Below are positions 1-63,901 of a DNA stretch of 63,901 bases, one piece after another. The DNA is taken from positions 1 through 63,901 of the forward strand of contig JAKSDO010000271.1 of the NCBI GenBank assembly GCA_022360055.1, read 5' to 3'. The translations under genes were made by a program, and so were the position numbers. The stretch's first letter is position 1. Each line of letters starts with the position of its first letter. This DNA comes from Cytophagales bacterium. GTDB taxonomy: Bacteria; Bacteroidota; Bacteroidia; Cytophagales; Cyclobacteriaceae. The notes under the pieces were generated by a model that was given only the letters and a program-made list of their open reading frames with translations, ran no database searches and was not told where the DNA came from.

Positions 1-59
1 TCGATCGTTATTGATCATCCGACCTTTGCAAATATTGTTCATTAATAGCTTCTACCTTG

Positions 60-1292
60 TCATCGCAGCGCTTTCAGCACCCTGAGTATGGTCTCCATTT
101 TGATTTCGGTCTCGTTCCATTCCTTTTCGGGTGTCGAATTCGATATAATCCCGGCGCCCGCGTATAACCTTGCTTTGCCCGGGGCGATTTTCATGCACCT
201 CAGATTTACGAAAATATCTGTTTCCTCCCGTATATTTACCGGCCCCAGGAATCCTGAAAAATATTCGCGATCAAAGTCTTCATGGATTTCTATAAACTTC
301 ATCGACGGCTCTTTGGGCATCCCGCAAACAGCGCTCGTCGGGTGAAGCAATTCCAGCATTACCGTGCCGAGCTGGGGAAACCCCACCTGGTCCATGTCGA
401 CCCTGTACTCCGTCCTTAAGTGCACAAGGTTTCCGCTGAGATATGTTTTGGGACCTATCTCCTCGAACTCCCTCAGCCTTATTTTTTTAAAACAATTGAT
501 GATGTACCGGCTTACCATGGCCTGTTCCTCGATGTCCTTTTGAGACCATGTCGTATCTTCCGGATCCTGACCGGGTTGTTTGGCCTGTGTTGCCGCCAGG
601 GCGACCGTTTTAAACTTTCGCGCCCGGTCGATTCGGATCAGGGGCTCGGGTGTTGCTCCGATCCACGAACCGATCCCGGGGATGTAGGTGAAATATACAA
701 AAGCGTTCCGGTAACGGTCTGAAAGCGCGTGAAATAAATCAAAGGGATTGAACCGATCGGGCAGGTCAATATCCTTGATGCGGGCAATCACAGCTTTTTG
801 AAAAGATTCCTTTTCGATCTCCAGGATTGTCCGGTCGACCAGCGATATAAAAGAATCCTTTTGGGATTCTGTCGAACTTTTGATCGATATTCGCCCGTGT
901 ACAGGGGCATCTTTGTTCGCGCCGGGTCTCTTACCGACGCCCGGAAACTCCTTTAAATCCTGTGCGCCCAGCCTGGAATATAAAATTTCCGGCTTTCTTG
1001 AAGTTTCGTTTTCTACGATGTGAATATCTTTGTTTATGAATGCCGCCGGATGATCCTCTTTGGAGAAAGGGTGAAAGATAAATCCTTCTCCTATTTCGTC
1101 CAGGTCCAATCGATCTATTTTACCGCCGGAAGACAGATCGATGATCAAATGCTTCGTCCCGGATTTTGGCAATTGATAAACGGCACAAGCCAGCCCCTTT
1201 TCCAGGCAGCCGGCGCAGATCTCCTCAAGCGACAAATGATCGGTTACTTGTGAATCAACGATGTTTGCAAATTCCGCGCTCAAATTCCCCAT
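60..1292 (-). CDS. menF: Isochorismate synthase (menaquinone-type)
   Basis: Cytosolic chorismate-binding enzyme that converts chorismate to isochorismate, the first committed step towards menaquinone. The C-terminal two thirds carry the family pattern: KAVIARIKDID (with the lysine expected to activate water), SWIGATPEPLIR, HPTSAVCGMP, REYFSGFLGP and RLYAGAGI, with a final EWNETEIK that would supply a magnesium-binding glutamate. About 410 residues, normal for the family. I chose the ATG at 1292; a TTG two codons upstream is less likely. A hotdog thioesterase lies 85 bases upstream on the same strand, which favours menaquinone over siderophore synthesis. menD, menB, menC and menE are not in the window. 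Family membership is clear; the split between MenF and EntC roles is inferred from context. Confidence 0.88.
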   Translation of the reverse strand: MGNLSAEFANIVDSQVTDHLSLEEICAGCLEKGLACAVYQLPKSGTKHLIIDLSSGGKIDRLDLDEIGEGFIFHPFSKEDHPAAFINKDIHIVENETSRKPEILYSRLGAQDLKEFPGVGKRPGANKDAPVHGRISIKSSTESQKDSFISLVDRTILEIEKESFQKAVIARIKDIDLPDRFNPFDLFHALSDRYRNAFVYFTYIPGIGSWIGATPEPLIRIDRARKFKTVALAATQAKQPGQDPEDTTWSQKDIEEQAMVSRYIINCFKKIRLREFEEIGPKTYLSGNLVHLRTEYRVDMDQVGFPQLGTVMLELLHPTSAVCGMPKEPSMKFIEIHEDFDREYFSGFLGPVNIREETDIFVNLRCMKIAPGKARLYAGAGIISNSTPEKEWNETEIKMETILRVLKALR

Positions 1293-1377
1293 GTTCAAAT
1301 TATCCGTATAATGTTTGAGTCAATGTTTCATTATTAACTCGTTTTTCTCGAAAAAGTAAGAATAAAATGTGATTTAC

Positions 1378-1797
1378 CTATTTCTTTTTAATTACCGCAA
1401 CCGTCAATCGGCTGATGCAGACCAGTTCGTCCCGGTCATTCACAATCCTGATGTCCCAAACGTGCGTTTTCTTGCCCAGGTGTATCGGCGAAGCTTTCCC
1501 GTAAACAAATCCGGACCTGGCGGATTTCACATGATTTGCATTTATTTCCAGGCCCACGCAGAAAAATCGCTCCATATCAATGATGATGGATGAAGCGACA
1601 CTCCCGAGTGTTTCCGCAAGTGCCAGGGAAGCACCTCCGTGCAGCAATCCCATGGGCTGGTGCGTACGGCGGTCTACCGGCATTTTGGCGCGAATGTAGT
1701 CTTCACCAAGTTCTAAAAATTCAATACCGAGATGATCTACCATGGTATTTTTACTAAATTCCTGCAGATCTGTCAGGCGGATGTCTTTATCAAACAT
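1378..1797 (-). CDS. menI: PaaI/MenI-like hotdog-fold thioesterase
   Basis: A protein of 139 residues with one hotdog domain. The signature GLLHGGASLALAETLGS (about residues 53-70) contains the HGG turn and the glutamate expected to be catalytic in PaaI/YdiI-type acyl-CoA thioesterases. The likely substrate is 1,4-dihydroxy-2-naphthoyl-CoA, inferred because isochorismate synthase follows on the same strand with an 85-base gap. The ATG at 1797 is preferred; an in-frame TTG lies four codons upstream. The histidine phosphatase gene is divergent, with its likely start only 56 bases away, so the two share a very short promoter region. An alternative is a general acyl-CoA thioesterase of the same fold. 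Confidence 0.75.
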   Translation of the reverse strand: MFDKDIRLTDLQEFSKNTMVDHLGIEFLELGEDYIRAKMPVDRRTHQPMGLLHGGASLALAETLGSVASSIIIDMERFFCVGLEINANHVKSARSGFVYGKASPIHLGKKTHVWDIRIVNDRDELVCISRLTVAVIKKK

Positions 1798-1853
1798 GAC
1801 GGCTTGCAAAACTTGTGTTTTTAATTTTTCTTTGCGACCAAAGTTATAGAAAA

Positions 1854-2477
1854 TTGGAGCCTAAAAAAATTTATTTGATCAGGCACGGGCAGACCGGACA
1901 TAATCACAGAGGAATAGTTCAGGGAAGGTATGTAAATTCGAAGTTAAGTAAAAAAGGATACAGGCAGGCATTGGCATTTTTCGAAGCTTATAAAGAGGTT
2001 CCTTTTCAAAAAGTTTATACTTCCACCTTGTTGCGCACCAAGCAGACCGTACAGCCATTTCTCGATCTGGGCATAGCTCACGAAGAGTTGCCGGGGCTGG
2101 ATGAGATCTGCTGGGGAAACTCGGAGGGCTTGTTTGCGGACGGGGATGATAACAAACGCTATTGGAGAATCATAGATACCTGGAAATCAGGAGATTTGAA
2201 CCCCCGGCTTGAAGGAGGGGAAAATCCAATCGACGTACAGAAAAGGCAGGAGGAAGCCTTAAGCTATATTGCTTCCCGGAAAGAAGACCTTGTACTGGTG
2301 TGCATGCATGGCAGGGCTTTGAAGATCATGCTCGCATGGATTACGGGACTTCATATGAAAGATATGGATTCCTTTGATCATGACAATCTGAGTTTGTATA
2401 TTTTAAACTACGAAAATAACCGGTGGACCATTGAAACTCATGATGATCGTGCCCACTTAAACAATATACCTTCCTGA
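1854..2477 (+). CDS. Histidine phosphatase family protein (phosphoglycerate mutase-like)
   Basis: Member of the RHG histidine phosphatase superfamily, about 207 residues. It has the N-terminal RHGQTGHN motif with the phospho-accepting histidine, YTSTLLRTKQT, an acidic LDEICWGNSEG segment, and a second catalytic histidine in VCMHGRALKIML. The reading frame is open from a GTG at 1815, but homologous N-termini begin just before KKIYLIRHG, so the TTG at 1854 is the more natural start; no ATG is available. The stop codon overlaps the ATG of the following micro-ORF (TGATG at 2475-2479), suggesting translational coupling. The substrate cannot be told from sequence; such enzymes act on sugar phosphates, nucleotide derivatives or cobalamin intermediates. 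Confidence 0.85.
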   Translation: MEPKKIYLIRHGQTGHNHRGIVQGRYVNSKLSKKGYRQALAFFEAYKEVPFQKVYTSTLLRTKQTVQPFLDLGIAHEELPGLDEICWGNSEGLFADGDDNKRYWRIIDTWKSGDLNPRLEGGENPIDVQKRQEEALSYIASRKEDLVLVCMHGRALKIMLAWITGLHMKDMDSFDHDNLSLYILNYENNRWTIETHDDRAHLNNIPS

Positions 2478-2608
2478 TGACGGAAAAAAATAATCAAGAA
2501 GACCGGCCACCTTTATTCGGCAGTTGGAACAGCCTGTATCTGCTTGTCCTGGGACATTTGGCATTTCTAATCCTGATCTTTTATCTGATAACCAAGTATT
2601 TTTCATGA
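2477..2608 (+). CDS. 43-residue single-span membrane protein coupled to the symporter
   Basis: A very small gene encoding 43 residues: a charged N-terminus with RPPLFGSWN, followed by one hydrophobic segment (YLLVLGHLAFLILIFYLIT) and the end KYFS. Its ATG overlaps the stop of the histidine phosphatase (TGATG) and its stop overlaps the ATG of the sodium:solute symporter (ATGA at 2605-2608), so all three genes look translationally coupled. The strict overlap, the clean transmembrane segment and the Trp/Tyr belt residues argue that it is real. By analogy with small subunits encoded beside other transporters it may be an accessory subunit of the symporter; that role is inferred. Confidence 0.7.
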   Translation: MTEKNNQEDRPPLFGSWNSLYLLVLGHLAFLILIFYLITKYFS

Positions 2609-4294
2609 GCACAATAGATTGGATCGTATTGTTCGGTACACTTATCGCTATTGTGGCATACGGAGTTTGGAAAACCCGGGGCAGCAAGAACATTGAAGGT
2701 TATCTGCTCGGCGATAAAAACATGAAGTGGTGGACGATCGGTTTGTCCATTATGGCTACCCAGGCGAGCGCCATTACTTTTTTAAGTACCCCCGGGCAGG
2801 CCTTTGACGATGGAATGCGATTTATTCAGTTCTATTTTGGGTTGCCGGTCGCAATGGTGGTCGTCTCGTATTCTTTTGTTCCGATCTTTCATAAATTAAA
2901 AGTTTTTACCGCCTACGAATACCTTGAAAGCCGGTTTGATCTGAAAACAAGGATCCTTGGGGCATTCCTTTTTTTAGTCCAGCGCGGACTGGCAGCCGGC
3001 ATTACCATTTATGCTCCATCGATCGTCCTGACATCGATACTGGGCTGGAATCTTACCTTTACCAACATTTTCATCGGAAGCCTGGTAATCGTATATACCG
3101 TTTCCGGGGGGCACAAAGGCGGTAAGCCAGACTCAAAAGCATCAGATGGCGGTGATGATGGGAGGGATCGTGCTGGCCGGAATTTTCGTTCTTTCCTATT
3201 TGCCCGAACATGTAGGCGTGATCGATGCGCTGAACGTGGCGGGCAAAATGGACAAACTGAATATCGTTACTTTTGATTTTGACATCAATGACAGGTACAA
3301 CATCTGGTCCGGCCTGATTGGCGGATTTTTTCTTGCCATGGCTTACTTCGGAACAGATCAAAGTCAGGTGCAGCGTTATCTGACCGGCAAATCGATCACC
3401 GAAAGCAGGTTGGGGTTGCTGTTTAACGGAATACTGAAAATTCCACTGCAATTTGTCATTTTGTTTATTGGCGTATTGGTTTTTCTTTTCTACCAGTTCA
3501 ATTTGCCGCCCATTTTTTTTAACGACCCGGTAAAGGAAAATGTGTACTCGACGGAATATGCCGAAGCTTTTCGATCGGTCGAAGAGATCCACAAGAATGT
3601 GTTTGAAGAGAAGCGCGAAAAAATTGACGCGCTCATCACGGCCATCGATGAGAAAAACGAGCCGGATATAGTTCAACTGACTGCCGATGTGAAAGCGCTG
3701 GACCAGGAAATGAGGTCGCTCGAAGAAGAGGCGGTTACTTTAATTTCAAAAGCGGATCCGCTGGCCGAGACAGAAGACCGGGATTACGTATTTCTGTCAT
3801 TTGTCATGAAGCATATGCCGGTAGGTATTGTCGGGTTGCTGCTGGCGGTAATCTTTTCCGCGGCCATGTCTTCAACCAGCGGTGAGCTCAATGCGCTCGG
3901 GTCTACGACCACCGTAGATTTTTACAAACGAAATTTCGTCAGACACGGCTCCGAAAAGCAATACCTCGTGGCCTCAAAGGTTTTTACCCTGATTTGGGGT
4001 CTGCTGGCAATAGCTTTTGCCGCGTTTGCGTCGATGCTGGAAAATCTTATTCAGGCGGTGAATATTTTGGGATCTTTATTTTACGGAACCATCCTGGGGC
4101 TGTTTGTTGTCTCGTTCTACATCAGGTTTGTAAAGGGGACGGCGGTATTTGTCGCCGCTGTCATCGCCCAGTTCCTGGTCATTTATTGCTATTTCTTTAC
4201 AAATATTGCGTACCTGAATTTCAACATTATTGGCTGCCTAACCGTGGTTGCCGTGTCCATGGCATTGCAGTTTATCCTGGGGAAAGATAAATAA
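2605..4294 (+). CDS. Sodium:solute symporter (SSS family), interrupted by a one-base frameshift
   Basis: Inner-membrane symporter of the SSS family, about 563 residues if the frame is restored. The first part runs from the ATG at 2605 with STIDWIVLFGTLIAIVAYG and MATQASAITFLSTPGQ, the family's sodium-site region. Near 3106-3111 a run of six G residues shifts the frame; removing one G restores YTVSGGTKAVSQTQ, the well-known SSS motif, and joins directly to the second part, which reads to 4294 with YFGTDQSQVQRYLTGKS and SAAMSSTSGELNALGS. Between later helices lies a hydrophilic, coiled-coil-like insert (about 3540-3780). Transported substrate unknown. It is either a sequencing error in a homopolymer or a real disruption. 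Preceded by a coupled 43-residue membrane protein. Confidence 0.85.
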
Positions 4295-4306
4295 AGTATG
4301 CCGAAA

Positions 4307-4328
4307 GCCGGGGCATTAAATCCCCGGC
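4307..4328. terminator. Hairpin between convergent genes
   Basis: A perfect 7-bp GC-rich stem (GCCGGGG / CCCCGGC) with an 8-base AT-rich loop sits 13 bases after the symporter stop and 16 bases before the stop of the convergent DUF2911 gene. Position and stability fit a bidirectional terminator; the T-run on the plus side is weak (GTGTTTGT). Confidence 0.55.
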
Positions 4329-4343
4329 GTGTTTGTGATCATC

Positions 4344-5204
4344 TTATTTTTTGCTCCATTCCGAGATGGATTCTTTGTTCATTTTGATGTAATCATCGTT
4401 TTTTGCTTCCGTCGCCTTTGCCAGCGAGACTTCAGCCGTTTTTATGGCTTCCTCATACTTTTTCATATCCGCAAGGATCAGCGATTTTTGACGGTACATC
4501 CAAAATACATTCCTCCCGTTTGCTTCGTGGAGCTCAAGCGCCTTATTCATCCATTCCAGGGCCTGGTTCAGGTCCTTTCCGGACTGATGATAGTACAGCG
4601 CTGCCTGATTATAGGTGTTCGGACTTATACGCATGGACCTTTCTATGGAAGCCATGATGCGCTCATCGATCGAGACCTCCAGGGGTATATGTACAATGGT
4701 GCTTTCCCACCCCAGTTCGATCATGGCCGAATTCGGCGTTACATGCTCGAGGTTGATCATAAACGTTTCGATCGCGCCATCAATCTTCACGGGTTTTGCC
4801 TGTATTCTCAAGGCGTCTTCGTCCTCGCTGTAGTTACGGGTACCGCCTTGATTATAGTTTTTATTAAAAATGACGGTCCATTCGGTTTCTCCGGGAATGG
4901 TAAAGAGGGCATATGTACCTGCTTTGAGGTCTTTGCCTCCGATTTTCACATCATCGGCAAACGAAATTTTTGTCGCCATATTTGCGCCGGTCCTCCAAAG
5001 CTTTCCAAAGGGGACCAAATCGCCGTACACCTTGCGGCCTTTCACACTTGGCCTTGAATAATTGATCGTTACTTCCGTCAATCCTACTTTTTGAGTAAAT
5101 GTAGCAGTGGGACTTGGAGCGGGTAATTCAATTTGTCCGAATGAATAACTGATCGTTACACATAAAATAACCAATGGGGTTAAACTTCTTTGCATGCATT
5201 TCAT
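4344..5204 (-). CDS. DUF2911 exported protein with C-terminal TPR-like repeats
   Basis: Exported protein of 286 residues. It starts with a signal peptide ending near SYSFGQ, then carries a DUF2911 domain typical of Bacteroidota (VTINYSRPSVKGRKVYGDLVPFG split around residues 45-70, then LWRTGANMATKISF and AGTYALFTIPGE). The C-terminal third is helical with TPR-like pairs such as NQAALYYHQSGKDLNQALEWMNKAL. DUF2911 has no established biochemical role; the fold is probably a small beta domain that acts in the periplasm or at the outer membrane. Two ATGs, three codons apart, could start it. It is monocistronic and divergent from the glycosylase gene downstream in the window. Confidence 0.82.
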   Translation of the reverse strand: MKCMQRSLTPLVILCVTISYSFGQIELPAPSPTATFTQKVGLTEVTINYSRPSVKGRKVYGDLVPFGKLWRTGANMATKISFADDVKIGGKDLKAGTYALFTIPGETEWTVIFNKNYNQGGTRNYSEDEDALRIQAKPVKIDGAIETFMINLEHVTPNSAMIELGWESTIVHIPLEVSIDERIMASIERSMRISPNTYNQAALYYHQSGKDLNQALEWMNKALELHEANGRNVFWMYRQKSLILADMKKYEEAIKTAEVSLAKATEAKNDDYIKMNKESISEWSKK

Positions 5205-5322
5205 GATAATAAATGGTTTTTGTTAGATTAATTTTCGAAAATAAAAAAGATAAATGGTTTGCGACATAAAATGTTGATTTTAGAGATAAATTTATTGATG
5301 TTCACCGGAGGATCGGGTTGTT

Positions 5323-5922
5323 ATGGGAAATAAAATTCATTTGAGCTGGTATGCGCACCGGGATGTTGCGGCGCTTGCCAGGTTGTTGCTCGGGAAAAAC
5401 CTGTGTACAAATTTTAACGGCAGCGTTTCAAAAGGCAAAATAGTGGAAACGGAAGCTTATTCCGGAACGGACGACAAAGCATGCCATGCAAACAACCAAC
5501 GAAAAACCGGCCGGAACAAGGTGATGTTTGAAGCCGGCGGACGCGCGTATATTTATTTGTGCTATGGAATACATCACCTTTTCAATGTGGTGACCAATGT
5601 GGAAGGCAGCGCGGATGCCGTATTGATTCGGGCGCTCGAACCCATCGAAGGCGTGGATACCATGCTCAAAAGAAGAAAAATGGATAAAATTGAAAAAAGA
5701 CTTTCTTCCGGACCGGGTGTGCTCACCGAAGCCCTGGGGATCAACACCAGCCATTACGGCATCCCGCTCGACAGTGATTTGATCTGGATCGAGGATGCAA
5801 TTCCGGTGCGTTCGGATGCAATCGCGGAAACCGTGAGGGTTGGGGTGGACTATGCCGAAGAAGATGCCCTGAAACCGTGGAGGTTTTATATTAAAGAAAA
5901 TAAATGGGTGAGCAAAATTTGA
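5323..5922 (+). CDS. DNA-3-methyladenine glycosylase (AAG/MPG family)
   Basis: Monofunctional base-excision repair enzyme of the eukaryote-like AAG family that removes alkylated purines such as 3-methyladenine. At 199 residues it has the normal bacterial length. Visible motifs are LARLLLGKNLC near the start, KIVETEAYSG with the catalytic glutamate, DKACHA, GRAYIYLCYGIHHLFNVV forming the intercalating and active-site strand, VLIRALEP, and LSSGPGVLTEALGI. The ATG at 5323 follows a GGAGG-like stretch. It is followed 39 bases later by a Usp gene on the same strand, so the two could be cotranscribed, though no functional link is obvious. Confidence 0.92.
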   Translation: MGNKIHLSWYAHRDVAALARLLLGKNLCTNFNGSVSKGKIVETEAYSGTDDKACHANNQRKTGRNKVMFEAGGRAYIYLCYGIHHLFNVVTNVEGSADAVLIRALEPIEGVDTMLKRRKMDKIEKRLSSGPGVLTEALGINTSHYGIPLDSDLIWIEDAIPVRSDAIAETVRVGVDYAEEDALKPWRFYIKENKWVSKI

Positions 5923-5961
5923 TTCGGATTTGATGTAAATTGGATTTAAATTCGACCACAA

Positions 5962-6798
5962 ATGAAGAAGTTACTTTGTCCGATCGATTTTTCAGAAGTA
6001 TCCCTGAATGCCCTTGAATTTGCTGTCGCCATTGGAGAACAGGAAAAAAGCGACTTGACGCTCCTCAATATCTTCACCCGGTCCGATTTTAACAAAATAC
6101 TCGAATCCGATCCTATAGAGGAAGCGTACGAGCAATTGCTCGAAATTGCCGGATCAAAACTTGCAGCGATCTCCGAAACCATTCTGAAACATAGCCGGAA
6201 CAAAGGGCTTCGGTCTTGTGAATATTTTTTGAAATCCGGGAAGATTGTAGATATATTGTCCGAGATCACTGACGAGCAGAGATTTGATCTGATCGTAATG
6301 GGTACTACCGGGCATTCCGCCTATGAGCGAAAGTATCTCGGCGGAAAAGCGGAAAAAATAATCGGGCACACAAATTGTTCCGTATTATGCATTCCCGAGC
6401 ATCAGAATTTTCACGGAATACAAAAAATAGTTTATGCAACCGATTACCAGGAAGAAGATAAACTTGCCATTCAGCAAATTGTCGCGTTTGCCTCGGTTTT
6501 AAACGCCGACCTGGAGGTCCTTCATATCTCTCATCACAACGATACGATCGACAAAGCCATGTTTGAGGATTTTAAAGAGGAGATCTTACAATTTGTTCAT
6601 GATGCAAACCTCACATTTAACCGGGTGGTTTTCAGACACATTGCGCAGGGGCTGGACGAATATATGAAGGAGGTGCACGCCGATTTGCTCGTTTTGCTCA
6701 AGAAGAGAACGAACTTCCTTGAAAGCCTGTTCCATACCAGTCTTACCCACCATCTGGATAAATTCACGGATTATCCCCTGATGATCCTTAAACTTTGA
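5962..6798 (+). CDS. Universal stress protein, tandem Usp domains
   Basis: Cytosolic protein of 278 residues with two Usp domains. Domain 1 (about 1-145) begins KKLLCPIDFSEVSLNALEFA and ends with the nucleotide-loop pattern GTTGHSAYERKYLGGKAEKI, followed by SVLCIPEH, so it probably binds ATP. Domain 2 (about 150-278) begins KIVYATDYQEED and ends with LLKKRTNFLESLFHTSLTHH, where the glycine-rich nucleotide loop is missing; it may be a non-binding half that completes the dimer-like fold. Such double-Usp proteins are common in Bacteroidota and linked to stress and stationary phase. A real start at ATG 5962 is well supported. Confidence 0.9.
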   Translation: MKKLLCPIDFSEVSLNALEFAVAIGEQEKSDLTLLNIFTRSDFNKILESDPIEEAYEQLLEIAGSKLAAISETILKHSRNKGLRSCEYFLKSGKIVDILSEITDEQRFDLIVMGTTGHSAYERKYLGGKAEKIIGHTNCSVLCIPEHQNFHGIQKIVYATDYQEEDKLAIQQIVAFASVLNADLEVLHISHHNDTIDKAMFEDFKEEILQFVHDANLTFNRVVFRHIAQGLDEYMKEVHADLLVLLKKRTNFLESLFHTSLTHHLDKFTDYPLMILKL

Positions 6799-6861
6799 GC
6801 GGTCACGTCAAAATAGTTGCATTACAAGCCGTAAAATGCTTTTGCTTTGAATAAAAGGTTC

Positions 6862-6869
6862 TATTTTTG
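6862..6869 (+). promoter_or_regulatory. Possible Bacteroidota -7 element for the OmpA-family gene
   Basis: TATTTTTG matches the Bacteroidota -7 consensus TAnnTTTG, 26 bases before the ATG at 6895. A convincing -33 TTG at N19 is not present, though TTTG stretches lie nearby. Confidence 0.35.
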
Positions 6870-6894
6870 CTTTTGATTTTTAGAAGTTGAACTC

Positions 6895-8466
6895 ATGAAA
6901 AGGCGCACCTTTGCAATAGTTTTTTTTGTCGGACTGGTCTTCGGGAGTCACGCTCAGCGTGTCCGAAAAGAAAACCCGGACCAGTTGCTCGAGCATGTGA
7001 ATACCAGATACGACGAACAAAATCCCGTTCTTGGCCCGGATGGGAAAAAGCTTTATTTCACCAGGGCCAACGACAGCTTAAATATCGGTGGCCCCGGGGA
7101 TAAAGGCGACATTTGGGTGTCCGAACTTAACGCGGAAGGTTTTTGGTCCGAACCCGTGAACCTGGGACGACCGGTAAACGACGATCTCAGAAATTACCTG
7201 CTCGGGTTTTCGCCGGATGGAAAAATAATGTTTTTAAATCAGGAAAAGCGAAACCCCGGCGGTATCATAATAAATGACGGTGTTGCGTATTCGGTGTATT
7301 CCAACGGAGGATGGTCCAGGCCCGTAAAGGCATCTGTCGATTATTTCCTGAACAAGTCAAGGCATCAGAGCGGCTCCATTTCCGGAGACGGGAGCGTTAT
7401 GCTGCTTTCTTTGCAATCGTATGCGTCCAGGGGGGAGGAAGATATTTATGTAAGCTTCTACAAAAATGGAACATGGACGCAACCCGTCAATCTGGGTTCC
7501 GATATAAATACCGGGGGACAGGAAATGACTCCTTACTTGTCTCCGGATAAAAGACGACTTTATTTTTCGAGCAACGGACACGGAGGAAAGGGCGGCCGGG
7601 ATCTGTTTGTGGCCGAAAGGGTAGGAGCGGGCTGGACTTCCTGGTCAAAACCAAAAAATCTGGGCGCACAGGTGAATTCTTTCGGTGTAGAATTAAATTA
7701 TTTTATCGATGCAACGAACGACATCGGCTATTTTTCATCAACACAAAACAGCGATGGGTACGGGGATATTAAAGCACACGATATATCCGTGGAAATTGAG
7801 GAGCCGCCGGTCGCCGAGGAGAAATTTGAAGAGCTGGTCACAGTCATTGAAGCGGCGGGCAGAACGATCCTGTTTTCCGGGATCGTCACAAACGGAAATT
7901 CAAGCGAACCGATTGCAGCCGCTCTGAATATCAAAACCGGGGAAATTGACGAATACATGAATACGGATAAGGCAGATGGAAAGTTTGAGCTGGAATTACC
8001 GGTGGCCACTCAACACCTGATTGCGCATGTAAAGGCGCCCGGATTTATGAGCGCAACGGAGCAGGTTGCAATCGGCGGGAAAAGCACAACATACGACTTT
8101 TCCCTGATCCCCTTGGAAGTAGGCGCAACAATCCGGTTAAACAACGTGTACTTCCAACGCGGTACATCCGATTTACTGGACGATTCATTTGCCGAACTGG
8201 ATCAGGTGGTGGATATGATGGAAGAAAACCCTACGGTTAAAATAGAGCTTTTGGGCCATACGGACAATCAGGGCAGTTCGAAACTGAACTTAAAATTATC
8301 CCAGGAACGCGTCGATAAAGTGAAAATGTACATGACGGAACACGGCATAGCGTCAAAGCGGATTAAGGGAAAAGGATACGGAGGCTCAAGACCGGTTGCC
8401 AGTAATGCCTCCGAAGAAACAAGGAAATTGAATCGCAGGGTAGAGATAAAAATACTTAAAAATTAA
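6895..8466 (+). CDS. OmpA-family protein with PD40 repeats
   Basis: Envelope protein of 523 residues. After a signal peptide (cut near SHAQ) come PD40/WD40-like beta-propeller repeats in residues 30-290, visible as LGPDGKKLYFTRAND, LGFSPDGKIMFLNQ, SGDGSVMLLSLQS and LSPDKRRLYFSSNG. Next is a carboxypeptidase-regulatory-like beta domain (about 320-405), then a C-terminal OmpA peptidoglycan-binding domain (about 410-520) with LGHTDNQGSS and NRRVEIKIL. The family is usually found at the outer membrane anchored to peptidoglycan; some relatives act in gliding or type IX secretion, but that is not shown here. A small membrane protein begins two bases after the stop. Confidence 0.9.
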   Translation: MKRRTFAIVFFVGLVFGSHAQRVRKENPDQLLEHVNTRYDEQNPVLGPDGKKLYFTRANDSLNIGGPGDKGDIWVSELNAEGFWSEPVNLGRPVNDDLRNYLLGFSPDGKIMFLNQEKRNPGGIIINDGVAYSVYSNGGWSRPVKASVDYFLNKSRHQSGSISGDGSVMLLSLQSYASRGEEDIYVSFYKNGTWTQPVNLGSDINTGGQEMTPYLSPDKRRLYFSSNGHGGKGGRDLFVAERVGAGWTSWSKPKNLGAQVNSFGVELNYFIDATNDIGYFSSTQNSDGYGDIKAHDISVEIEEPPVAEEKFEELVTVIEAAGRTILFSGIVTNGNSSEPIAAALNIKTGEIDEYMNTDKADGKFELELPVATQHLIAHVKAPGFMSATEQVAIGGKSTTYDFSLIPLEVGATIRLNNVYFQRGTSDLLDDSFAELDQVVDMMEENPTVKIELLGHTDNQGSSKLNLKLSQERVDKVKMYMTEHGIASKRIKGKGYGGSRPVASNASEETRKLNRRVEIKILKN

Positions 8467-8467
8467 A

Positions 8468-8683
8468 TTGAAAAGGTCGAAGAAGATATTTTTCGCATTT
8501 GCCGGAATTTTCTTTTTAATAATGATCGTTCTTGGATACGATATATCGAAAAGAACAACCTTTCCGGGTTCCAGGAAATTGATCATGGAGTCGCTGTCCC
8601 CTTCGGACAGTACATCGGCAGACTCGACCAATAAGGCATCGGATAAAAAGACTAAAAAAATTGAACCGGGGAAAAAAAATTGA
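8468..8683 (+). CDS. Small single-span membrane protein
   Basis: A protein of 71 residues: lysine-rich start, one transmembrane segment (IFFAFAGIFFLIMIVLGYDI) and a short outside region with RTTFPGS, then a Ser/Asp/Lys-rich tail. It starts at a TTG one base after the OmpA-family stop and overlaps the next gene by 23 bases in another frame, indicating tight coupling. The RTTFPGS segment looks like a conserved element of small Bacteroidota membrane proteins, from memory only. Function unknown. Confidence 0.6.
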   Translation: MKRSKKIFFAFAGIFFLIMIVLGYDISKRTTFPGSRKLIMESLSPSDSTSADSTNKASDKKTKKIEPGKKN

Positions 8684-9125
8684 TCCAGACAAAATAGACC
8701 TTGAGCAACTAAAAGAAAAAACCGCCGAAAATCCCGGCTTGATTTCTTTTCCTCATTCGGTGGGGAGTGCGGTTGTAAAACCGGAGGATAAGGGAAAGAT
8801 AAAGGGTAGGGCCATGGCCGCCATGCGGGAGCAAACAGAGCATCAGCTACACCAGCTCTATGAACAGATGCAAATTCTGGTGACCCAGGCCAATGAAATA
8901 AAAAAGAGGGTGGAAGTTTCAAACAGAATTTATCGGGCTCAAATGAACTTCGAACCCGTGATCGGGAAAACCTATTTTTTATACGAAAAGGAACATGCAC
9001 AGGACGTGCTTTCAATGATTTCACCGGATGAATGGGGAAAACGGCTTCCTTTCAAAAGTTTTGTTGCCAGTGTTCGCCTGCTGTCGGACCATACCTGGGA
9101 GGTGATCAAATCAAATAACCTGTAA
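8661..9125 (+). CDS. DUF2452 domain protein
   Basis: A soluble protein of about 154 residues matching the DUF2452 family: KIDLEQLKEKTAENPGLI, FPHSVGSAVVKPEDKGKIKG, a helical middle that reads as a coiled coil (QTEHQLHQLYEQMQILVTQ), and the end FEPVIGKTYFLYEK with LSMISPDEWG. No ATG is in frame before the conserved region; the first possible start is TTG 8661, inside the end of the preceding small gene. The family has no known biochemical role. Homology is clear from the conserved blocks; the start is the uncertain part. Confidence 0.78.
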   Translation: MNRGKKIDPDKIDLEQLKEKTAENPGLISFPHSVGSAVVKPEDKGKIKGRAMAAMREQTEHQLHQLYEQMQILVTQANEIKKRVEVSNRIYRAQMNFEPVIGKTYFLYEKEHAQDVLSMISPDEWGKRLPFKSFVASVRLLSDHTWEVIKSNNL

Positions 9126-9136
9126 GATTATTCGTT

Positions 9137-9370
9137 CTATTTTACAAATATATCCATTTGGATCGGGCAGAGCGAAGAATTGTTTTGGATAGGCCGGATG
9201 GCGATGATGTTTGATTTGTTATAGACTTTCGAGAACTCGCTTCGACTTATACGCTGGCGCTTTTTGCCTTTTTTTATTTTATAATATTGCATACGCCCGG
9301 ATTTATTGGCGATCGCTCTAAAGAGCGATTCGTATTCGAATTCAATTGAGGAAGGTATGAAAGGATGCAT
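9137..9370 (-). CDS. Hypothetical small basic protein
   Basis: A 77-residue protein rich in lysine and arginine (KIKKGKKRQRISRSEF), with no signal peptide or membrane segment. It begins three bases after the stop of the upstream 85-residue gene, so the two form a pair. I do not recognise a family. The plain ATG and tight spacing support it as a gene, weakly. Confidence 0.45.
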   Translation of the reverse strand: MHPFIPSSIEFEYESLFRAIANKSGRMQYYKIKKGKKRQRISRSEFSKVYNKSNIIAIRPIQNNSSLCPIQMDIFVK

Positions 9371-9373
9371 GAA

Positions 9374-9631
9374 CTATTTCTTTATGTACTCTTTTTTATA
9401 CTTTTCAAAAAGCATTTGCTCTTGCCTGGTATTATACTCGTTGAAAAGCAACTGAGCGGATGAAGGTATGTAATCAAACTTCTTCTCAAAGTGTTTGATT
9501 ATCTTGTTAAGTTCAAAAATACAGGCTCGGGTTTGTCTTAATTGAGTACAGTTGTCCGGGCTGAGAAATTTATTCTTAGTGAGTTTCTTAAATTCCCTGT
9601 CAAGCTGCTTTTTAGAATTTCCCCCGCTCAT
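9374..9631 (-). CDS. Hypothetical small helical protein
   Basis: An 85-residue, largely helical, charged protein starting MSGGNSKKQLDREFKKL and continuing with SPDNCTQLRQTRACIFELN and IIKHFEKKFDYIPSSAQLLF. I chose the ATG at 9631 over a TTG four codons upstream. The composition and the regular spacing of hydrophobic residues look like a folded helical bundle, and similar small proteins seem to occur across Cytophagales, though this is recalled and not checked. Cotranscribed with the following 77-residue gene. Function unknown. Confidence 0.55.
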   Translation of the reverse strand: MSGGNSKKQLDREFKKLTKNKFLSPDNCTQLRQTRACIFELNKIIKHFEKKFDYIPSSAQLLFNEYNTRQEQMLFEKYKKEYIKK

Positions 9632-9956
9632 GATTAAATGCAATTTTTAATAAAAATAATCATATTTCCAAATATTGTGTAATTATACACGTAATATAAG
9701 CAAAAATTTATCTGAAAACGCAAATATTTGTGCAAAAATGCACCATTCGTGTGAATTTATGGCTGAAAAGGGCGAAATAGGCCGGGTCACAGGTCGTTTT
9801 CGCCCCGGATGCGTTCGATCTTGAATTTGTCCTGAGGCATCTTACCGATAGGAATTTTGAACGCTTGTTATTTATTTTAGAATCCGTTTAGTAGATTACG
9901 GTCGGGATGATCGGATAGATCGTGCCGTTTGATCGACTTTTTTCAAACAATAAAAA
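9632..9956. other. AT-rich intergenic region with a possible coding remnant
   Basis: About 325 bases without a clear gene. The left part is AT-rich. On the minus strand at about 9796-9873 a short stop-bounded frame reads like the tail of a soluble protein (AFKIPIGKMPQDKFKIERIR, then GENDL and stop), with a stop immediately upstream, so it may be a remnant. No terminator or promoter stands out. Confidence 0.3.
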
Positions 9957-10610
9957 ATGCCAGTATTCAATTAGTCCGAGAAGCCTTCGTTGCTGAATAC
10001 GTTTGTGTCTGAAATAAGAGATGTTGCCATTCAGGGGGATTCGATGAGGTTTAGGAAGAATCTTGTCCGGATCGGAGAACTTATGGCTTATGAAATCAGC
10101 AAGCGATTGGCTTACCGGGAAAAGATAATAGAAACGCCGCTCGGGAAACACACCACCTCGATTATAGATGAAAAACTTGTTCTCGGAACGATTTTGCGGG
10201 CCGGTCTGCCGCTGCACGAAGGTTTTCTGAATTATTTTGACCGGGCTGAAAATGCTTTTGTTTCGGCGTATCGAAAGTATATCGACAAACAACATTTTGA
10301 TATACATGTCGAATACATCTCCTCTCCGACAATCGCGGGCAAAACCTTAATCCTGGCAGATCCGATGCTTGCAACCGGAACCTCCTTTGAATTGGCCTAC
10401 AAAGCGCTCTTAACAAAAGGAGTTCCTTCCCGTATTCATCTTGCGTGTGTGATCGCAAGTGAGGACGGGGTAAAGTATCTGGAAGAACGCCTGGATTTGG
10501 CAAAGATAAACCTGTGGTGCGCTGCCATTGATCCCGAATTAAACAGCAAATCGTATATCGTGCCGGGCTTGGGAGATGCCGGTGATCTGGCGTATGGGGA
10601 GAAGACCTAG
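9957..10610 (+). CDS. upp: Uracil phosphoribosyltransferase, with an in-frame amber codon near the start
   Basis: Cytosolic pyrimidine-salvage enzyme converting uracil and PRPP to UMP. The body is typical: SMRFRKNLVRIGELMAYEIS, TILRAGLPLHEGFL, the PRPP loop LADPMLATGTSFELAY, and YIVPGLGDAGDLAYGEK at the end. The natural start is the ATG at 9957, which gives MPVFN, then a TAG at 9972-9974, then SEKPSLLNTFVSEIRDV in the same frame. Bacteroidota homologues usually carry a leucine where the TAG stands. Initiation could fall back on TTG 9990, losing 11 residues. Either a one-base sequencing error or a genuine nonsense mutation; the rest of the gene is intact. Confidence 0.88.
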
Positions 10611-10632
10611 CGGGTGAAACGGAAATGAAATC

Positions 10633-11139
10633 ATGAACTATATTTTTAAGTTGATTTGGTGGCTGATCGGTTGGAAAATTGTCGGCGATGTTCCCAGGAG
10701 CGAGAAAAAGTATATTATTATCACAGCTCCTCATACATCAAACTGGGATTTTATGATCGGGGTCCTGGTGCGGAGCGTCATGGGGTTTGATTCAAAATTC
10801 CTCGGAAAAAAATCCTTGTTCAGGTTCCCGTTCGGCTGGTTTTTCAAACGCATGGGCGGTTATCCCGTAGACCGGTCTAAAAGTACGAATCTTGTGGACA
10901 AGGTAGTGGATATCTTCAACCGTCATGAAAAATTTGTAGTAGCTATCGCTCCGGAGGGGACGAGGAAAAATGTGAAGGAATGGAAAACAGGATTTTATTA
11001 TATTGCCCACCGTGCAAAAATCCCGATCGTCCGCGCCAAAATTGACAGGCGGGCCAAAGAAGTGAGATTTTTTGATCCGGTATTCACTTCGGGAGATATC
11101 GTTAGGGATATGCCTAAAATAAAAGAAGTATATAACTGA
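10633..11139 (+). CDS. Lysophospholipid acyltransferase family protein (PlsC-like), short C-terminus
   Basis: A membrane-associated acyltransferase of 168 residues. It has an N-terminal hydrophobic segment with LIWWLIGWKIVG, the HxxxxD acyltransferase motif as HTSNWD, and the substrate motif APEGTRK. This small subgroup is widespread in Bacteroidota and is thought to acylate glycerophospholipids or other amphiphiles. The frame ends at IKEVYN, about a dozen residues before where I would expect relatives to end, so the tail may be lost; no simple frameshift restores it. The gene follows upp by 22 bases on the same strand. Confidence 0.82.
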   Translation: MNYIFKLIWWLIGWKIVGDVPRSEKKYIIITAPHTSNWDFMIGVLVRSVMGFDSKFLGKKSLFRFPFGWFFKRMGGYPVDRSKSTNLVDKVVDIFNRHEKFVVAIAPEGTRKNVKEWKTGFYYIAHRAKIPIVRAKIDRRAKEVRFFDPVFTSGDIVRDMPKIKEVYN

Positions 11140-11176
11140 TTCGGTTTATAATTTCCAAAAGATATTATATTTGGAG

Positions 11177-14071
11177 ATGCTTTTGAAATATCGGTCCAAA
11201 CGTCCATCAACTGTAGTTGTTCTCCTATTTTTTTTATTGCATCTTTTTCAGTATACGCTTTCTTTTTCCCAGGAATTTGGGGGTAATCCGCCGCGAATGC
11301 GCTGGCGGCAAATCAATACCGGAACTGCGCGTGTTATTTATCCGACCGGTATGGATAGTCAGGCGCAACGGGTCGCAAATATTGTGCATCACATACGGGA
11401 CCACGGACACGGTTCCGTCGGGAACCGGCACAAGAAGATCGATATCGTGCTGCAAAATCAGACCGTGGCTTCCAACGGTTACGTCGGGCTTGCTCCCTTC
11501 AGGTCCGAATATTATCTGAACCCTCCTCAATCCGGATATTTGGTAAGTTCAAACTGGCTGGACATTCTGACCATCCACGAGCAGCGGCACGTTCAGCAAT
11601 TTTCAAATGCCAGGAGGGGACTTACAAATTTTGGGTATGTAATCGGCGGTGAGTTGGGCTGGAGTTTTTTCTCTTCCTTAAGTATTCCGAACTGGTTTTG
11701 GGAAGGCGATGCCGTCGTCTTCGAAACGGCGCTGTCAAAACAGGGGCGGGGGAGAATGCCTTCCTTTTATAATGGATTTAAGAGCCTGTACCTTGAAGAT
11801 ACCTACTATGTCTACAATAAGGTCAGAAACGGATCGCTGAAGGATTTTGTGCCGAATCATTATGAGTCGGGATACCTGATGGTAAATTATGGACGGGAAG
11901 AATTCGGATTTGACTTTTGGAAGGATGTGCTGCATCAGTCCGGGAAATACAAAGGGCTGTTTTATCCGTTCTCAAGAAGCATATACCGAAAGACCGGAAA
12001 TCCATCCTACGACTTTTACATCATGGCCTTGCGTCATTATAATTCGAAGTGGGACGACGTTAAAAAAAAACCTGAGCAAGAAGGGTTGGAACAGTTAAAC
12101 GATGTAGATAAAGGGGATACATATACGGTTTACAGGTATCCGTATTTTGACCGGGAGGGAAGCGCCATAGTCTATAAATCGAGTTATAAAAGGATCGGCG
12201 GATTTTACCGCATCAATCAATACGGGATGGAGTACCTGATTACCAGGCAGGGCCGCGTATTGGACAGCTACTTTTCATATAAAAACGGGAAATTAGTATG
12301 GGCGGAAATCGGGCAGGATGAGCGCTGGAGCTGGGGCGTGAATTCCAACATCGTTTTGTACGACATGTCCGGCAACGAAAAGCGCAAGCTTACCTCCTCG
12401 TCAAAATATTTCTCTCCCGACCTCTCTCATGATGGTGAAAGGATCGTTGTTTTCCAAAGTACCCCGGAGCTCAAATACAATTTACATATTATATCCGCCG
12501 AGGACGGAAAGCTGCTCCGGGAAATCCCCAATGCATCCAACTATTATTTTTCATATCCGAAGTGGTCGCCGGACGACCGGGAAATAGTTTCGATAGCCAG
12601 GGATAATTTGGGCAGGAATGCCCTGGTGAAAGTGGATACGGCCACCGGTGGTATTGAGAAGTTGACGGAATTTACTGATCATCAGCTCGGTATTCCCTGG
12701 CAGACAAAAGACCGCATATATTTTTCGGCGACATTTTCAGGGATCGACAATATCTATGCGCTGAAAAACGGGAACGATACCATATTCCAGGTTACGGACG
12801 AAAGAATCGGAGCCTATAATGCATCGATAAATCCTGCGGATGAAAAATTGTATTATACGGATTTCAATAAGCTCGGAAGCGATATTAAAAGGATTCCTGT
12901 CGATACGTTAAAGTGGAAACCAATTACAATCAAAGAACCGGTGGATATGCCTGAATATGACTTTGTATCCAACAGCGGTGAAGGTGGAGACATCACCGGC
13001 ATTCTGGACAATAAGGAGTATGCGAGCACCAAATATTCCAATTCTGCGAAATTGATCAATCTGCACAGTTGGAGTCTGTTTTTTATCGACCCGAATTACG
13101 AATGGGCTTTGAGATCGAACAATATACTCAATACTCTGGATATGAGCCTGGGAATCAGGTACAACAGGAACGATGACGATCTCACTTATTTTTTCGATGC
13201 GGCTTATGCGCAGTTATATCCTGTTCTTACGTTCAGCGCGAGCACGGGTAAAAGGGCCGGGTTGAGAATTGAAAGGAATGCCGTTGGGTTTCCGACGGAT
13301 ACCGTAAAAGTGGAATGGTGGGAAGATAAACTCAAAACCGGATTTTTACTTCCATTTGATATCAGCAAGGGTTTATATACCTCTAAGCTGAATCTTTTTT
13401 CGAACTACGCGGTGACAGCGATTCGCTTTAAGAATAATGAAAGTGTGGAAACTACAAATTTCAATCTGAGCTCGGTTGAAACCGGCGCCTCTTTCTTAAA
13501 CCGGAGAAAAAAGGCCCGGCAAAATATTTTTTCAAAAAACAGTCAGTATATCCAATTGATATATAACGGCTCGATCGATGAAAACAAAGCCGGTCAGTTA
13601 TTGATTGATTCCGAGTGGACCTTCCCGGGTTTTTCGGATAACCACAATATTGTATTTCAGGCGTCCTACCAACACGAAGATGCTGAAAATGACTACCGGT
13701 TTACCGATAATTTTGTTTATTCCAGAGGATACAACAGGCCGGTTTATGATTACCTCTACAAAATCGGATCGAACTATCATTTGCCGGTAGTGTATCCGGA
13801 TTGGGGATTTTGGGGGATGCTCTATTTTTATCGAATTCGGGCAAATGCGTTTTTCGACTATAGCCGGGCCCATTTGATTAATTCCGAAACCAATACCAAA
13901 TCCATTCAGTTGTATAACTCCGTCGGAGGGGAAATCGTTTTTGATACCAACATATTCAATTTGTACCAGATGAGCCTGGGATTCAGGTACAGTTATCTCC
14001 TCAATGAAGACCCGCGGGAAAGAAACCTGAAGCATTCATTCGAAGTTTTTATTCCGCTTTTAAGGTTTTAA
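11177..14071 (+). CDS. Large exported protein: HExxH peptidase-like domain, TolB-like propeller, C-terminal barrel
   Basis: A 964-residue exported protein. A signal peptide ends near LSFSQ. Residues about 30-290 contain HEQRH (His134, Glu135, His138), a HExxH zinc signature, followed by FWEGDAVVFET with Glu176 placed as a gluzincin third ligand. Residues about 310-610 carry PD40/TolB-type propeller blades (SYPKWSPDDREIVSIA, RIYFSATFSGIDNIYAL). The rest, about 640-964, alternates hydrophobic and polar residues and ends in phenylalanine (FIPLLRF), as an outer-membrane barrel would. It may be a surface-anchored metallopeptidase; activity is inferred from motifs only. ATG 11177 is preferred to TTG 11171. 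No partner genes are adjacent. Confidence 0.75.
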   Translation: MLLKYRSKRPSTVVVLLFFLLHLFQYTLSFSQEFGGNPPRMRWRQINTGTARVIYPTGMDSQAQRVANIVHHIRDHGHGSVGNRHKKIDIVLQNQTVASNGYVGLAPFRSEYYLNPPQSGYLVSSNWLDILTIHEQRHVQQFSNARRGLTNFGYVIGGELGWSFFSSLSIPNWFWEGDAVVFETALSKQGRGRMPSFYNGFKSLYLEDTYYVYNKVRNGSLKDFVPNHYESGYLMVNYGREEFGFDFWKDVLHQSGKYKGLFYPFSRSIYRKTGNPSYDFYIMALRHYNSKWDDVKKKPEQEGLEQLNDVDKGDTYTVYRYPYFDREGSAIVYKSSYKRIGGFYRINQYGMEYLITRQGRVLDSYFSYKNGKLVWAEIGQDERWSWGVNSNIVLYDMSGNEKRKLTSSSKYFSPDLSHDGERIVVFQSTPELKYNLHIISAEDGKLLREIPNASNYYFSYPKWSPDDREIVSIARDNLGRNALVKVDTATGGIEKLTEFTDHQLGIPWQTKDRIYFSATFSGIDNIYALKNGNDTIFQVTDERIGAYNASINPADEKLYYTDFNKLGSDIKRIPVDTLKWKPITIKEPVDMPEYDFVSNSGEGGDITGILDNKEYASTKYSNSAKLINLHSWSLFFIDPNYEWALRSNNILNTLDMSLGIRYNRNDDDLTYFFDAAYAQLYPVLTFSASTGKRAGLRIERNAVGFPTDTVKVEWWEDKLKTGFLLPFDISKGLYTSKLNLFSNYAVTAIRFKNNESVETTNFNLSSVETGASFLNRRKKARQNIFSKNSQYIQLIYNGSIDENKAGQLLIDSEWTFPGFSDNHNIVFQASYQHEDAENDYRFTDNFVYSRGYNRPVYDYLYKIGSNYHLPVVYPDWGFWGMLYFYRIRANAFFDYSRAHLINSETNTKSIQLYNSVGGEIVFDTNIFNLYQMSLGFRYSYLLNEDPRERNLKHSFEVFIPLLRF

Positions 14072-14114
14072 CCCTCCGGGTTTATTCATCTCAGTCCGCC
14101 AAAACCCGAAAGCC

Positions 14115-14132
14115 ACTGCTGTCGGCAGCAGT
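14115..14132. other. Hairpin between convergent genes
   Basis: A 7-bp perfect stem (ACTGCTG / CAGCAGT) with loop TCGG lies between the large exported protein and the convergent DUF92 gene. No T-run follows, so intrinsic termination is uncertain. Confidence 0.35.
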
Positions 14133-14198
14133 TGGCAGGCGTGGGTGGTAATCACTCCCGGTCCTTGTTTGAGCGTCTTGCTCGGACAGATGGAGGTT

Positions 14199-14921
14199 TT
14201 AAAGAAGTGTGAGGTAAGCCAAGCCGGATAAAAGGGCTCCCGACAAGGTGGCGAAGAAATTGACCAAATGATTGTCTAGATACCCCTTCCGCTGCAGTGA
14301 GGCACCGAGAATCGAGTCGGTGAGATTGCCGGCCAGGCCGGCAAATATGAGAATAGCGATCGATGCCGCATCCGTTCGAAACAAAAGAGTTCCAAAAGCA
14401 ATAAGAGCGCTTCCGATGATGCCGGACAACAGGCCCTCCATACTTATGACCCCATCGTTGCCCCTGTTTGCCCTTTTCAGACTGATGATATCAAAATATT
14501 TCCTTCCGTAGACATTCCCGAATTCAGATGAAAATGTGTCTGAACAGGCCGTGGCAAAGCTTCCCGCAATCATAAAATCTGCGATGTCTTTATATTCCGG
14601 GGTGAGTAAGGCGGTCAGCGCCAGCATACCTGCAATTCCACCGTTTGCCAGAACGTTTGAAATCCCGCGCCTGCCGCCATTTTCCTGTTCAAGCTTGTAT
14701 TTGCTTTTCAAATCCTTTTTCCACGATGAAGCCAAAGTGCCCAGGACAAAAAAAAGAAATAAGCCAAACAAACTCCGTGTACCTGTACCCATCCAAATGA
14801 TGCATGCCAGCAATGCGCCTGCCAGTGCGCCCGTCAGGTCGATCTTCCCAAACCAATAGGAAATAACAACTGCTGCGATTACGGCTGTTGGGATGGCGAT
14901 AAATTGTAAGAATAACTCCAA
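14199..14921 (-). CDS. DUF92 integral membrane protein (TMEM19-like)
   Basis: A polytopic membrane protein of 240 residues with about six hydrophobic segments. The DUF92 family signature is clear in ASSWKKDLKSKYKLEQENGG, FATACSDTFSSEFGNVYGRK and RANRGNDGVISMEGLLSG, with NLTDSILGASLQRKG near the end. The family includes plant phytyl-phosphate kinase VTE6 and the membrane kinase-like TMEM19 proteins; in bacteria it may phosphorylate or transfer polyprenyl compounds, but the substrate is unknown. It is monocistronic, convergent with the preceding large gene. Confidence 0.85.
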   Translation of the reverse strand: MELFLQFIAIPTAVIAAVVISYWFGKIDLTGALAGALLACIIWMGTGTRSLFGLFLFFVLGTLASSWKKDLKSKYKLEQENGGRRGISNVLANGGIAGMLALTALLTPEYKDIADFMIAGSFATACSDTFSSEFGNVYGRKYFDIISLKRANRGNDGVISMEGLLSGIIGSALIAFGTLLFRTDAASIAILIFAGLAGNLTDSILGASLQRKGYLDNHLVNFFATLSGALLSGLAYLTLL

Positions 14922-14990
14922 AATACTGTATCAATTTGAATCGTGATTCCCGAGTGTTGGAAACAGGCAAAAATACGCTTTTCAAATAGA

Positions 14991-15078
14991 TTTCATCTGT
15001 TTATTTTTTTTGGTTGGCGACACACAGAGAAATATAATCATGCTCGCGCGTGTCCTGAATTTGCTCCGGCCAAGCCGG
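14991..15078. repeat. Dispersed repeat, copy A
   Basis: About 88 bases: TTTCATCTG, a long T-run, GGTTGGCGACACACAGAGAA, ATAATCATGCTCG, TGTCCTGAATTTGCTCCGG, ending in the small hairpin CCGGC-CAA-GCCGG. Directly followed by copy B; copy C lies at 21379-21468. Confidence 0.85.
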
Positions 15079-15167
15079 TTTCACCTGTTTATTTTTTTTT
15101 GGTTGGCGATGCACAGAGAAACATAATCATGCTCGTGTGTGTCCTGAATTTGCTCCGGCCAAGCCGG
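15079..15167. repeat. Dispersed repeat, copy B
   Basis: About 89 bases, adjoining copy A head to tail and differing from it at only a few positions (mostly C/T and A/G transitions such as GCGCGTGT against GTGTGTGT). It carries the same CCGGC-CAA-GCCGG hairpin at its right end. Confidence 0.85.
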
Positions 15168-15179
15168 TTTCAGGGGTTT

Positions 15180-15265
15180 ACCATTTGATGCCACGGATGT
15201 ACGGAGGGAGTTCCGGTTCGCCGGAAACACATTAACGTTTTCCGGCCATGGATGCATCAAATGGT
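15180..15265. repeat. Inverted repeat with 11-bp arms
   Basis: ACCATTTGATG at 15180-15190 is the exact reverse complement of CATCAAATGGT at 15255-15265, enclosing 64 bases with further short palindromes (CCGGTTCGCCGG). It could be a folded RNA, or the relic of a small non-autonomous mobile element. Confidence 0.5.
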
Positions 15266-15313
15266 CCGTCTGTATTAAAAGAAACAATCGATTGTCGGAA
15301 CACCCACAGGAAA

Positions 15314-15329
15314 GCCGCAGGCCTGCGGC
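15314..15329. repeat. Perfect 16-base palindrome
   Basis: GCCGCAGGCCTGCGGC is its own reverse complement, in an intergenic region 120 bases before the next start codon. It may be a protein-binding site; nothing else identifies it. Confidence 0.45.
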
Positions 15330-15449
15330 ACATTTAGCCGGATGCAATAAAGGCCCCGGTATGTTTAAAACCATCACATACAAAGTATTTAAAAAACGGG
15401 ATTTTTAATAACCAAATTTCCAAGTATATTCGCTAAAAACATAACTACG

Positions 15450-15842
15450 ATGAAAAGCTTTTTTAACCTGCTCAAAAAGATCGGGATCATAATTTTACTT
15501 TTGGCAATTGCCGTGTTTGTATTTTTGAACTTGGCCAATTACTCTTCAGGATTCAGGGCCGGGGTCCCTACAAAGATCAGCAAAAAAGGGATATTGATCA
15601 AAACCTGGGAGGGGACCATGAATATCGGAGGATTAACAAACACCTCGGAAGGGGCAATACCTACGACCTGGGATTTTACGGTGCGTAAATCGGCCGATAG
15701 TGTAATTGCAAAGATTGACCGGGCAATTCTGGAAGGGCATCGCGTAAAACTCATCTACAATGAAAAATATGTAAGATTCTTCTGGCTCGGAGATACCAGG
15801 TATTTTGTATACGATGTCGAAGTTTTGGAAACGCCGCACTGA
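15450..15842 (+). CDS. Small membrane-anchored protein of unknown function
   Basis: A protein of 130 residues with an N-terminal transmembrane segment (IGIIILLLAIAVFVFLNLAN) and an outside domain of about 95 residues predicted as beta-rich: KKGILIKTWEGTMNIGG, WDFTVRKSADSVIAKI and VKLIYNEKYVRFFWLGDT, with the end YFVYDVEVLE. I recall similar Bacteroidota proteins being mislabelled as 6-phosphogluconate dehydrogenase; there is no such domain here. Start ATG 15450 is clear. No operon partner: the upstream region is repeat-rich and downstream lies a decayed fragment on the other strand. Confidence 0.7.
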   Translation: MKSFFNLLKKIGIIILLLAIAVFVFLNLANYSSGFRAGVPTKISKKGILIKTWEGTMNIGGLTNTSEGAIPTTWDFTVRKSADSVIAKIDRAILEGHRVKLIYNEKYVRFFWLGDTRYFVYDVEVLETPH

Positions 15843-16009
15843 TATTAATCTTCTTTTAAAGCGTCGACCGGATTCGATCTAGTCTCTCCTTATTGTATGG
15901 TAATTCACTGTTCCGAGGGCAATTGCCAATGCAATCCGTGAAAGAAACGATAGAAATCCGACCGGTGTCCATTGCAAATAGTTCCATTCAGGCCTAAATA
16001 TTCCGGATG
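15843..16009 (-). pseudogene. Decayed C-terminal end of an FtsX/MacB-like ABC permease
   Basis: Reading the minus strand, one frame gives EWNYLQWTPVGFLSF, then ALAIALGTVNYHTIRR and a stop; in another frame, slightly downstream, NPVDALKED and stop. Together these match the last transmembrane helix and the typical end (TVSYHTIRAA..NPVDALK) of Bacteroidota FtsX/MacB-type permeases, now broken by at least one frameshift and one stop codon. Only about 170 bases remain; nothing of the rest of the gene is present. Confidence 0.5.
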
Positions 16010-16029
16010 ACGAACCTTATACAGCCGAT

Positions 16030-16461
16030 TTACTTCTTTCCCAGAATCTGGACCACAACTTTTCTAGATCTTGAACGCGTATCAAAATCAAGGAAAATAA
16101 TTTGCTGCCAGGTCCCGAGGATGAGATTGGAATTGATAAACGGGACGACCATCGAGCTGCCCTGAAGTGTGGAGCGTACGTGCGATGCGCCGTTGTTATC
16201 TCCCCACGTATCGTTGTGCGCGTACTGGATTCCATATGGAGCCAATTTATCAAACATTTCGGCGATGTCCGTATGAACAAGGCCCGGTTCAAACTCGATG
16301 GTACTCAGGCCTGTCGTGGAACCGATAGCAAAAAGGGTCGCCTGGCCTTCGATAAATCCTGACCTGTGAATTTCTGCCTGTACCATATCCGTGATATCGA
16401 CAATATGTGTCATTCCCTTGGTATTGAATTGAATGTGCCTGGTTTCCAGTTCGATCGCCAT
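16030..16461 (-). CDS. YjbQ family protein (UPF0047)
   Basis: A soluble 143-residue protein of the YjbQ/UPF0047 family. Conserved parts include IEFEPGLVHTDI, YAHNDTWGDNNGASHVRS, and LILGTWQQIIFLDFDTR; the histidines and aspartates form the family's metal-binding and active-site cluster. Escherichia coli YjbQ has weak thiamine-phosphate synthase activity in vivo, but the true role is unsettled. The length is typical and the ATG at 16461 clear. Monocistronic. Confidence 0.9.
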   Translation of the reverse strand: MAIELETRHIQFNTKGMTHIVDITDMVQAEIHRSGFIEGQATLFAIGSTTGLSTIEFEPGLVHTDIAEMFDKLAPYGIQYAHNDTWGDNNGASHVRSTLQGSSMVVPFINSNLILGTWQQIIFLDFDTRSRSRKVVVQILGKK

Positions 16462-16798
16462 CTCAGTAGTTATTTGTTGTACGTAAATCTTCCATTATAA
16501 TATTTGAGCAAATTTAGTAAAATGTTGCATCAAAAGCATAGAAACGGACCGACCGGTGTAAGCGCATTTGTCTTGGGATCAATGGCCCTGCTTTCCCACG
16601 GACGAGGCCGGTACGGTGAAGGAATCTCGATCCGTTCGGATACTCCTTGAGCCGGGCGCCTGTGTCCGGCAGCGCGGCGTTCGGAATTGGCATGCGATGA
16701 CATTCCGGGACGGTTCCATAATATTCCGGGATTAAGTCAGTATTTACGATTCAACTACTTACTTTTGCGGCTTAATCAGATTTGAACGAGGAAAGAAT
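16462..16798. other. Intergenic region upstream of typA
   Basis: A 337-base stretch without a credible gene between divergent yjbQ and typA. A TACTTTTG at 16760-16767 matches the Bacteroidota -7 consensus about 30 bases before the typA ATG, without a clear -33 TTG. The GC-richer middle (about 16600-16720) shows nothing recognisable. Confidence 0.4.
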
Positions 16799-18562
16799 AT
16801 GCAATCAATAAGAAATATTGCCATAATTGCTCATGTGGATCACGGAAAGACAACACTTGTAGATAAGATCATCCACGAATGCCGGATCCTCGATCCGCGC
16901 AAAGAAACCGGTGAGTTGATTCTGGATAACAACGACCTTGAAAGAGAACGGGGAATAACCATACTTTCCAAAAATGTATCCGTAACGTACAAAGAGATCA
17001 AGATTAATATCATTGATACCCCGGGTCATGCGGATTTTGGCGGAGAAGTAGAACGCGTTTTGAAAATGGCCGATGGAGTTCTACTGTTGGTCGATGCTTT
17101 TGAGGGACCGATGCCTCAAACCCGGTTTGTCCTGGGCAAAGCCATAGAACTGGGATTAAAGCCGGTGGTCGTGATCAATAAAATCGATAAGGCAAACTGC
17201 AGACCGGACGAGGTGCATGAAGCGGTATTCGATCTTATGTACAACCTCAACGCCACCGAAGATCAACTGGATTTCGAGGAATTGTACGGATCATCGAAAT
17301 ATGGCTGGATGAGCAGGGACTGGACGGTGCCGACGGATAACATTCGACCTTTGCTCGATACCATATTGGAGGTTATTCCCGAAGCACCTTACCGGGAAGG
17401 AGACCCGCAAATGCAGATTACCTCGCTCGACTATTCCAACTTTTTGGGTCGGATTGCTATTGGAAGAGTCTATCGAGGTGATTTGGCCGAAGGAAAAGAA
17501 TATGCGCTCTGCAAGAGGGACGGTGAAGCCAAAAAAGTACGAATCAAGGAGTTGTATGTCTTTGTCGGATTGGGCCGGGAAAAAGTAAAAAAAGTGCGAA
17601 GCGGTGATTTGTGTGCGATCGTGGGAATGGATGACTTCGAAATTGGCGATACCATCGCTGACATCAATAATCCGGAAGCATTGCCCAGGATCAAGGTGGA
17701 TGAGCCAACGATGAGTATGCTGTTTACAATAAATAATTCGCCATTCTTTGGTAAAGAAGGCAAGTTCGTCACCTCCCGTCATCTCAGAGACCGGTTGATG
17801 AAGGAAACCGAAAAAAACCTGGCGCTCAGAGTTGAGGAAACCGATACGGAAGATAAGTTTATGGTCTACGGACGAGGAGTATTGCATCTTTCCGTACTGA
17901 TTGAAACAATGCGCCGGGAAGGCTATGAATTGCAGGTCGGCCGTCCTCATGTGATTATCAAGGAAATCGAAGGTGTGAAATGCGAACCGGTGGAACACCT
18001 GGTTATAGATGTCCCCGAAGTATATGAAGGAAAGGTTATCGAATTGGTTACGCAACGAAAAGGTCAGATTAGGGTGATGGAACCGAAAGGAGATCTCAAA
18101 CATTTGGAATTCGATATTCCATCCCGCGGATTGATCGGTTTGAGAAATATCATGTTGACCGCTACGGCCGGCGAAGCAGTGATGACGCACAGGTTCAAAA
18201 GCTTTGAACCCTACACCGGAGACATCGCGTCCAAAAGCAAAGGATCCCTGGTTTCCATGGAAAACGGGATGGCGCTGACGTATGCGATCGATCGGCTGCA
18301 GGACAGGGGGAGGTTTTTCATCGAAGCGGGCGAACAAGTTTATAAAGGCCAGGTAATCGGGGAGAACACCCGGGACAGCGATCTTGAGATCAATGTGATC
18401 AAAGGAAAGAAATTAACAAATATGCGTGCTGCAGGCTCCGATGATAACGCCAAAATTGCGCCTAAAATCGTATTTTCTCTGGAAGAATCTATGGAATACA
18501 TCAAGGAGGACGAATATCTTGAGATTACTCCTAAAAACCTGAGGATGAGGAAAATAAGCTGA
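16799..18562 (+). CDS. typA: Translational GTPase TypA/BipA
   Basis: Ribosome-associated GTPase of 587 residues, close to the usual 600, involved in ribosome assembly and growth under cold and other stress. Domain G begins NIAIIAHVDHGKTTLVDKII with the P-loop, then ERERGITI, DTPGHADFGGEVERVL and NKIDKANCRPDEV. An EF-Tu-like domain II, an EF-G-like domain V and the BipA-specific C-terminal domain follow (SRGLIGLRNIMLTATAGEA; NMRAAGSDDN). The ATG at 16799 is preceded by GAGGAAAG. It is followed 238 bases later by a cold-shock gene, compatible with a shared cold-adaptation theme but not an operon. Confidence 0.96.
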   Translation: MQSIRNIAIIAHVDHGKTTLVDKIIHECRILDPRKETGELILDNNDLERERGITILSKNVSVTYKEIKINIIDTPGHADFGGEVERVLKMADGVLLLVDAFEGPMPQTRFVLGKAIELGLKPVVVINKIDKANCRPDEVHEAVFDLMYNLNATEDQLDFEELYGSSKYGWMSRDWTVPTDNIRPLLDTILEVIPEAPYREGDPQMQITSLDYSNFLGRIAIGRVYRGDLAEGKEYALCKRDGEAKKVRIKELYVFVGLGREKVKKVRSGDLCAIVGMDDFEIGDTIADINNPEALPRIKVDEPTMSMLFTINNSPFFGKEGKFVTSRHLRDRLMKETEKNLALRVEETDTEDKFMVYGRGVLHLSVLIETMRREGYELQVGRPHVIIKEIEGVKCEPVEHLVIDVPEVYEGKVIELVTQRKGQIRVMEPKGDLKHLEFDIPSRGLIGLRNIMLTATAGEAVMTHRFKSFEPYTGDIASKSKGSLVSMENGMALTYAIDRLQDRGRFFIEAGEQVYKGQVIGENTRDSDLEINVIKGKKLTNMRAAGSDDNAKIAPKIVFSLEESMEYIKEDEYLEITPKNLRMRKIS

Positions 18563-18767
18563 AATTAGATGCCCTGAAATATCCACAGGTTTCTGCTCCG
18601 GGCATTTGGTGAGCGGAATAAAATCATAAAAATCAATTACTTTTCGCCCGAGTTTTTGAGAAGAATAACTGATTTTTTTGACGGGTGGGCAAAGCAGGTA
18701 TATTCAGGTCCCGAATTTAATTCTAAGCATTTTTTATTCCTTTTCATTATTATCTTGGATTTTCTTC

Positions 18768-18775
18768 TACCTTTG
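18768..18775 (+). promoter_or_regulatory. -7 promoter element of the cold-shock gene
   Basis: TACCTTTG exactly fits TAnnTTTG, 25 bases before the csp ATG, predicting a leader of only about 20 bases. The -33 region is weak. Confidence 0.5.
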
Positions 18776-18800
18776 TTGCTATTAATAATTAAAATTTATA

Positions 18801-18992
18801 ATGAATCAAGGAAAAGTAAAATTCTTTAATGAGTCCAAGGGTTATGGATTCATCAAAGATAAAGAAACAGAAAAAGAGTATTTTGTACACGTCTCAGGGC
18901 TCATTGATGAGATAAAAGATGATGATGATGTGACTTTTGAGCTTTCAGAAGGACGTAAAGGATTGAATGCAGTAAACGTAAAATTAGCATAG
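18801..18992 (+). CDS. Cold-shock domain protein
   Basis: A 63-residue single cold-shock domain protein that binds single-stranded RNA and DNA as a chaperone. RNP1 is seen as KGYGFIKD and RNP2 as YFVHVSGL; the start GKVKFFNESKG is canonical. A strong intrinsic terminator follows at 19022-19048, and a -7 element lies just upstream, so this is a self-contained transcription unit. It is slightly shorter than Escherichia coli CspA (70 residues), as is common in Bacteroidota. Confidence 0.95.
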   Translation: MNQGKVKFFNESKGYGFIKDKETEKEYFVHVSGLIDEIKDDDDVTFELSEGRKGLNAVNVKLA

Positions 18993-19021
18993 CTTTTCAA
19001 TTTAATTGTAATCAATTTTGG

Positions 19022-19048
19022 GCTCCACAAATTGTGGAGCTTTTTTTT
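19022..19048 (+). terminator. Intrinsic terminator of the cold-shock gene
   Basis: A perfect 8-bp stem (GCTCCACA / TGTGGAGC, loop AAT) is followed by eight T residues, 29 bases after the csp stop codon. Confidence 0.9.
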
Positions 19049-19249
19049 GACCGGGAAATCCCAATTGCTTTGGCAATATCGGGGATAAATATGAGGCCGG
19101 GTTGATAAAAAAACAGAATCCCACCCGTAAAATATCGCGCCGGCAACCCCACCCGGCATGCTCAACGACCTTGTGATGCCATCCGGAATATATTTTTACT
19201 GCGCGTATTTATTTATTCGGTAACTTTGAGCCTGCAAAATGAACGATTC

Positions 19250-20080
19250 ATGAAGATAGGACAGATAAACCGCCTGACGGTTTCCGGGGAAACACCCCAT
19301 GGCATCTATTTGACCGACCGCGAAGGCGAAAGAGTTTTATTGCCGGGCAAATATTTGAACGGGACGGAAAAAGAGGGCGATGAGATTGAGGTTTTTGTTT
19401 ATAATGACTCGGAAGATCGAAAAGTGGCCACCACGGAAAAACCAAAGATTCGACTGGACGAATTTGCCGTATTGAAGGCCGTTGACGTCACGAAATACGG
19501 CGTATTTTTGGACTGGGGATTGGAAAAGGATTTGTTGGTGCCCTTTAAAGAGCAGTACAAAAAAATGGTTTCCGGGGAATACTATGTGGTAAGGATGTAT
19601 CTGGACGAGGATACCGAACGATTGGTCGCCACCGCAAAAGTTCGGCAATTCCTGTCGAATGAAGACCTTTCCATACGTGAAAAAGAACAGGTCGATCTAA
19701 TCGTATTCAATCAAAGTGAACTTGGATTTGACGTGATCATCAATGAAAAACACCATGGACTTATATATAAGAATGAAGTGTTCACTTCAATAAAAGCCGG
19801 AGATCGATTAACCGGCTATATAAAGCGTATTCGGGAAGATAAAAAGATTGATGTGTCCTTGCGGCAGGAGGCTTTTCCGGAAGTGCTGAATAGCAGCAAG
19901 ATCATCCTCGAGGCTCTTGAAAGAAATGGCGGCGCATTGCCTCTTTCGGATCGATCTGTTCCGGAAGAGATTTATAACCATCTGGGTATGAGCAAAAAAA
20001 ATTTCAAGAAAGCCATAGGATACTTATACAGGCAACGGAAAATAGTAATCGAATCCGACGGGATCCGACTGGTTTCATAA
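19250..20080 (+). CDS. CvfB-like S1 RNA-binding protein
   Basis: A soluble protein of 276 residues resembling CvfB/YitL. It contains successive S1-like OB domains: IGQINRLTVSGETPHGIYL, VDVTKYGVFLDWGLEKDLLVPF, and VIINEKHHGLIYKNEVF followed by GDRLTGYIKRIREDKKIDVSL. The end is a winged-helix domain (LGMSKKNFKKAIGYLYRQRK). CvfB in Staphylococcus binds RNA and affects virulence gene expression; its role in Bacteroidota is not established. The ATG at 19250 starts the conserved part; a TTG eight codons upstream is unlikely. It is convergent with the TPR gene, with only four bases between the stops. Confidence 0.9.
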   Translation: MKIGQINRLTVSGETPHGIYLTDREGERVLLPGKYLNGTEKEGDEIEVFVYNDSEDRKVATTEKPKIRLDEFAVLKAVDVTKYGVFLDWGLEKDLLVPFKEQYKKMVSGEYYVVRMYLDEDTERLVATAKVRQFLSNEDLSIREKEQVDLIVFNQSELGFDVIINEKHHGLIYKNEVFTSIKAGDRLTGYIKRIREDKKIDVSLRQEAFPEVLNSSKIILEALERNGGALPLSDRSVPEEIYNHLGMSKKNFKKAIGYLYRQRKIVIESDGIRLVS

Positions 20081-20084
20081 ATCC

Positions 20085-21293
20085 TTATTCCAGGTGATTA
20101 CAGTATTTTGAGTAAAACTTCTTTGCGAGTTCTTCGTCAACCTCCATGACGGTTTTCATGTCGGCACAGGCTTTTTCCAACTGGTCGTTGTTAAAATAAG
20201 CAAGCGCCCTGTTGTACAAAACGGATGTGTTTTTAGAATTGTAATGATGTGCCAGGGTATAAAATGAAATTGCGTCCGTATAGCGGGCCTGTTTGTATTT
20301 CAGATTTCCCAGGTTAAAATATGCCCCGGAATGTCCCGGATCGACGGAGATTATTTCGTAAAAAGTCGTTTCGGCCTCATCAGATTTTCCGAGTTTTTCC
20401 TGGCATAATGCCAGATTAAACTTGAAATCAATGCTTTCGGGATCCATATTGGTAGCTTTCGCATAATCCAGCAACGCCAGATCGTATTTTTGTGTTTCAA
20501 AATAATACCATCCCCTGGATGCGTAGCCATCGGCAACCGTTGGATTTTCGGTGACAAAAGCGTTTAACGATTCCAGGACATCCAAATTATGATTCTGATC
20601 TAACTTGAGCTTTAAGGCATTATAACCGGCGATTTCATGATCGGGATTTACGGAAAGCGCCCGTTCATAATCCTTTAATGCGCGCTTGAGATCTTCTGTT
20701 TTTTCATAGGCCAGACCGCGATTTACGTAGAGATCGGCCTTCTTGTCATCCATGTCGATTCCCTCGCCGAAAGACGCTATTGCCTGGTGGTAGTTCCCCA
20801 GTTTATAGTAACACAGCCCGATAAAATTCAAAATATCCGGTTTCATGGTTTGAATTGTAGAAACCCCGGCAGCCGTATTTGTGCCGGAATCGATGTTGAA
20901 AAATGCAGTTTGGGTTTCTTCCGGGGGCAACGCAAGCACCTGCGTGAAATCTTCAATAGCCTGGAGAAACTGTCCCAACTGGTACCTGGTGGTTCCGCGC
21001 GCATACAGGACTTCCGTATTTTGAGGTTTTAAAACGATCAGGCCATTGTAATCTACCAGCGCCTTGTCAAATACTTTGAGGTTGTAATAGGTCTTTGCCC
21101 GTAGGAAAAGCGCTTCTTCATGCACGGGATTGGCAGATAAAACGGCACTTAAATAAAGGATTGCTTCTTTTTCCTTACTGTCCGCTATATATGAACGGGC
21201 GATTTTCAGATTTTCATTTATCGAGTTTCCCGGCGGCACTTGCCCGAGACAAACCGCGGAAATAAGTAATGTGAGAAGAATGCACCATTTCAT
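20085..21293 (-). CDS. Exported TPR-repeat protein
   Basis: An exported 402-residue protein with a signal peptide (ILLTLLISAVCLGQV) and about ten tetratricopeptide repeats filling the rest. Clear repeats include ALFLRAKTYYNLKVFDKALV, YVNRGLAYEKTEDLKRALKD, FKFNLALCQEKLGKSDEAET and AYFNLGNLKYKQARYTDAIS. TPR proteins of this type act as periplasmic or outer-membrane scaffolds. No catalytic domain is visible. It stands alone; the 410 bases upstream hold a dispersed repeat. Confidence 0.88.
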   Translation of the reverse strand: MKWCILLTLLISAVCLGQVPPGNSINENLKIARSYIADSKEKEAILYLSAVLSANPVHEEALFLRAKTYYNLKVFDKALVDYNGLIVLKPQNTEVLYARGTTRYQLGQFLQAIEDFTQVLALPPEETQTAFFNIDSGTNTAAGVSTIQTMKPDILNFIGLCYYKLGNYHQAIASFGEGIDMDDKKADLYVNRGLAYEKTEDLKRALKDYERALSVNPDHEIAGYNALKLKLDQNHNLDVLESLNAFVTENPTVADGYASRGWYYFETQKYDLALLDYAKATNMDPESIDFKFNLALCQEKLGKSDEAETTFYEIISVDPGHSGAYFNLGNLKYKQARYTDAISFYTLAHHYNSKNTSVLYNRALAYFNNDQLEKACADMKTVMEVDEELAKKFYSKYCNHLE

Positions 21294-21703
21294 TCGTTTA
21301 TAATTGTTTATTTTTTAAGGTAACTCATGGAACTCGCTTATAATCATCCTTCTGTGTGAAAAATAATTTACATGCTCGTTTCATCCGTTTATATTTTTTA
21401 AGGTTGCCGACACCCGGAGAAATATAATCATGCTCGTGCGTGTCCTGAATTTGCTCCGGTCGCACCGGTTTCATTTATAAACACAATCTTAATTACTAGA
21501 AATGACTTTGCTCAGTTTATTAAACGACAGATTAACGATATTTGCAATCTGATTATAGTAATTATTCATATTTTTTTAAAAAAATCAATTTCAAAGTAGG
21601 GTAAAAAAGTAGATTTTGGGTCTCTTATATATAGACGGTTGCGAATTTATTGTTGGAAAAATCTCTACATCTGCAAATTGACCAGAAAAATGATTGAAAT
21701 GTT
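21294..21703. other. Intergenic region with one dispersed repeat
   Basis: About 410 bases between two divergent genes. It holds repeat copy C (21379-21468) and an AT-rich remainder that must carry the promoters of the TPR gene and the first DUF3857 gene; no strong consensus was found. Confidence 0.5.
21379..21468. repeat. Dispersed repeat, copy C
   Basis: About 90 bases matching copies A and B at 14991-15167: TTTCATCCGTTTATATTTTT, GGTTGCCGACACCCGGAGAA, ATAATCATGCTCG, TGTCCTGAATTTGCTCCGG. The terminal hairpin is CCGGT-CGC-ACCGG, where a C-G pair of copies A and B has become T-A, so pairing is kept. Confidence 0.8.
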
Positions 21704-23632
21704 TTGGGAGTTCAGGTTTCACTTGGCATTATTTTTTTGTACACTTTTTTTTCGTTCGAATCTGCGTTTGCACAAAAATCATGGGATGAAATTTTAAAGG
21801 GATCCAATGGCCTTGTAGTAGAACAAAAGCAGTATGTAGATATAGCTATAAACGAAACAGGCGCATTGGAGATCGTTTCCCGAATTTACGAAGAGACCCG
21901 GCATTTTGGTGAGATTACAAACCTTTACAGGGAACAATCCATCGGGTATTCCAGTACGTTTACCGAAATTCAGGACCTTGAAGCATACTCGTTGATCCCT
22001 TCGGGAAAAAACAAATTCAAAAAAATTCCGGTAAAGGATTTTACCGTTTCGGATTCGCGGTCGTCCGGAATATTCTACGATGATCAAAAGAAAATAAGTT
22101 ATGTTTTCCCCGGCCTGATCGCAGATTCCAAAACAGTTATTTCTTATACGAAAAAGTACCTTGAGCCCAGGCTTTGGGGATATTTTATGTTTTCATCGTT
22201 CTTTCCCGTGGAGCGGAGCGAATTTGTGGTAAGGGCCCCTTCCGGCGTCAAGCTGAACTTTCACAAGCATGGGATCGAGGATCATCAATTGAAATTTTCG
22301 AAAGAGGAAAAGGGCAAATATACCGTCTATTCCTGGAAGGCCGATCATGTCGAAAATATAAAGTTAAGCAAAGGTATGGACGGAGTTTTGCACACCGCCC
22401 CTCACCTGATCATTCATGTAAAATCTTATGAGTTTGAGGGGAAAACCTATAACGTCCTGGGCGATGTAAAAGATCTTCATGCCTGGTATCGAAAATTTCT
22501 GGATGATATTGAGGATGAACAAAGCGATGAGATCAACAAAATGGTGGGCAGCATCGTCGAAGGGAAGTCGACGGAGATGGAAAAGGTAGCAGCCATATAC
22601 GATTGGGTACAGCAGAATATTAAGTACATCGCGATCGAAGACGGTTTGGGCGGTTTCCGGCCGAGAACTCCCAATACGGTTTTTAACCGCAGGTATGGCG
22701 ACTGCAAGGATATGAGCACGTTGATTCATAAAATGCTGAAGCTGGCCAATATTCCCTCGAATTTAGCGTGGATAGGTACGAAATCCATTCCTTATTCGCA
22801 CAATGAAGTTCCCACGCCAATGGCCGACAATCATATGATTTGCACCTACATTAATGATAATCAATACTATTTCCTTGACGCGACGGACCAGTACAATACA
22901 CTGGGGATCCCATCATCCCATATCCAGGGAAGAGAAGCGCTGGTAAATAAGGGAGCAAACGATTTTGAACTTGTGAACGTGCCCATCGTGCCGTCAGAGA
23001 AAAACTACAGCCTCGATTCGGTATTTTGCGAGATCGATAATGGAGTGATCCTCGGGACCGGGAAAATAAAATTTGCCGGTTACAATAAGATCCCGGTCAC
23101 CAATAGCCTTGAGAACCTGGACGGAGAAGACAAAAGAACCTATTTGAATATGATTCTAAAAAAAGGGAATAACAAGTTTTCGCTCAACTCCGTAACTACG
23201 CATCATGTGGGAGAAAAAAATAAGGATCTCTGGATTGACTACAACTTTTTACTCGAGGATTATGTGTTGCTGTCAGACAATGAAATATTTATTAATCCGC
23301 ATTTGAGTAAAGACCCGGAACACGATATTATTGACATAAATACGACAACGGAAGATATACACTATTCCTATAAAAACATGACCTCAAATCTGTTCAATAT
23401 CGATATACCGGACGGTTATGAAATGTCTTACCTGCCGAAAAATATTCAATACAACAACGGTGATTTTGGGTTTGATATTCGATATGAGGCGAGCGATGGC
23501 AATATCCTCATACATCAAAAGATCGAAATAAATACACTTCAACTGAGAACGGAACAATTTGACGAATGGAATAAAATGATGAAAATGCTTTTTTCAGCAT
23601 ATAAGGAATCGATTGTTTTGAGTAAAATATAA
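21704..23632 (+). CDS. DUF3857/transglutaminase-like exported protein
   Basis: Exported protein of about 642 residues: signal peptide ending near ESAFAQ, an N-terminal DUF3857 beta domain (about 40-250), and a transglutaminase-like core (about 270-400) with IYDWVQQNIKYIAIEDGLGG, TVFNRRYGDCKDMSTL carrying the catalytic cysteine, then PTPMADNHMICTYI and YYFLDATDQ giving the histidine and aspartate. A C-terminal beta-rich domain follows. The triad looks complete. Such proteins are abundant in Bacteroidota; substrates are unknown. No ATG lies in frame before the signal peptide; TTG 21704 is the best start, and an out-of-frame ATG at 21690 leads nowhere. A second DUF3857 gene follows after seven bases. 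Confidence 0.85.
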   Translation: MGVQVSLGIIFLYTFFSFESAFAQKSWDEILKGSNGLVVEQKQYVDIAINETGALEIVSRIYEETRHFGEITNLYREQSIGYSSTFTEIQDLEAYSLIPSGKNKFKKIPVKDFTVSDSRSSGIFYDDQKKISYVFPGLIADSKTVISYTKKYLEPRLWGYFMFSSFFPVERSEFVVRAPSGVKLNFHKHGIEDHQLKFSKEEKGKYTVYSWKADHVENIKLSKGMDGVLHTAPHLIIHVKSYEFEGKTYNVLGDVKDLHAWYRKFLDDIEDEQSDEINKMVGSIVEGKSTEMEKVAAIYDWVQQNIKYIAIEDGLGGFRPRTPNTVFNRRYGDCKDMSTLIHKMLKLANIPSNLAWIGTKSIPYSHNEVPTPMADNHMICTYINDNQYYFLDATDQYNTLGIPSSHIQGREALVNKGANDFELVNVPIVPSEKNYSLDSVFCEIDNGVILGTGKIKFAGYNKIPVTNSLENLDGEDKRTYLNMILKKGNNKFSLNSVTTHHVGEKNKDLWIDYNFLLEDYVLLSDNEIFINPHLSKDPEHDIIDINTTTEDIHYSYKNMTSNLFNIDIPDGYEMSYLPKNIQYNNGDFGFDIRYEASDGNILIHQKIEINTLQLRTEQFDEWNKMMKMLFSAYKESIVLSKI

Positions 23633-23642
23633 ATACTTTTTG

Positions 23643-25616
23643 ATGAAACATTGTAGGGCACTAATTTTTATTTTTTTTCTGGTTACAAGTCAGTTTTGTT
23701 TTGCTGATAATCTGTTTTACCTCAATTATAATTGGGAGTCGGAACCCGAATTTGAAACCCAACTGGCCGAAGCATCCAGACAAAATGCGATTATACTCAA
23801 AGACCTGAAGGCAATAGAGTTCTTTTTTGATGAAGATTACGATGCGCTGCTCCAGCTTTATACGGTGCATTCAAAGATCCATGTCAACACCCATGAGGCG
23901 GTAGAAATGTATAATAAGCATTATATGCCCATGAGCAGGGTCCTGGATATTGTAGATCTGCGCGCACGAGTCATTACCAAAGAAGAGACAAAGGAGATCG
24001 AAAGAATTGATCTGAAGGATTATGAAGGCGAAGATGAATACTCGTCTTACAAGTACTTTGCCATCGAGGGGGTCGAGGTCGGAAGCCAGATAGAATACAT
24101 ATATACCTTTAAAATGTCCCCTCAACTGGAAGGAGGCAGGGAGTTTTTTCAATCCGACGAGCTCAAGCTGAATGCAGAATTTCATTTGCTTTGTGAGGAT
24201 AAAATGTTTTTTAACACAAAAAGCTATAATGGGTTTAAGGAACTTAAACTCGACACGACCATCAGCGGGAAAAATCATTATTATGCAAGACTTCCCAGAA
24301 TCGAGCCCTTGAAGCCTGAATTATATGCGCCTTATAATAACAGCCTTATGCGGGTAGAGTATAAGCTGGATTATATTATGCCTGCAGAAAAAGTTAAACT
24401 TTATACCTACGACCAAATATCAAATCAGTTGTATCAGTATTTCGGCGCCGAATTGTCAAAAAAAGATGTTAAGTCGCTGAAAAAACTATCCAGGAACCTT
24501 GGGCTGGGGCAGTTGTCCGGCCTCGAGAAGATAAGAAAAATAGAATCCTATATAAAGAGAAACATTACCATATCCGATCAGGACGATGTTGAGTCCGGAA
24601 ACCTGGAGCTGGTATTGGAGGAATTGGTCACCAATCAAAAAGGTGTAGTGAAATTGTATGCGTCTCTTCTGGATTTACACGGTATAAACTACCGGTACGG
24701 GCTTACCTCGGACCGAACAAGAGTAAATATGGATCCGAATTTTGAGTCGTATAGTTTTCTTGAAAATTATTTTTTCTATTTCCCTGATTATGACACATAT
24801 ATGGCTCCGACAGAGGTGCTTTACCGCGTTGGATACATTCCGTTTAACTGGAGTAATAATTACGGCCTGTTTATTAAACCGTTAAAAAACGGAGCATTGA
24901 AGACAGGGGTCGGCGAGGTGAAATTTATCGAACCGCTTTCCTATGATAAAAACCAGGATAAACTTGATATTAAGATTGATTTTGGAAAACAATTCGAGTC
25001 CCTCAACCTCGACATCAAAAGAACGCTGACCGGGTACAATGCGACGTTTATCCAGCCAATTTTTGAATTGATTCCGGAGGCGGAAACCAAGCTCGTTGTC
25101 AATGAACTCTTAAACCTTTCGGGGAGGGATGTAGACCTGCAGTATTACAATTTGATCAATTCGTCCCTGGACTCATTTTACTTAAAACCTTTCATTATTC
25201 ACGGAAAGGTGTCGACAAAGAGCTCCTATTTTGACAAGGCGGGAAACAGGTATCTGCTCAAAATCGGAGAAGTGATCGGCGAACAGATTGAGATGTACCA
25301 GGAAGAAGAGCGAAAACTGCCGGTAGAAAATGAATTCAACCGAAAGTATGAACGGAAAATTCAATTCGAGATCCCGGAGGGTTACCGGGTGCGAAATCTT
25401 GAAGATTTAAGAATGAACATTTTTTATCAGCAAAACGGAGAAAATTCGATGGGCTTTATTTCGGATTATACCGTAGAGGGAAACACGGTAATGGTATCCA
25501 TCCGGGAATACTATAAGGAACTGGATTACCCGATAGAATTATTCGATCAATTTAGGAATATCATTAACGCCGCCGCTGATTTCAATAAAAAAGTGCTCAT
25601 CTTTGAGAAGGTGTAA
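23643..25616 (+). CDS. Second DUF3857-type exported protein, degenerate transglutaminase core
   Basis: A 657-residue exported protein with a signal peptide ending near QFCFAD. The N-terminal part resembles DUF3857 (YFAIEGVEVGSQIEYIYTF). The middle corresponds to a transglutaminase-like core (KIESYIKRNITIS, ELVTNQKGVVKLYASLL, INYRYGLTSDRTRV), but where the first copy has the catalytic YGDCKDM this one has NQKGVVK, so the cysteine is absent and the domain is probably inactive. The C-terminal beta-rich region resembles that of its neighbour. It begins ten bases after the first gene ends, so the two are almost certainly cotranscribed and may work as an active/inactive pair. ATG 23643 is chosen over an overlapping TTG. 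Confidence 0.8.
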   Translation: MKHCRALIFIFFLVTSQFCFADNLFYLNYNWESEPEFETQLAEASRQNAIILKDLKAIEFFFDEDYDALLQLYTVHSKIHVNTHEAVEMYNKHYMPMSRVLDIVDLRARVITKEETKEIERIDLKDYEGEDEYSSYKYFAIEGVEVGSQIEYIYTFKMSPQLEGGREFFQSDELKLNAEFHLLCEDKMFFNTKSYNGFKELKLDTTISGKNHYYARLPRIEPLKPELYAPYNNSLMRVEYKLDYIMPAEKVKLYTYDQISNQLYQYFGAELSKKDVKSLKKLSRNLGLGQLSGLEKIRKIESYIKRNITISDQDDVESGNLELVLEELVTNQKGVVKLYASLLDLHGINYRYGLTSDRTRVNMDPNFESYSFLENYFFYFPDYDTYMAPTEVLYRVGYIPFNWSNNYGLFIKPLKNGALKTGVGEVKFIEPLSYDKNQDKLDIKIDFGKQFESLNLDIKRTLTGYNATFIQPIFELIPEAETKLVVNELLNLSGRDVDLQYYNLINSSLDSFYLKPFIIHGKVSTKSSYFDKAGNRYLLKIGEVIGEQIEMYQEEERKLPVENEFNRKYERKIQFEIPEGYRVRNLEDLRMNIFYQQNGENSMGFISDYTVEGNTVMVSIREYYKELDYPIELFDQFRNIINAAADFNKKVLIFEKV

Positions 25617-25704
25617 TGTCCAATGGCTGACCTTTCGGCTATTTTCATAACCATCGACTTAATTTCTCGGTTTAAGATACTGTGATTTATGCAAAACTCT
25701 AGTG

Positions 25705-26346
25705 ATGAAGTACGGTCGATTTATTTTAATAGCATTGTTCCTGACGTATGGCGCTCTTGACGCGTACAGTCAAAAAAAATCAAAGAAAGCGAAATCTATG
25801 ATAAATGATTCTGAATTGGAGCTGGCAACATTTGGCGCCGGCTGTTTTTGGTGTGTTGAGGCCATATTTCAACGGGTGGACGGCGTTGAAAAAGTCGTTT
25901 CGGGATATTCCGGAGGACATGTAAAAAATCCGACCTACAAGGAAGTTTGCGGTGGGGCTACAGGTCATGCCGAAGTGTGTCAGTTGAGTTACGACCCGTC
26001 GAAAGTATCTTATGAAGAGCTGCTGGAAGTATTCTGGCAAACTCATGATCCTACGACGCTGAACAGGCAGGGCAATGATGTCGGAACACAGTACCGATCG
26101 GCCGTCTTTTATCACAATGAAGCGCAGAAAAAGTTGGCGCTGGCCTATAAGGAGAAATTGAACAATGCAAAGATATTCGACGACCCGATCGTGACCGAAA
26201 TTACCCCGTTTGAAAAAATGTACGTGGCGGAAGACTATCATCAAAATTACTTCAACGAGAATGGCTCACAGCCGTATTGCAGCATTGTAATTCAGCCCAA
26301 AGTGGAAAAGTTTGAAAAAGTCTTTAAAGATAAGTTGAAAAATTAA
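25705..26346 (+). CDS. msrA: Exported peptide-methionine (S)-S-oxide reductase
   Basis: Repairs oxidised methionine by reducing the S-sulfoxide. The core is typical Msr[21 protein letters not shown] with catalytic Cys47, [17 protein letters not shown], and [20 protein letters not shown], with YRSAVFYH. Unlike the usual cytosolic enzyme, this has an N-terminal signal-like hydrophobic segment ([19 protein letters not shown]) followed by a lysine-rich linker, so it should act in the periplasm or be membrane-attached. Length 213. The ATG at 25705 is preferred over a GTG one codon earlier. It stands 88 bases after the DUF3857 pair and could be expressed with it. No msrB is in the window. Confidence 0.93.
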
Positions 26347-26409
26347 GCCCGGCCGGTATTTGTTTGCAGTTTTTTTGTAATCTTGAATTCCGATTAAACC
26401 GCATTCAAA

Positions 26410-27906
26410 ATGAGATTTTTTGGCTATTTTTCAATTCTTTCCCTGCTGGTTCTCACAAGTTGTTCCGAAAAAGAAAAAATATTTCTGGCCCAGGGGATTA
26501 TGTCCGGAGAAGCAACGGAAAACTCAATTATTCTTCAGGCCCGTTTAACCTCCGCCGATACGTTGATTGCCGGAGATATCCCCGGCGCTGCGGGTTTTGG
26601 TAAATTTGAAGTATCCGAAAATTCCGGTTTTAACCCTTCCGGGTTTTCCGGTTTGATGAAGGCGGACGCCGCAAAGGATCATATCCTCAAATGCAGATTT
26701 GAAGGACTAAAGCCGGGGACGAGATACCATTTTCGCCTGCATTACGGATCATCGGAAAAGACCGGGCAAATAAGTGATCCGGCAACATTTAAAACCAACC
26801 TGGGGAAATCGATGGAAGGCGAATCTTCTTTCGCAGTGGTTACCGGAATGAATTATTACCATTTTCATTACGGCAAGTATGATCGAAAACTGGCATATTC
26901 CGGAGCAGACAAACATTTGGGATACCCGGCGCTAAAAGCGATTCTTGACTTTCGGCCGGATTACTTCATTGGCACCGGAGATAATGTTTATTTTGACCAT
27001 CCGAGCGCGCGGAATTTTAAAAACAGCATCGATCGGGGAAAAGATCCGCACCCCGGCGGATATGAAGGTAAAGAAGTGATCGACGAAACAGGAATGAGAA
27101 GAAAATATCATGAGCAGTTCTTTCAGCCGAGGTTTAAAGACCTTTTTAAGAACGTCGCTACCTACTGGGAAAAAGACGACCACGACTACCGGGTGAATGA
27201 CGCGGATCCTTTTACCGACTTCCCGATAGCCCACCACCTGGGAATTAAAAACTTCAAAGAACAGGTGCCTGTGGCGGACCCCGAACACGGCGGTAAAACC
27301 TACCGGACAAGAAGAATAAACCGGGATCTGCAACTGTGGTTTGTTGAAGGGAGGGATTATCGCGACGCAAATGCAAGCCCCGACGGGCCGGATAAAACCC
27401 TTTGGGGCAAAGCGCAACTATCCTGGCTTCAATCTACCTTGCTGGAGAGCGATGCCACCTTCAAAATACTCGTATCTCCAACGCCGATGGTTGGGCCGGA
27501 CGATGCCTCTAAGAGGGATAATCATGTGAATCCAATGGGTTTTAAACATGAAGGGGAAGCGTTTTTTGATTGGATCGTTGAAAATAATCTTTTGAGTAAG
27601 AATTTTTACATCATTTGCGGAGACCGGCACTGGCAGTACCACGCCAGACATCCGAAGGGGATCGAGGAATTTTCATGTGGAGCGCTTGTCGACAACAACA
27701 GCAGGGCAGGACGATTGGCCGGCGATCCGGACAGCACGGATCCCGAAGGTAAAATTGTGCAATACTATATTCAGGGGACCGAAGAACAGGCCAGCGGTGG
27801 ATTCTTACTCGTAAAAAATACAAGCGGCGATCCGCCCGAATTGCATTTCGACTTTTACAACGAAACAGGCAAGCTGTTGTATAATACTGTAAAAAAAGCA
27901 AAGTAG
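26410..27906 (+). CDS. PhoD-like metallophosphatase lipoprotein
   Basis: A 498-residue lipoprotein: the signal peptide has a lipobox (VLTSC, lipidated cysteine near residue 19). An N-terminal beta domain like that of PhoD (QGIMSGEATENSIILQARLT) is followed by a calcineurin-like phosphatase core with DYFIGTGDNVYFDHPS, YWEKDDHDYRVND and FYIICGDRHWQYHA, which supply the metal ligands. PhoD enzymes hydrolyse phosphodiesters and phosphomonoesters outside the cell for phosphate scavenging; the substrate here is not known. A DUF89/ARMT1-like gene follows 33 bases later on the same strand. Confidence 0.88.
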   Translation: MRFFGYFSILSLLVLTSCSEKEKIFLAQGIMSGEATENSIILQARLTSADTLIAGDIPGAAGFGKFEVSENSGFNPSGFSGLMKADAAKDHILKCRFEGLKPGTRYHFRLHYGSSEKTGQISDPATFKTNLGKSMEGESSFAVVTGMNYYHFHYGKYDRKLAYSGADKHLGYPALKAILDFRPDYFIGTGDNVYFDHPSARNFKNSIDRGKDPHPGGYEGKEVIDETGMRRKYHEQFFQPRFKDLFKNVATYWEKDDHDYRVNDADPFTDFPIAHHLGIKNFKEQVPVADPEHGGKTYRTRRINRDLQLWFVEGRDYRDANASPDGPDKTLWGKAQLSWLQSTLLESDATFKILVSPTPMVGPDDASKRDNHVNPMGFKHEGEAFFDWIVENNLLSKNFYIICGDRHWQYHARHPKGIEEFSCGALVDNNSRAGRLAGDPDSTDPEGKIVQYYIQGTEEQASGGFLLVKNTSGDPPELHFDFYNETGKLLYNTVKKAK

Positions 27907-27939
27907 GATTTGTTTGATCAATATGCTCCCATCACCGGA

Positions 27940-29139
27940 ATGGATGAAAATTCGTTTGCGGCCTTTACGATCAGGAACCGGTTGCCGGTTATTCTGGAAA
28001 GAATAATAAATGAAAACGACTTCAGCGAACGGATAAACAGAAGCCTTCTGGAGCTGAAACATCAAATTGTAAATGCTCCGGTCACCTGTTCCTTAAAAGA
28101 AGGGACGGATTTGCGAAATTGGGAAAAATGGCTGTTGCCCTATGCAGGCAAGACCTGGTTTGAATTGCCTTTCTATGTCGCCGAAGCTTACTTTTACAGA
28201 CTGGTACTCGATAAGGTCGGTTACTTCAGTAAGGGCACGGATCCGTTCGCAAAACGGAAACGAGAGGAAGTCGATAAAAACGCAGCGTGCTTTGCAGCTA
28301 TTTTAGCGGATTTTCAAACGTTTCTGTCGACCTGTCCCGACCCGGGAGCACGGATCAAATACCTGCTGTTTACCGCACTGTGGGGGAATAAATCCGATCT
28401 CAGCCAGCTTCGATTGAACAAAAGCGATGAGGGTATGAAAGCGTACAGGGAATCGACAATCATTGATGATACGGAGGATGTCGCGAAACTGTTCAACCGG
28501 CAATTGAAGCGGATCGACATCATCCTCGACAATGCAGGGGTGGAGCTATTCACCGATTTGCTTCTTGCAGATGAAATGATCTCCTCGGGACGGTGCAAAC
28601 AAGTGGTGCTGCATTCCAAAGCCTTCCCAACCTTTGTTTCGGACGCGATCGAATCGGACGTCGCTTACCTGATCTATAATATGGAAAATTCTGAAAATCA
28701 ATCGATTAAGCATATATTCCAAAGTATTGGTTCAAGCATGCATTCAGGGAGCATAACCAATAGAAGTCATCCGTTCTGGAACGCTCCGCTACATTTTTAT
28801 GAGATGCCGGATGATTTAAAGCGCGAATTGAATGAATCCGATTTATTGATATTCAAAGGGGATGCAAATTACCGGAGAGTATTCGGTGACCGCCAGGTGC
28901 CCATAGATCTAGCCCCCGGTCGATTATCGGAATACCTTCCTTCGCGGTCGCTTTCCATACGTATCTTAAAATCTGAAATCCTGGTGGGTATGCCTGCTGA
29001 AAAGGCCCGGCAAATCTCAAACCGCGACCGGGAATGGCTGGTGAATGGGAACTATGGAATGATTCAAATGCTCAAAAGCAGCATTTCTTGCAGTCCGATT
29101 AAGAAGATTAAGAACGGCCGGCGGTTTAAGGACGGGTAG
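27940..29139 (+). CDS. DUF89/ARMT1-like metal-dependent phosphatase
   Basis: A cytosolic protein of about 399 residues resembling the DUF89 damage-control phosphatase family (human ARMT1, yeast YMR027W). Key segments are the helical N-terminal half with WFELPFYVAEAYFYRLVLD, the metal site IILDNAGVELFTDLLLAD, a helix with VLHSKAFPTFVSDAI, and LIFKGDANYRRVFGD near the end. Known family members use Mn or Ni/Co to remove phosphate from reactive sugar phosphates such as fructose 1-phosphate. ATG 27940 starts the homologous part; TTG 27910 is the alternative. This eukaryote-typical subfamily is less common in bacteria. It may form an operon with the PhoD-like gene. Confidence 0.85.
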   Translation: MDENSFAAFTIRNRLPVILERIINENDFSERINRSLLELKHQIVNAPVTCSLKEGTDLRNWEKWLLPYAGKTWFELPFYVAEAYFYRLVLDKVGYFSKGTDPFAKRKREEVDKNAACFAAILADFQTFLSTCPDPGARIKYLLFTALWGNKSDLSQLRLNKSDEGMKAYRESTIIDDTEDVAKLFNRQLKRIDIILDNAGVELFTDLLLADEMISSGRCKQVVLHSKAFPTFVSDAIESDVAYLIYNMENSENQSIKHIFQSIGSSMHSGSITNRSHPFWNAPLHFYEMPDDLKRELNESDLLIFKGDANYRRVFGDRQVPIDLAPGRLSEYLPSRSLSIRILKSEILVGMPAEKARQISNRDREWLVNGNYGMIQMLKSSISCSPIKKIKNGRRFKDG

Positions 29140-29250
29140 TTGATAAAGAACCATTCGATTGGTTGGAAGAGTATGATTTATACCGGAAATTCTTCGAATG
29201 GCCTGATTGCCGGCGGGCACGGGACAAGGTCAGACAAATAGAAGCTCGCG

Positions 29251-29267
29251 TCGGGCAGTCTGCCCGA
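29251..29267. other. Short perfect hairpin in intergenic region
   Basis: TCGGGCAG-T-CTGCCCGA: an 8-bp perfect inverted repeat about a single base, between the DUF89 gene and the convergent sulfatase gene. No T-run follows closely; it could be a terminator component or a binding site. Confidence 0.4.
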
Positions 29268-29344
29268 TGTTCAAATCCGAAGCTTTAAATCCGGGAGAAC
29301 GCATCGGTCTGCCTCAGGACGGAAATGCTTCCGGGGGTAAACAT

Positions 29345-30922
29345 TTAGAACTGGGCTTTTCCCCCGGGGAGTGTTGCTTCCCAGGCCTTTAGGCGACTTT
29401 CAAGCCTGTCGATCATTTCCGGATGAGCACCGGAAAGGTCTTTCATTTCCGTCAGATCATCGGCGAGATTATACAACGCCCATCCTTCGTTGTTTGTATT
29501 TACAATTTTCCAGTCGCCCTCGCGATACATTCTGAATTTGTCTTTGTATCCCGAAACAAATCTTTTGGGGACCGGTCTTTCCAAACCTTCAAAAACAGGT
29601 ACGATGGAACTTCCGTGCAGTGGGAGGGACGGCGTACCATGCACCTGCTCCGGATAGGCGATGCCTGCCGCATCAAGTATGGTCGGATAGAGGTCGACCA
29701 GATGAGAAGGCTGATTGGTGATCCGGCTCGGAGCAATTTTGTCGGGCCAATGGGCTATAAAATGCGTGTGTGTCCCGCCTTCATGACCAAACTGTTTGAA
29801 ATATCGGAAAGGCGTATTCCCTGCGTTGGCCCAGGCGGCGCTCAGGGTGCGGTAACCTGCCGGGTCCCCGGGTTCATGATCAAAATCCACATTGCTGTCG
29901 TACGGACAAGAGCCGTTGTCCGACAGATACATGATCAGGGTGTTATCCAATTGACCGGTTTTCTCAAGGTAATTTATTACCCGCCCGATATTATAATCCA
30001 TGCGGTGAACCATGGCCGCAAAAACAGCCATTTCAAGATCCAGTTCTTCCTTTTCAGGGGTTGTTAAGGAATCCCATGGCCGATAAAGCGGGATAAGGGC
30101 CCTGCGCTCCCCGTCTCCCCGGGGATGTCCCCTGAATTTGTTAATGTTTGATGACGGCTTGCTCAATTTATATTTGGGATCCAGCATGTCCAATTCGATC
30201 ATTTTTTCGTAGCGCCGTTGACGTATTGCGTCCCAGCCAATTAAGTATTTGCCTTTAAACTTTTCGATGTCTTCTTTCCTTGCCTGGAGCGGATAATGCG
30301 CCGCGCCGTACGGCAGATATAAGAAGAATGGAGCGGCTTTGTTTTTTCTTTGATCCAGTTTTTCCAGTGCGAAATCCGTAAAGGCGTCTGTTTTGAAAAA
30401 ACTGTCGCCCGCATAAAAAAGATCCCGCGCATGAAGTGTATCCCCCTGCAAAATGAAGGGCCTTTGGAACGAGCTGTCCGGCGGAATGAAAAATTCGTTG
30501 CAGGCCCAGAACGTGTAAGATTCATGAAAGGCATTTTCGGCATAGGCGGATTTTGGGACCCATTTCATAAAATGCTCTTTACCGCTGTGAATCGTGTAAT
30601 ACCCTTCTTTCTTTAATAACTCACCTATGGATACGGACCGGTGATCGCCCGTATAGTGTCCCGTTAGCATCACGGATCTGGTGGTCTCACACTTGCTCAT
30701 ATTATAAAATTGCTTAAAGCGGATGCCCTGGTTCGCAAGCCTGTCCAGATTGGGCGTCGCAATCTCGCTCCCGAAACAGCCCAAATCCGAAAATCCGATA
30801 TCATCGCCCATGATCAGGACAATGTTGGGTTGCTCATCAACCAATTTCTTTTCCGAATTGCAATAGGAAAGAATAAAGATCAAAGGGAAACAGATCAAAA
30901 ATGCAATATGGGAATATCTCAT
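29345..30922 (-). CDS. Type I sulfatase, lipoprotein
   Basis: A 525-residue sulfatase of the alkaline-phosphatase superfamily, exported as a lipoprotein (signal FLICFPLIFILSYC, lipidated Cys21). NIVLIMGDDIGFSDLGCFGS gives the calcium ligands Asp40 and Asp41, and LSDNGSCPYDSN a later metal site. The active-site motif reads CETTR (Cys78), that is C-x-T-x-R in place of the standard C-x-P-x-R, so whether Cys78 matures to formylglycine is open. It may desulfate algal polysaccharides or other sulfate esters. ATG 30922 is preferred; an upstream in-frame ATG at 30967 only adds residues before the signal peptide. No sulfatase-maturing enzyme is in the window. Confidence 0.9.
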   Translation of the reverse strand: MRYSHIAFLICFPLIFILSYCNSEKKLVDEQPNIVLIMGDDIGFSDLGCFGSEIATPNLDRLANQGIRFKQFYNMSKCETTRSVMLTGHYTGDHRSVSIGELLKKEGYYTIHSGKEHFMKWVPKSAYAENAFHESYTFWACNEFFIPPDSSFQRPFILQGDTLHARDLFYAGDSFFKTDAFTDFALEKLDQRKNKAAPFFLYLPYGAAHYPLQARKEDIEKFKGKYLIGWDAIRQRRYEKMIELDMLDPKYKLSKPSSNINKFRGHPRGDGERRALIPLYRPWDSLTTPEKEELDLEMAVFAAMVHRMDYNIGRVINYLEKTGQLDNTLIMYLSDNGSCPYDSNVDFDHEPGDPAGYRTLSAAWANAGNTPFRYFKQFGHEGGTHTHFIAHWPDKIAPSRITNQPSHLVDLYPTILDAAGIAYPEQVHGTPSLPLHGSSIVPVFEGLERPVPKRFVSGYKDKFRMYREGDWKIVNTNNEGWALYNLADDLTEMKDLSGAHPEMIDRLESRLKAWEATLPGGKAQF

Positions 30923-31007
30923 AGGGTCTGTTGAAAAATGTAAAGCTAAAAATACAAAAAAATGCATGGTTTGTTATTCCTAACCAATATTTGGATCGGT
31001 CATGCTG

Positions 31008-31037
31008 TTGTTTTATCGCACATTATGCGTACCTTTG
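31008..31037 (+). promoter_or_regulatory. Promoter of the DEAD-box helicase gene
   Basis: TTG at 31008-31010, exactly 19 bases, then TACCTTTG at 31030-31037: a full match to the Bacteroidota -33/-7 consensus. Predicted transcription start is near 31044, leaving a leader of about 185 bases before the ATG at 31229. Confidence 0.7.
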
Positions 31038-31228
31038 CGGAATTAATTGCGGATATTTTAATTCACTGCCGTAAGTTCACCTCGGAACCGTAGTCTTATC
31101 ATCTCCTCAATTTCGTATTGGAGCAACACCGGCCGGAAAAGTGCCTGTAGAAAATCGATCATTTTTTTTCATTCCAATAAAAAACGGATCATAAATAATG
31201 TTTCGTGATATTCATTTAACAAATTCAT

Positions 31229-32395
31229 ATGTCATTTAAAAGATTCAACCTTAGTGAACCCATTCTAAAAGCGCTTCATGAAAAAGGTTATCATCAGCCA
31301 ACACCGGTCCAGAAAGAGGCCATACCTCAAATCATTTCCCGAAAAGATATCATTGGCAGTGCCCAAACCGGTACGGGTAAAACGGCGGCTTTTTGTATTC
31401 CGATATTGCAATTGCTGCAACAAGGCAGACGCCGGAGAGGTATTAAGGCACTCATTCTTACTCCCACGCGTGAGCTGGCTGCCCAGGTCTGCGATAATCT
31501 TAATTTCTATGGCAAATATCTGCCCCTGCGCAATACGCAAATTTTTGGTGGAGTCTCTCAAAATGCGCAAGTGCAACAGATAAGGCAAGGTGTGGATATT
31601 CTGGTGGCAACCCCGGGACGGCTACTTGATTTGATGGGGCAGGGGATTATCAATCTCAAAAGCCTCGAGATCCTTGTGCTTGATGAAGCAGACCGAATGC
31701 TCGATATGGGCTTTATCCACGATATAAAGAAGGTCATCGCGGCTTCGCCGGCAAAACGGCAGGATATATTCTTTTCTGCCACGATGCCTAAAGGCGTGCA
31801 GAAATTGGTGATGTCAATAATGCGTAATCCGGTGAAGGTACATGTTGAAGGCACTTCCGATGCAAAGGCAGATATCCATCAATTTGTTTATCATGTGGAA
31901 AAGCGCAGTAAGCACGCACTATTAAAACATATCATTTCGGAAAAAGAAATGAAAAACGTGTTGGTATTTTCCCGTACCAAACACGGCGCCAATAGAATTG
32001 CAAAGAACCTTAACCGATCCGGAATAAAAGCAGAAGCAATTCATGGCGACAAATCCCAGCATGCGCGTCAGCGCGCCTTGCATAATTTCAAAATGAATTC
32101 AACGCGTGTGCTGGTCGCCACCGACATTGCCGCAAGAGGCATTGACATCAATAATCTGCCCTATGTGATCAACTTTGAATTGCCAGAAACGCCGGAAACG
32201 TATACACACCGTATCGGAAGAACGGGGAGGGCCGGAGCAACCGGATCGGCCTTTTCATTATGCGATGTGTCTGAACGAGGCTATTTGAAAAGGATCAACC
32301 GGAGGACTTCGAGAAAGCTGGCGACTGTCGAACACCCCTTTTGCCAAAGGATAACTGCGGATAAACAACTTCCGGTGCAGAAATCAAACCGTTAG
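31229..32395 (+). CDS. DEAD-box RNA helicase (RhlE-like)
   Basis: ATP-dependent RNA helicase of 388 residues. All motifs are in order: Q motif (GYHQPTPVQKEAIP), I (AQTGTGKT), Ia (PTRELAAQV), II (LDEADRMLDMGF), III (FSATMPK), V (VLVATDIAARGID) and VI (HRIGRTGRAG). The C-terminal tail is short and basic. Its length and motif pattern are those of RhlE-type helicases, which help ribosome assembly and RNA turnover, often at low temperature. It has its own consensus promoter and a long leader, and ends at a hairpin (32399-32417). Confidence 0.95.
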   Translation: MSFKRFNLSEPILKALHEKGYHQPTPVQKEAIPQIISRKDIIGSAQTGTGKTAAFCIPILQLLQQGRRRRGIKALILTPTRELAAQVCDNLNFYGKYLPLRNTQIFGGVSQNAQVQQIRQGVDILVATPGRLLDLMGQGIINLKSLEILVLDEADRMLDMGFIHDIKKVIAASPAKRQDIFFSATMPKGVQKLVMSIMRNPVKVHVEGTSDAKADIHQFVYHVEKRSKHALLKHIISEKEMKNVLVFSRTKHGANRIAKNLNRSGIKAEAIHGDKSQHARQRALHNFKMNSTRVLVATDIAARGIDINNLPYVINFELPETPETYTHRIGRTGRAGATGSAFSLCDVSERGYLKRINRRTSRKLATVEHPFCQRITADKQLPVQKSNR

Positions 32396-32398
32396 CAC

Positions 32399-32417
32399 GC
32401 GCAACAGGTCGTTGCGC
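32399..32417 (+). terminator. Hairpin after the helicase gene
   Basis: A 7-bp perfect stem (GCGCAAC / GTTGCGC) with a five-base loop starts four bases after the stop codon; followed by ATTTGGTTT, a weak T-tract. Probable terminator. Confidence 0.55.
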
Positions 32418-32717
32418 ATTTGGTTTGATACTAAGCAAAAAACAGGGGATTAAATTGTCAAATAGGGCCTTCTCCGATAGGTGCCCCCTGGATTACAGGA
32501 AGGTTTCGACAATCGTTAAACCGAAGGCCGCGGAGTTTGGATGGCCATACAGAAGCACACATGCACTTGTCCGGGCATTGAATGGTCATCTTCGACTGTC
32601 AGGACGGATATGCATTTGGGTTTGTTTTTCACAGATCGCACAAAAGATTTTTTAATGCATTGTTTTAAAACAAATTTATGCTACATTCGTACAACATACC
32701 AAACGGTCGGTTTTTTT
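32418..32717. other. Intergenic region upstream of the first TetR gene
   Basis: About 300 bases with no credible gene. Its right end carries a consensus promoter and a probable operator for the TetR gene at 32718; the rest shows nothing recognisable. Confidence 0.5.
32659..32711 (+). promoter_or_regulatory. Promoter and probable operator of the first TetR gene
   Basis: ATTG at 32659-32662, 19 bases, then TACATTCG at 32682-32689, close to TTTG-N19-TAnnTTTG. The sequence ACCAAACGGTCGGT at 32698-32711 is an imperfect palindrome (ACC....GGT) covering the expected transcription start and ending seven bases before the ATG, as for an autoregulated TetR gene. Confidence 0.5.
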
Positions 32718-33332
32718 ATGAATGAAATACAGGATAACAAACATCATATATTGGCGACGGCCTTCAAGCTTTTCTTTCAAAAGGGGTATAAAGAAGTTAC
32801 GATGAGTGAGCTTGTAAAGGAAAGCGGACTATCCAAAGGCGCGTTTTATCATTATTTCAGCAGCAAAGAGGAATTGTACAATCACTCGATGGAGATGTTT
32901 ATGAGCCATTATTTATCTAATTTCTCGATCGATTACGATGAATCTCAAACGCTGAGAAATAACTTAAAAAGACTTTATAATCAGTTTTCCCCAATTACGG
33001 ATCAAATGAATACCTCGACCCAGGAAGCGGCAGAGGCCTTAAGTAATTATTTGATTTTTCTTCAAAACCTAATGCGCAAGGAAGCGTGGAGGACAAAAAT
33101 GGAGGTGTATAACAGGAATTTTACCGATGAGTTTACCAGGTGGATCAAATTGGCCCAGACAAGGGGTGAGATCATGAAAGCGCTGGACCCGCTTTTATTG
33201 GCGAAACATTTTACAAGCTTAATGAAGGGCGTTGGCGTCTTGCATACTTTTGTCGATAGCAGTGAACCGGTGCAGGTGACCTTTGGAAAGCTGGTGGATC
33301 AGTTTTTCGACGTAATAGAAATCAAAGATTAA
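32718..33332 (+). CDS. TetR family transcriptional regulator (first of two)
   Basis: A 204-residue repressor. The N-terminal helix-turn-helix is clear: ILATAFKLFFQKGYKEVTMS, ELVKESGLSKGAFYHYFSSK, EELYNHSME. The C-terminal ligand-binding half is all helical with no recognisable ligand signature. I chose the ATG at 32718, where the DNA-binding domain begins; a longer frame upstream runs through the promoter. No target gene lies directly downstream other than a second TetR gene 101 bases later, so it may regulate itself and distant genes. Confidence 0.88.
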   Translation: MNEIQDNKHHILATAFKLFFQKGYKEVTMSELVKESGLSKGAFYHYFSSKEELYNHSMEMFMSHYLSNFSIDYDESQTLRNNLKRLYNQFSPITDQMNTSTQEAAEALSNYLIFLQNLMRKEAWRTKMEVYNRNFTDEFTRWIKLAQTRGEIMKALDPLLLAKHFTSLMKGVGVLHTFVDSSEPVQVTFGKLVDQFFDVIEIKD

Positions 33333-33379
33333 CATGTGTGCAATGAAAAATAGTTGAAATATTTTCGATCGTACACAAC

Positions 33380-33425
33380 TTGTTTTTTTCCAATACGTAC
33401 AGTATATTGACTGACCGTTCAGTCA
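33380..33425 (+). promoter_or_regulatory. Promoter with overlapping TetR operator
   Basis: TTG at 33380-33382 and TATATTGA at 33403-33410 (spacing 20) give a plausible Bacteroidota promoter. Over it lies TGACTGACCGTTCAGTCA (33408-33425), with 7-bp perfect arms TGACTGA/TCAGTCA, ending eight bases before the ATG of the second TetR gene. It is the likely autoregulatory operator for the whole export operon downstream. Confidence 0.65.
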
Positions 33426-33433
33426 TAAAAAAT

Positions 33434-34012
33434 ATGAGCCCCAGAAGTCAGAAACAAATTGAGCAGATAAGATCACAAAGCATCAAAAAGATTCTTGATG
33501 CTGCCTTCGAACTCATAGCAAAGCATGGCTATGAGGCAACCAGTATTTCACAGATTGCAAAGTCCGCAGGTGTATCTAAAGGGCTGATGTACAATTATTT
33601 TGACAGCAAGGAAGATCTCCTGAAGGAGCTTATAAATAATGCATTAGCCGAAGGTGACAGGCTAATGAAAGAGGCCATATCCGCGGATCCTTCCGAAACC
33701 TTAAAGAATATCTTTGTATGGTTTTTCAATGAATTGAGGAAGCACCCTAAACAATGGAGACTAATCACTGAGCTGATGTTGAAAATCGACAAGTTTGAAT
33801 TTGTGTCGGAGGTTGCGAAAAGAAAAATGGGGGACTACGTGGTTTTCATTGCCGGGCTTCTGGAGGAGATCGGATTTCCGAACCCAAAAGAGGAAGCACA
33901 ATTAATTTCGGGACTTTTTGACGGCATTGGAATACAATACCTGGTAGTACATCAGGACTACCCATTGGATGAAATGGAGACATATCTAATTAATAAATAC
34001 TGTAATTACTAA
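33434..34012 (+). CDS. TetR family regulator of the LolA/ABC operon (second of two)
   Basis: A 192-residue repressor with the TetR DNA-binding domain: ILDAAFELIAKHGYEATSIS, QIAKSAGVSKGLMYNYFDSK. The C-terminal half is helical. A near-perfect 18-base palindrome lies just upstream of the ATG at 33434, over the promoter. The gene is followed 15 bases later by a LolA-like protein gene and then an ABC exporter, so it is most likely the local repressor, released by a small, perhaps lipophilic, ligand; the ligand is unknown. The longer frame starting at 33380 runs through the operator and is rejected. Confidence 0.9.
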   Translation: MSPRSQKQIEQIRSQSIKKILDAAFELIAKHGYEATSISQIAKSAGVSKGLMYNYFDSKEDLLKELINNALAEGDRLMKEAISADPSETLKNIFVWFFNELRKHPKQWRLITELMLKIDKFEFVSEVAKRKMGDYVVFIAGLLEEIGFPNPKEEAQLISGLFDGIGIQYLVVHQDYPLDEMETYLINKYCNY

Positions 34013-34027
34013 AGCAGACGGCTGATT

Positions 34028-34822
34028 ATGAAAAAAAGAAAAATTGATTTTTTGTTAGACAACTTGCTGAAAAGGACAGCGGGAAAATTGCTCTTGTGTT
34101 TTGGATTCTGGGTGGTACCGGTTCTGGTACAAGGGCAAAATGCCAAAGAGATCGTGATGAGGATGGATAAAAAATGGCGGGGAGACTACGTGACGCAGGA
34201 AATGACCATGACGATCATAAGGCCGACCTGGCAGCGCAGCATTTCCATGAAAACCTGGGGCAGAGGAATGGATTATTCCATGGTCTATATTACTGCTCCG
34301 GCAAAGGAAAAGGGCCAGGTTTTTATGAAACGGAACAAAGAGATGTGGAACTGGGTGCCCTCAATCGACCGCATGATCAAATTGCCCCCCTCTATGATGA
34401 TGCAGTCCTGGATGGGGTCCGATTTTACCAATGACGACCTGATCCGGGAATCGTCGGTGGTGCGTGATTATGTGCATTCGATCATAGGAGCGGAAGAAAT
34501 ACTCGGACGGATGTGTTATAAGATCAAATTGATCCCGAAACAGGAAGCCGCTGTCGTCTGGGGAAAGGTTATACTGTGGATCACAAAGGAAGACGATCTG
34601 CAATTGAAAATTGAATTTTACGACGAGGATGAATATCTCGTAAATACCCAGTTATTGTCCGATATCAGGGAAATGGGAGGCAGGGTGATCCCGTGTAAAC
34701 TCGAAATGATCCCTGCCGATGAGGAAGGTAAAAAAACGGTGATTGACATCACTTCCGCCGATTATAGGACCGAGGTGAAAGAATCCTTTTTTTCTCAGCA
34801 GAATATGAAACGGATCAGGTAA
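34028..34822 (+). CDS. LolA-like outer membrane lipoprotein-sorting protein (COG2834-type)
   Basis: A 264-residue exported protein; signal peptide or anchor LLLCFGFWVVPVLVQGQ. The mature part matches the LolA-like superfamily: AKEIVMRMDKKWRGDYVTQE, MYSMVY-type strand seen as DYSMVYITAPAKEKGQVFMK, then MWNWVPSIDRMIKLPPSMMM with WMGSDFTNDDL, a hallmark of the COG2834 branch. LolA-fold proteins carry lipids or lipoproteins in a half-barrel across the periplasm. Its place between the TetR gene and two FtsX-type permeases suggests it receives cargo from the ABC transporter. Cargo unknown. Distinct from housekeeping LolA, which normally stands alone. Confidence 0.85.
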   Translation: MKKRKIDFLLDNLLKRTAGKLLLCFGFWVVPVLVQGQNAKEIVMRMDKKWRGDYVTQEMTMTIIRPTWQRSISMKTWGRGMDYSMVYITAPAKEKGQVFMKRNKEMWNWVPSIDRMIKLPPSMMMQSWMGSDFTNDDLIRESSVVRDYVHSIIGAEEILGRMCYKIKLIPKQEAAVVWGKVILWITKEDDLQLKIEFYDEDEYLVNTQLLSDIREMGGRVIPCKLEMIPADEEGKKTVIDITSADYRTEVKESFFSQQNMKRIR

Positions 34823-34945
34823 AAACCCATGGGAGCCAAGGCTGTTATAGAGCATGTCCGCGAAGAACGGAAAATGTCGACTTCATTCAAGAATAAGCTT
34901 TAGCCCATCTGTTTTTATCTATTATCTTTTTTTAAACACAATAAC

Positions 34946-36166
34946 ATGAAATCTAATATTCTATTGGCGTGGCGAAACTTGTGGCGAAACAAACGCAGAA
35001 CGCTCATCACGGTAGCCTCCGTATTTTTTGGTGTATTGCTGTCTACTTTGATGACCTCAATGCAGGAAGGCTCTTACAGCTCCATGATCGACAATATCGT
35101 CAAATTTTATTCGGGCTACATCCAGATTCAGCACGAAGCGTACTGGGACAATAAAACGATTAACAACACGATGACGCCAACCGGTGAGTTGTTTGAATTA
35201 GCCTCATCCGTTCGGGAAGTTACGCATACGACCACAAGGCTTGAGTCTTTTGCGCTCGCTTCATCGGAAACACTGACCAGGGGATCGCTGGTCATTGGGA
35301 TTGATCCCGATAAAGAAAACAAGATCACCGAATTGACCAAATGGGTGATAGACGGGACGTATTTCCGGCCCGGGGATGACGGGGTCTTGATTGGATCCGA
35401 ATTGGCAAGGTACCTGAAAATCGAGGTTGGAGATACCCTGGTCATGATTGGCGCCGGCTATCACGGGGTGAGTGCTGCGGGCAAATATCCGGTACGCGGA
35501 ATATTGAAGTTTCCGAATCCCGAGTTAAACAAGCAAACGGTTTACATGGAGCTCTCCAATTGTCAGAACTTTTTCTCGGCAGAAAATCTTGTCTCTTCCA
35601 TGATCATTATGGTAGACGATCAGTATGATCTGAAACCTGCAATGAAGGAATTAAAAGCCCAGGTCAAATCCCCGTATACGGTAATGTCCTGGGATGAAAT
35701 GCATCCGGAACTGCTTCAGATGGTGGAAGGAGACCGGGCCGGCGGCACGGTGATAAAAGCAATTCTCTACATCCTGATCGGCTTCGGGATATTTGGCACC
35801 GTAATGATGATGGTGGCCGAGCGCACCCGCGAAATGGGAGTGATGGTAGCGATCGGTATGCAGAAGATCAAGTTGGCCGGAATTCTATTTTTTGAGACGG
35901 TATTCATCGGTTTGATCGGCGTTCTGGCAGGGTTTGCCGGAAGCATCCCCCTGATTACCTGGTTCTACACTAATCCGGTAAAACTTTCGGGGAACGTTGC
36001 CGACACCATGATCGAAATGGGACTTGATCCCTACATGTATTTTTCCTGGTTGCCCTCGGTGTTTTACAACCAGGTGATTACGGTATTTGTTATGACGGCA
36101 ATTGTCGCAATATACCCGCTGTTTATGGCGGTCCGGCTAAAAGTCCATTTGGCGCTGAGAGCCTAA
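34946..36166 (+). CDS. FtsX/MacB-type ABC permease, subunit 1
   Basis: A 406-residue inner-membrane protein of the LolCE/MacB class: an N-terminal span after LAWRNLWRNKRRTLITVAS, a large periplasmic MacB_PCD domain (about 45-270), and three C-terminal spans (AILYILIGFGIFGTVMMMVA, FFETVFIGLIGVLAGFAG and YNQVITVFVMTAIVAIYPLF). The motif ERTREMGVMVAIGMQKIKL is the conserved coupling segment. It forms a heterodimer, by inference, with the next gene. Spacing from the LolA-like gene is 123 bases with no gene or clear terminator between. The overall domain order fits mechanotransmission exporters that pull substrate from the inner membrane. Confidence 0.9.
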   Translation: MKSNILLAWRNLWRNKRRTLITVASVFFGVLLSTLMTSMQEGSYSSMIDNIVKFYSGYIQIQHEAYWDNKTINNTMTPTGELFELASSVREVTHTTTRLESFALASSETLTRGSLVIGIDPDKENKITELTKWVIDGTYFRPGDDGVLIGSELARYLKIEVGDTLVMIGAGYHGVSAAGKYPVRGILKFPNPELNKQTVYMELSNCQNFFSAENLVSSMIIMVDDQYDLKPAMKELKAQVKSPYTVMSWDEMHPELLQMVEGDRAGGTVIKAILYILIGFGIFGTVMMMVAERTREMGVMVAIGMQKIKLAGILFFETVFIGLIGVLAGFAGSIPLITWFYTNPVKLSGNVADTMIEMGLDPYMYFSWLPSVFYNQVITVFVMTAIVAIYPLFMAVRLKVHLALRA

Positions 36167-36204
36167 TTATAAAAGAACCAAGTTAAAATTTTAATTATAA
36201 GAAC

Positions 36205-37422
36205 ATGATCGTTTCACTATCCTGGAGAAATGTCTGGCGCAATAAACTTCGAAGCTCGGTGATCATTGTGGCCACTACCTTGGGTATATGCGCCGGAATT
36301 TTTTCAGCGGCATTTTATCAGGGCATGGCCGATCAAAGAATTGAAAAAGCGATTAGAACGGAGCTTTCTCATATTCAGGTCCACCGCAAAGAATTTCGAA
36401 ATTCGAATGAAATTAAGGATTATATTTCCGACGCTGACAAGCTCAACCGGAAGATAAGTCAGATCGACGGAGTAGTCGGTGTGAGCAACAGGCTGGTGAT
36501 TTTTTCTATGGTCTCTTCGGCAGAGACCGGATCCGGGGTAAAAATCGTCGGTATCGATCCGGAAAAGGAAAAACTCACTACAAATATCCACCAAAAGCTG
36601 AAGGAGGGAAGTTACTTTGAAGAAAAGCGCAGGAACCAGGTGCTGATCGGCGAAAAGCTGGCTGAAAAGCTAAAGGTAAAACTGAATTCAAAGGTTGTGA
36701 TTACGCTGCTCGATGTGGATAACAACATTACTTACGGTGCATTTCGCGTCGTAGGGATTTTTAACACGGTAAATAATGCTTTTGACGAGGCGAATATATT
36801 TGTCAGACATAACGATCTTTCAAAGTTGATCGATCTGCCTCCGGATGCATGCCACGAAATCGCTATTTATGTTTCGGACAACGATCGCGTAGAATCCGTA
36901 AAGGCCCGGGTTGAGCAAATTGCCGGTGATCTGGAAGTGATGTCATGGCTGAATCTGAGCCCTGAGATGAGCTATTTGAATGAAGCCATGGACCTGTTCA
37001 TGTACATCTTTATTATCATCATCCTTCTCGCATTGCTTTTTGGGATTATCAATACCATGCTCATGGTCGTATTGGAGCGTGTAAAGGAGATCGGGATGCT
37101 CATGGCAGTTGGCATGAACAAGATACGGATTTTCCTGATGATCTTGCTGGAAACCGTCTTTCTTTCCTTAACCGGAGGTGCAATCGGTGTAGCTGCCGGA
37201 ACGATGCTGTCGAACTATTTCGAAACGCGCCCCATAAATCTGGCGGCCTGGGCCGATGCGTACACGGACCTTGGATACGATCCGTTTGTTTATACGAGCC
37301 TGAACGTCGAATTGCTGATAAATGTAACGGTAATGGTCCTGGTGACCGGTGTGTTGGCATCCCTGTACCCGGCGTACAAGGCCCTCAGACAGGATCCTTC
37401 GGATGCACTTAGAACGGAATAA
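36205..37422 (+). CDS. FtsX/MacB-type ABC permease, subunit 2
   Basis: A 405-residue permease of the same architecture as its upstream neighbour: LSWRNVWRNKLRSSVIIVAT at the first span, a periplasmic domain of about 220 residues, and three C-terminal spans including MYIFIIIILLALLFGIINTM and the coupling motif ERVKEIGMLMAVGMNKIRI. The two permeases are related but clearly diverged, as LolC and LolE are, so they probably form a heterodimer with the ATPase encoded next. The end YPAYKALRQDPSDALRTE is the usual FtsX tail. Gap to the ATPase gene 23 bases. Confidence 0.9.
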   Translation: MIVSLSWRNVWRNKLRSSVIIVATTLGICAGIFSAAFYQGMADQRIEKAIRTELSHIQVHRKEFRNSNEIKDYISDADKLNRKISQIDGVVGVSNRLVIFSMVSSAETGSGVKIVGIDPEKEKLTTNIHQKLKEGSYFEEKRRNQVLIGEKLAEKLKVKLNSKVVITLLDVDNNITYGAFRVVGIFNTVNNAFDEANIFVRHNDLSKLIDLPPDACHEIAIYVSDNDRVESVKARVEQIAGDLEVMSWLNLSPEMSYLNEAMDLFMYIFIIIILLALLFGIINTMLMVVLERVKEIGMLMAVGMNKIRIFLMILLETVFLSLTGGAIGVAAGTMLSNYFETRPINLAAWADAYTDLGYDPFVYTSLNVELLINVTVMVLVTGVLASLYPAYKALRQDPSDALRTE

Positions 37423-37445
37423 ATAACATAAAAACAATTGGAATA

Positions 37446-38129
37446 ATGAGTATCATTAAAATAAATAATCTTTTCAAAATATACGATGGCTCTCAGATAG
37501 AGGTCAAAGCGGTCAATGGCGTTGACATCACATTTGAAGAGGGGGAATTTACAGCAATCGTAGGGCCCTCCGGCTCGGGAAAAACAACTTTTCTGAATCT
37601 CCTTGGAGGTCTTGACCGTCCGACTTCAGGAGATGTCATTGTAGATAATGTAAACGTCTGGGGACTCAGCGGAAGAAAGCTTATCGATTTCAGGCTCCAC
37701 AATATCGGTTTCGTATTCCAGGCCTACAACCTCATCCCCGTCTTGACGGCCAAAGAAAATGTGGAGTTTATCATGGAATTGCAGGGGAGGTCGAAGCAGG
37801 AGCGGTTTGAGCGCACGAAATCGTTGCTGGAAGCTGTTGGATTAGGCGACCGGTTAGACAGCCGTCCAAACAAGCTGTCCGGCGGTCAGCAGCAGCGCGT
37901 GGCCGTAGCCCGCGCTTTGGCCTCGAAGCCGAAATTTATTCTTGCCGACGAACCGACGGCAAACCTGGACTCCAGGTCGACCGAGACGCTTCTGGATATC
38001 ATGGAGACGCTGAACAGGGAAGAGAACATCACCTTCATTTTTTCGACCCACGATGCGAGGGTAATGAACAAGGCAAGGCGGATAGTTACCATGGAAGATG
38101 GAAAGATCCTGAGCGACGTGCACGTGTAA
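37446..38129 (+). CDS. ABC transporter ATP-binding protein (LolD/MacB-like)
   Basis: A 227-residue ATPase. Walker A GPSGSGKTTFLNLLGG, Q-loop VFQAYNLIPVLTA, signature LSGGQQQRVAVARAL, Walker B FILADEPTANLD and the H-loop FSTHDARVM are all intact. The GLDRPTSGDV segment and the size place it in the LolD/MacB/FtsE group, which powers FtsX-type permeases. It lies between the two permease genes and the outer-membrane barrel gene in one tight operon. Confidence 0.95.
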   Translation: MSIIKINNLFKIYDGSQIEVKAVNGVDITFEEGEFTAIVGPSGSGKTTFLNLLGGLDRPTSGDVIVDNVNVWGLSGRKLIDFRLHNIGFVFQAYNLIPVLTAKENVEFIMELQGRSKQERFERTKSLLEAVGLGDRLDSRPNKLSGGQQQRVAVARALASKPKFILADEPTANLDSRSTETLLDIMETLNREENITFIFSTHDARVMNKARRIVTMEDGKILSDVHV

Positions 38130-38147
38130 CGGTCCTTTCTGGAACAA

Positions 38148-39353
38148 ATGAAAATGATGCCAAATATATTTTTTAAGCTTCCGTCCAGGATGAAACGACT
38201 GACATGCATTGTCTTGGTGCTCAGCCATATTTCGTTTGCACAGGATGGCGGTGATTTCGATTTTAAGGGATATCTGAAATATCTTTCTTCAGCCAACTTC
38301 CAGGATGTGGATGAGCCCTGGATCACGGACCAGCTTTTGCATAATCGACTGGAATTCAGGTATTACCCAAACGAAAAATGGACGTTTGACCTCGAAATGC
38401 GGAACAGGCTGTTTTTCGGGCAGCAGGTTACGCTGCTGAGCAGCATCGATACCCTGGATTATCCGGGCTTCATTGAAGATGATGGCGGTTTTTTTGACCT
38501 GTCCCACAATTGGGCATCCGGCAAATCCTATATTTTAAATACAACGATCGACCGGTTTTTCGCGGATTATGCGGCCGGCAACTGGCAGGTACGCGCCGGA
38601 AGGCACAGGATCAACTGGGGGCAAAACCTCGTCTGGAACCCAAACGATGTTTTCAACGCCTACTCGTATTTTGATTTTGACTACGAAGAACGGCCGGGCA
38701 CGGACGCGGTGCGACTGCAGTATTTTACCGGATTTACCTCCGCTGCGGAATTTGTATATCAGCTTGGAGATCATATCGATGAAATGTCGTTTACCGGTCT
38801 GTACAAATTCAGCAAGTGGAATTATGATTTTCAGTTTCTCGGAGGACTGGTGAAGCGGGATCTGGTGATTGGAACAGGATGGTCGGGAGATATAGAAGGC
38901 GGCGGATTTCGCGGTGAATTTACCTATTTTCATGATAAGGACAGCCTGAGTGATCCCGTAGGTCAGTTGGTCGCCTCGATCTCCGGGGACTATACGTTTC
39001 CAAGCAGTCTGTACCTGCATGGATCGGTGATATACAACAGCAAGGGAGCCACGGAAAAAACAGGCGGAATTAATCCGAATGTGCTGACGGAGACCTCTGC
39101 TAAAAATCTTACGCTGGCCCGAATGAATCTATTCGGGCAGATATCTTATCAAATATCGCCCTTATGGCGGGGAGACCTTGCTTCGATCCTGAATCCCTAT
39201 GACGGATCATTCTTTGTGGGCCCCGGCGCCAGCTATTCGCTGGCCGATAATATGGAACTGCTCTTTTTCGGGCAGTTCTTTGGCGGTGATGAGGGGACGG
39301 AGTACGGCGGAATAGGGAAGCTGTTTTATTTCAGATTGAAGTGGGCGTTTTAA
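38148..39353 (+). CDS. Outer-membrane beta-barrel protein of the LolA/ABC operon
   Basis: A 401-residue protein with a signal peptide (LTCIVLVLSHISFAQ) and a body of alternating strands ending in phenylalanine (LFYFRLKWAF), typical of an outer-membrane barrel. Segments such as NRLEFRYYPNEKWTFDLEMR, VRAGRHRINWGQNLVWNPND and VFNAYSYFDFDYEERPGTDA resemble DUF1302/alginate-export-like barrels. The gene follows the ATPase by 18 bases, so it is part of the export operon and could be its outer-membrane exit or receiver. ATG 38148 is used; ATG 38190 just before the signal peptide is equally possible. Function otherwise unknown. Confidence 0.75.
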   Translation: MKMMPNIFFKLPSRMKRLTCIVLVLSHISFAQDGGDFDFKGYLKYLSSANFQDVDEPWITDQLLHNRLEFRYYPNEKWTFDLEMRNRLFFGQQVTLLSSIDTLDYPGFIEDDGGFFDLSHNWASGKSYILNTTIDRFFADYAAGNWQVRAGRHRINWGQNLVWNPNDVFNAYSYFDFDYEERPGTDAVRLQYFTGFTSAAEFVYQLGDHIDEMSFTGLYKFSKWNYDFQFLGGLVKRDLVIGTGWSGDIEGGGFRGEFTYFHDKDSLSDPVGQLVASISGDYTFPSSLYLHGSVIYNSKGATEKTGGINPNVLTETSAKNLTLARMNLFGQISYQISPLWRGDLASILNPYDGSFFVGPGASYSLADNMELLFFGQFFGGDEGTEYGGIGKLFYFRLKWAF

Positions 39354-39491
39354 GGAGCTTCAGGATTGTCGCTCCGATATTAATCGCCAACACATAGGAG
39401 CCATACGGATGGGCAGGAATTATATGGAATCCATGGAAAGATCAAATGGATATGCTCGTGCGGTAGTTCAGGTTTATCCGTATGGTTTTAT

Positions 39492-39510
39492 CGGGCTTGC
39501 CTCAAGCCCG
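39492..39510. other. Hairpin upstream of the diacylglycerol-kinase-like gene
   Basis: CGGGCTTG-CCT-CAAGCCCG, an 8-bp perfect stem, 139 bases after the barrel-gene stop. It may be the terminator of the ABC operon, though no T-run follows. Confidence 0.45.
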
Positions 39511-39574
39511 TATCCAATTCGTATTAAATCATCAAATTATTAGCTATTTTAGGCGAATCAAAAACTTTATTTGG

Positions 39575-40462
39575 TTGTCTGAATATCGAAACATCCTTAT
39601 TGTGATAAATCCGGCGGCGGGGAAATCTTCCTATGAGAAAAGACTATCCTTACTGGAACAAAGACTGACGGAAGAGGGAATAAATCGCGAAAAGTTTTTC
39701 ACGGAACAAGAGGCATCCGGCAAACTCAAATCATTGATCAAAAATACCAAAACCATCAGCGATGTCTTCGTGATGGGAGGAGACGGGACCTTGAATTATG
39801 TGGTCAATGAGATCCGGGAATTGAACTTGCCGGTAAGTATTGTAAGTAACGGAACGGGAAACGATTCCGTAAAGTCGCTCCACGGAGAAATGAATTTTGA
39901 GCGGCAGGTGGACATCGCTGTTCGCGGACGCGTCAAGGCGTTTGATCTTGGAAAATGCAACGGGCGTTATTTTGTGAATGGCGTGGGGATCGGCTTTGAC
40001 GGAGCGGTTGTCCGGGAAATGGTGAAGCGCGGGAATAAGCAAGGCCGGCACATCGATTACCTGCTGACCGTTTTGCGCATCGTGGCCGGATTTAAAGAGC
40101 GGGAGCTCCGGTTTACCCTGGATGGAAAATCATTCGGTAAAAAGATCCTTCTTATGACCATTTCGAACGGGACAACTTTTGGCGGGGGATTTATCATCAA
40201 CCCATTTGCAAAAGCAAATGACGGCAAGCTGGATGTTTGCATTTTTAATGAGGTTGGTCTGCTGAAACGATTCTGGCACTTGCCAAAGCTGAAAAACGGC
40301 ACACATCATAAGATCAGGGAAACGGAATTCCACCTGGCAAATAAAGTCGAAATTGAAGCTACCGATGAATTGGTCGCGCATTTGGACGGCGAATTCATCG
40401 GTCATCCGCCATTTCGAATAAGCATCGAAAAAGATGCGCTTCAGGTCAGGACGCCGGCTTAG
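39575..40462 (+). CDS. Diacylglycerol kinase family lipid kinase (DagK/YegS-like)
   Basis: A lipid kinase of about 295 residues. NILIVINPAAGKSSYEK begins the catalytic domain; the nucleotide motif is VMGGDGTLNYVVNEI, followed by VSNGTGNDSVKSL (with GTGND) and FVNGVGIGFDGAVVREM. The C-terminal lobe has TISNGTTFGGGFIINPFAKA and DGKLDVCIF. Members phosphorylate diacylglycerol, phosphatidylglycerol or other lipids. The frame is open from an ATG at 39482, but that region holds a hairpin and looks non-coding, so TTG 39575 is the preferred start. It converges on the Lgt-like gene, with the 3' ends overlapping by 17 bases. Confidence 0.88.
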   Translation: MSEYRNILIVINPAAGKSSYEKRLSLLEQRLTEEGINREKFFTEQEASGKLKSLIKNTKTISDVFVMGGDGTLNYVVNEIRELNLPVSIVSNGTGNDSVKSLHGEMNFERQVDIAVRGRVKAFDLGKCNGRYFVNGVGIGFDGAVVREMVKRGNKQGRHIDYLLTVLRIVAGFKERELRFTLDGKSFGKKILLMTISNGTTFGGGFIINPFAKANDGKLDVCIFNEVGLLKRFWHLPKLKNGTHHKIRETEFHLANKVEIEATDELVAHLDGEFIGHPPFRISIEKDALQVRTPA

Positions 40463-41258
40463 ATTTTTTCAACAGCTTTAGATAGATCACTAAGCCGGCA
40501 GTAAATACGGCTATGGATATAAATTGGGAATTCGACAGGATATCTTCGATTATAAATCCACGATCCAGGTCTCCTCTGAACATTTCGAGTATGGACCTGG
40601 CGATCGCGTACAGCATAAGATACAACATAAACAGTTGCCCGTCGAATTGTTTTCTTGTGCTCATAAAAATGATTACCGCCAGAATTGAAAAAATTGCCAG
40701 CGAACTATAGAGTTGTATGGGATGCAGGGGGGTATGCAATGGCTCGGCCACACAGGAGGCGTGCGTGAAAGTAACCGAAAACAAGCCCTCGTGAGGCTTG
40801 CCGTAACAGCATCCGGCCATAAAACATCCTATTCTTCCGAAACCGTGCACAATACAGGTTGTCCCTGCCATGATATCCAGCATCGGCAGCACGGGAAGGT
40901 GGTGAATCCTGAAAAAAACGAGCATGGTCGGGATGGCAAACAGGAGGGAGCCATAAAATACGAAACCGGAATTAAACCCCTCAATAAGCCTGGACGGCTC
41001 ACTGAGATAGAGTTTTGGGTTTTCAAAGATTATGAATAATTTACCGCCGATTACAGAGGCGATAATGATCAGAACGATCAGCGTCCGGATGGTTTCGGTG
41101 CTTATCCCAAACTGCCTTTTTGACTGGTAGGCGGTATACAAATATCCTGCAATGGCGCCGCATGCGATAAAAAATCCGTATGAATAAACGGTTATCGTGT
41201 CCGGCAGCAGGCTTTGTAAAAATCCGGGTGTCCGTATCTCGAAAAATATGGGATGCAT
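40446..41258 (-). CDS. Lgt-like prolipoprotein diacylglyceryl transferase family protein
   Basis: A 270-residue polytopic membrane protein of the Lgt family, with about seven spans. The signature GFGRIGCFMAGCCYGKP (Arg142) is present, and so is the late segment RSILEMFRGDLDRG. However, where Escherichia coli Lgt has the essential His103 (in FHGG), this protein has Tyr102 (VFYGSL). So it may be a paralogue with an altered reaction and not the housekeeping enzyme that attaches diacylglycerol to the lipobox cysteine. It lies four bases after the TrkH-like gene on the same strand, in an operon with the TrkH-like channel and the RfaE1-like kinase. Confidence 0.82.
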   Translation of the reverse strand: MHPIFFEIRTPGFLQSLLPDTITVYSYGFFIACGAIAGYLYTAYQSKRQFGISTETIRTLIVLIIIASVIGGKLFIIFENPKLYLSEPSRLIEGFNSGFVFYGSLLFAIPTMLVFFRIHHLPVLPMLDIMAGTTCIVHGFGRIGCFMAGCCYGKPHEGLFSVTFTHASCVAEPLHTPLHPIQLYSSLAIFSILAVIIFMSTRKQFDGQLFMLYLMLYAIARSILEMFRGDLDRGFIIEDILSNSQFISIAVFTAGLVIYLKLLKKSKPAS

Positions 41259-41262
41259 TTAT

Positions 41263-42471
41263 TTATACTTTTGACATGGTGAGATGGCAGGGAACGATAA
41301 AACTCAATCTTCCGGCAATGTTGGCTGTACATTTCAACACATCCGTATAACCATTTGAATTTTCGGCCACGGGATGTCGGTTCGTACTGAATATTAGCCA
41401 AAGATCATCGAGCACAATCCGGTAGTTGGAAAATGAATTGAACGCAACGGCGATAAGGGACAACGTTCCAAAAACGACCAATACATATAATAGAACATTT
41501 TTTCCAAGCCTCGCCAGCATGTTTTGCTCAGACGAGTCCTTATTTCCGCTCTTAAACAGGCCAAAAGCAAAAACGAAGAGCAGAAGGGTCGACCCTCCTC
41601 CGGCAGAAAATGCCCCTGCGCCCAAAAAGGATGCAATTCCCTGCAAGTAACCGAACGATCCCTGAAACAGGCTGTATCCAAAACCCCTGGAACCTGAGAT
41701 CTCAAAGGCGCCGGCTATGACCGATTCGACAATGTTCATATCTTTCGCGGAAGAATTGGATTCCTGAAGATAGAAGAGGCCGGTAAAAGAAAGAAGTAAG
41801 ACGGCCGATCCGTACACCGAGAGTTTGGTGATCCCGGACCAATCAATTTCCGGATGATGCAATCTTAAACGCAATTTTTTGGGCGATAACAGTTCGTCGA
41901 GCACAAATATACCCAATCCGCCCAATACACTTCCGCCGATTACTCCGATTTGAACGACATAGCTTCGTTGAAGAGCAACAGGATCCAACAAACTGTCGAT
42001 CAGGGGAAGCCCGGCATGATTAAATGAATTGACCGCCAAAGTGATTGCGGCGAGTATTTTGTTCGCATAATCGGCATGGGCAATTTCGACGGGAATGGCG
42101 TAAAAGAAAAAGAGCGCAAGGCCAAACTCCGCCAGGAGAGATACTTTAAAGGTTAAAAGCAGCGCACTGCCGAGCGTATAATCCGGTCCATTTTTGCCGG
42201 TCAATTGCCAATAACATTTTAATAGCCAGGTCAATACCAGAATACCGGCTATTTGAGTGATGAGCAACGATGAAAAGTGGTAAAAAGCGGATATGTCTGC
42301 CATGGATACATCCTTAAATCCCGTCAAAGATGCTTGTGCCACGGAAACTGAAAGCATTCCGGTAAACGGCAGGGCGAATTGTTCTTGAAAAAATACCAGG
42401 TTTAAAATCAGGGCGATTGCGATTAATCCGGAATAAAGAATAAAAAAGCCAAAGAGGAGCTTTTTTGCCAT
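41263..42471 (-). CDS. TrkH/KtrB-like cation channel protein
   Basis: A 402-residue membrane protein with 8-10 spans and the four pore-loop pattern of TrkH/KtrB potassium transporters: ASLTGF near residue 47, AVNSFNHAGLPL, FEISGSRGFGYS, and FLGAGAFSAGGGST. It is shorter than most TrkH. TrkH/KtrB proteins normally need a cytosolic TrkA/KtrA partner with RCK domains, which is not nearby. The ATG overlaps the stop of the RfaE1-like gene (TAATG at 42469-42473), so they are translationally coupled. Potassium specificity is inferred from the family. Confidence 0.78.
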   Translation of the reverse strand: MAKKLLFGFFILYSGLIAIALILNLVFFQEQFALPFTGMLSVSVAQASLTGFKDVSMADISAFYHFSSLLITQIAGILVLTWLLKCYWQLTGKNGPDYTLGSALLLTFKVSLLAEFGLALFFFYAIPVEIAHADYANKILAAITLAVNSFNHAGLPLIDSLLDPVALQRSYVVQIGVIGGSVLGGLGIFVLDELLSPKKLRLRLHHPEIDWSGITKLSVYGSAVLLLSFTGLFYLQESNSSAKDMNIVESVIAGAFEISGSRGFGYSLFQGSFGYLQGIASFLGAGAFSAGGGSTLLLFVFAFGLFKSGNKDSSEQNMLARLGKNVLLYVLVVFGTLSLIAVAFNSFSNYRIVLDDLWLIFSTNRHPVAENSNGYTDVLKCTANIAGRLSFIVPCHLTMSKV

Positions 42472-43457
42472 TACCAAAGATTGTGTTTTTTCGCTTCCCG
42501 GAGCAATTGATCCTTATCGACGCTGACCACCCCCAGATGTTCGCAGACAAGACCTCCCGCAAGATTGGAAAGCTCCGCAATGAATTTGTCCGGCAATCCG
42601 AGCGCCAGGCAGAGCGAAGCCGTGCTGATGACCGTATCACCGGCTCCCGAAACATCCGATATGGATCTTACATGTGCCGGAATAAAATGCTGGTGCTCAT
42701 TTGATGAAATGTAGACGCCGAATTCCGACCGGGTAATAAAAACTTTATCAATTTCCATCTTATCCCTCAATGTTCCGGAGGCTTTTGAAATGGCAATTTC
42801 GTCTTCATTTTTGAAATCAAGTTTTAAACCTTCCCGGATCTCCTTCAGGTTTGGCTTAAACAGGGTCACATTTCCATAACTTAAGAAGTTCTCCTTTTTC
42901 GGATCAACTGCCGTGGGAATGTTTTTGGAGTTTGCCAAATCGACGACTGTCGTAATCAGTTTTTTATCCAGAACGCCTTTATCGTAGTCTTCGAATATCA
43001 CTACGTCCGCCTCGTCGATCAGTTTGTAAACTTTATTCAAAAGTTCATCGCGATCGTCCGGGCTGAGCGGTTTTGTAGTTTCCCGGTCGATCCGCAGCAA
43101 CTGTTGGGAGCTGGAGAGCATACGCTCCTTCACGGTGGTCATGCGATCGTCGCTTTGCACCATACCCCGGGGATCCATTTTCCGCGTATCCATCAATCCG
43201 AGCAGCGCATCTCCGTCGTGGTCGGTGCCCACCACCGAGCAGAGCAACGGTGTGGCGCCAAGCGCGGCGATATTTTTGGCGACATTGGCGGCCCCTCCGA
43301 GCCGGGTCTCTTTATTTGTGATTGAAATTACCGGAACCGGAGCTTCGGGTGAAATTCGTTCCACCTTGCCCCAGATATAGGAATCGATCATTACATCTCC
43401 GATGATCAGGGCCTTAAGCCCTGAGAACTTATCGAAGATTTCCTCTAATGAATTCAA
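42471..43457 (-). CDS. PfkB-family kinase, RfaE1/HldE N-domain-like
   Basis: A 328-residue carbohydrate kinase of the ribokinase fold. Diagnostic segments are KALIIGDVMIDSYIWGKVER, ISPEAPVPVISI, LGGAANVAKNIAALGA and the anion-hole/catalytic SDVSGAGDTVISTA. This pattern is that of D-glycero-beta-D-manno-heptose-7-phosphate kinase (RfaE domain 1), which makes the bisphosphate for LPS core heptose. The adenylyltransferase domain (RfaE2) is absent, as expected for split forms. No ATG is in frame; TTG 43457 directly follows a stop region and is the best start. Other heptose genes are not in the window. Coupled to the TrkH-like gene downstream. Confidence 0.85.
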   Translation of the reverse strand: MNSLEEIFDKFSGLKALIIGDVMIDSYIWGKVERISPEAPVPVISITNKETRLGGAANVAKNIAALGATPLLCSVVGTDHDGDALLGLMDTRKMDPRGMVQSDDRMTTVKERMLSSSQQLLRIDRETTKPLSPDDRDELLNKVYKLIDEADVVIFEDYDKGVLDKKLITTVVDLANSKNIPTAVDPKKENFLSYGNVTLFKPNLKEIREGLKLDFKNEDEIAISKASGTLRDKMEIDKVFITRSEFGVYISSNEHQHFIPAHVRSISDVSGAGDTVISTASLCLALGLPDKFIAELSNLAGGLVCEHLGVVSVDKDQLLREAKKHNLW

Positions 43458-43463
43458 ATTGTG

Positions 43464-44660
43464 CTATTTAAGTTCGGCAAGCGCTTCCTTCATTTTCCGG
43501 AGCGCTGTTTTAAGGTCTTCATCCGATGCGGCATAAGACAACCTGATGCAATTCGGAGCGCCGAATGCAGCGCCGCTCACCGTAGAAACATGCGCTTTGC
43601 TCAAAATATACAATGCGAGATCGTTTGCATCATTTACCTTTGTCTCACCGTCGGATTTTCCGAAGAAATTGCTCATATCGGGGAATACGTAAAACGCCCC
43701 CTGCGGTTCATTGGCTTTTACTCCCGGGATATCTGCCAGGAGGTCCAGCACCAATTGCCTTCTTCGTCGGTACGCGGCCGCCATTTCTTTGGTGGGGCCC
43801 ATCTCCCCGGTCACTGCGGCGATGGCAGCCCGCTGAGCTATGGAGCAAATGCCCGAAGTAGTCTGACCCTGGAGTTTGTTTACGGCCTTCACCAGCCATT
43901 CCGGAGCGCATATGTATCCCACACGCCAGCCGGTCATGGCATGTCCCTTGGAAAACCCGTTTACCGTCACCGTGCGCTCCTGCATGCCCGGAAACGAAGC
44001 AATGCTTTCATGCCTGCCGCTGAAATTGATATACTCATAAATCTCATCGGCGATCACCATGATATTTTCATGCTTCAGCACCACTTCGGCGATGGCCTCC
44101 AGTTCGGCTTTGCTGAATACCGCTCCGCTTGGATTGCACGGAGACGAATAAATAATGGCTTTGGTCTTATCGGTAATGGCAGCTTCAAGCTGAGCTGCAG
44201 AAGCTTTAAAATCCTGTTCGATTCCTCCTTCGATGACTACGGGTACGCCTTCGGCCAGTTTCACCATATCAACATAGCTCACCCAATACGGAGCATAAAT
44301 GATGACCTCGTCACCCGGATTAAGCAAGGCCAGGAAGACATTGGATATCGAATGCTTGGCCCCTCCGGAAACAAGGATATTTGCATCGGAACACGAAATG
44401 CCGTTTTCCTTTTTCAGCTTTTCGGCAATCCCTTTTCTCAGCTCCGGATACCCCGGGACCGGAGGATATGAAAAATATAACCCTTCATCAATCGCCTGTT
44501 TGGCGGCATCCTGCACGTGTTTCGGTGTCTTGAAATCCGGTTCTCCAAGACTTAAGCTTATAACATTAATTCCTCGGGATTTGAATTCCCTCGCCTTCTG
44601 TGCCATGGCAATCGTTGCAGACTCGGCAAGTGCATTGATGCGATTTGATAGGTTCTTCAT
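43464..44660 (-). CDS. aspC: Pyridoxal-phosphate aminotransferase, aspartate aminotransferase type
   Basis: A 398-residue class I aminotransferase (fold type I, subgroup gamma). LSLGEPDFKTPKHV and the YPPVPGYPELR loop start the domain; SSPCNPSGAVFS, ADEIYEYINFSG and NGFSKGHAMTGWRVGYI follow, with Lys238 forming the PLP aldimine and the arginine in GWRVGY binding PLP phosphate. It should interconvert aspartate and oxaloacetate with 2-oxoglutarate, possibly with broader substrate range. It is six bases upstream of the RfaE1-like TTG, so the four minus-strand genes at 40446-44660 look like one transcript. Confidence 0.93.
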   Translation of the reverse strand: MKNLSNRINALAESATIAMAQKAREFKSRGINVISLSLGEPDFKTPKHVQDAAKQAIDEGLYFSYPPVPGYPELRKGIAEKLKKENGISCSDANILVSGGAKHSISNVFLALLNPGDEVIIYAPYWVSYVDMVKLAEGVPVVIEGGIEQDFKASAAQLEAAITDKTKAIIYSSPCNPSGAVFSKAELEAIAEVVLKHENIMVIADEIYEYINFSGRHESIASFPGMQERTVTVNGFSKGHAMTGWRVGYICAPEWLVKAVNKLQGQTTSGICSIAQRAAIAAVTGEMGPTKEMAAAYRRRRQLVLDLLADIPGVKANEPQGAFYVFPDMSNFFGKSDGETKVNDANDLALYILSKAHVSTVSGAAFGAPNCIRLSYAASDEDLKTALRKMKEALAELK

Positions 44661-44907
44661 TTTTAATTTTATTTTAAAAGCTATTAATCCGGCCGCAAAA
44701 TTAAAAAGAATTGTCTATCCGGCTTATCAAACTTGAGAAATATTACAAAAAAACTATGCAGGTCATAAAGTTATTTGACCATTCGTCTTAACATATGCAT
44801 TAAAATCCCCTCATTTGAGTTATTTTAATAGATGGTTTGATCCCAATGATTGTGAATATTATCCGGTTATGCATTAATTTTACCTGAGAATAACAGTTGA
44901 ACGTTTC
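44661..44907. other. Divergent promoter region
   Basis: About 250 AT-rich bases between the aminotransferase (minus) and the sensor kinase (plus). It must hold promoters for both, but no clear -33/-7 pair was picked out, and there is no hairpin of note. Confidence 0.4.
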
Positions 44908-47900
44908 ATGAAACTACCCCTCGCTATATTCCTTTCGGCGCTGCTTTCGATTCCCGTATTTGGCACGGTACCGGATATCTATAAAGCATATGGGGGTCTG
45001 GAGATCCTTGGCGGCAAACTGAAAGTCGATTCGTTGACCGTCGCAAAACTTTTGGATTCCGCTAAAATATCGTATGATGCCAACAATTTTGTCAGGGCCG
45101 TAGATTACGCCGAAAGTTCATTTGAGCTTTCCAAAATATTTCCGGATTCTGATTTTGCCGTGCAGAGTGTGTTGATATTGGCCCGGTCCCACAAAGAGAT
45201 GCACTTGTTGAACAATGATCAGCAATCCTTTAACTCAACGCTCAAATATTATTTAAAGGCGATCACTGCGCTGGAATCTGCAGAATCAAAATTACTTCTG
45301 CCCAAGATCTACAAGGAATACGGTGATTTTTATTTTGAGCTCGATTTGGTTGATCTGACCATAAAGAATTATACCAAGGCGTATGCACTCGTAAGCGCCG
45401 GCAGTGATTACGGGTTTCAAAAAGAGCTGCTCACAAACCTGGCGGAACTAAACAGCGCTTTGTCGAATTACAAAACTGCCGTTGAGCATTACTCCCGGCT
45501 TATTGAGATTCACAAACAATCGAACAGCAAAAGCGAGGAAATCGAAGTATTGAAAATTCTGTGTGATCTATACCGGGTTGCGAATGATTTTGACCGGGCA
45601 ATTACCGCCGCAAAACATGCCTTGCACTATTATCAAAGTATAAATGATGTTGATAATCAGATTACCTATCACAGTTTGATCGGTGAGATCAGTTACGAGG
45701 CGGGGAATAACGACCAGGCGGACAAAGCTTTTAAAAGCTATTTTAACCTGGTCAAGAAGGATCAGAAATATCTCGATATGGAGATCCGGTCGCTCAGGTA
45801 CATTAAAAACCTGATCACCGAAGGAGATATATATATGTGGAGTACGGACCATGGATTCTGGAGTGATTACAGCACGGCCATCAGGTTTTATAACAGAGCC
45901 CAGAAGCATACGGATTTCCGGAAACACCCGGATCTCGCGTGCAAGATCTTAAACAGGACCGGCGCTATTTATTTTAAGGAAAAAGATTTTAAAACGTGCA
46001 TCACCTACTTCGACCTGGCCCTGTATTATGCCAATAGAGAAGGGAACCTGAATCATATCAGCGAAAATCACATTATGCTGGCGCGCGCCTTTGACGCGAT
46101 CGAACAGTGGGAAGACGCATCCAGACATTATGAGTTGCACGCCGCCTATAAAGACTCGATCATTCAGGCCTCCAATCTTGAAAGACAGAAATTGGAAGAA
46201 ATATCCAAGGTAAATGAAAAGGAATACCTGCGGGTAGAGCAAACCCTGGATCTGATCGAAGCCAGGGAACGGCAGGAGCTTGCTTTTGCCGAGAAGGAGC
46301 TCAGAAACATTGCCCTGGAAAATGAACTGGAACTTTTCCGGCAGGATGTTGCTTTGAAAGAAATGCAAATTCAAAACCGGAAGCTCGCCGAGGATAGCGC
46401 TGTTCGCAATTATCAACTGGCCAGGGAGCAACTCATGAATGAGCGGAATGCGCAAAAGATTGAGGATTTAAACTCCGAACGGGAAAAACAGGACCTTAGA
46501 CTTAAAAACTGGGAGGCCATCCAAAAAAACGAACGGCAGCAAATGAAAATCCTGGAACAGGAAAATACGCTTGCCCGTTCAAGACAGGCGTATTACATTC
46601 TTTCGATCATTCTGATAAGCCTCGTTTTGGTGTTTATTGTCGTGGTTTATCTTCAAAAACGAAAAGCCAACAAAAAGCTTCAGGTTCAAAATGAAAAGAT
46701 CGAGATGCAATCGGATAAACTGAAAGAAGCTTATAAAAACCTTGAATTGCTGAGCACCATCGGACGTGATATCACTTCGTCCCTGATCATTGAGGAAATC
46801 ATTGAGACCGTTTATGAAAACCTGAATACCCTGATGAACGCTTCGGTTTTAGGCATCGGCGTGTTCGAAAAGACCGAGAACAGGTTGTATTTTCCGGGCG
46901 TCAGGGAACGGGACCAGCGCCTCAACAACATATATGTCGATCTTGATGAAAATAAGACGCTTGCCGGGTTTTGTTTCAATAAGCAGCGCGAAATCATCAT
47001 AGACAACTATTTTGAGACCTATTCCGACTATATTCAACCGGACCGGGCGCCCGTGCATGGCGATGGCAACTCCACTTCGATCGTGTACCTGCCGTTAACG
47101 ATCTCCGACAAACGCCTCGGGGTCTTAACCGTTCAAAGTTTTGAGGAGAACGCCTTTAACGAATACCACATAAATATTATCCGGAATATTGCCATCTATA
47201 CCAAAATAGCTTTGGAAAATGCGAACGTTTACCGGGAATTGGCCATTCAGTCCGACAATCTTCGAAAAGCGAATATAAACATAGGCGAGCAAAACAGGCT
47301 GATAGAAGAGCAATGCCAGCAGCTTCTGAGCATTAACGAGGAAAAGAACAACCTGATGAAGATACTCGCTCACGACCTGAGGAATCCGCTCGCCACGGCG
47401 ATGAGCATGACGGAATTGGTGCGATTTGAAAAAGGGAATTTGTCCGTGGAGCAATATCATGCAAGTGAAATCATCTGGCGGGGTTTGAACCGGATGAACG
47501 ATATGATCCGGAAGATTCTGGATATAAAGGCCGCCGAATCGCAACGGGTAAACCTTGACATGGACATCCTTGACGTGAATGAACTGATAGGGCCGCTGGA
47601 AAAACTCTTCAAAATTAAAGCCGAAAGTAAGAGGATCAAACTGAATTTTTTCGCCGGGGAAGAGGATTCCACGATCAAGGCCGATCGCCACTATGTAATG
47701 CAAATCATGGAGAATCTTATTTCCAACGCCATTAAATTCTCGAAACCCGATAAAAACGTCGATGTGCGTATTGAAGACAAGGGCCGTGTAATAAGGTTGT
47801 CTGTCCGGGACGAAGGCCCGGGAATCCCCAAGAATGAGTTGTCGGGATTGTTTAAAAAATATCACAGGCTTTCTCCGAAACCTACCGGCGGAGAGCAATC

Positions 47901-48033
47901 GATCGGCCTCGGCCTGTCCATAGTAAAGAAATACGTAGAGGTCATGGAGGGCAAAGTATGGTGTGAAAGCAATGTTGGAAAGGGGTCCGAATTTAATGTA
48001 GAGTTCAGAAAAGCTGCTGTGCCGGTGTCCTGA
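44908..48033 (+). CDS. TPR-GAF sensor histidine kinase
   Basis: A 1041-residue membrane sensor kinase. After a signal peptide (residues 1-19), TPR repeats fill about 40-430 in the periplasm; a long charged helix follows (430-555), then one transmembrane segment (YILSIILISLVLVFIVVVYL, about 563-582), a coiled coil and a GAF domain (about 610-775; ELLSTIGRDITSSLIIEEI). The kinase part has the H-box LAHDLRNPLATAMSM with His822, the N-box ENLISNAIKFSKP, G1 DEGPGIP and G2 GLGLSIVKKYVE. No receiver domain is fused and no response regulator gene is adjacent. It ends one base before the convergent clpS stop. Confidence 0.92.
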   Translation: MKLPLAIFLSALLSIPVFGTVPDIYKAYGGLEILGGKLKVDSLTVAKLLDSAKISYDANNFVRAVDYAESSFELSKIFPDSDFAVQSVLILARSHKEMHLLNNDQQSFNSTLKYYLKAITALESAESKLLLPKIYKEYGDFYFELDLVDLTIKNYTKAYALVSAGSDYGFQKELLTNLAELNSALSNYKTAVEHYSRLIEIHKQSNSKSEEIEVLKILCDLYRVANDFDRAITAAKHALHYYQSINDVDNQITYHSLIGEISYEAGNNDQADKAFKSYFNLVKKDQKYLDMEIRSLRYIKNLITEGDIYMWSTDHGFWSDYSTAIRFYNRAQKHTDFRKHPDLACKILNRTGAIYFKEKDFKTCITYFDLALYYANREGNLNHISENHIMLARAFDAIEQWEDASRHYELHAAYKDSIIQASNLERQKLEEISKVNEKEYLRVEQTLDLIEARERQELAFAEKELRNIALENELELFRQDVALKEMQIQNRKLAEDSAVRNYQLAREQLMNERNAQKIEDLNSEREKQDLRLKNWEAIQKNERQQMKILEQENTLARSRQAYYILSIILISLVLVFIVVVYLQKRKANKKLQVQNEKIEMQSDKLKEAYKNLELLSTIGRDITSSLIIEEIIETVYENLNTLMNASVLGIGVFEKTENRLYFPGVRERDQRLNNIYVDLDENKTLAGFCFNKQREIIIDNYFETYSDYIQPDRAPVHGDGNSTSIVYLPLTISDKRLGVLTVQSFEENAFNEYHINIIRNIAIYTKIALENANVYRELAIQSDNLRKANINIGEQNRLIEEQCQQLLSINEEKNNLMKILAHDLRNPLATAMSMTELVRFEKGNLSVEQYHASEIIWRGLNRMNDMIRKILDIKAAESQRVNLDMDILDVNELIGPLEKLFKIKAESKRIKLNFFAGEEDSTIKADRHYVMQIMENLISNAIKFSKPDKNVDVRIEDKGRVIRLSVRDEGPGIPKNELSGLFKKYHRLSPKPTGGEQSIGLGLSIVKKYVEVMEGKVWCESNVGKGSEFNVEFRKAAVPVS

Positions 48034-48315
48034 TCAATGTATCTTGGCATCAATCCCCGCCTCGCAAATAGAGTCTTTCATCGGTCTCAATTCGTCGAAC
48101 GTCCCCTTCTTTACCGAACACTTGCCCTTGTAATGAATGATCCAGGTACATTGTTCCGCCTGCTCCACCGAATGCCTGCAAACTTTTACCAGCGTATTGG
48201 TCACGTGCTCAAACGTGTTGAAATCGTCGTTGTAGACGACAAGATCTTTCAAGTCTTCGGTGATGACTTCCTCAAGTACCGCAAAATCCTCTTTTTCTTT
48301 ATAACTAAAATTCAT
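48034..48315 (-). CDS. clpS: ATP-dependent Clp protease adaptor ClpS
   Basis: A 93-residue cytosolic adaptor that delivers N-degron substrates to ClpAP. The core LVVYNDDFNTFEHV is characteristic; the Asn-Asp pair recognises the alpha-amino group. Then come TNTLVKVCRHSVEQAEQC and a strand with GKCSVKKGTFDELRPM. Start ATG 48315 is clear. It is convergent with the sensor kinase, the two stops abutting with no space for a separate terminator. No clpA is in the window; some Bacteroidota use ClpC instead. Confidence 0.92.
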   Translation of the reverse strand: MNFSYKEKEDFAVLEEVITEDLKDLVVYNDDFNTFEHVTNTLVKVCRHSVEQAEQCTWIIHYKGKCSVKKGTFDELRPMKDSICEAGIDAKIH

Positions 48316-48378
48316 CTTAACGGAATTTGTACAAAATTAAAAAAAATTATTCATTTTTGATTTCAATCGGATGATCAT

Positions 48379-49830
48379 ATGACACCACTTTTAGTATTTT
48401 CCGTAATCTCGGTCTATTTTGTAATTCTCCTGGTCGTGGCAAAATTTACTTCGGAGAAAGCTACTACGGAAGTATTTTTTACGGCAAAGCGACAATCTCC
48501 CTGGTTCGTCGTCGCCTTTGGCATGATCGGGGCTTCGCTTTCCGGGATTACATTTATTTCCGTGCCCGGCGAGGTCGGCAACAGCGGCTTTGAATATTTT
48601 CAGATGGTACTGGGCTATTTGTTGGGATACCTCGTCATCGGCGGCGTATTGATGCCGCTGTATTACCGGCTAAACCTGGTGTCCATTTACACTTATCTGG
48701 AAAAAAGATTTGGCTTCTGGGCGTATAAATCGGGCGCTTTCTTCTTTCTGCTGTCCAGAACCATTGGCGCCTCCTTTCGTTTGTTTTTAGTGGCCGGCGT
48801 ATTGCAGATGGCCATATTCAGGGATTGGGGCATCCCGTTCTGGATTACCGTGCTCATCACAATTGTTCTGATCTGGGTGTATACATTCAGGGGTGGAATT
48901 AAAACCATCGTTTGGACAGATACGATGCAAACGCTGTTCATGCTTCTCGCGGTATTGGTGAGCATGCTTATCATTCTTAACTCCCTGGACATTAAGCTTG
49001 TGGATCTGCCGGGCGTGATCGTTTCCGGCGACAAAGCCAATGTGTTTGTCTGGGAATGGAAGGAAAAAAGGAATTTCTTCAAGCAGTTTTTTGCCGGCGC
49101 CTTCATAACCATTGTGATGACCGGGTTGGACCAGGATATGATGCAGAAAAACCTTACCTGTAAAAACATCGGGGAAGCGCAGAAAAATATGTTCTGGTTC
49201 AGCATAATTCTAGTGATCGCCAACCTGTTGTTTTTATCGCTCGGGGCCTTGCTGTACATCTATTCGGAGCAAAACGGCATTACAATCCCGGAAAAAAGCG
49301 ATGACCTGTTCCCGTTTCTGGCATTGAATCACTTCAATACCCTCGCAGGGGTCCTTTTTGTACTCGGCATTACGGCCGCAGCATATTCAAGTGCCGATTC
49401 GGCGTTGACCTCGCTTACCACCTCGTTTTGCATCGATTTTCTGAAATTCGGAGATCAGCCGGAAAGCTATAAGAAACAGACGAGGATCAAGGTGCATGTC
49501 GGCTTTTCGGCGCTGATATTTTTGGTAATTATGATCTTCAGAGCGATCAATGACGAAAGCGTTATAAATTCCCTCTTTATTGCGGCGGGTTATACCTATG
49601 GCCCCCTGTTGGGATTGTATGGATTTGGAATGTTTACAAAGCTGTACGTAAGGGACCGCTGGATACCGCTGATCTGCATTGCGTCGCCGTTGCTGTCTTA
49701 TATCTTCAACCTGAACTCGGAAGCATGGTTTCAGGGCTATAAATTCGGATTTGAGATCTTAATTCTCAATGGATTGTTTACCTTCCTCGGATTGCTCCTG
49801 GTTTCAAAGCGCCATGCTCAGCCCTCATAA
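48379..49830 (+). CDS. Sodium:solute symporter (SSS family), second copy
   Basis: A 483-residue inner-membrane symporter with about 13 spans. Typical SSS segments are FFTAKRQSPWFVVAFGMIGA, SLSGITFISVPGEVGNSGF, TFRGGIKTIVWTDTMQTLFM and YSSADSALTSLTTSFCIDFL, the last carrying sodium-binding serines. Substrate unknown. Unlike the symporter at 2605, it has no micro-ORF upstream, is not broken, and lacks the hydrophilic insert. It begins 64 bases from the divergent clpS start. Confidence 0.9.
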   Translation: MTPLLVFSVISVYFVILLVVAKFTSEKATTEVFFTAKRQSPWFVVAFGMIGASLSGITFISVPGEVGNSGFEYFQMVLGYLLGYLVIGGVLMPLYYRLNLVSIYTYLEKRFGFWAYKSGAFFFLLSRTIGASFRLFLVAGVLQMAIFRDWGIPFWITVLITIVLIWVYTFRGGIKTIVWTDTMQTLFMLLAVLVSMLIILNSLDIKLVDLPGVIVSGDKANVFVWEWKEKRNFFKQFFAGAFITIVMTGLDQDMMQKNLTCKNIGEAQKNMFWFSIILVIANLLFLSLGALLYIYSEQNGITIPEKSDDLFPFLALNHFNTLAGVLFVLGITAAAYSSADSALTSLTTSFCIDFLKFGDQPESYKKQTRIKVHVGFSALIFLVIMIFRAINDESVINSLFIAAGYTYGPLLGLYGFGMFTKLYVRDRWIPLICIASPLLSYIFNLNSEAWFQGYKFGFEILILNGLFTFLGLLLVSKRHAQPS

Positions 49831-50118
49831 TGCCTCTGAACCATACGGGCTCCGGTCAATGTCCGTTTTGCCGGTTGTCGGCTTCAAATTCCTGAACAGC
49901 GGATTCGAACCGATCAGGTTTTGACCGGGGCTGATCCAGCGCGGGAGCGATGAGACGACCGCAAACCGAAAATACCTGAATTTCATCGTTCGTGTGAAGA
50001 CGTAAAAAGAGTTTGACCAATAATCCCGATATTCATCCATTTAAAGAAATTTTGAATAAAAATCTCAGGTTTTTTCGTACCTTTTAATGCAAGGTACTGG
50101 TTAATAAAAAATAATCTT
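49831..50118. other. Intergenic region, short inverted repeat
   Basis: About 290 bases with no credible gene; a 71-residue minus-strand frame here is not convincing. A 7-bp inverted repeat GTACCTT/AAGGTAC (50077-50097) overlaps a TACCTTTT close to the -7 consensus just upstream of the gene at 50119, and could be an operator. Confidence 0.4.
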
Positions 50119-50520
50119 ATGGCAAATCAAGTAAATGTAGATCAGCACAAAAAAATATTGGGAACATTATATGTCGTATTCGGCTCGTTGAATCTTGTAG
50201 CCGTACTGATGGTCGCTTTGATCTCCTCGGCGGTGATCCCGATTCACGTCGACGATTTTGAAGTATTACTGGCAGTGAAAATTGTAAAGTACGCCGTCAT
50301 CACCCTGACATTTATTCTCACCACACCTGCACTCATTGCAGGGATCGGATTGTTGTATAAAAAAGACTGGGCGCTGACACTGGCTTTTATTATCGGGATC
50401 ATCGGACTGCTTGGATTTCCTATTTGGACTTTTATCGGGATCTATTCCATCGTGATCTTTATCCTGGCGCAGAACAACAAAAAACCGAAAGAAGCTACGG
50501 AGCTGATATCCGGCGATTAG
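50119..50520 (+). CDS. Small integral membrane protein, four spans
   Basis: A 133-residue protein with four hydrophobic segments (LGTLYVVFGSLNLVAVLMVA, VKYAVITLTFILTTPALIAG, WALTLAFIIGIIGLLGFPI and FIGIYSIVIFILAQNNK) and a charged tail ending ELISGD. No family I can name with confidence; small four-span proteins of this kind are common in Bacteroidota. The ATG at 50119 is clear. Its 3' end overlaps the convergent MFS gene by 26 bases. Confidence 0.72.
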   Translation: MANQVNVDQHKKILGTLYVVFGSLNLVAVLMVALISSAVIPIHVDDFEVLLAVKIVKYAVITLTFILTTPALIAGIGLLYKKDWALTLAFIIGIIGLLGFPIWTFIGIYSIVIFILAQNNKKPKEATELISGD

Positions 50521-51688
50521 TTTTTTTCCGTCTAAGCAAATACCACGATAAATAGCAAACGGCCGCAAAGGCCAGAAAGCCGGATATCGAAAATGAAATG
50601 ATGAATTTGTCCGGGTTGTTGTTGTGGCTGTAGCCCGCCACGACGCCGCCAATACCTATGCCGGCCTCCAGGGCGATAAACATGGTCGCCATAGCCCTGC
50701 CCCGGTGTTTTTCATGGGCCAGGTCAATGGTCCAGGCGAATATGGTCGGCGAGCCGAGCCCTGCGGCAATGCCAAAGATGAACGAACCGGTGTAAAACAC
50801 CCAGATTTCGGTTCCTGTTCCGATCATAAACATCGTAATTCCATAAAGCGCACAGCCGGTCATAAGTATGGGCACTCTGCCGTAAATATCGCTCAGCTTT
50901 CCGGCGATGAGCCTCACCGCAAGGGATGAGATGGTGAATATGGAAAAGAATACTCCTTTATTCTCCAGTCCCAAATGCTTGCTCAGGTCCGGGATGAGCG
51001 TCAAAACGGTGCCAAATGAAAAAGCGGTCAGAAACATGGTGAGCGCCGATGGCTGCGCTCTTGGTTCGTAAATGTCTTTCCATTTCAGCTTGAGGAGCGA
51101 CCATCTGAATCTTTCCCTGGCAAGAAGTGTTTCCGGCATTTTCATAACGACCACGATGGACAGCAAGGCAAAACCGGATGAGCAGTAAAACATCGGATTG
51201 TATCCGAAATTCATCGCGATCCAGCTTCCGATGGCCGGTCCTGCCGCCATTCCCAGACTGCCGAACATACCCAATATCCCCATGGCTTCTCCGCGGCGGG
51301 TTACCGGGGCTATGTCCCCGACATATGCCGAGGTGGCTGTCGGTTTGAATCCCGTGGACATCCCATGGATCAATCGCAGTAAAAAGAACCCGAATACCGT
51401 GGTCAGTACCGGATACAGAATTCCGGCTATGATGCACACAAATACGCCATAGATAATGATCGGGATCCTGCCGACCGTATCGGTAAGCCGTCCGCTAAAC
51501 GGTCTTGAAAGACCGGCTGTTAATGTAAAGAGCGGGATGATCAGCCCCTTGTGGTTCCCGCCGCCAAGGGATGTTAAATAATCCGGCAGTTCCGGTATGA
51601 TCAGGTTGAAGCTGGCGAAGAACAAGAAGGAACTTGAGCACAGCAACCAAAACTTTGACGTATACAGCTTTTCTTTTTTATCGATCAT
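50495..51688 (-). CDS. MFS transporter
   Basis: A 397-residue, 12-span major facilitator superfamily protein. The MFS loop motif is visible as GRLTDTVGRIPIIIYG after the second span, and repeated as GKLSDIYGRVPILMTG in the second half. RLIHGMSTGFKPTATSAYVG and GIAAGLGSPTIFAWT line the transport path. It resembles drug/sugar exporters of the MFS_1 group; substrate unknown. It ends overlapping the four-span gene on the other strand, and is 67 bases downstream of the RibD-like gene on the same strand. Confidence 0.92.
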   Translation of the reverse strand: MIDKKEKLYTSKFWLLCSSSFLFFASFNLIIPELPDYLTSLGGGNHKGLIIPLFTLTAGLSRPFSGRLTDTVGRIPIIIYGVFVCIIAGILYPVLTTVFGFFLLRLIHGMSTGFKPTATSAYVGDIAPVTRRGEAMGILGMFGSLGMAAGPAIGSWIAMNFGYNPMFYCSSGFALLSIVVVMKMPETLLARERFRWSLLKLKWKDIYEPRAQPSALTMFLTAFSFGTVLTLIPDLSKHLGLENKGVFFSIFTISSLAVRLIAGKLSDIYGRVPILMTGCALYGITMFMIGTGTEIWVFYTGSFIFGIAAGLGSPTIFAWTIDLAHEKHRGRAMATMFIALEAGIGIGGVVAGYSHNNNPDKFIISFSISGFLAFAAVCYLSWYLLRRKKTNRRISAP

Positions 51689-51755
51689 GCCTTCGGTTTG
51701 GAAGGCGCAAATTTACTGAATTGAAATCACCGAACTACGCTTATCATCCGTAATT

Positions 51756-52310
51756 TCAATTTTGGGCGGATCCTTTTTCATGCCGTATGGTATAGCGCAA
51801 TTCGACAACCCCGGATTTGTAGCTGACGGTATCCGTCAATTTCAGGGCGCATTGGTCCCGGAGCCGGGCGGTAAGAGGTATTCCCGCTCCCAAAACAACG
51901 GGCATGATAAACATCCGGATTTCGTCCAATAAATCATGATCTATCAAAAAGGCAATTATTCCGCCCCCTCCAATGCACCAGATATCTTTTCCGGGTTTGT
52001 TTTTCAGGTCCCGGATAAAAGCTGCGGCATGCTTTGAGATGTATCGGACATATTCATCCTTTACCAGGGATTCGTTGCGCGTAATTACATAGTTTTCCGT
52101 TTGTTTGTACGGAAATTCAACGTCAAAACCCAAGACCTGCCGGTACGTTTTATTTCCCATCAGCGTCGTGTCGATCGTTTTGATGAATCCGGCATATCCG
52201 TAATCCGATTCGTCCGGGTTCGGGATCCGGTGTAGCCAGTCTACCCCTCCCTCGGCGTCGGCAATTTTCCCGTCAAGACTGCCGGCTATGTAAAGAATGA
52301 TCTTTCGCAT
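51756..52310 (-). CDS. Dihydrofolate reductase-like (RibD C-terminal domain) protein
   Basis: A 184-residue NADPH-dependent reductase of the DHFR-like RibD_C fold. It starts KIILYIAGSLDGKIADAEGG, then has WLHRIPNPDESDYGYAGFIK, TTLMGNKTYRQVLGF, the cofactor loop DIWCIGGGGIIAFLIDHDLL and DEIRMFIMPVVLGAGIPLT. Such stand-alone proteins (YwjB/YyaP type) are common and of unknown substrate; they are not the folate-pathway DHFR. A promoter is expected between it and the divergent AraC gene 85 bases away. Confidence 0.9.
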   Translation of the reverse strand: MRKIILYIAGSLDGKIADAEGGVDWLHRIPNPDESDYGYAGFIKTIDTTLMGNKTYRQVLGFDVEFPYKQTENYVITRNESLVKDEYVRYISKHAAAFIRDLKNKPGKDIWCIGGGGIIAFLIDHDLLDEIRMFIMPVVLGAGIPLTARLRDQCALKLTDTVSYKSGVVELRYTIRHEKGSAQN

Positions 52311-52395
52311 GTTTCAATAGATTTAAGTTTTGCGAAAAATACTACAATTATTCCATAGGGCTGCGGTTTGTGAATAAGTTCCGTAATTTTGCCGC

Positions 52396-53223
52396 ATGGA
52401 AGGCAACAGAATAGAAACCAAAAACAAGCTGAACGAAGGGCTTGAATTCAAAATCTCTGCTTTTAAAAAGAAAATTAAGAAAACGATCCCCCATAAACAC
52501 GACGATTACTTTGAAATAATCATGCTGCAGAAAGGGGAGGGCTTTCACCGGATCGAGGAAAAGCAATATCAAATTGCCGCGCCGGAATTCTACATCCTGC
52601 GTCCGGGACAATTGCACTACTGGCAGTTTACTTCCATTCCCGAGGGGTTTGTGATCATGTTTAAGAAATCCTTTTTTGATTTGACCGGCGATTACGGATC
52701 TTTGAATCTGTTCGAACAGCTCGCCGCCCGGGTGCAAGGTAAAATCCCGGACGCAGATTATCCGGACAGCGTCTTAAACCTCATGCTCGAAGCGTATGAA
52801 AGTGAAAAAGTGTATTCTTCGCATATATTGAACGGCTTGCTCAAGGCCCTGGTAGGGCACTTGCTGAACATTTCTCAATGGCAGATAAATGACGTGGGCG
52901 CCACGAGTCTTCAGTATGAAAAATTCAGGCAGCTCTTAAATAGTACCGGACGATACCGGAAGGTAAACTACTATGCCGAAAAGTTACATACGACACCGCA
53001 AAACCTCACAAACATTTGCAAAAAGCAGTGCAATAAAACAGCGAGCGAACTTATTAACCGTCATATACTGCTTGAAGCGAAAAGGTATGTGTTGCATACG
53101 GACAATACCATTAATGAAATTGCTTATCAACTTAATTTTAGCGATGTGTCCAACTTTGTGAAGTTTTTTAAACGAATAGAAGGCATGACCCCCATACAAT
53201 ATCGAAAGCAATATTTTCAATAG
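52396..53223 (+). CDS. AraC family transcriptional regulator
   Basis: A 275-residue regulator with an N-terminal cupin-like sensor (HKHDDYFEIIMLQKGEGFHR, FYILRPGQLHYWQFTSIPEG) and a C-terminal double helix-turn-helix (KLHTTPQNLTNICKKQCNKT; INEIAYQLNFSDVSNFVKFF; GMTPIQYRKQYF). The cupin suggests it senses a small sugar-like or organic ligand. It sits directly upstream (126 bases) of a TonB-dependent receptor gene on the same strand, which it may regulate. Confidence 0.9.
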   Translation: MEGNRIETKNKLNEGLEFKISAFKKKIKKTIPHKHDDYFEIIMLQKGEGFHRIEEKQYQIAAPEFYILRPGQLHYWQFTSIPEGFVIMFKKSFFDLTGDYGSLNLFEQLAARVQGKIPDADYPDSVLNLMLEAYESEKVYSSHILNGLLKALVGHLLNISQWQINDVGATSLQYEKFRQLLNSTGRYRKVNYYAEKLHTTPQNLTNICKKQCNKTASELINRHILLEAKRYVLHTDNTINEIAYQLNFSDVSNFVKFFKRIEGMTPIQYRKQYFQ

Positions 53224-53349
53224 TACCATTTTTCGGCTGAATCAAACCATGGAATTAACTCTTCGAGCGCTTTTTTTGCGTAAATGTTTGGCGCGTAAAC
53301 TGCACAGCAGGCAATCTTCGCCGGACCGGTCCATCAATTTTTCACAGAC

Positions 53350-55920
53350 ATGATAAATTCAATACTTATTGGAAAGCAGGTAACCCGGACGATCATTTTT
53401 CTTTCGTTTGTACTGGCAACTTTAAGTGCCCCGGCGCAGAAAGGACACATCACCGGCCAGGTTTACGATGAACAACACGAAGAAAGTATTCCCTTTGCCA
53501 ACGTGGCCGTTTTTGGTTCTGATTTTCACGACCTGGTGGCAGGTGGTGTTTCGGACGAAAACGGAACATTTGAGATGAAAAAGATTCCTTACGGAAGTTA
53601 TCATATCATCATCTCGTTTATTGGGTTCACGACAGATACCCTTTCGCAGATCAGCATCTCGGAAGAAAACCATAAAGTTGAATTGGGCAGGATAAATTTG
53701 ACCCCTACGGTCATAAGCCTTGGAGAGGTGGAAGTCCGGGGCACGGCCACTGCCGTTACGACCGAGCTCGACCGCAGGACGTACAATGCGTCCGAATTTG
53801 AAGCCGCCAAAGGTGGGACGGCGGTCGATCTGTTGAACAGGTTGCCCTCCATCTCGGTTGGGTCGGACGGAAATGTTTCGCTGCGGGGGACTACCCAATT
53901 CATGGTTTACCTCAATGGAAAACCCACGCAGCTTGAACCCTCCGTATTGCTTGCGCAATTATCGGCCGACGCCATTGAAAATATTGAAGTGATCACAGTG
54001 CCGACGGCGAGATATGACGCCCAGGGCAAGGGCGGCATCATCAACATCGAAACCAAAAGGCAGGGAGCCGAAGGCCTGTCGGTATCTGCGAATGCCCTTA
54101 TCGGGGGAGCTCCCTGGGGACAATTGACGGATCCCTTAAGCGGGTATGAATTGAATGATACGCGCTACGGCGGGACACTCAATCTTGTCTATGGCAGAGA
54201 ACGATCGACTTTTTACGGAGGCATATACTATAACAAAAAAAATGTAAACGGCGACCGGGTCGGGGATGCGAGGATTCTCCAGGAAGACGGGTCCTATTAT
54301 CACATGGTCGCTGTCGGCGAGCGGCCCGAATGGTACCGGAATTTTACGGCAAATGTCGGGGCTGATTTTAAGGTAAACGACAGGTCGACCTTCTCCGCAG
54401 CCTATTACTACGGCGACCGGAAAGAAGGGCGTTCGGCTTTTTACGTGTACAATAATTTTTACGGCGATATCAATAAGGACCCGGTCCCCGGAATCCCGGC
54501 GGACGACCAGTGGATTTACAATCCCAACACGGATAACCGCTATGGCATCTTTCATTCCGGGAATATTGATTACAAGATTGAATTCGACAATAATTCCAAC
54601 CTGAGCACCTCGATGCTTTATGAACATTCGTCATTGAGTAGATCCCTGGACAACCGGGATTATGCGTATGATAAGCCCGGCGAAACCCCGGGTAGTCTGC
54701 AGCGACATTTCATGCAGGCCGATGATGCGCCACTCGACGGTGTCAGAATTGCCATCGATTACGACAGAACCTTTGATAATGGAAATACCTTGGCGATCGG
54801 GCTTCAGCCACAGTTTCTGCGGCACACGGGAACTTTTGACTACGACACCTTCAACGTAGAGCAGGGGGAATGGGGAAGTTACTCGGAGCTCGAAAATGCC
54901 GTTGATCTGTACAGGGGCGTTTACGCCGGATACGGAGATTATTCCGGAAAAACGGACCGGTTCGAATATTCGTTCGGGTTGAGGCTTGAATATACGGATC
55001 AGACCCTGGAGATGGAAAATCCCGATTATTTCAACATTTTTGACAGACCTGCGGAATCGACCTATGAAGTGAAACAGTTGGACTGGTTTCCGGCCCTGCA
55101 TCTGAACTGGTCGCTGTCCGAAAGTGAAAATCTGATCTTTGCCGGCAGCAGGCGCATCAACCGGCCTCCGACAAAAAATATGGCGCCCTTCCTCTACCGG
55201 AGACATTATGAGGTATATGTGGTCGGCGACCCTGCTCTAAAGCCGGAGTACATATCCAATTTGGAGCTCACGTATGACAGATGGATCGGCAATCAGAATA
55301 TTGCTTTAACGGGCTTCTACCGGGGTACCGAAAACGCCATTTTCAGGGTGAATACAGTGTATCAGGAAGAAAATGTATTGATCCGCAGCTATACAAATTC
55401 GGGAAATACCCAATCGCTTGGAGCCGAGCTGAACGGCAACCTCGAGATCGGCGGTAAAATCACCATGTTTGTCGGAGGGTCGCTCTACAATTACAGGGTA
55501 AAAGGAGATATATTCGGGTACCGGGAAAATAACCAGAGTACAAACTGGAGCCTGAAAGGGAATTTCAACTGGAAGGCCTCGTCCTCTTTTAAATTTACGG
55601 CTGATTTTGATTTTAAATCGGCGACCGTTACGGCCCAGGGGACGAACGAATTGTTTTACCTGGCCAACGCCGTCATTACCTATACGCCGCCGGCCTCGGA
55701 GCATTGGAGTTTTGCCTTGAGAGGCATGGATCTGCTCGCTTCCAACGTGGAAGGACTAAACACCCGGGCGTTCGATAGCGCGGGAACGGAGATCTTCTAC
55801 CAGGAAGTGCAGTACAATCGTTACGGCCCGATTCTTGAATTCGGGGTCAACTACGCGTTCAACTCAAATGGGAAAACCAAAAAGAAAGCCAAAAAGACCT
55901 TTGGCGATGAGCAGTTTTAA
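53350..55920 (+). CDS. TonB-dependent outer-membrane receptor, CarboxypepD_reg-like N-domain
   Basis: An 856-residue receptor. Signal peptide ending near LSAPAQ, then a carboxypeptidase-regulatory-like domain (about 32-115; GQVYDEQHEESIPFANVAVF), a plug (about 120-230; VDLLNRLPSISVGSDGNVSL, VYLNGKPTQL, IENIEVITVPTARYDAQGKG with IINI) and a 22-strand type barrel, ending with FGVNYAFNSNG and a basic tail. It belongs to the non-SusC group with the OMP_b-brl_3 barrel; no SusD gene is nearby. Ligand unknown: siderophore, metal or peptide are possible. The AraC gene upstream and NUDIX gene 21 bases downstream flank it. Confidence 0.92.
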   Translation: MINSILIGKQVTRTIIFLSFVLATLSAPAQKGHITGQVYDEQHEESIPFANVAVFGSDFHDLVAGGVSDENGTFEMKKIPYGSYHIIISFIGFTTDTLSQISISEENHKVELGRINLTPTVISLGEVEVRGTATAVTTELDRRTYNASEFEAAKGGTAVDLLNRLPSISVGSDGNVSLRGTTQFMVYLNGKPTQLEPSVLLAQLSADAIENIEVITVPTARYDAQGKGGIINIETKRQGAEGLSVSANALIGGAPWGQLTDPLSGYELNDTRYGGTLNLVYGRERSTFYGGIYYNKKNVNGDRVGDARILQEDGSYYHMVAVGERPEWYRNFTANVGADFKVNDRSTFSAAYYYGDRKEGRSAFYVYNNFYGDINKDPVPGIPADDQWIYNPNTDNRYGIFHSGNIDYKIEFDNNSNLSTSMLYEHSSLSRSLDNRDYAYDKPGETPGSLQRHFMQADDAPLDGVRIAIDYDRTFDNGNTLAIGLQPQFLRHTGTFDYDTFNVEQGEWGSYSELENAVDLYRGVYAGYGDYSGKTDRFEYSFGLRLEYTDQTLEMENPDYFNIFDRPAESTYEVKQLDWFPALHLNWSLSESENLIFAGSRRINRPPTKNMAPFLYRRHYEVYVVGDPALKPEYISNLELTYDRWIGNQNIALTGFYRGTENAIFRVNTVYQEENVLIRSYTNSGNTQSLGAELNGNLEIGGKITMFVGGSLYNYRVKGDIFGYRENNQSTNWSLKGNFNWKASSSFKFTADFDFKSATVTAQGTNELFYLANAVITYTPPASEHWSFALRGMDLLASNVEGLNTRAFDSAGTEIFYQEVQYNRYGPILEFGVNYAFNSNGKTKKKAKKTFGDEQF

Positions 55921-55941
55921 TCGAAATTTTAAATTAACCTC

Positions 55942-56436
55942 GTGAAAATACCTTTTGGCCTGAAAAAAACCGCTACGCTTTGTGTATTGAAAAACGGACA
56001 AAAGTTTATGCTTTTGAAGCGGTTCAAACCCCCGAATAAGGGCTTGTATACGCCGGTTGGCGGCAAGCTCGAGCCACATGAAAGTCCGCTGAATGCCGCG
56101 ATCCGGGAGACGTTTGAGGAAACAGGAATAGATGTCGGGCATATGAAGTTTTGCGGCTTGCTGACCGAAACTTCACCGGTGGAGTACAATTGGACCAACT
56201 ATGTTTATCTGGCGGAGATAGAATGTATTCCGCCGCCGCCCTGCAACGAGGGGGAATTGAAATGGATCGATTTTGACGAGGTCTTGCACGTACCTGCCCC
56301 CAAAACAGATTGGTACATTTATAAATACATTCTCGAAAAGAAACCTTTTGCTTTCCATGCGGAATTTGACGATCGGATAAATCTGATCGCCATGACCGAA
56401 GAAATTGAAAATTTGACGGTGTATGAGGCAAGCTGA
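55942..56436 (+). CDS. NUDIX hydrolase (8-oxo-dGTP diphosphatase-like)
   Basis: A 164-residue pyrophosphatase. The Nudix box is complete: GKLEPHESPLNAAIRETFEE plus TGI at residues 41-63, with the metal-binding glutamates in REtFEEtG. The N-terminal strand LKRFKPPNKGLYTPVGG and the ends ELKWIDFDEV, with YIYKYILEKKPF, match the MutT-like subgroup active on oxidised or general nucleoside triphosphates. GTG 55942 is the start, 21 bases after the TonB receptor stop. A functional link with the receptor is not evident. Confidence 0.9.
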   Translation: MKIPFGLKKTATLCVLKNGQKFMLLKRFKPPNKGLYTPVGGKLEPHESPLNAAIRETFEETGIDVGHMKFCGLLTETSPVEYNWTNYVYLAEIECIPPPPCNEGELKWIDFDEVLHVPAPKTDWYIYKYILEKKPFAFHAEFDDRINLIAMTEEIENLTVYEAS

Positions 56437-56576
56437 GAAAACACCGGCTCATGTAAGGCCCCTCTTTGTCCTGTTTATTTTAACGGATTCATGATTTACC
56501 CTTCTTTTTGAATCAAACCACCCCAGCCCGTACGGGTAATATGATGAGATTTACCGCAAAAAAATAACGGTAAATT

Positions 56577-59321
56577 ATGAAAGAACTATACAATTTAAAT
56601 TTGGTATTTCAGCAATTCGCCCGGTGCTACGGATGTAAAGTGAAGTATGGGTTCCTGTTGATTTTTGTAATGCTGATAACATATAGCGCACAAGCGCAGA
56701 CTAACCTTTTGATCAACCCTGATTTTGAAGATGGAATGGCAGGATGGAGCAGTTATGGCGATGTGATGGTAGTTCAATCCGATGCACACTCCGGAGACAA
56801 TGCCGTTCGCATTTTGGCCGGCAGCGCGGCTGAACAGGTGATCGCGGGGCTGACCCCTGGCACCACGTACGAACTAATAGGATGGGCCAGGTCCTCCGAT
56901 GGCTCCCCGTTGCGTATAGGTGTGAAGCAGTATGGCGGAAATGAAAAAAAGTGGACGGTAAACAGCCCGGAATACGTTCAGATCTCTATTAAGTTCACTA
57001 CGGGACCCGCCCATACACATGCCAGGATATACGTATTCAGGCCCAATATCGGCAATGGGACAGGTTATGGAGATAATTTGGCAGTAACAGAACAGTCCGG
57101 GTCACCTTATGAGCTGGTATGGTCTGAAGAGTTTAATGAAGACGGGCTGGTAAATGAAAGCGATTGGGGGTTTTCACAAGGTTTCGTACGTAACCGGGAG
57201 CTGCAGTGGTATCAGCCTGATAATGCCTTTCAGGAAGGCGGTAACCTGGTCATTGAAGCCAGAAGAGATACTTTTCCCAATCCCAACTATGATCCGGAGT
57301 CTAACGACTGGAGAAAATCGAGGGAGTTTGTCTATTATACCTCATCCAGCGTAAGCACCAGGGGAAAACATTCATGGCAATATGGCAGGTTTGAAGTAAG
57401 GGCTAAGATCACCAACCTGAAAGGGACATGGCCCGCTATATGGACCCTCGGCAACACCTGTGAATGGCCTTCCAGCGGAGAGGTTGATATCATGGAAAAT
57501 TACCAGAATAAGATCCTGGCCAATTATGCCTGGGGCACAGATACAAGATGGAAGGCAAAATGGGACGCCACCGGCAGACAGGTCAACAGCTTAGGGCCTG
57601 ACTGGGAGGACAGTTATCATATCTGGACACTCGATTGGGATAAAGACCGCATGAGCATTTATGTCGATGACATATTTTTGAATGATGTTGATCTGAACCA
57701 AACGTTCAATGGAAGTGCCAGATGTCCGGGGCAAAACCCTTTCAGGCAGCCACACTACCTGATACTTAACCTTGCCATAGGTAGCAATGGAGGTGACCCA
57801 TCAGACACCGAATTTCCCAATCGTTACCTGGTGGATTATGTACGTGTTTACCAATTGACCGGAGAGCAGCCCTTATCGCCGATAGCAAAAGTGACCGGCC
57901 CTGAAAACGGCAGACCAGGCCAGGCTATTGACTTCAGCAGCGAAGGCTCTCATGATCCCGACGGTTCGATATTTTCTTATTTCTGGCAATTTGGCGATGG
58001 GAGTATAAGCACATCGGCAAATCCCACTCATACCTATTCACAGCCTGGGTATTATACGGTAAAACTTACAGTTACCGACAATACCGGAGCATCTGCATCC
58101 GAAGAAATACAGGTATTCGTAGCCAGTCCGGGCACATTCTTTTACGTGGTGAACCTGACCAATGATTACAAACTAAGGCCCGACAACGCCGGTGACAATG
58201 CCCAGATAAGACGTGTGGCACCAGATGCTACAGATGCATGGGTACAATGGGAGATTATCCCTACCGATAGCAGTTATTTCTACTTAAAAAATCGTGAAAC
58301 AGGTAAATATTTCAGGCCAATAAATTACGATGTCGGCTCCAGGATGCAGCTCAAACCAACTTCATTCTCCGGCAATTTTACGCAGTGGAAACTGGTGAGC
58401 ACCGGAGACGGTTATGCACATATCTTTAACCGGGAGACCGATAAGAAGTTCAGGATCATGGGGACCACCGAAAGCACACCTTTTATTGAACAGACCGGCG
58501 CCGGTGCCACGGGCGTTTGGACACGGTGGAAGCTGATCCACGCCGCCACAGCCAATCCTTTGACCGTCAGTTTGACAGGTAATGCGTCATCTGAAGTAAC
58601 TGTAAACGGGATGCTAAAGGATGCAACTGAATTGATCGAATTAGGCGATACCGTAAGGGTTGCCATTAGCGGGCTTAATGAAAACAATGTGGTCCGGCAG
58701 CTCGATATTACAGGGGTTACGGCTTCTGTGAATGGGGACTCCTCACAGATTGACTTCATTATGCCCGATAATCCTGTCTCCCTGGAGCTGTTGGTTTCAT
58801 CGAGGTATCGTGTGAATCACATCATTGACCACTTCGGTTCATTAGCGGTGACCGACAGTCTTGGGGAAACAGTTGATCCGGGACAATGGTTCTACTCCGG
58901 TGACTCGATCTTTTTTGATATCGACCTTCGTCATCCCTTGTTCGTGGTAGACACTATAATAGTCGATGGTATCTCAGAAACCTTTCCCTCCAATATCCAT
59001 AAATTTGCCTTTAAAATGCCCGGAAATGATGTTTCTGTTGATGTCGATATCACCTGGCTGTTGCAGAAATATAAGACTAAGGTCATGACGGACCAGCAGC
59101 TCCGGGAGTTCGATATAGAAGTGAAAGGACTTGATTCCGACCGGGGAACAGCCGTAGTACATAACCTGAGAGGAAATATCATTAAAACAGTAGACTCTGA
59201 GGCCGGAGTAGTACCTCTCTCCTTCAAAATACCTTACAATGACATGAAACGCGGATTATATGTAGTGAGGATCTACTCGGGTGATGTGATCTTGTTTGCT
59301 AAAGTGATCGTATGGAATTAG
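56577..59321 (+). CDS. Multidomain GH16 beta-glucanase with PKD, trefoil-like and T9SS-like C-terminal domains
   Basis: A 914-residue secreted enzyme. After the signal peptide (end near SAQAQ, about 42) comes a CBM4/9-like domain (about 43-172; NLLINPDFEDGMAGW). The GH16 catalytic domain spans about 177-428 with YELVWSEEFNEDGL and the active site GEVDIMEN (Glu302 nucleophile, Asp304, Glu307 acid/base), typical of laminarinases and lichenases. Then a PKD domain (about 435-516; DGSIFSYFWQFGDGS), a ricin/trefoil-like repeat region (about 519-655; FYLKNRETGKYFRPINYD), two InlB-B-like repeats (about 658-830) and a C-terminal domain ending GLYVVRIYSGDVILFAKVIV, like a type IX secretion tail. The convergent hybrid sensor at 59413 is its likely regulator. 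Confidence 0.92.
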   Translation: MKELYNLNLVFQQFARCYGCKVKYGFLLIFVMLITYSAQAQTNLLINPDFEDGMAGWSSYGDVMVVQSDAHSGDNAVRILAGSAAEQVIAGLTPGTTYELIGWARSSDGSPLRIGVKQYGGNEKKWTVNSPEYVQISIKFTTGPAHTHARIYVFRPNIGNGTGYGDNLAVTEQSGSPYELVWSEEFNEDGLVNESDWGFSQGFVRNRELQWYQPDNAFQEGGNLVIEARRDTFPNPNYDPESNDWRKSREFVYYTSSSVSTRGKHSWQYGRFEVRAKITNLKGTWPAIWTLGNTCEWPSSGEVDIMENYQNKILANYAWGTDTRWKAKWDATGRQVNSLGPDWEDSYHIWTLDWDKDRMSIYVDDIFLNDVDLNQTFNGSARCPGQNPFRQPHYLILNLAIGSNGGDPSDTEFPNRYLVDYVRVYQLTGEQPLSPIAKVTGPENGRPGQAIDFSSEGSHDPDGSIFSYFWQFGDGSISTSANPTHTYSQPGYYTVKLTVTDNTGASASEEIQVFVASPGTFFYVVNLTNDYKLRPDNAGDNAQIRRVAPDATDAWVQWEIIPTDSSYFYLKNRETGKYFRPINYDVGSRMQLKPTSFSGNFTQWKLVSTGDGYAHIFNRETDKKFRIMGTTESTPFIEQTGAGATGVWTRWKLIHAATANPLTVSLTGNASSEVTVNGMLKDATELIELGDTVRVAISGLNENNVVRQLDITGVTASVNGDSSQIDFIMPDNPVSLELLVSSRYRVNHIIDHFGSLAVTDSLGETVDPGQWFYSGDSIFFDIDLRHPLFVVDTIIVDGISETFPSNIHKFAFKMPGNDVSVDVDITWLLQKYKTKVMTDQQLREFDIEVKGLDSDRGTAVVHNLRGNIIKTVDSEAGVVPLSFKIPYNDMKRGLYVVRIYSGDVILFAKVIVWN

Positions 59322-59412
59322 GCTGATGATCTATTTCGGTTGCTCCAAATAAACTCCGGTTTTTGGCCAGAATTTATTATTTCTGACATATACCCGAACC
59401 TATATTATCTGA

Positions 59413-62400
59413 TCATTTATCCGATGATATGACCTTTTTGTGGCTTTTTCTATATTGACTTGGCGTTTGATGGAATTCTCCTTCAAAGCAGGTCCTGAAA
59501 TACTTCAGGTCATTGAAGCCTACGCTATAGGCAATTTGAGATATGTTCTGAGAAGTGGCAGATTCCAACAGCCAGGCGGCCTTTTTTACTCTTATGCTGC
59601 GAATGAATTCTGATAACGAATAGCCGGTAAGTGATTTTAGCTTTCTGTAAAAAGTAGGCTTACTCATCGCTATCTGTTCCTGGATCAGTAACTTGATCTT
59701 GTCAGAATCATCGATGTTATTTTCTACGATCTCTTTGACGTCAAGGATGAATTTTTCGTCGAGGTTTTCTATTTCTCCACGTTCGGTTTCCATCAAAAAC
59801 TCCTGGCGGTAGTACCGGCGCATCTCATGCTTTTTGTCCAGCAGGTTCCTGACCTTGGTTTTCAGCATTTCAGGGTTGAACGGTTTTTCTACATAGTCAT
59901 CCGCCCCGATCTTGAGACCGCTGAGCTGGTCTTCCATCTCCACCTTTGCCGACAGTATGATGATCGGTATGTGCGAATAGGAGTTGTTGACCTTTATCTT
60001 TTTGCAAAGCTCGACACCGTCCATTTCATTCATCATAATATCCGTAATGATCATATCTACAGGTTGTCTGCTCAGCAGTTGCAATGCTTCAATTCCATTT
60101 GACGCATGATGTACCTCATACAACGCGGCAAATATTTTATCAAGGTATATGCGCAGATCTTCGTTGTCATCGACGATCAGGATCGATTCTCGGCCTTCCA
60201 GTTGTAAAGAGTATTCCACCGGCGCTTCTCCTCCCAACAGGTCCTGGATCTCTTCTTCCCGGTGTTTGGGGACCCATTCCACGTTTCCCTTTAACAACTG
60301 ATAATCTGATCTTGCCAGGCTTTTATACCATGTCTCATCCAGAAATGGAAATACCAGTGACATCCTGGTGCCCCGTCCCGGCTCACTTTTAACGTGTATG
60401 GTCCCTCTATGCATTTCCACCAGCCGCTTTACCAAAGAAAGACCTATTCCGGCGCCAGTATTCAACACATTGCTTTCGAGCTGATAAAATCGGGTAAATA
60501 TATTTTCCAGGTGATCTTTGGAAATACCGATACCCGTGTCAGCTATACTTATGATGATGTGATCTCCGGATGACGGATCTTTTTTTATACTGATGGAAAT
60601 ATCGCCCCCTTCTTTTTTGCTGAATTTTACAGCATTTGAGATAAGATTGTAAATGATAGTTTCCAGCATGGGCAGGTCGAAAAAAGCCGTCAGGCTTTGC
60701 AGTTGTGAGTTAAAATGAAAACGATATTTGTCATCGCCACTGCCCAGCCTGAATAAATGATAGATCTCCCTGCAAAAGGTCACGATATCATTTTTTGACA
60801 GGTTTAATGTCATTCGTTCTACTTCCACCTTTCTGAACGTAATAAGCTGATCGGACAGACGCAGGAGACGTTTGACATTTCTGTTCATCAACCGGATCTT
60901 GTCCTTCAAGGTACTGTCCGCGCCTTCAAGCATTGACAATTCCTCTACAGGACCTGCTATAAGCGTAAGCGGGGTCCGCAACTCATGGGAGATATTAGTG
61001 AAGAACCGGAGCTTCAACTGGTGCAATTCGTGTTCTTTTTCACGTGTAATTTTTTCTATCTTCAGCTTATTCCTGAGATTGCTTTGGGAGGCGATCATCT
61101 TATATATACCAAAGCTGATGATCAATCCTAAAATAGCATAAACACCAAAGGCCCAGGTAGAGGCCCATGGAGCCGGCAGCACCGTAATGGATAAGCTGGT
61201 CCGGTGAAAAGATCTTGAGCCGTCTTGACCGGAAGCTCTTATTATCAGCTTGTAATCACCCTTTTTTAGGTTACTGAACGACAAATAGTTTCTATTGCTC
61301 AATGGTACCCATTTGTCATTATAGCCTTCCAGCTTATAATAGTTGATCGCTTTGGAAGAATGGAAATAATCAAACGCAGAGAAACTTAGTGTGATCTTAT
61401 TGATATGATGATTGAGAGTGATCTCCTTTGTTTCTGATAAGGGTTTGCTTAATAATACGCTGCCCCAGTAGTCTTCTCCGATCTTTACCTCCCGGTCATC
61501 ATTGATCTTCATGCCGGTGATTACAAATGCAGAGCGATCGTCTTTGATTTCTACGCTGTCGCTGTAAAAATAGGTGATCCCGCCGGAAGCGCAGAAAAAC
61601 ATTTGTCCGTCTTCCGCCTGGTACACGCCATGAGGGTTGAACGTATTCCCTGCCAGCCCGTCGGCTTTGTAAAAAGCTTTAAACGCCCCATGCCGCGTAT
61701 CGAACCTGTTCAATCCATAGCTGGTAGCCGCCCAAATGATTTTTTCATCGGGACTGGCAATAACTCCCGTAACGTAATTATGGGATAACCCATCATCCGT
61801 GTTATATTTTTTAACAGAAACTTCTCTGTTATCTGAAGAAAAACTCAGATGTTGCAGCCCGTTAGGAGTTCCGATCCACACCCCCCCGTTCCTGTCGGAA
61901 TAGGCGGAAAGGATCAATTCATCTGAGATCTTTTCGACAGATATAGTGCCATCTCTGATCCGTTCTTTCGGATATTTTAACAGTCCCTTATAGGTACCCA
62001 CCCACAAATGCTTTTCCCCGTTCTCCAAAATACACGTAACACGTTTGTTGAGGCCGGGCGAAAGACTAAAATCATCTTTCAGGATCTGAACGACATTTCC
62101 CTTTTCATCCAGATCAATTTTATTGATGCCATGTCTTTGTGTGCCTATCCAGATATCTCCTGATACATCTTCGGCGAGAGCAGTGACTTTCAGACCGCCG
62201 ATAGAAGGTTTCGTCCCGGGGTTGAAGAGGACATAGTCAGAAGTGATATTCCCGTTAAAACCGGGAAAGAGGAACAAGCCTATGTTCAAATCACCAGCCC
62301 AGAGATTTCCTCGACGATCTTTTAACAAGCAATGTACGTCGTTATCGCCGCTGTAGTGCTCGCCTAAGGGTAAATCATAGTTAGTGATCATACCATTTTC

Positions 62401-63546
62401 CAATGACACTTTGTTTAGGCCGCTCCCATAAGTACCTACCAGCACGTAATGCTTTTCCTTTATCACATCACTGACGTATTCACTGCTTAATGAATTGCTG
62501 TCAAAAAAATTATAGGTCAGTGTCTCGAACCCATTTTCGTTAGGTTTGAACAGGTGCAATCCACCGCGGTCTGTCCCTACCCAGACCATGCCATTTCTGT
62601 CTTCATAGATCGCCAGGATGACATCACTGGCAAGCGTGTTGGGGTCCTGGTAGTTTTTGGTAAAGTGAGAGACCAGGTCGCCCTCTTTGTTTAAAATAAA
62701 AAGTCCGTTGCCCCAGGTACCTATCCAAAGATCTCCGTTTTTTTGCAGCATCAGTGCGTATACATGCAGTGGTTCATTGCCAGTGTAAAACGGGTGTTGT
62801 TCAAGGATAGGAGGGGCAAAGTAACCCTGTGACAGGTCCAGGCTTAACAGCCCCGTGCCCCAGGAACCTATCCATATTTTACCTCTGCCGGAATCAAATT
62901 CAATATTGGTAATGGCGCTATTGGCATATATTATCTTTTGCGTTCTGTTTTTGGTGTCATAAAGTATGAGGCCTGACTCTGTTGCAAGCCAAAAAAGATT
63001 GTTGTTATCAATGAACACTTTTCCAATAGTTGCTTTAATGGTATGGGCTTCAAAAGTCGAATCATTGATCACTTTGTAAATGCCCTTGTTCCTCGAGATA
63101 AGCCACACCTGATTGTTGTGATCTTCGATCACCTGGACGATCCTTCGATCCTTAAATAGCTGAGTTCCGCAGTTAATGCGCGCAAAAGGGTAGATCTTTT
63201 CAGTATTTGGGTCATAAATATCAACACCGCCGGTTTTGGTGCCGATCCAGATATTCCCTTTGCTGTCCTGGAAGAGGTCTTCTACCGAGCTGCTGGACAG
63301 TTTGTAGCCGGAACGAGAGTTTTCTTGGTATACTTTAAATTCATTTCCGTCGAAACGGTTTAACCCATTACGTGTTCCAATCCAAATGAACCCTTTTTTG
63401 TCCTGGATGATCGCTGTTACCTCGTTATTAGACAGCCCATCCCCGAAGCCAAACTTCTTAATTTGGAAATCATGCTGGGCGAAGGCCACAGACGACCGGA
63501 GCAGGATGGCGATGCTTGCTAAAGTGAGTTTATAAAAAGTGCCCAT
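59413..63546 (-). CDS. Hybrid two-component system (HTCS) regulator
   Basis: A 1377-residue one-protein signalling system of the Bacteroides HTCS type. Signal peptide, then about 14 Reg_prop repeats forming two seven-bladed propellers (about 30-720; e.g. IIQDKKGFIWIGTRNGLNRF), a Y_Y_Y domain (about 735-795; LEGYNDKWVPLSNRNYLSF), a transmembrane span (about 800-822), histidine kinase (HELRTPLTLI with His854), HATPase (ISNAVKFSKKEGG, TGIGISKDHL), a receiver with phospho-acceptor Asp1169 (MIITDIMMNEMDG) and an AraC output domain (about 1270-1370). It lies tail to tail with the GH16 gene, so beta-glucan oligosaccharides are the likely ligand, by inference. No SusC/SusD genes are alongside. Confidence 0.95.
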   Translation of the reverse strand: MGTFYKLTLASIAILLRSSVAFAQHDFQIKKFGFGDGLSNNEVTAIIQDKKGFIWIGTRNGLNRFDGNEFKVYQENSRSGYKLSSSSVEDLFQDSKGNIWIGTKTGGVDIYDPNTEKIYPFARINCGTQLFKDRRIVQVIEDHNNQVWLISRNKGIYKVINDSTFEAHTIKATIGKVFIDNNNLFWLATESGLILYDTKNRTQKIIYANSAITNIEFDSGRGKIWIGSWGTGLLSLDLSQGYFAPPILEQHPFYTGNEPLHVYALMLQKNGDLWIGTWGNGLFILNKEGDLVSHFTKNYQDPNTLASDVILAIYEDRNGMVWVGTDRGGLHLFKPNENGFETLTYNFFDSNSLSSEYVSDVIKEKHYVLVGTYGSGLNKVSLENGMITNYDLPLGEHYSGDNDVHCLLKDRRGNLWAGDLNIGLFLFPGFNGNITSDYVLFNPGTKPSIGGLKVTALAEDVSGDIWIGTQRHGINKIDLDEKGNVVQILKDDFSLSPGLNKRVTCILENGEKHLWVGTYKGLLKYPKERIRDGTISVEKISDELILSAYSDRNGGVWIGTPNGLQHLSFSSDNREVSVKKYNTDDGLSHNYVTGVIASPDEKIIWAATSYGLNRFDTRHGAFKAFYKADGLAGNTFNPHGVYQAEDGQMFFCASGGITYFYSDSVEIKDDRSAFVITGMKINDDREVKIGEDYWGSVLLSKPLSETKEITLNHHINKITLSFSAFDYFHSSKAINYYKLEGYNDKWVPLSNRNYLSFSNLKKGDYKLIIRASGQDGSRSFHRTSLSITVLPAPWASTWAFGVYAILGLIISFGIYKMIASQSNLRNKLKIEKITREKEHELHQLKLRFFTNISHELRTPLTLIAGPVEELSMLEGADSTLKDKIRLMNRNVKRLLRLSDQLITFRKVEVERMTLNLSKNDIVTFCREIYHLFRLGSGDDKYRFHFNSQLQSLTAFFDLPMLETIIYNLISNAVKFSKKEGGDISISIKKDPSSGDHIIISIADTGIGISKDHLENIFTRFYQLESNVLNTGAGIGLSLVKRLVEMHRGTIHVKSEPGRGTRMSLVFPFLDETWYKSLARSDYQLLKGNVEWVPKHREEEIQDLLGGEAPVEYSLQLEGRESILIVDDNEDLRIYLDKIFAALYEVHHASNGIEALQLLSRQPVDMIITDIMMNEMDGVELCKKIKVNNSYSHIPIIILSAKVEMEDQLSGLKIGADDYVEKPFNPEMLKTKVRNLLDKKHEMRRYYRQEFLMETERGEIENLDEKFILDVKEIVENNIDDSDKIKLLIQEQIAMSKPTFYRKLKSLTGYSLSEFIRSIRVKKAAWLLESATSQNISQIAYSVGFNDLKYFRTCFEGEFHQTPSQYRKSHKKVISSDK

Positions 63547-63646
63547 TTGAAAGAAGGTCAGATTAGATGATCGAATAACCAGAATTCCGGTGAATTTTTA
63601 AACAAAAATGCAGGAACACATACTCTATTCTTAAATTTTTGATCCT

Positions 63647-63823
63647 TTACACCCTATTTATGATATATATGCCCTCAAAAGACTGGTGGCAATCATAGGA
63701 TGAGTTGGCCCGGTCATACGAAATTAGACATATTGTGGACGCTATTTTGATCTCAATATCGTCTGCTTCCACAAAGGCTCCGTACCATCCTCCCTTACAA
63801 CCGTCAATACCAAGAAATAGCAT
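63647..63823 (-). pseudogene. Truncated N-terminus of a DUF429 protein
   Basis: From ATG 63823 a short frame reads MLFLGIDGCKGGWYGAFVEA, the characteristic GIDGC(K/R)GGW start of DUF429 (RNase H-fold) proteins, then loses similarity and stops after 58 residues (63647). A normal DUF429 protein has about 230 residues. It therefore looks like a truncated or frameshifted remnant; the upstream 63824-63901 region holds nothing else. Confidence 0.6.
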
Positions 63824-63901
63824 GATCCGACCGGGTGTATTGCCTGAGATGAATAATCCGGACAAAATAAACAACCGGATCGGGGAAGGTCCGATTTGTA
63901 A

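Follow-up and report, generated by a model that had tools for sequence, protein, structure and literature searches.

A conserved operon joining a LolA-like carrier, LolC/LolE-like permeases and an outer-membrane barrel as a candidate trans-envelope exporter in Bacteroidota

Analysis of a 63,901-nucleotide stretch of DNA from a Cytophagales bacterium (the window) indicated that six adjacent genes probably form an operon for an inducible, ATP-driven trans-envelope exporter, with a lipid or a small hydrophobic compound as its substrate; the cargo, the direction of transport and the ligand of the regulator are what we infer. The genes encode a TetR-family repressor, a LolA-like periplasmic carrier, two ABC permeases (PermA and PermB), an ABC ATPase and an outer-membrane beta-barrel, the last five being referred to as the core. 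As described in the first-pass annotation, they lie on one strand (+) with mostly short gaps (15, 123, 38, 23 and 18 bases).

All five core genes were present in 104 of the 110 loci with enough sequence, a locus being counted when the carrier was matched and 6.5 kb or more lay downstream. They were found in 23/23 barrel-found loci from the order, 49/55 carrier-found named loci and 32/32 barrel-found loci from the phylum, the barrel-found sets containing the barrel by construction. The six-gene observation holds, and the cassette core is a real conserved unit in Bacteroidota and some relatives; the first-pass annotation had staked its proposal on the six genes being kept together, and the proposal survives this check for the five-gene core. 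Exceptions were five of the 55 roomy carrier-found loci, in which no barrel was detected (L084, L093, L095, L103 and L121), and the barrel-found loci L199 and L200, which had no other cassette gene nearby. Barrel matches were distributed patchily, occurring in 93 of 395 phylum genomes; 40 of these 93 were examined and the five genes were found in 34. Named isolates of Draconibacterium, Maribellus and Echinicola carried the complete cassette. Across 112 loci, the five core proteins co-diverged, with pairwise-distance correlations of r 0.69-0.88 uncorrected for the species tree.

PermA (34946..36166, + strand) and PermB (36205..37422, + strand) both matched MacB_PCD and FtsX in Pfam. PermA is a type VII ABC permease with a LolC/LolE-like fold: Foldseek ranks 1-8 were all LolE or LolC chains, with a query TM of up to 0.72. 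Judged by its sequence, PermB is probably a second, diverged LolC/LolE-like permease. Most PermA homologues share the motif GQGYxGxxAAGKY, which reads GAGYHGVSAAGKY in the window. A LolC hook in PermA was considered and set aside: the motif falls in a hairpin that aligns with LolF, and no hook could be demonstrated. Against the lolCE model (TIGR02212), the two permeases scored 114.9 and 147.2 bits (115 and 146 in the comparison across the genome), below a cut-off of 362.45 that is non-discriminating here because no gene of the host genome reaches it. Two other LolC/E-like genes of this genome scored higher, with 209 (209.4, the best) and 176 bits, and the sole PF03548 LolA match of the genome lies on a different contig (C130). 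Both results bear on the earlier claim that the cassette is separate from housekeeping Lol. The LolD-type ATPase (37446..38129, + strand; ABC_tran, 8.5e-34) has a Walker A motif, GPSGSGKTT, and a signature, LSGGQQQR, both read by eye. It scored 224.3 bits against the LolD model, below the cut-off of 307.75 and tied with DevA. The cassette shares the type VII ABC exporter fold with MacAB-TolC but has separate ATPase and permease genes in place of a fused MacB, and neither a MacA adaptor nor TolC was matched among the six cassette proteins and six flanking ORFs, a distant adaptor being possible.

The carrier (34028..34822, + strand) matched PF17131 (LolA_like) with 184 bits (2.9e-54; gathering score 30), as did 17/17 aligned members of its family. 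PF17131 alone passed its cut-off, and PF03548 (LolA) was absent among Pfam matches at E up to 0.01. By eye, the N-terminus of the carrier is signal-like and lacks a lipobox. Archaeal matches to PF17131 were present in the control genomes. The outer-membrane barrel (38148..39353, + strand) was modelled with about 18 strands and a porin/OprD/AlgE-like fold, and is predicted to be channel-like and unlike LolB. The window barrel itself had no Pfam match; 6/18 aligned homologues matched DUF1302 (PF06980) with E values of up to 1, the best being 8.9e-5. The barrel is probably distant DUF1302 kin. Using hhalign, it matched the barrels of the MMPL loci L203 and L204 at 4.7e-22 and the host's own DUF1302 barrel at 1.2e-6, the latter over 68 columns only. 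Omp85 was not matched in Pfam or among the 50 matches listed from the two structural searches. The likeness to AlgE is one of shared fold only, since the first Foldseek rows were other porins. Assignment to a single porin family was rejected, and the barrel was placed in none, because several families matched within a few Z units.

Among the matches listed, OprD/Occ channels were structurally closest to the barrel by VIA Z, and barrels of the OprD fold are chiefly familiar as channels for uptake. The system could accordingly be read in reverse: the barrel would admit a lipid that is out of place or a hydrophobic nutrient, for delivery to the inner membrane by the carrier. We consider this very unlikely: LolCE-like permeases are not known to act as importers. 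PMC13078400 also associates the type VII ABC fold with export.

The earlier proposal of a complete route from the inner to the outer membrane for a lipid, lipoprotein or other hydrophobic cargo is backed by the conserved core, but lipoproteins are the less likely cargo because no cassette protein matched LolB in Pfam, the barrel appears channel-like and the carrier is LolA_like rather than LolA. A gene for lipoprotein maturation, lgt, lies two genes downstream of the cassette on the opposite strand (40446-41258; PF01790, 1.1e-50), and its proximity in this window keeps lipoproteins among the possible cargoes. The PermA fold closest to LolE and LolC, the ATPase that ties best with the LolD and DevA models and this lgt gene would all fit a dedicated second Lol line. 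In it, a special subset of lipoproteins would be extracted in the manner of LolCDE and passed by the carrier to the barrel, which would accept them and insert them into, or send them across, the outer membrane. Lipoproteins are also weighed in PMC13078400 as cargo of a comparable Borrelia cluster, BBJ23-29. We regard this version as unlikely given the points on carrier, LolB and barrel, the other Lol-like genes elsewhere in the genome and the kindred carriers and barrels that occur with MMPL pumps (lipids and small hydrophobic molecules being the familiar cargoes of this pump class); moreover, lgt had no match in any of 146 loci, whose flanks are short. A DAG-kinase-like gene, also downstream in the window, had one distant match (L090) among the 146 loci. 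A CAP-domain gene followed the ATPase in 13/146 loci, the same 13 as in a set of 106 (PF00188 tested for two), and L053, L054 and L193 have an NmrA-type reductase within the cassette (Pfam for two). The remaining recurrent neighbours, TetR excepted, were lineage-limited; no conserved neighbour naming the cargo was found among the 146 loci, and lipid genes were not recurrent. None of the six flanking ORFs matched MMPL, and neither these nor the six cassette proteins matched TPR.

The repressor gene (33434..34012, + strand; TetR_N, 5.7e-21) had been given a start at 33380, which is merely the first TTG. An N-terminus of MSPR(T/S) or similar occurs at or near the start of most of the 21 homologues listed, so the start was moved to the ATG at 33434. 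A second TetR gene (32718-33332) lies directly upstream. Just 5' of the ATG is the putative operator TGACTGACCGTTCAGTCA (33408..33425), palindromic in 8/9 pairs. A TGAC-N8..12-GTCA dyad recurred in 50 of 81 TetR upstream regions, those of the MMPL loci L203 and L204 included, against 1.1 expected from mononucleotide shuffles. The cassette site is unique in the host genome, with no further copy at up to 1 mismatch. The first-pass proposal of a TetR operator is confirmed by sequence; a TetR was found upstream in 83/130 loci and not in 47/130.

The best solved matches of the TetR profile were structures of FadR, an acyl-CoA sensor (3whb, 1vi0, 5gpa and 5gp9; E 1.3e-23 to 5.4e-22), with an unnamed TetR, 6azh, near-equal at 6.3e-22. 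The sequence comparisons suggest a FadR-like regulator, and an acyl-type ligand is a lead only, because all 18 aligned TetRs matched BetI models as well as FadR models (best 5.4e-20 and 1.2e-20) and the window TetR scored 67.8 bits against the NCBIfam FadR model, below the cut-off of 200. The cassette TetR also matched AcrR and MtrR models. Together with the position of TetR beside an ABC exporter and the patchy distribution of the barrel in the phylum, this would suit a detoxifying efflux system for membrane-active drugs or other foreign compounds, with a multidrug-binding TetR as its inducible switch. FadR being the best profile match and the missing MacA-like adaptor and TolC among the twelve proteins scanned make this rather unlikely. 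Such efflux overlaps with the lipid exporter reading and differs mainly in the cargo being foreign.

Nothing specific on this gene combination was found in open-access papers, so that the term "undescribed" used for it at first pass fits the gene set; the general idea has been proposed before, as PMC13078400 presents the Borrelia cluster BBJ23-29 (a MacB/LolE-like ABC transporter, a LolA-like protein and an outer-membrane barrel) as a potential export system, proposed to move a non-polar ligand. The cassette resembles this cluster in its described parts; features of the Borrelia system given there are one permease proposed to act as a homodimer, an Omp85-family barrel, TPR proteins and a mostly plasmid-borne location. 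Like LolCDE-LolA-LolB, the cassette combines a carrier of the LolA superfamily with a LolD-like ATPase and a pair of LolC/E-like permeases; it differs in its PF17131 carrier, a channel-type barrel instead of LolB, a frequent TetR switch and an ATPase below the LolD cut-off. Operons joining MMPL to LolA_like genes, induced by lack of iron, are reported for Porphyromonas gingivalis (PG1175-81) and Prevotella in PMC10434189, where the fourth gene of the P. gingivalis operon is called only hypothetical. A DUF1302 barrel is annotated in the P. nigrescens MMPL operon. These operons share TetR (in the published loci), a PF17131-type carrier and, where annotated, distant barrel kin with the cassette, but have an RND/MMPL pump in place of the two-permease ABC machine, and their carriers form a group apart. 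The concern raised at first pass, that the carrier and barrel might have well-described unrelated partners, is touched in part, since both families pair with MMPL pumps too. LppX of mycobacteria has a LolA-like fold, and no such barrel is known in mycobacterial PDIM export. That route (MmpL7, LppX and DrrABC; PMC11539658) likewise exports a lipid by pump and carrier, and is a functional analogy only, from a different envelope type.

In the exporter reading that we favour, PermA and PermB would join a pair of ATPase subunits in a LolCDE-like ABC machine of type VII, which would use ATP-driven mechanical movement to lift a hydrophobic molecule out of the inner membrane. The most likely cargo would be an amphiphile, such as a lipid or a derivative of a fatty acid, and not a lipoprotein. 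The LolA-like protein would shelter this cargo across the periplasm and hand it to the barrel, for release either into the outer membrane or to the exterior. TetR would sit on the promoter operator until the cargo, or an acyl-type ligand related to it, sets it free. Elsewhere, related carriers and barrels have an RND/MMPL pump as their motor, which suggests that the pump may be an exchangeable module of carrier-barrel systems. A broader proposal, which we put forward tentatively and hold to be possible rather than probable, is that of an unnamed widespread class of trans-envelope systems secreting lipids or fatty acids in Bacteroidota and their relatives, made of a PF17131 carrier, a channel-type barrel and a swappable LolCDE-like ABC or RND/MMPL pump, and often turned on by a FadR-like sensor of acyl compounds through a dedicated operator.

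Few systems are understood that take hydrophobic molecules over the periplasm and out by way of the outer membrane. A compact cassette that runs from an inner-membrane motor to an outer-membrane channel, often with its own regulator, makes this question directly testable. Exchange of an ABC for an RND pump on related carriers and barrels would offer a clear example of modularity among envelope machines.

The six open reading frames of the cassette (33434-39353) all lie on the plus strand in the order TetR, LolA-like carrier, PermA, PermB, ATPase and outer-membrane barrel, as the first-pass annotation described, and are separated by gaps of 15, 123, 38, 23 and 18 bases. Pfam searches identified TetR_N, LolA_like (PF17131), MacB_PCD plus FtsX in the two permeases and ABC_tran; the window barrel itself gave no Pfam match. 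The TetR gene most likely starts at ATG 33434, because most homologues carry MSPR(T/S) or a similar motif at or close to the N-terminus. The operator TGACTGACCGTTCAGTCA (33408-33425), directly before this start codon, would therefore lie outside the gene. Upstream lie genes for a sulfatase and a DEAD helicase and a second TetR-family gene (32718-33332, plus strand), the last directly 5' of the cassette and preceded by the stretch ACCAAACGGTCGGT. This second TetR gene was not seen beside the cassette in the two nearest relatives (L068, L069).

Barrel homologues were found in 27 of 148 Cytophagales genomes and 93 of 395 Bacteroidota genomes, the host genome counted. Profile HMMs were used to examine 146 loci: 26 from the order and 40 from the phylum found through the barrel (the latter chosen among the barrel matches as 20 low-scoring and 20 higher), and 80 on named contigs found through the carrier, the best 80 of 581 relatives. 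The carrier was not detected in six of the 146: L056 and L065 are cut by contig ends, the contig of L217 stops inside PermA, that of L201 opens with PermA, PermB and ATPase and has a barrel several genes further, and L199 and L200 contained the barrel with the other cassette genes not found. After 30 loci with less than 6.5 kb downstream were set aside (including the MMPL pump loci L203 and L204), PermA, PermB, ATPase and barrel were located downstream of the carrier on the same strand in 104/110 loci. The complete core was present in 23/23 order loci, 49/55 carrier-found loci and 14/14 and 18/18 loci of the two phylum sets; barrel-found sets hold the barrel by construction, and a fair test of its presence comes from the carrier-found loci. 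The six incomplete loci were L084 (carrier and PermA only), L093, L095, L103 and L121 (barrel undetected) and L136 (PermA undetected). All five core genes occurred in 34 of the 40 phylum loci, that is 32 plus L205 and L221, both below the room limit. Across 112 loci, the five core proteins were correlated in their pairwise distances (r 0.69-0.88; permuted maxima 0.08-0.16), a comparison made without species-tree control. Chlorobiota, Melioribacteraceae, Fibrobacteres and Delongbacteria likewise appear in the record titles of the best 80 of 581 relatives. Locus L227 (NZ_CP050465.1), from a record bearing the name Vibrio campbellii, has a complete cassette, and its carrier sits among Bacteroidota sequences in the tree; this could be due to transfer or to a wrong label on the record.

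Several loci carried additional genes. A CAP-domain gene followed the ATPase in 13 loci (L070, L072-L075, L077, L079-L082, L085, L107, L126; PF00188 checked for L070 and L074); CAP proteins of eukaryotes are lipid binders. In L053, L054 and L193 the cassette encloses a gene for an NAD(P)-binding reductase of the NmrA type. Small 23S_rRNA_IVP-type ORFs, often between carrier and PermA, occupied operon gaps in L072, L073, L075, L081, L121, L126, L127 and L141, and also L085 and L103 (PF05635 checked in L072 and L085). An additional PermA copy was present in L053, L054 (one copy split into two ORFs), L086, L090, L108 and L137; the double count in L226 reflected a single PermA in two overlapping ORFs.

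A TetR gene was found within 900 bases upstream, on either strand, in 83 of 130 loci with upstream room; by length and first residues, no common replacement regulator was seen in the TetR-less loci. The motif TGAC-N8..12-GTCA occurred in 50/81 same-strand TetR upstream regions (1.1 expected from mononucleotide shuffles), and the full operator pattern, with at most one mismatch, had a single site in the host genome, that of the window. A profile of 18 TetRs gave FadR as the best solved matches, near full length (3whb, E 1.3e-23, positions 16-188), closely followed by the unnamed TetR 6azh (6.3e-22). PMC6449355 gives 3WHB as Bacillus subtilis FadR and 5GP9 as B. halodurans FadR. Since all 18 TetRs also matched BetI models and the window TetR fell far under the FadR cut-off, an acyl-type ligand is a lead.

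The cassette is probably separate from housekeeping Lol: two other LolC/E-like genes of the host outscored PermB and PermA against lolCE, and the sole PF03548 match of the genome was on another contig. These genes would constitute the housekeeping Lol system. The nearby lgt gene (40446-41258, minus strand, downstream of the barrel after a lipid kinase gene) speaks for lipoprotein sorting as an alternative in this genome, because Lgt matures lipoproteins. However, lgt was matched in none of the 146 loci, within limited flanks, and thus does not recur beside the cassette. The adjoining lgt slightly raised this lipoprotein alternative, which we consider improbable, and lowered that of drug efflux by as much; export of a hydrophobic cargo was unchanged as the main reading. 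The DAG-kinase/YegS-type lipid kinase gene (39482-40462, plus strand, directly downstream of the barrel) had one distant match among the 146 loci, again within limited flanks, and is not a recurrent neighbour.

PF17131 carriers also accompany other pumps. A second PF17131 gene of the host genome, on contig C214 (L066), closely matches P. gingivalis LolA3 (E 1.2e-122) and is followed by a DUF1302 barrel (PF06980, 3.3e-14), the two together spanning 273-2363; any pump is out of view because the contig begins at the carrier-barrel pair. In two other genomes (L203, L204), TetR, LolA-like and barrel genes precede an MMPL pump, and these barrels aligned with the window barrel family over 358 columns, against only 68 for the C214 barrel. 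A plasmid table lists MMPL, outer membrane lipoprotein-sorting protein and DUF1302 consecutively in Prevotella nigrescens. Thirty further phylum PF17131 loci, chosen as not near known barrel matches and sorted by reading of search rows, comprised 6 MMPL matches, 9 other ABC arrangements, 12 solitary genes, 2 unclear loci (L260, L261) and one cassette (L235, cut before the barrel). Another ABC arrangement, with a LolA-like gene and a weak barrel match (18-21 bits), was seen in L256-L259 from family f37 genomes; the L256 ATPase was not found in the stretch fetched. A quick tree built from 64 chosen carriers placed every one of the 36 cassette-labelled carriers in one group (SH-aLRT 100), and the four labels required 3 changes, with some long branches, L066 set as MMPL with its pump out of view and L235 set as cassette from a cut locus. 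PF17131 was also matched in archaeal control genomes such as Methanocaldococcus and Haloferax, which are not known to have a comparable outer membrane.

No paper on this gene set was found in the open-access literature. The cassette is not wholly new in kind, because the same general design was already proposed for Borrelia BBJ23-29 (PMC13078400), where the barrel is instead an Omp85 protein, and because MMPL relatives have already been seen in transcriptomes: PMC10434189 reports that in P. gingivalis and P. intermedia a lack of iron strongly induces operons with TetR, MMPL and a lipoprotein-sorting protein.

Collectively, the computation supports a conserved unit, its operator and the kinship of the carrier, together with the folds that modelling gives for PermA and the barrel. 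A single transporter working outward would comprise PermA, PermB and the ATPase, and the cargo would be passed from carrier to barrel. This cargo would be hydrophobic and non-protein, and may itself induce the cassette; our best guess is a lipid, a fatty acid derivative or a similar amphiphile.
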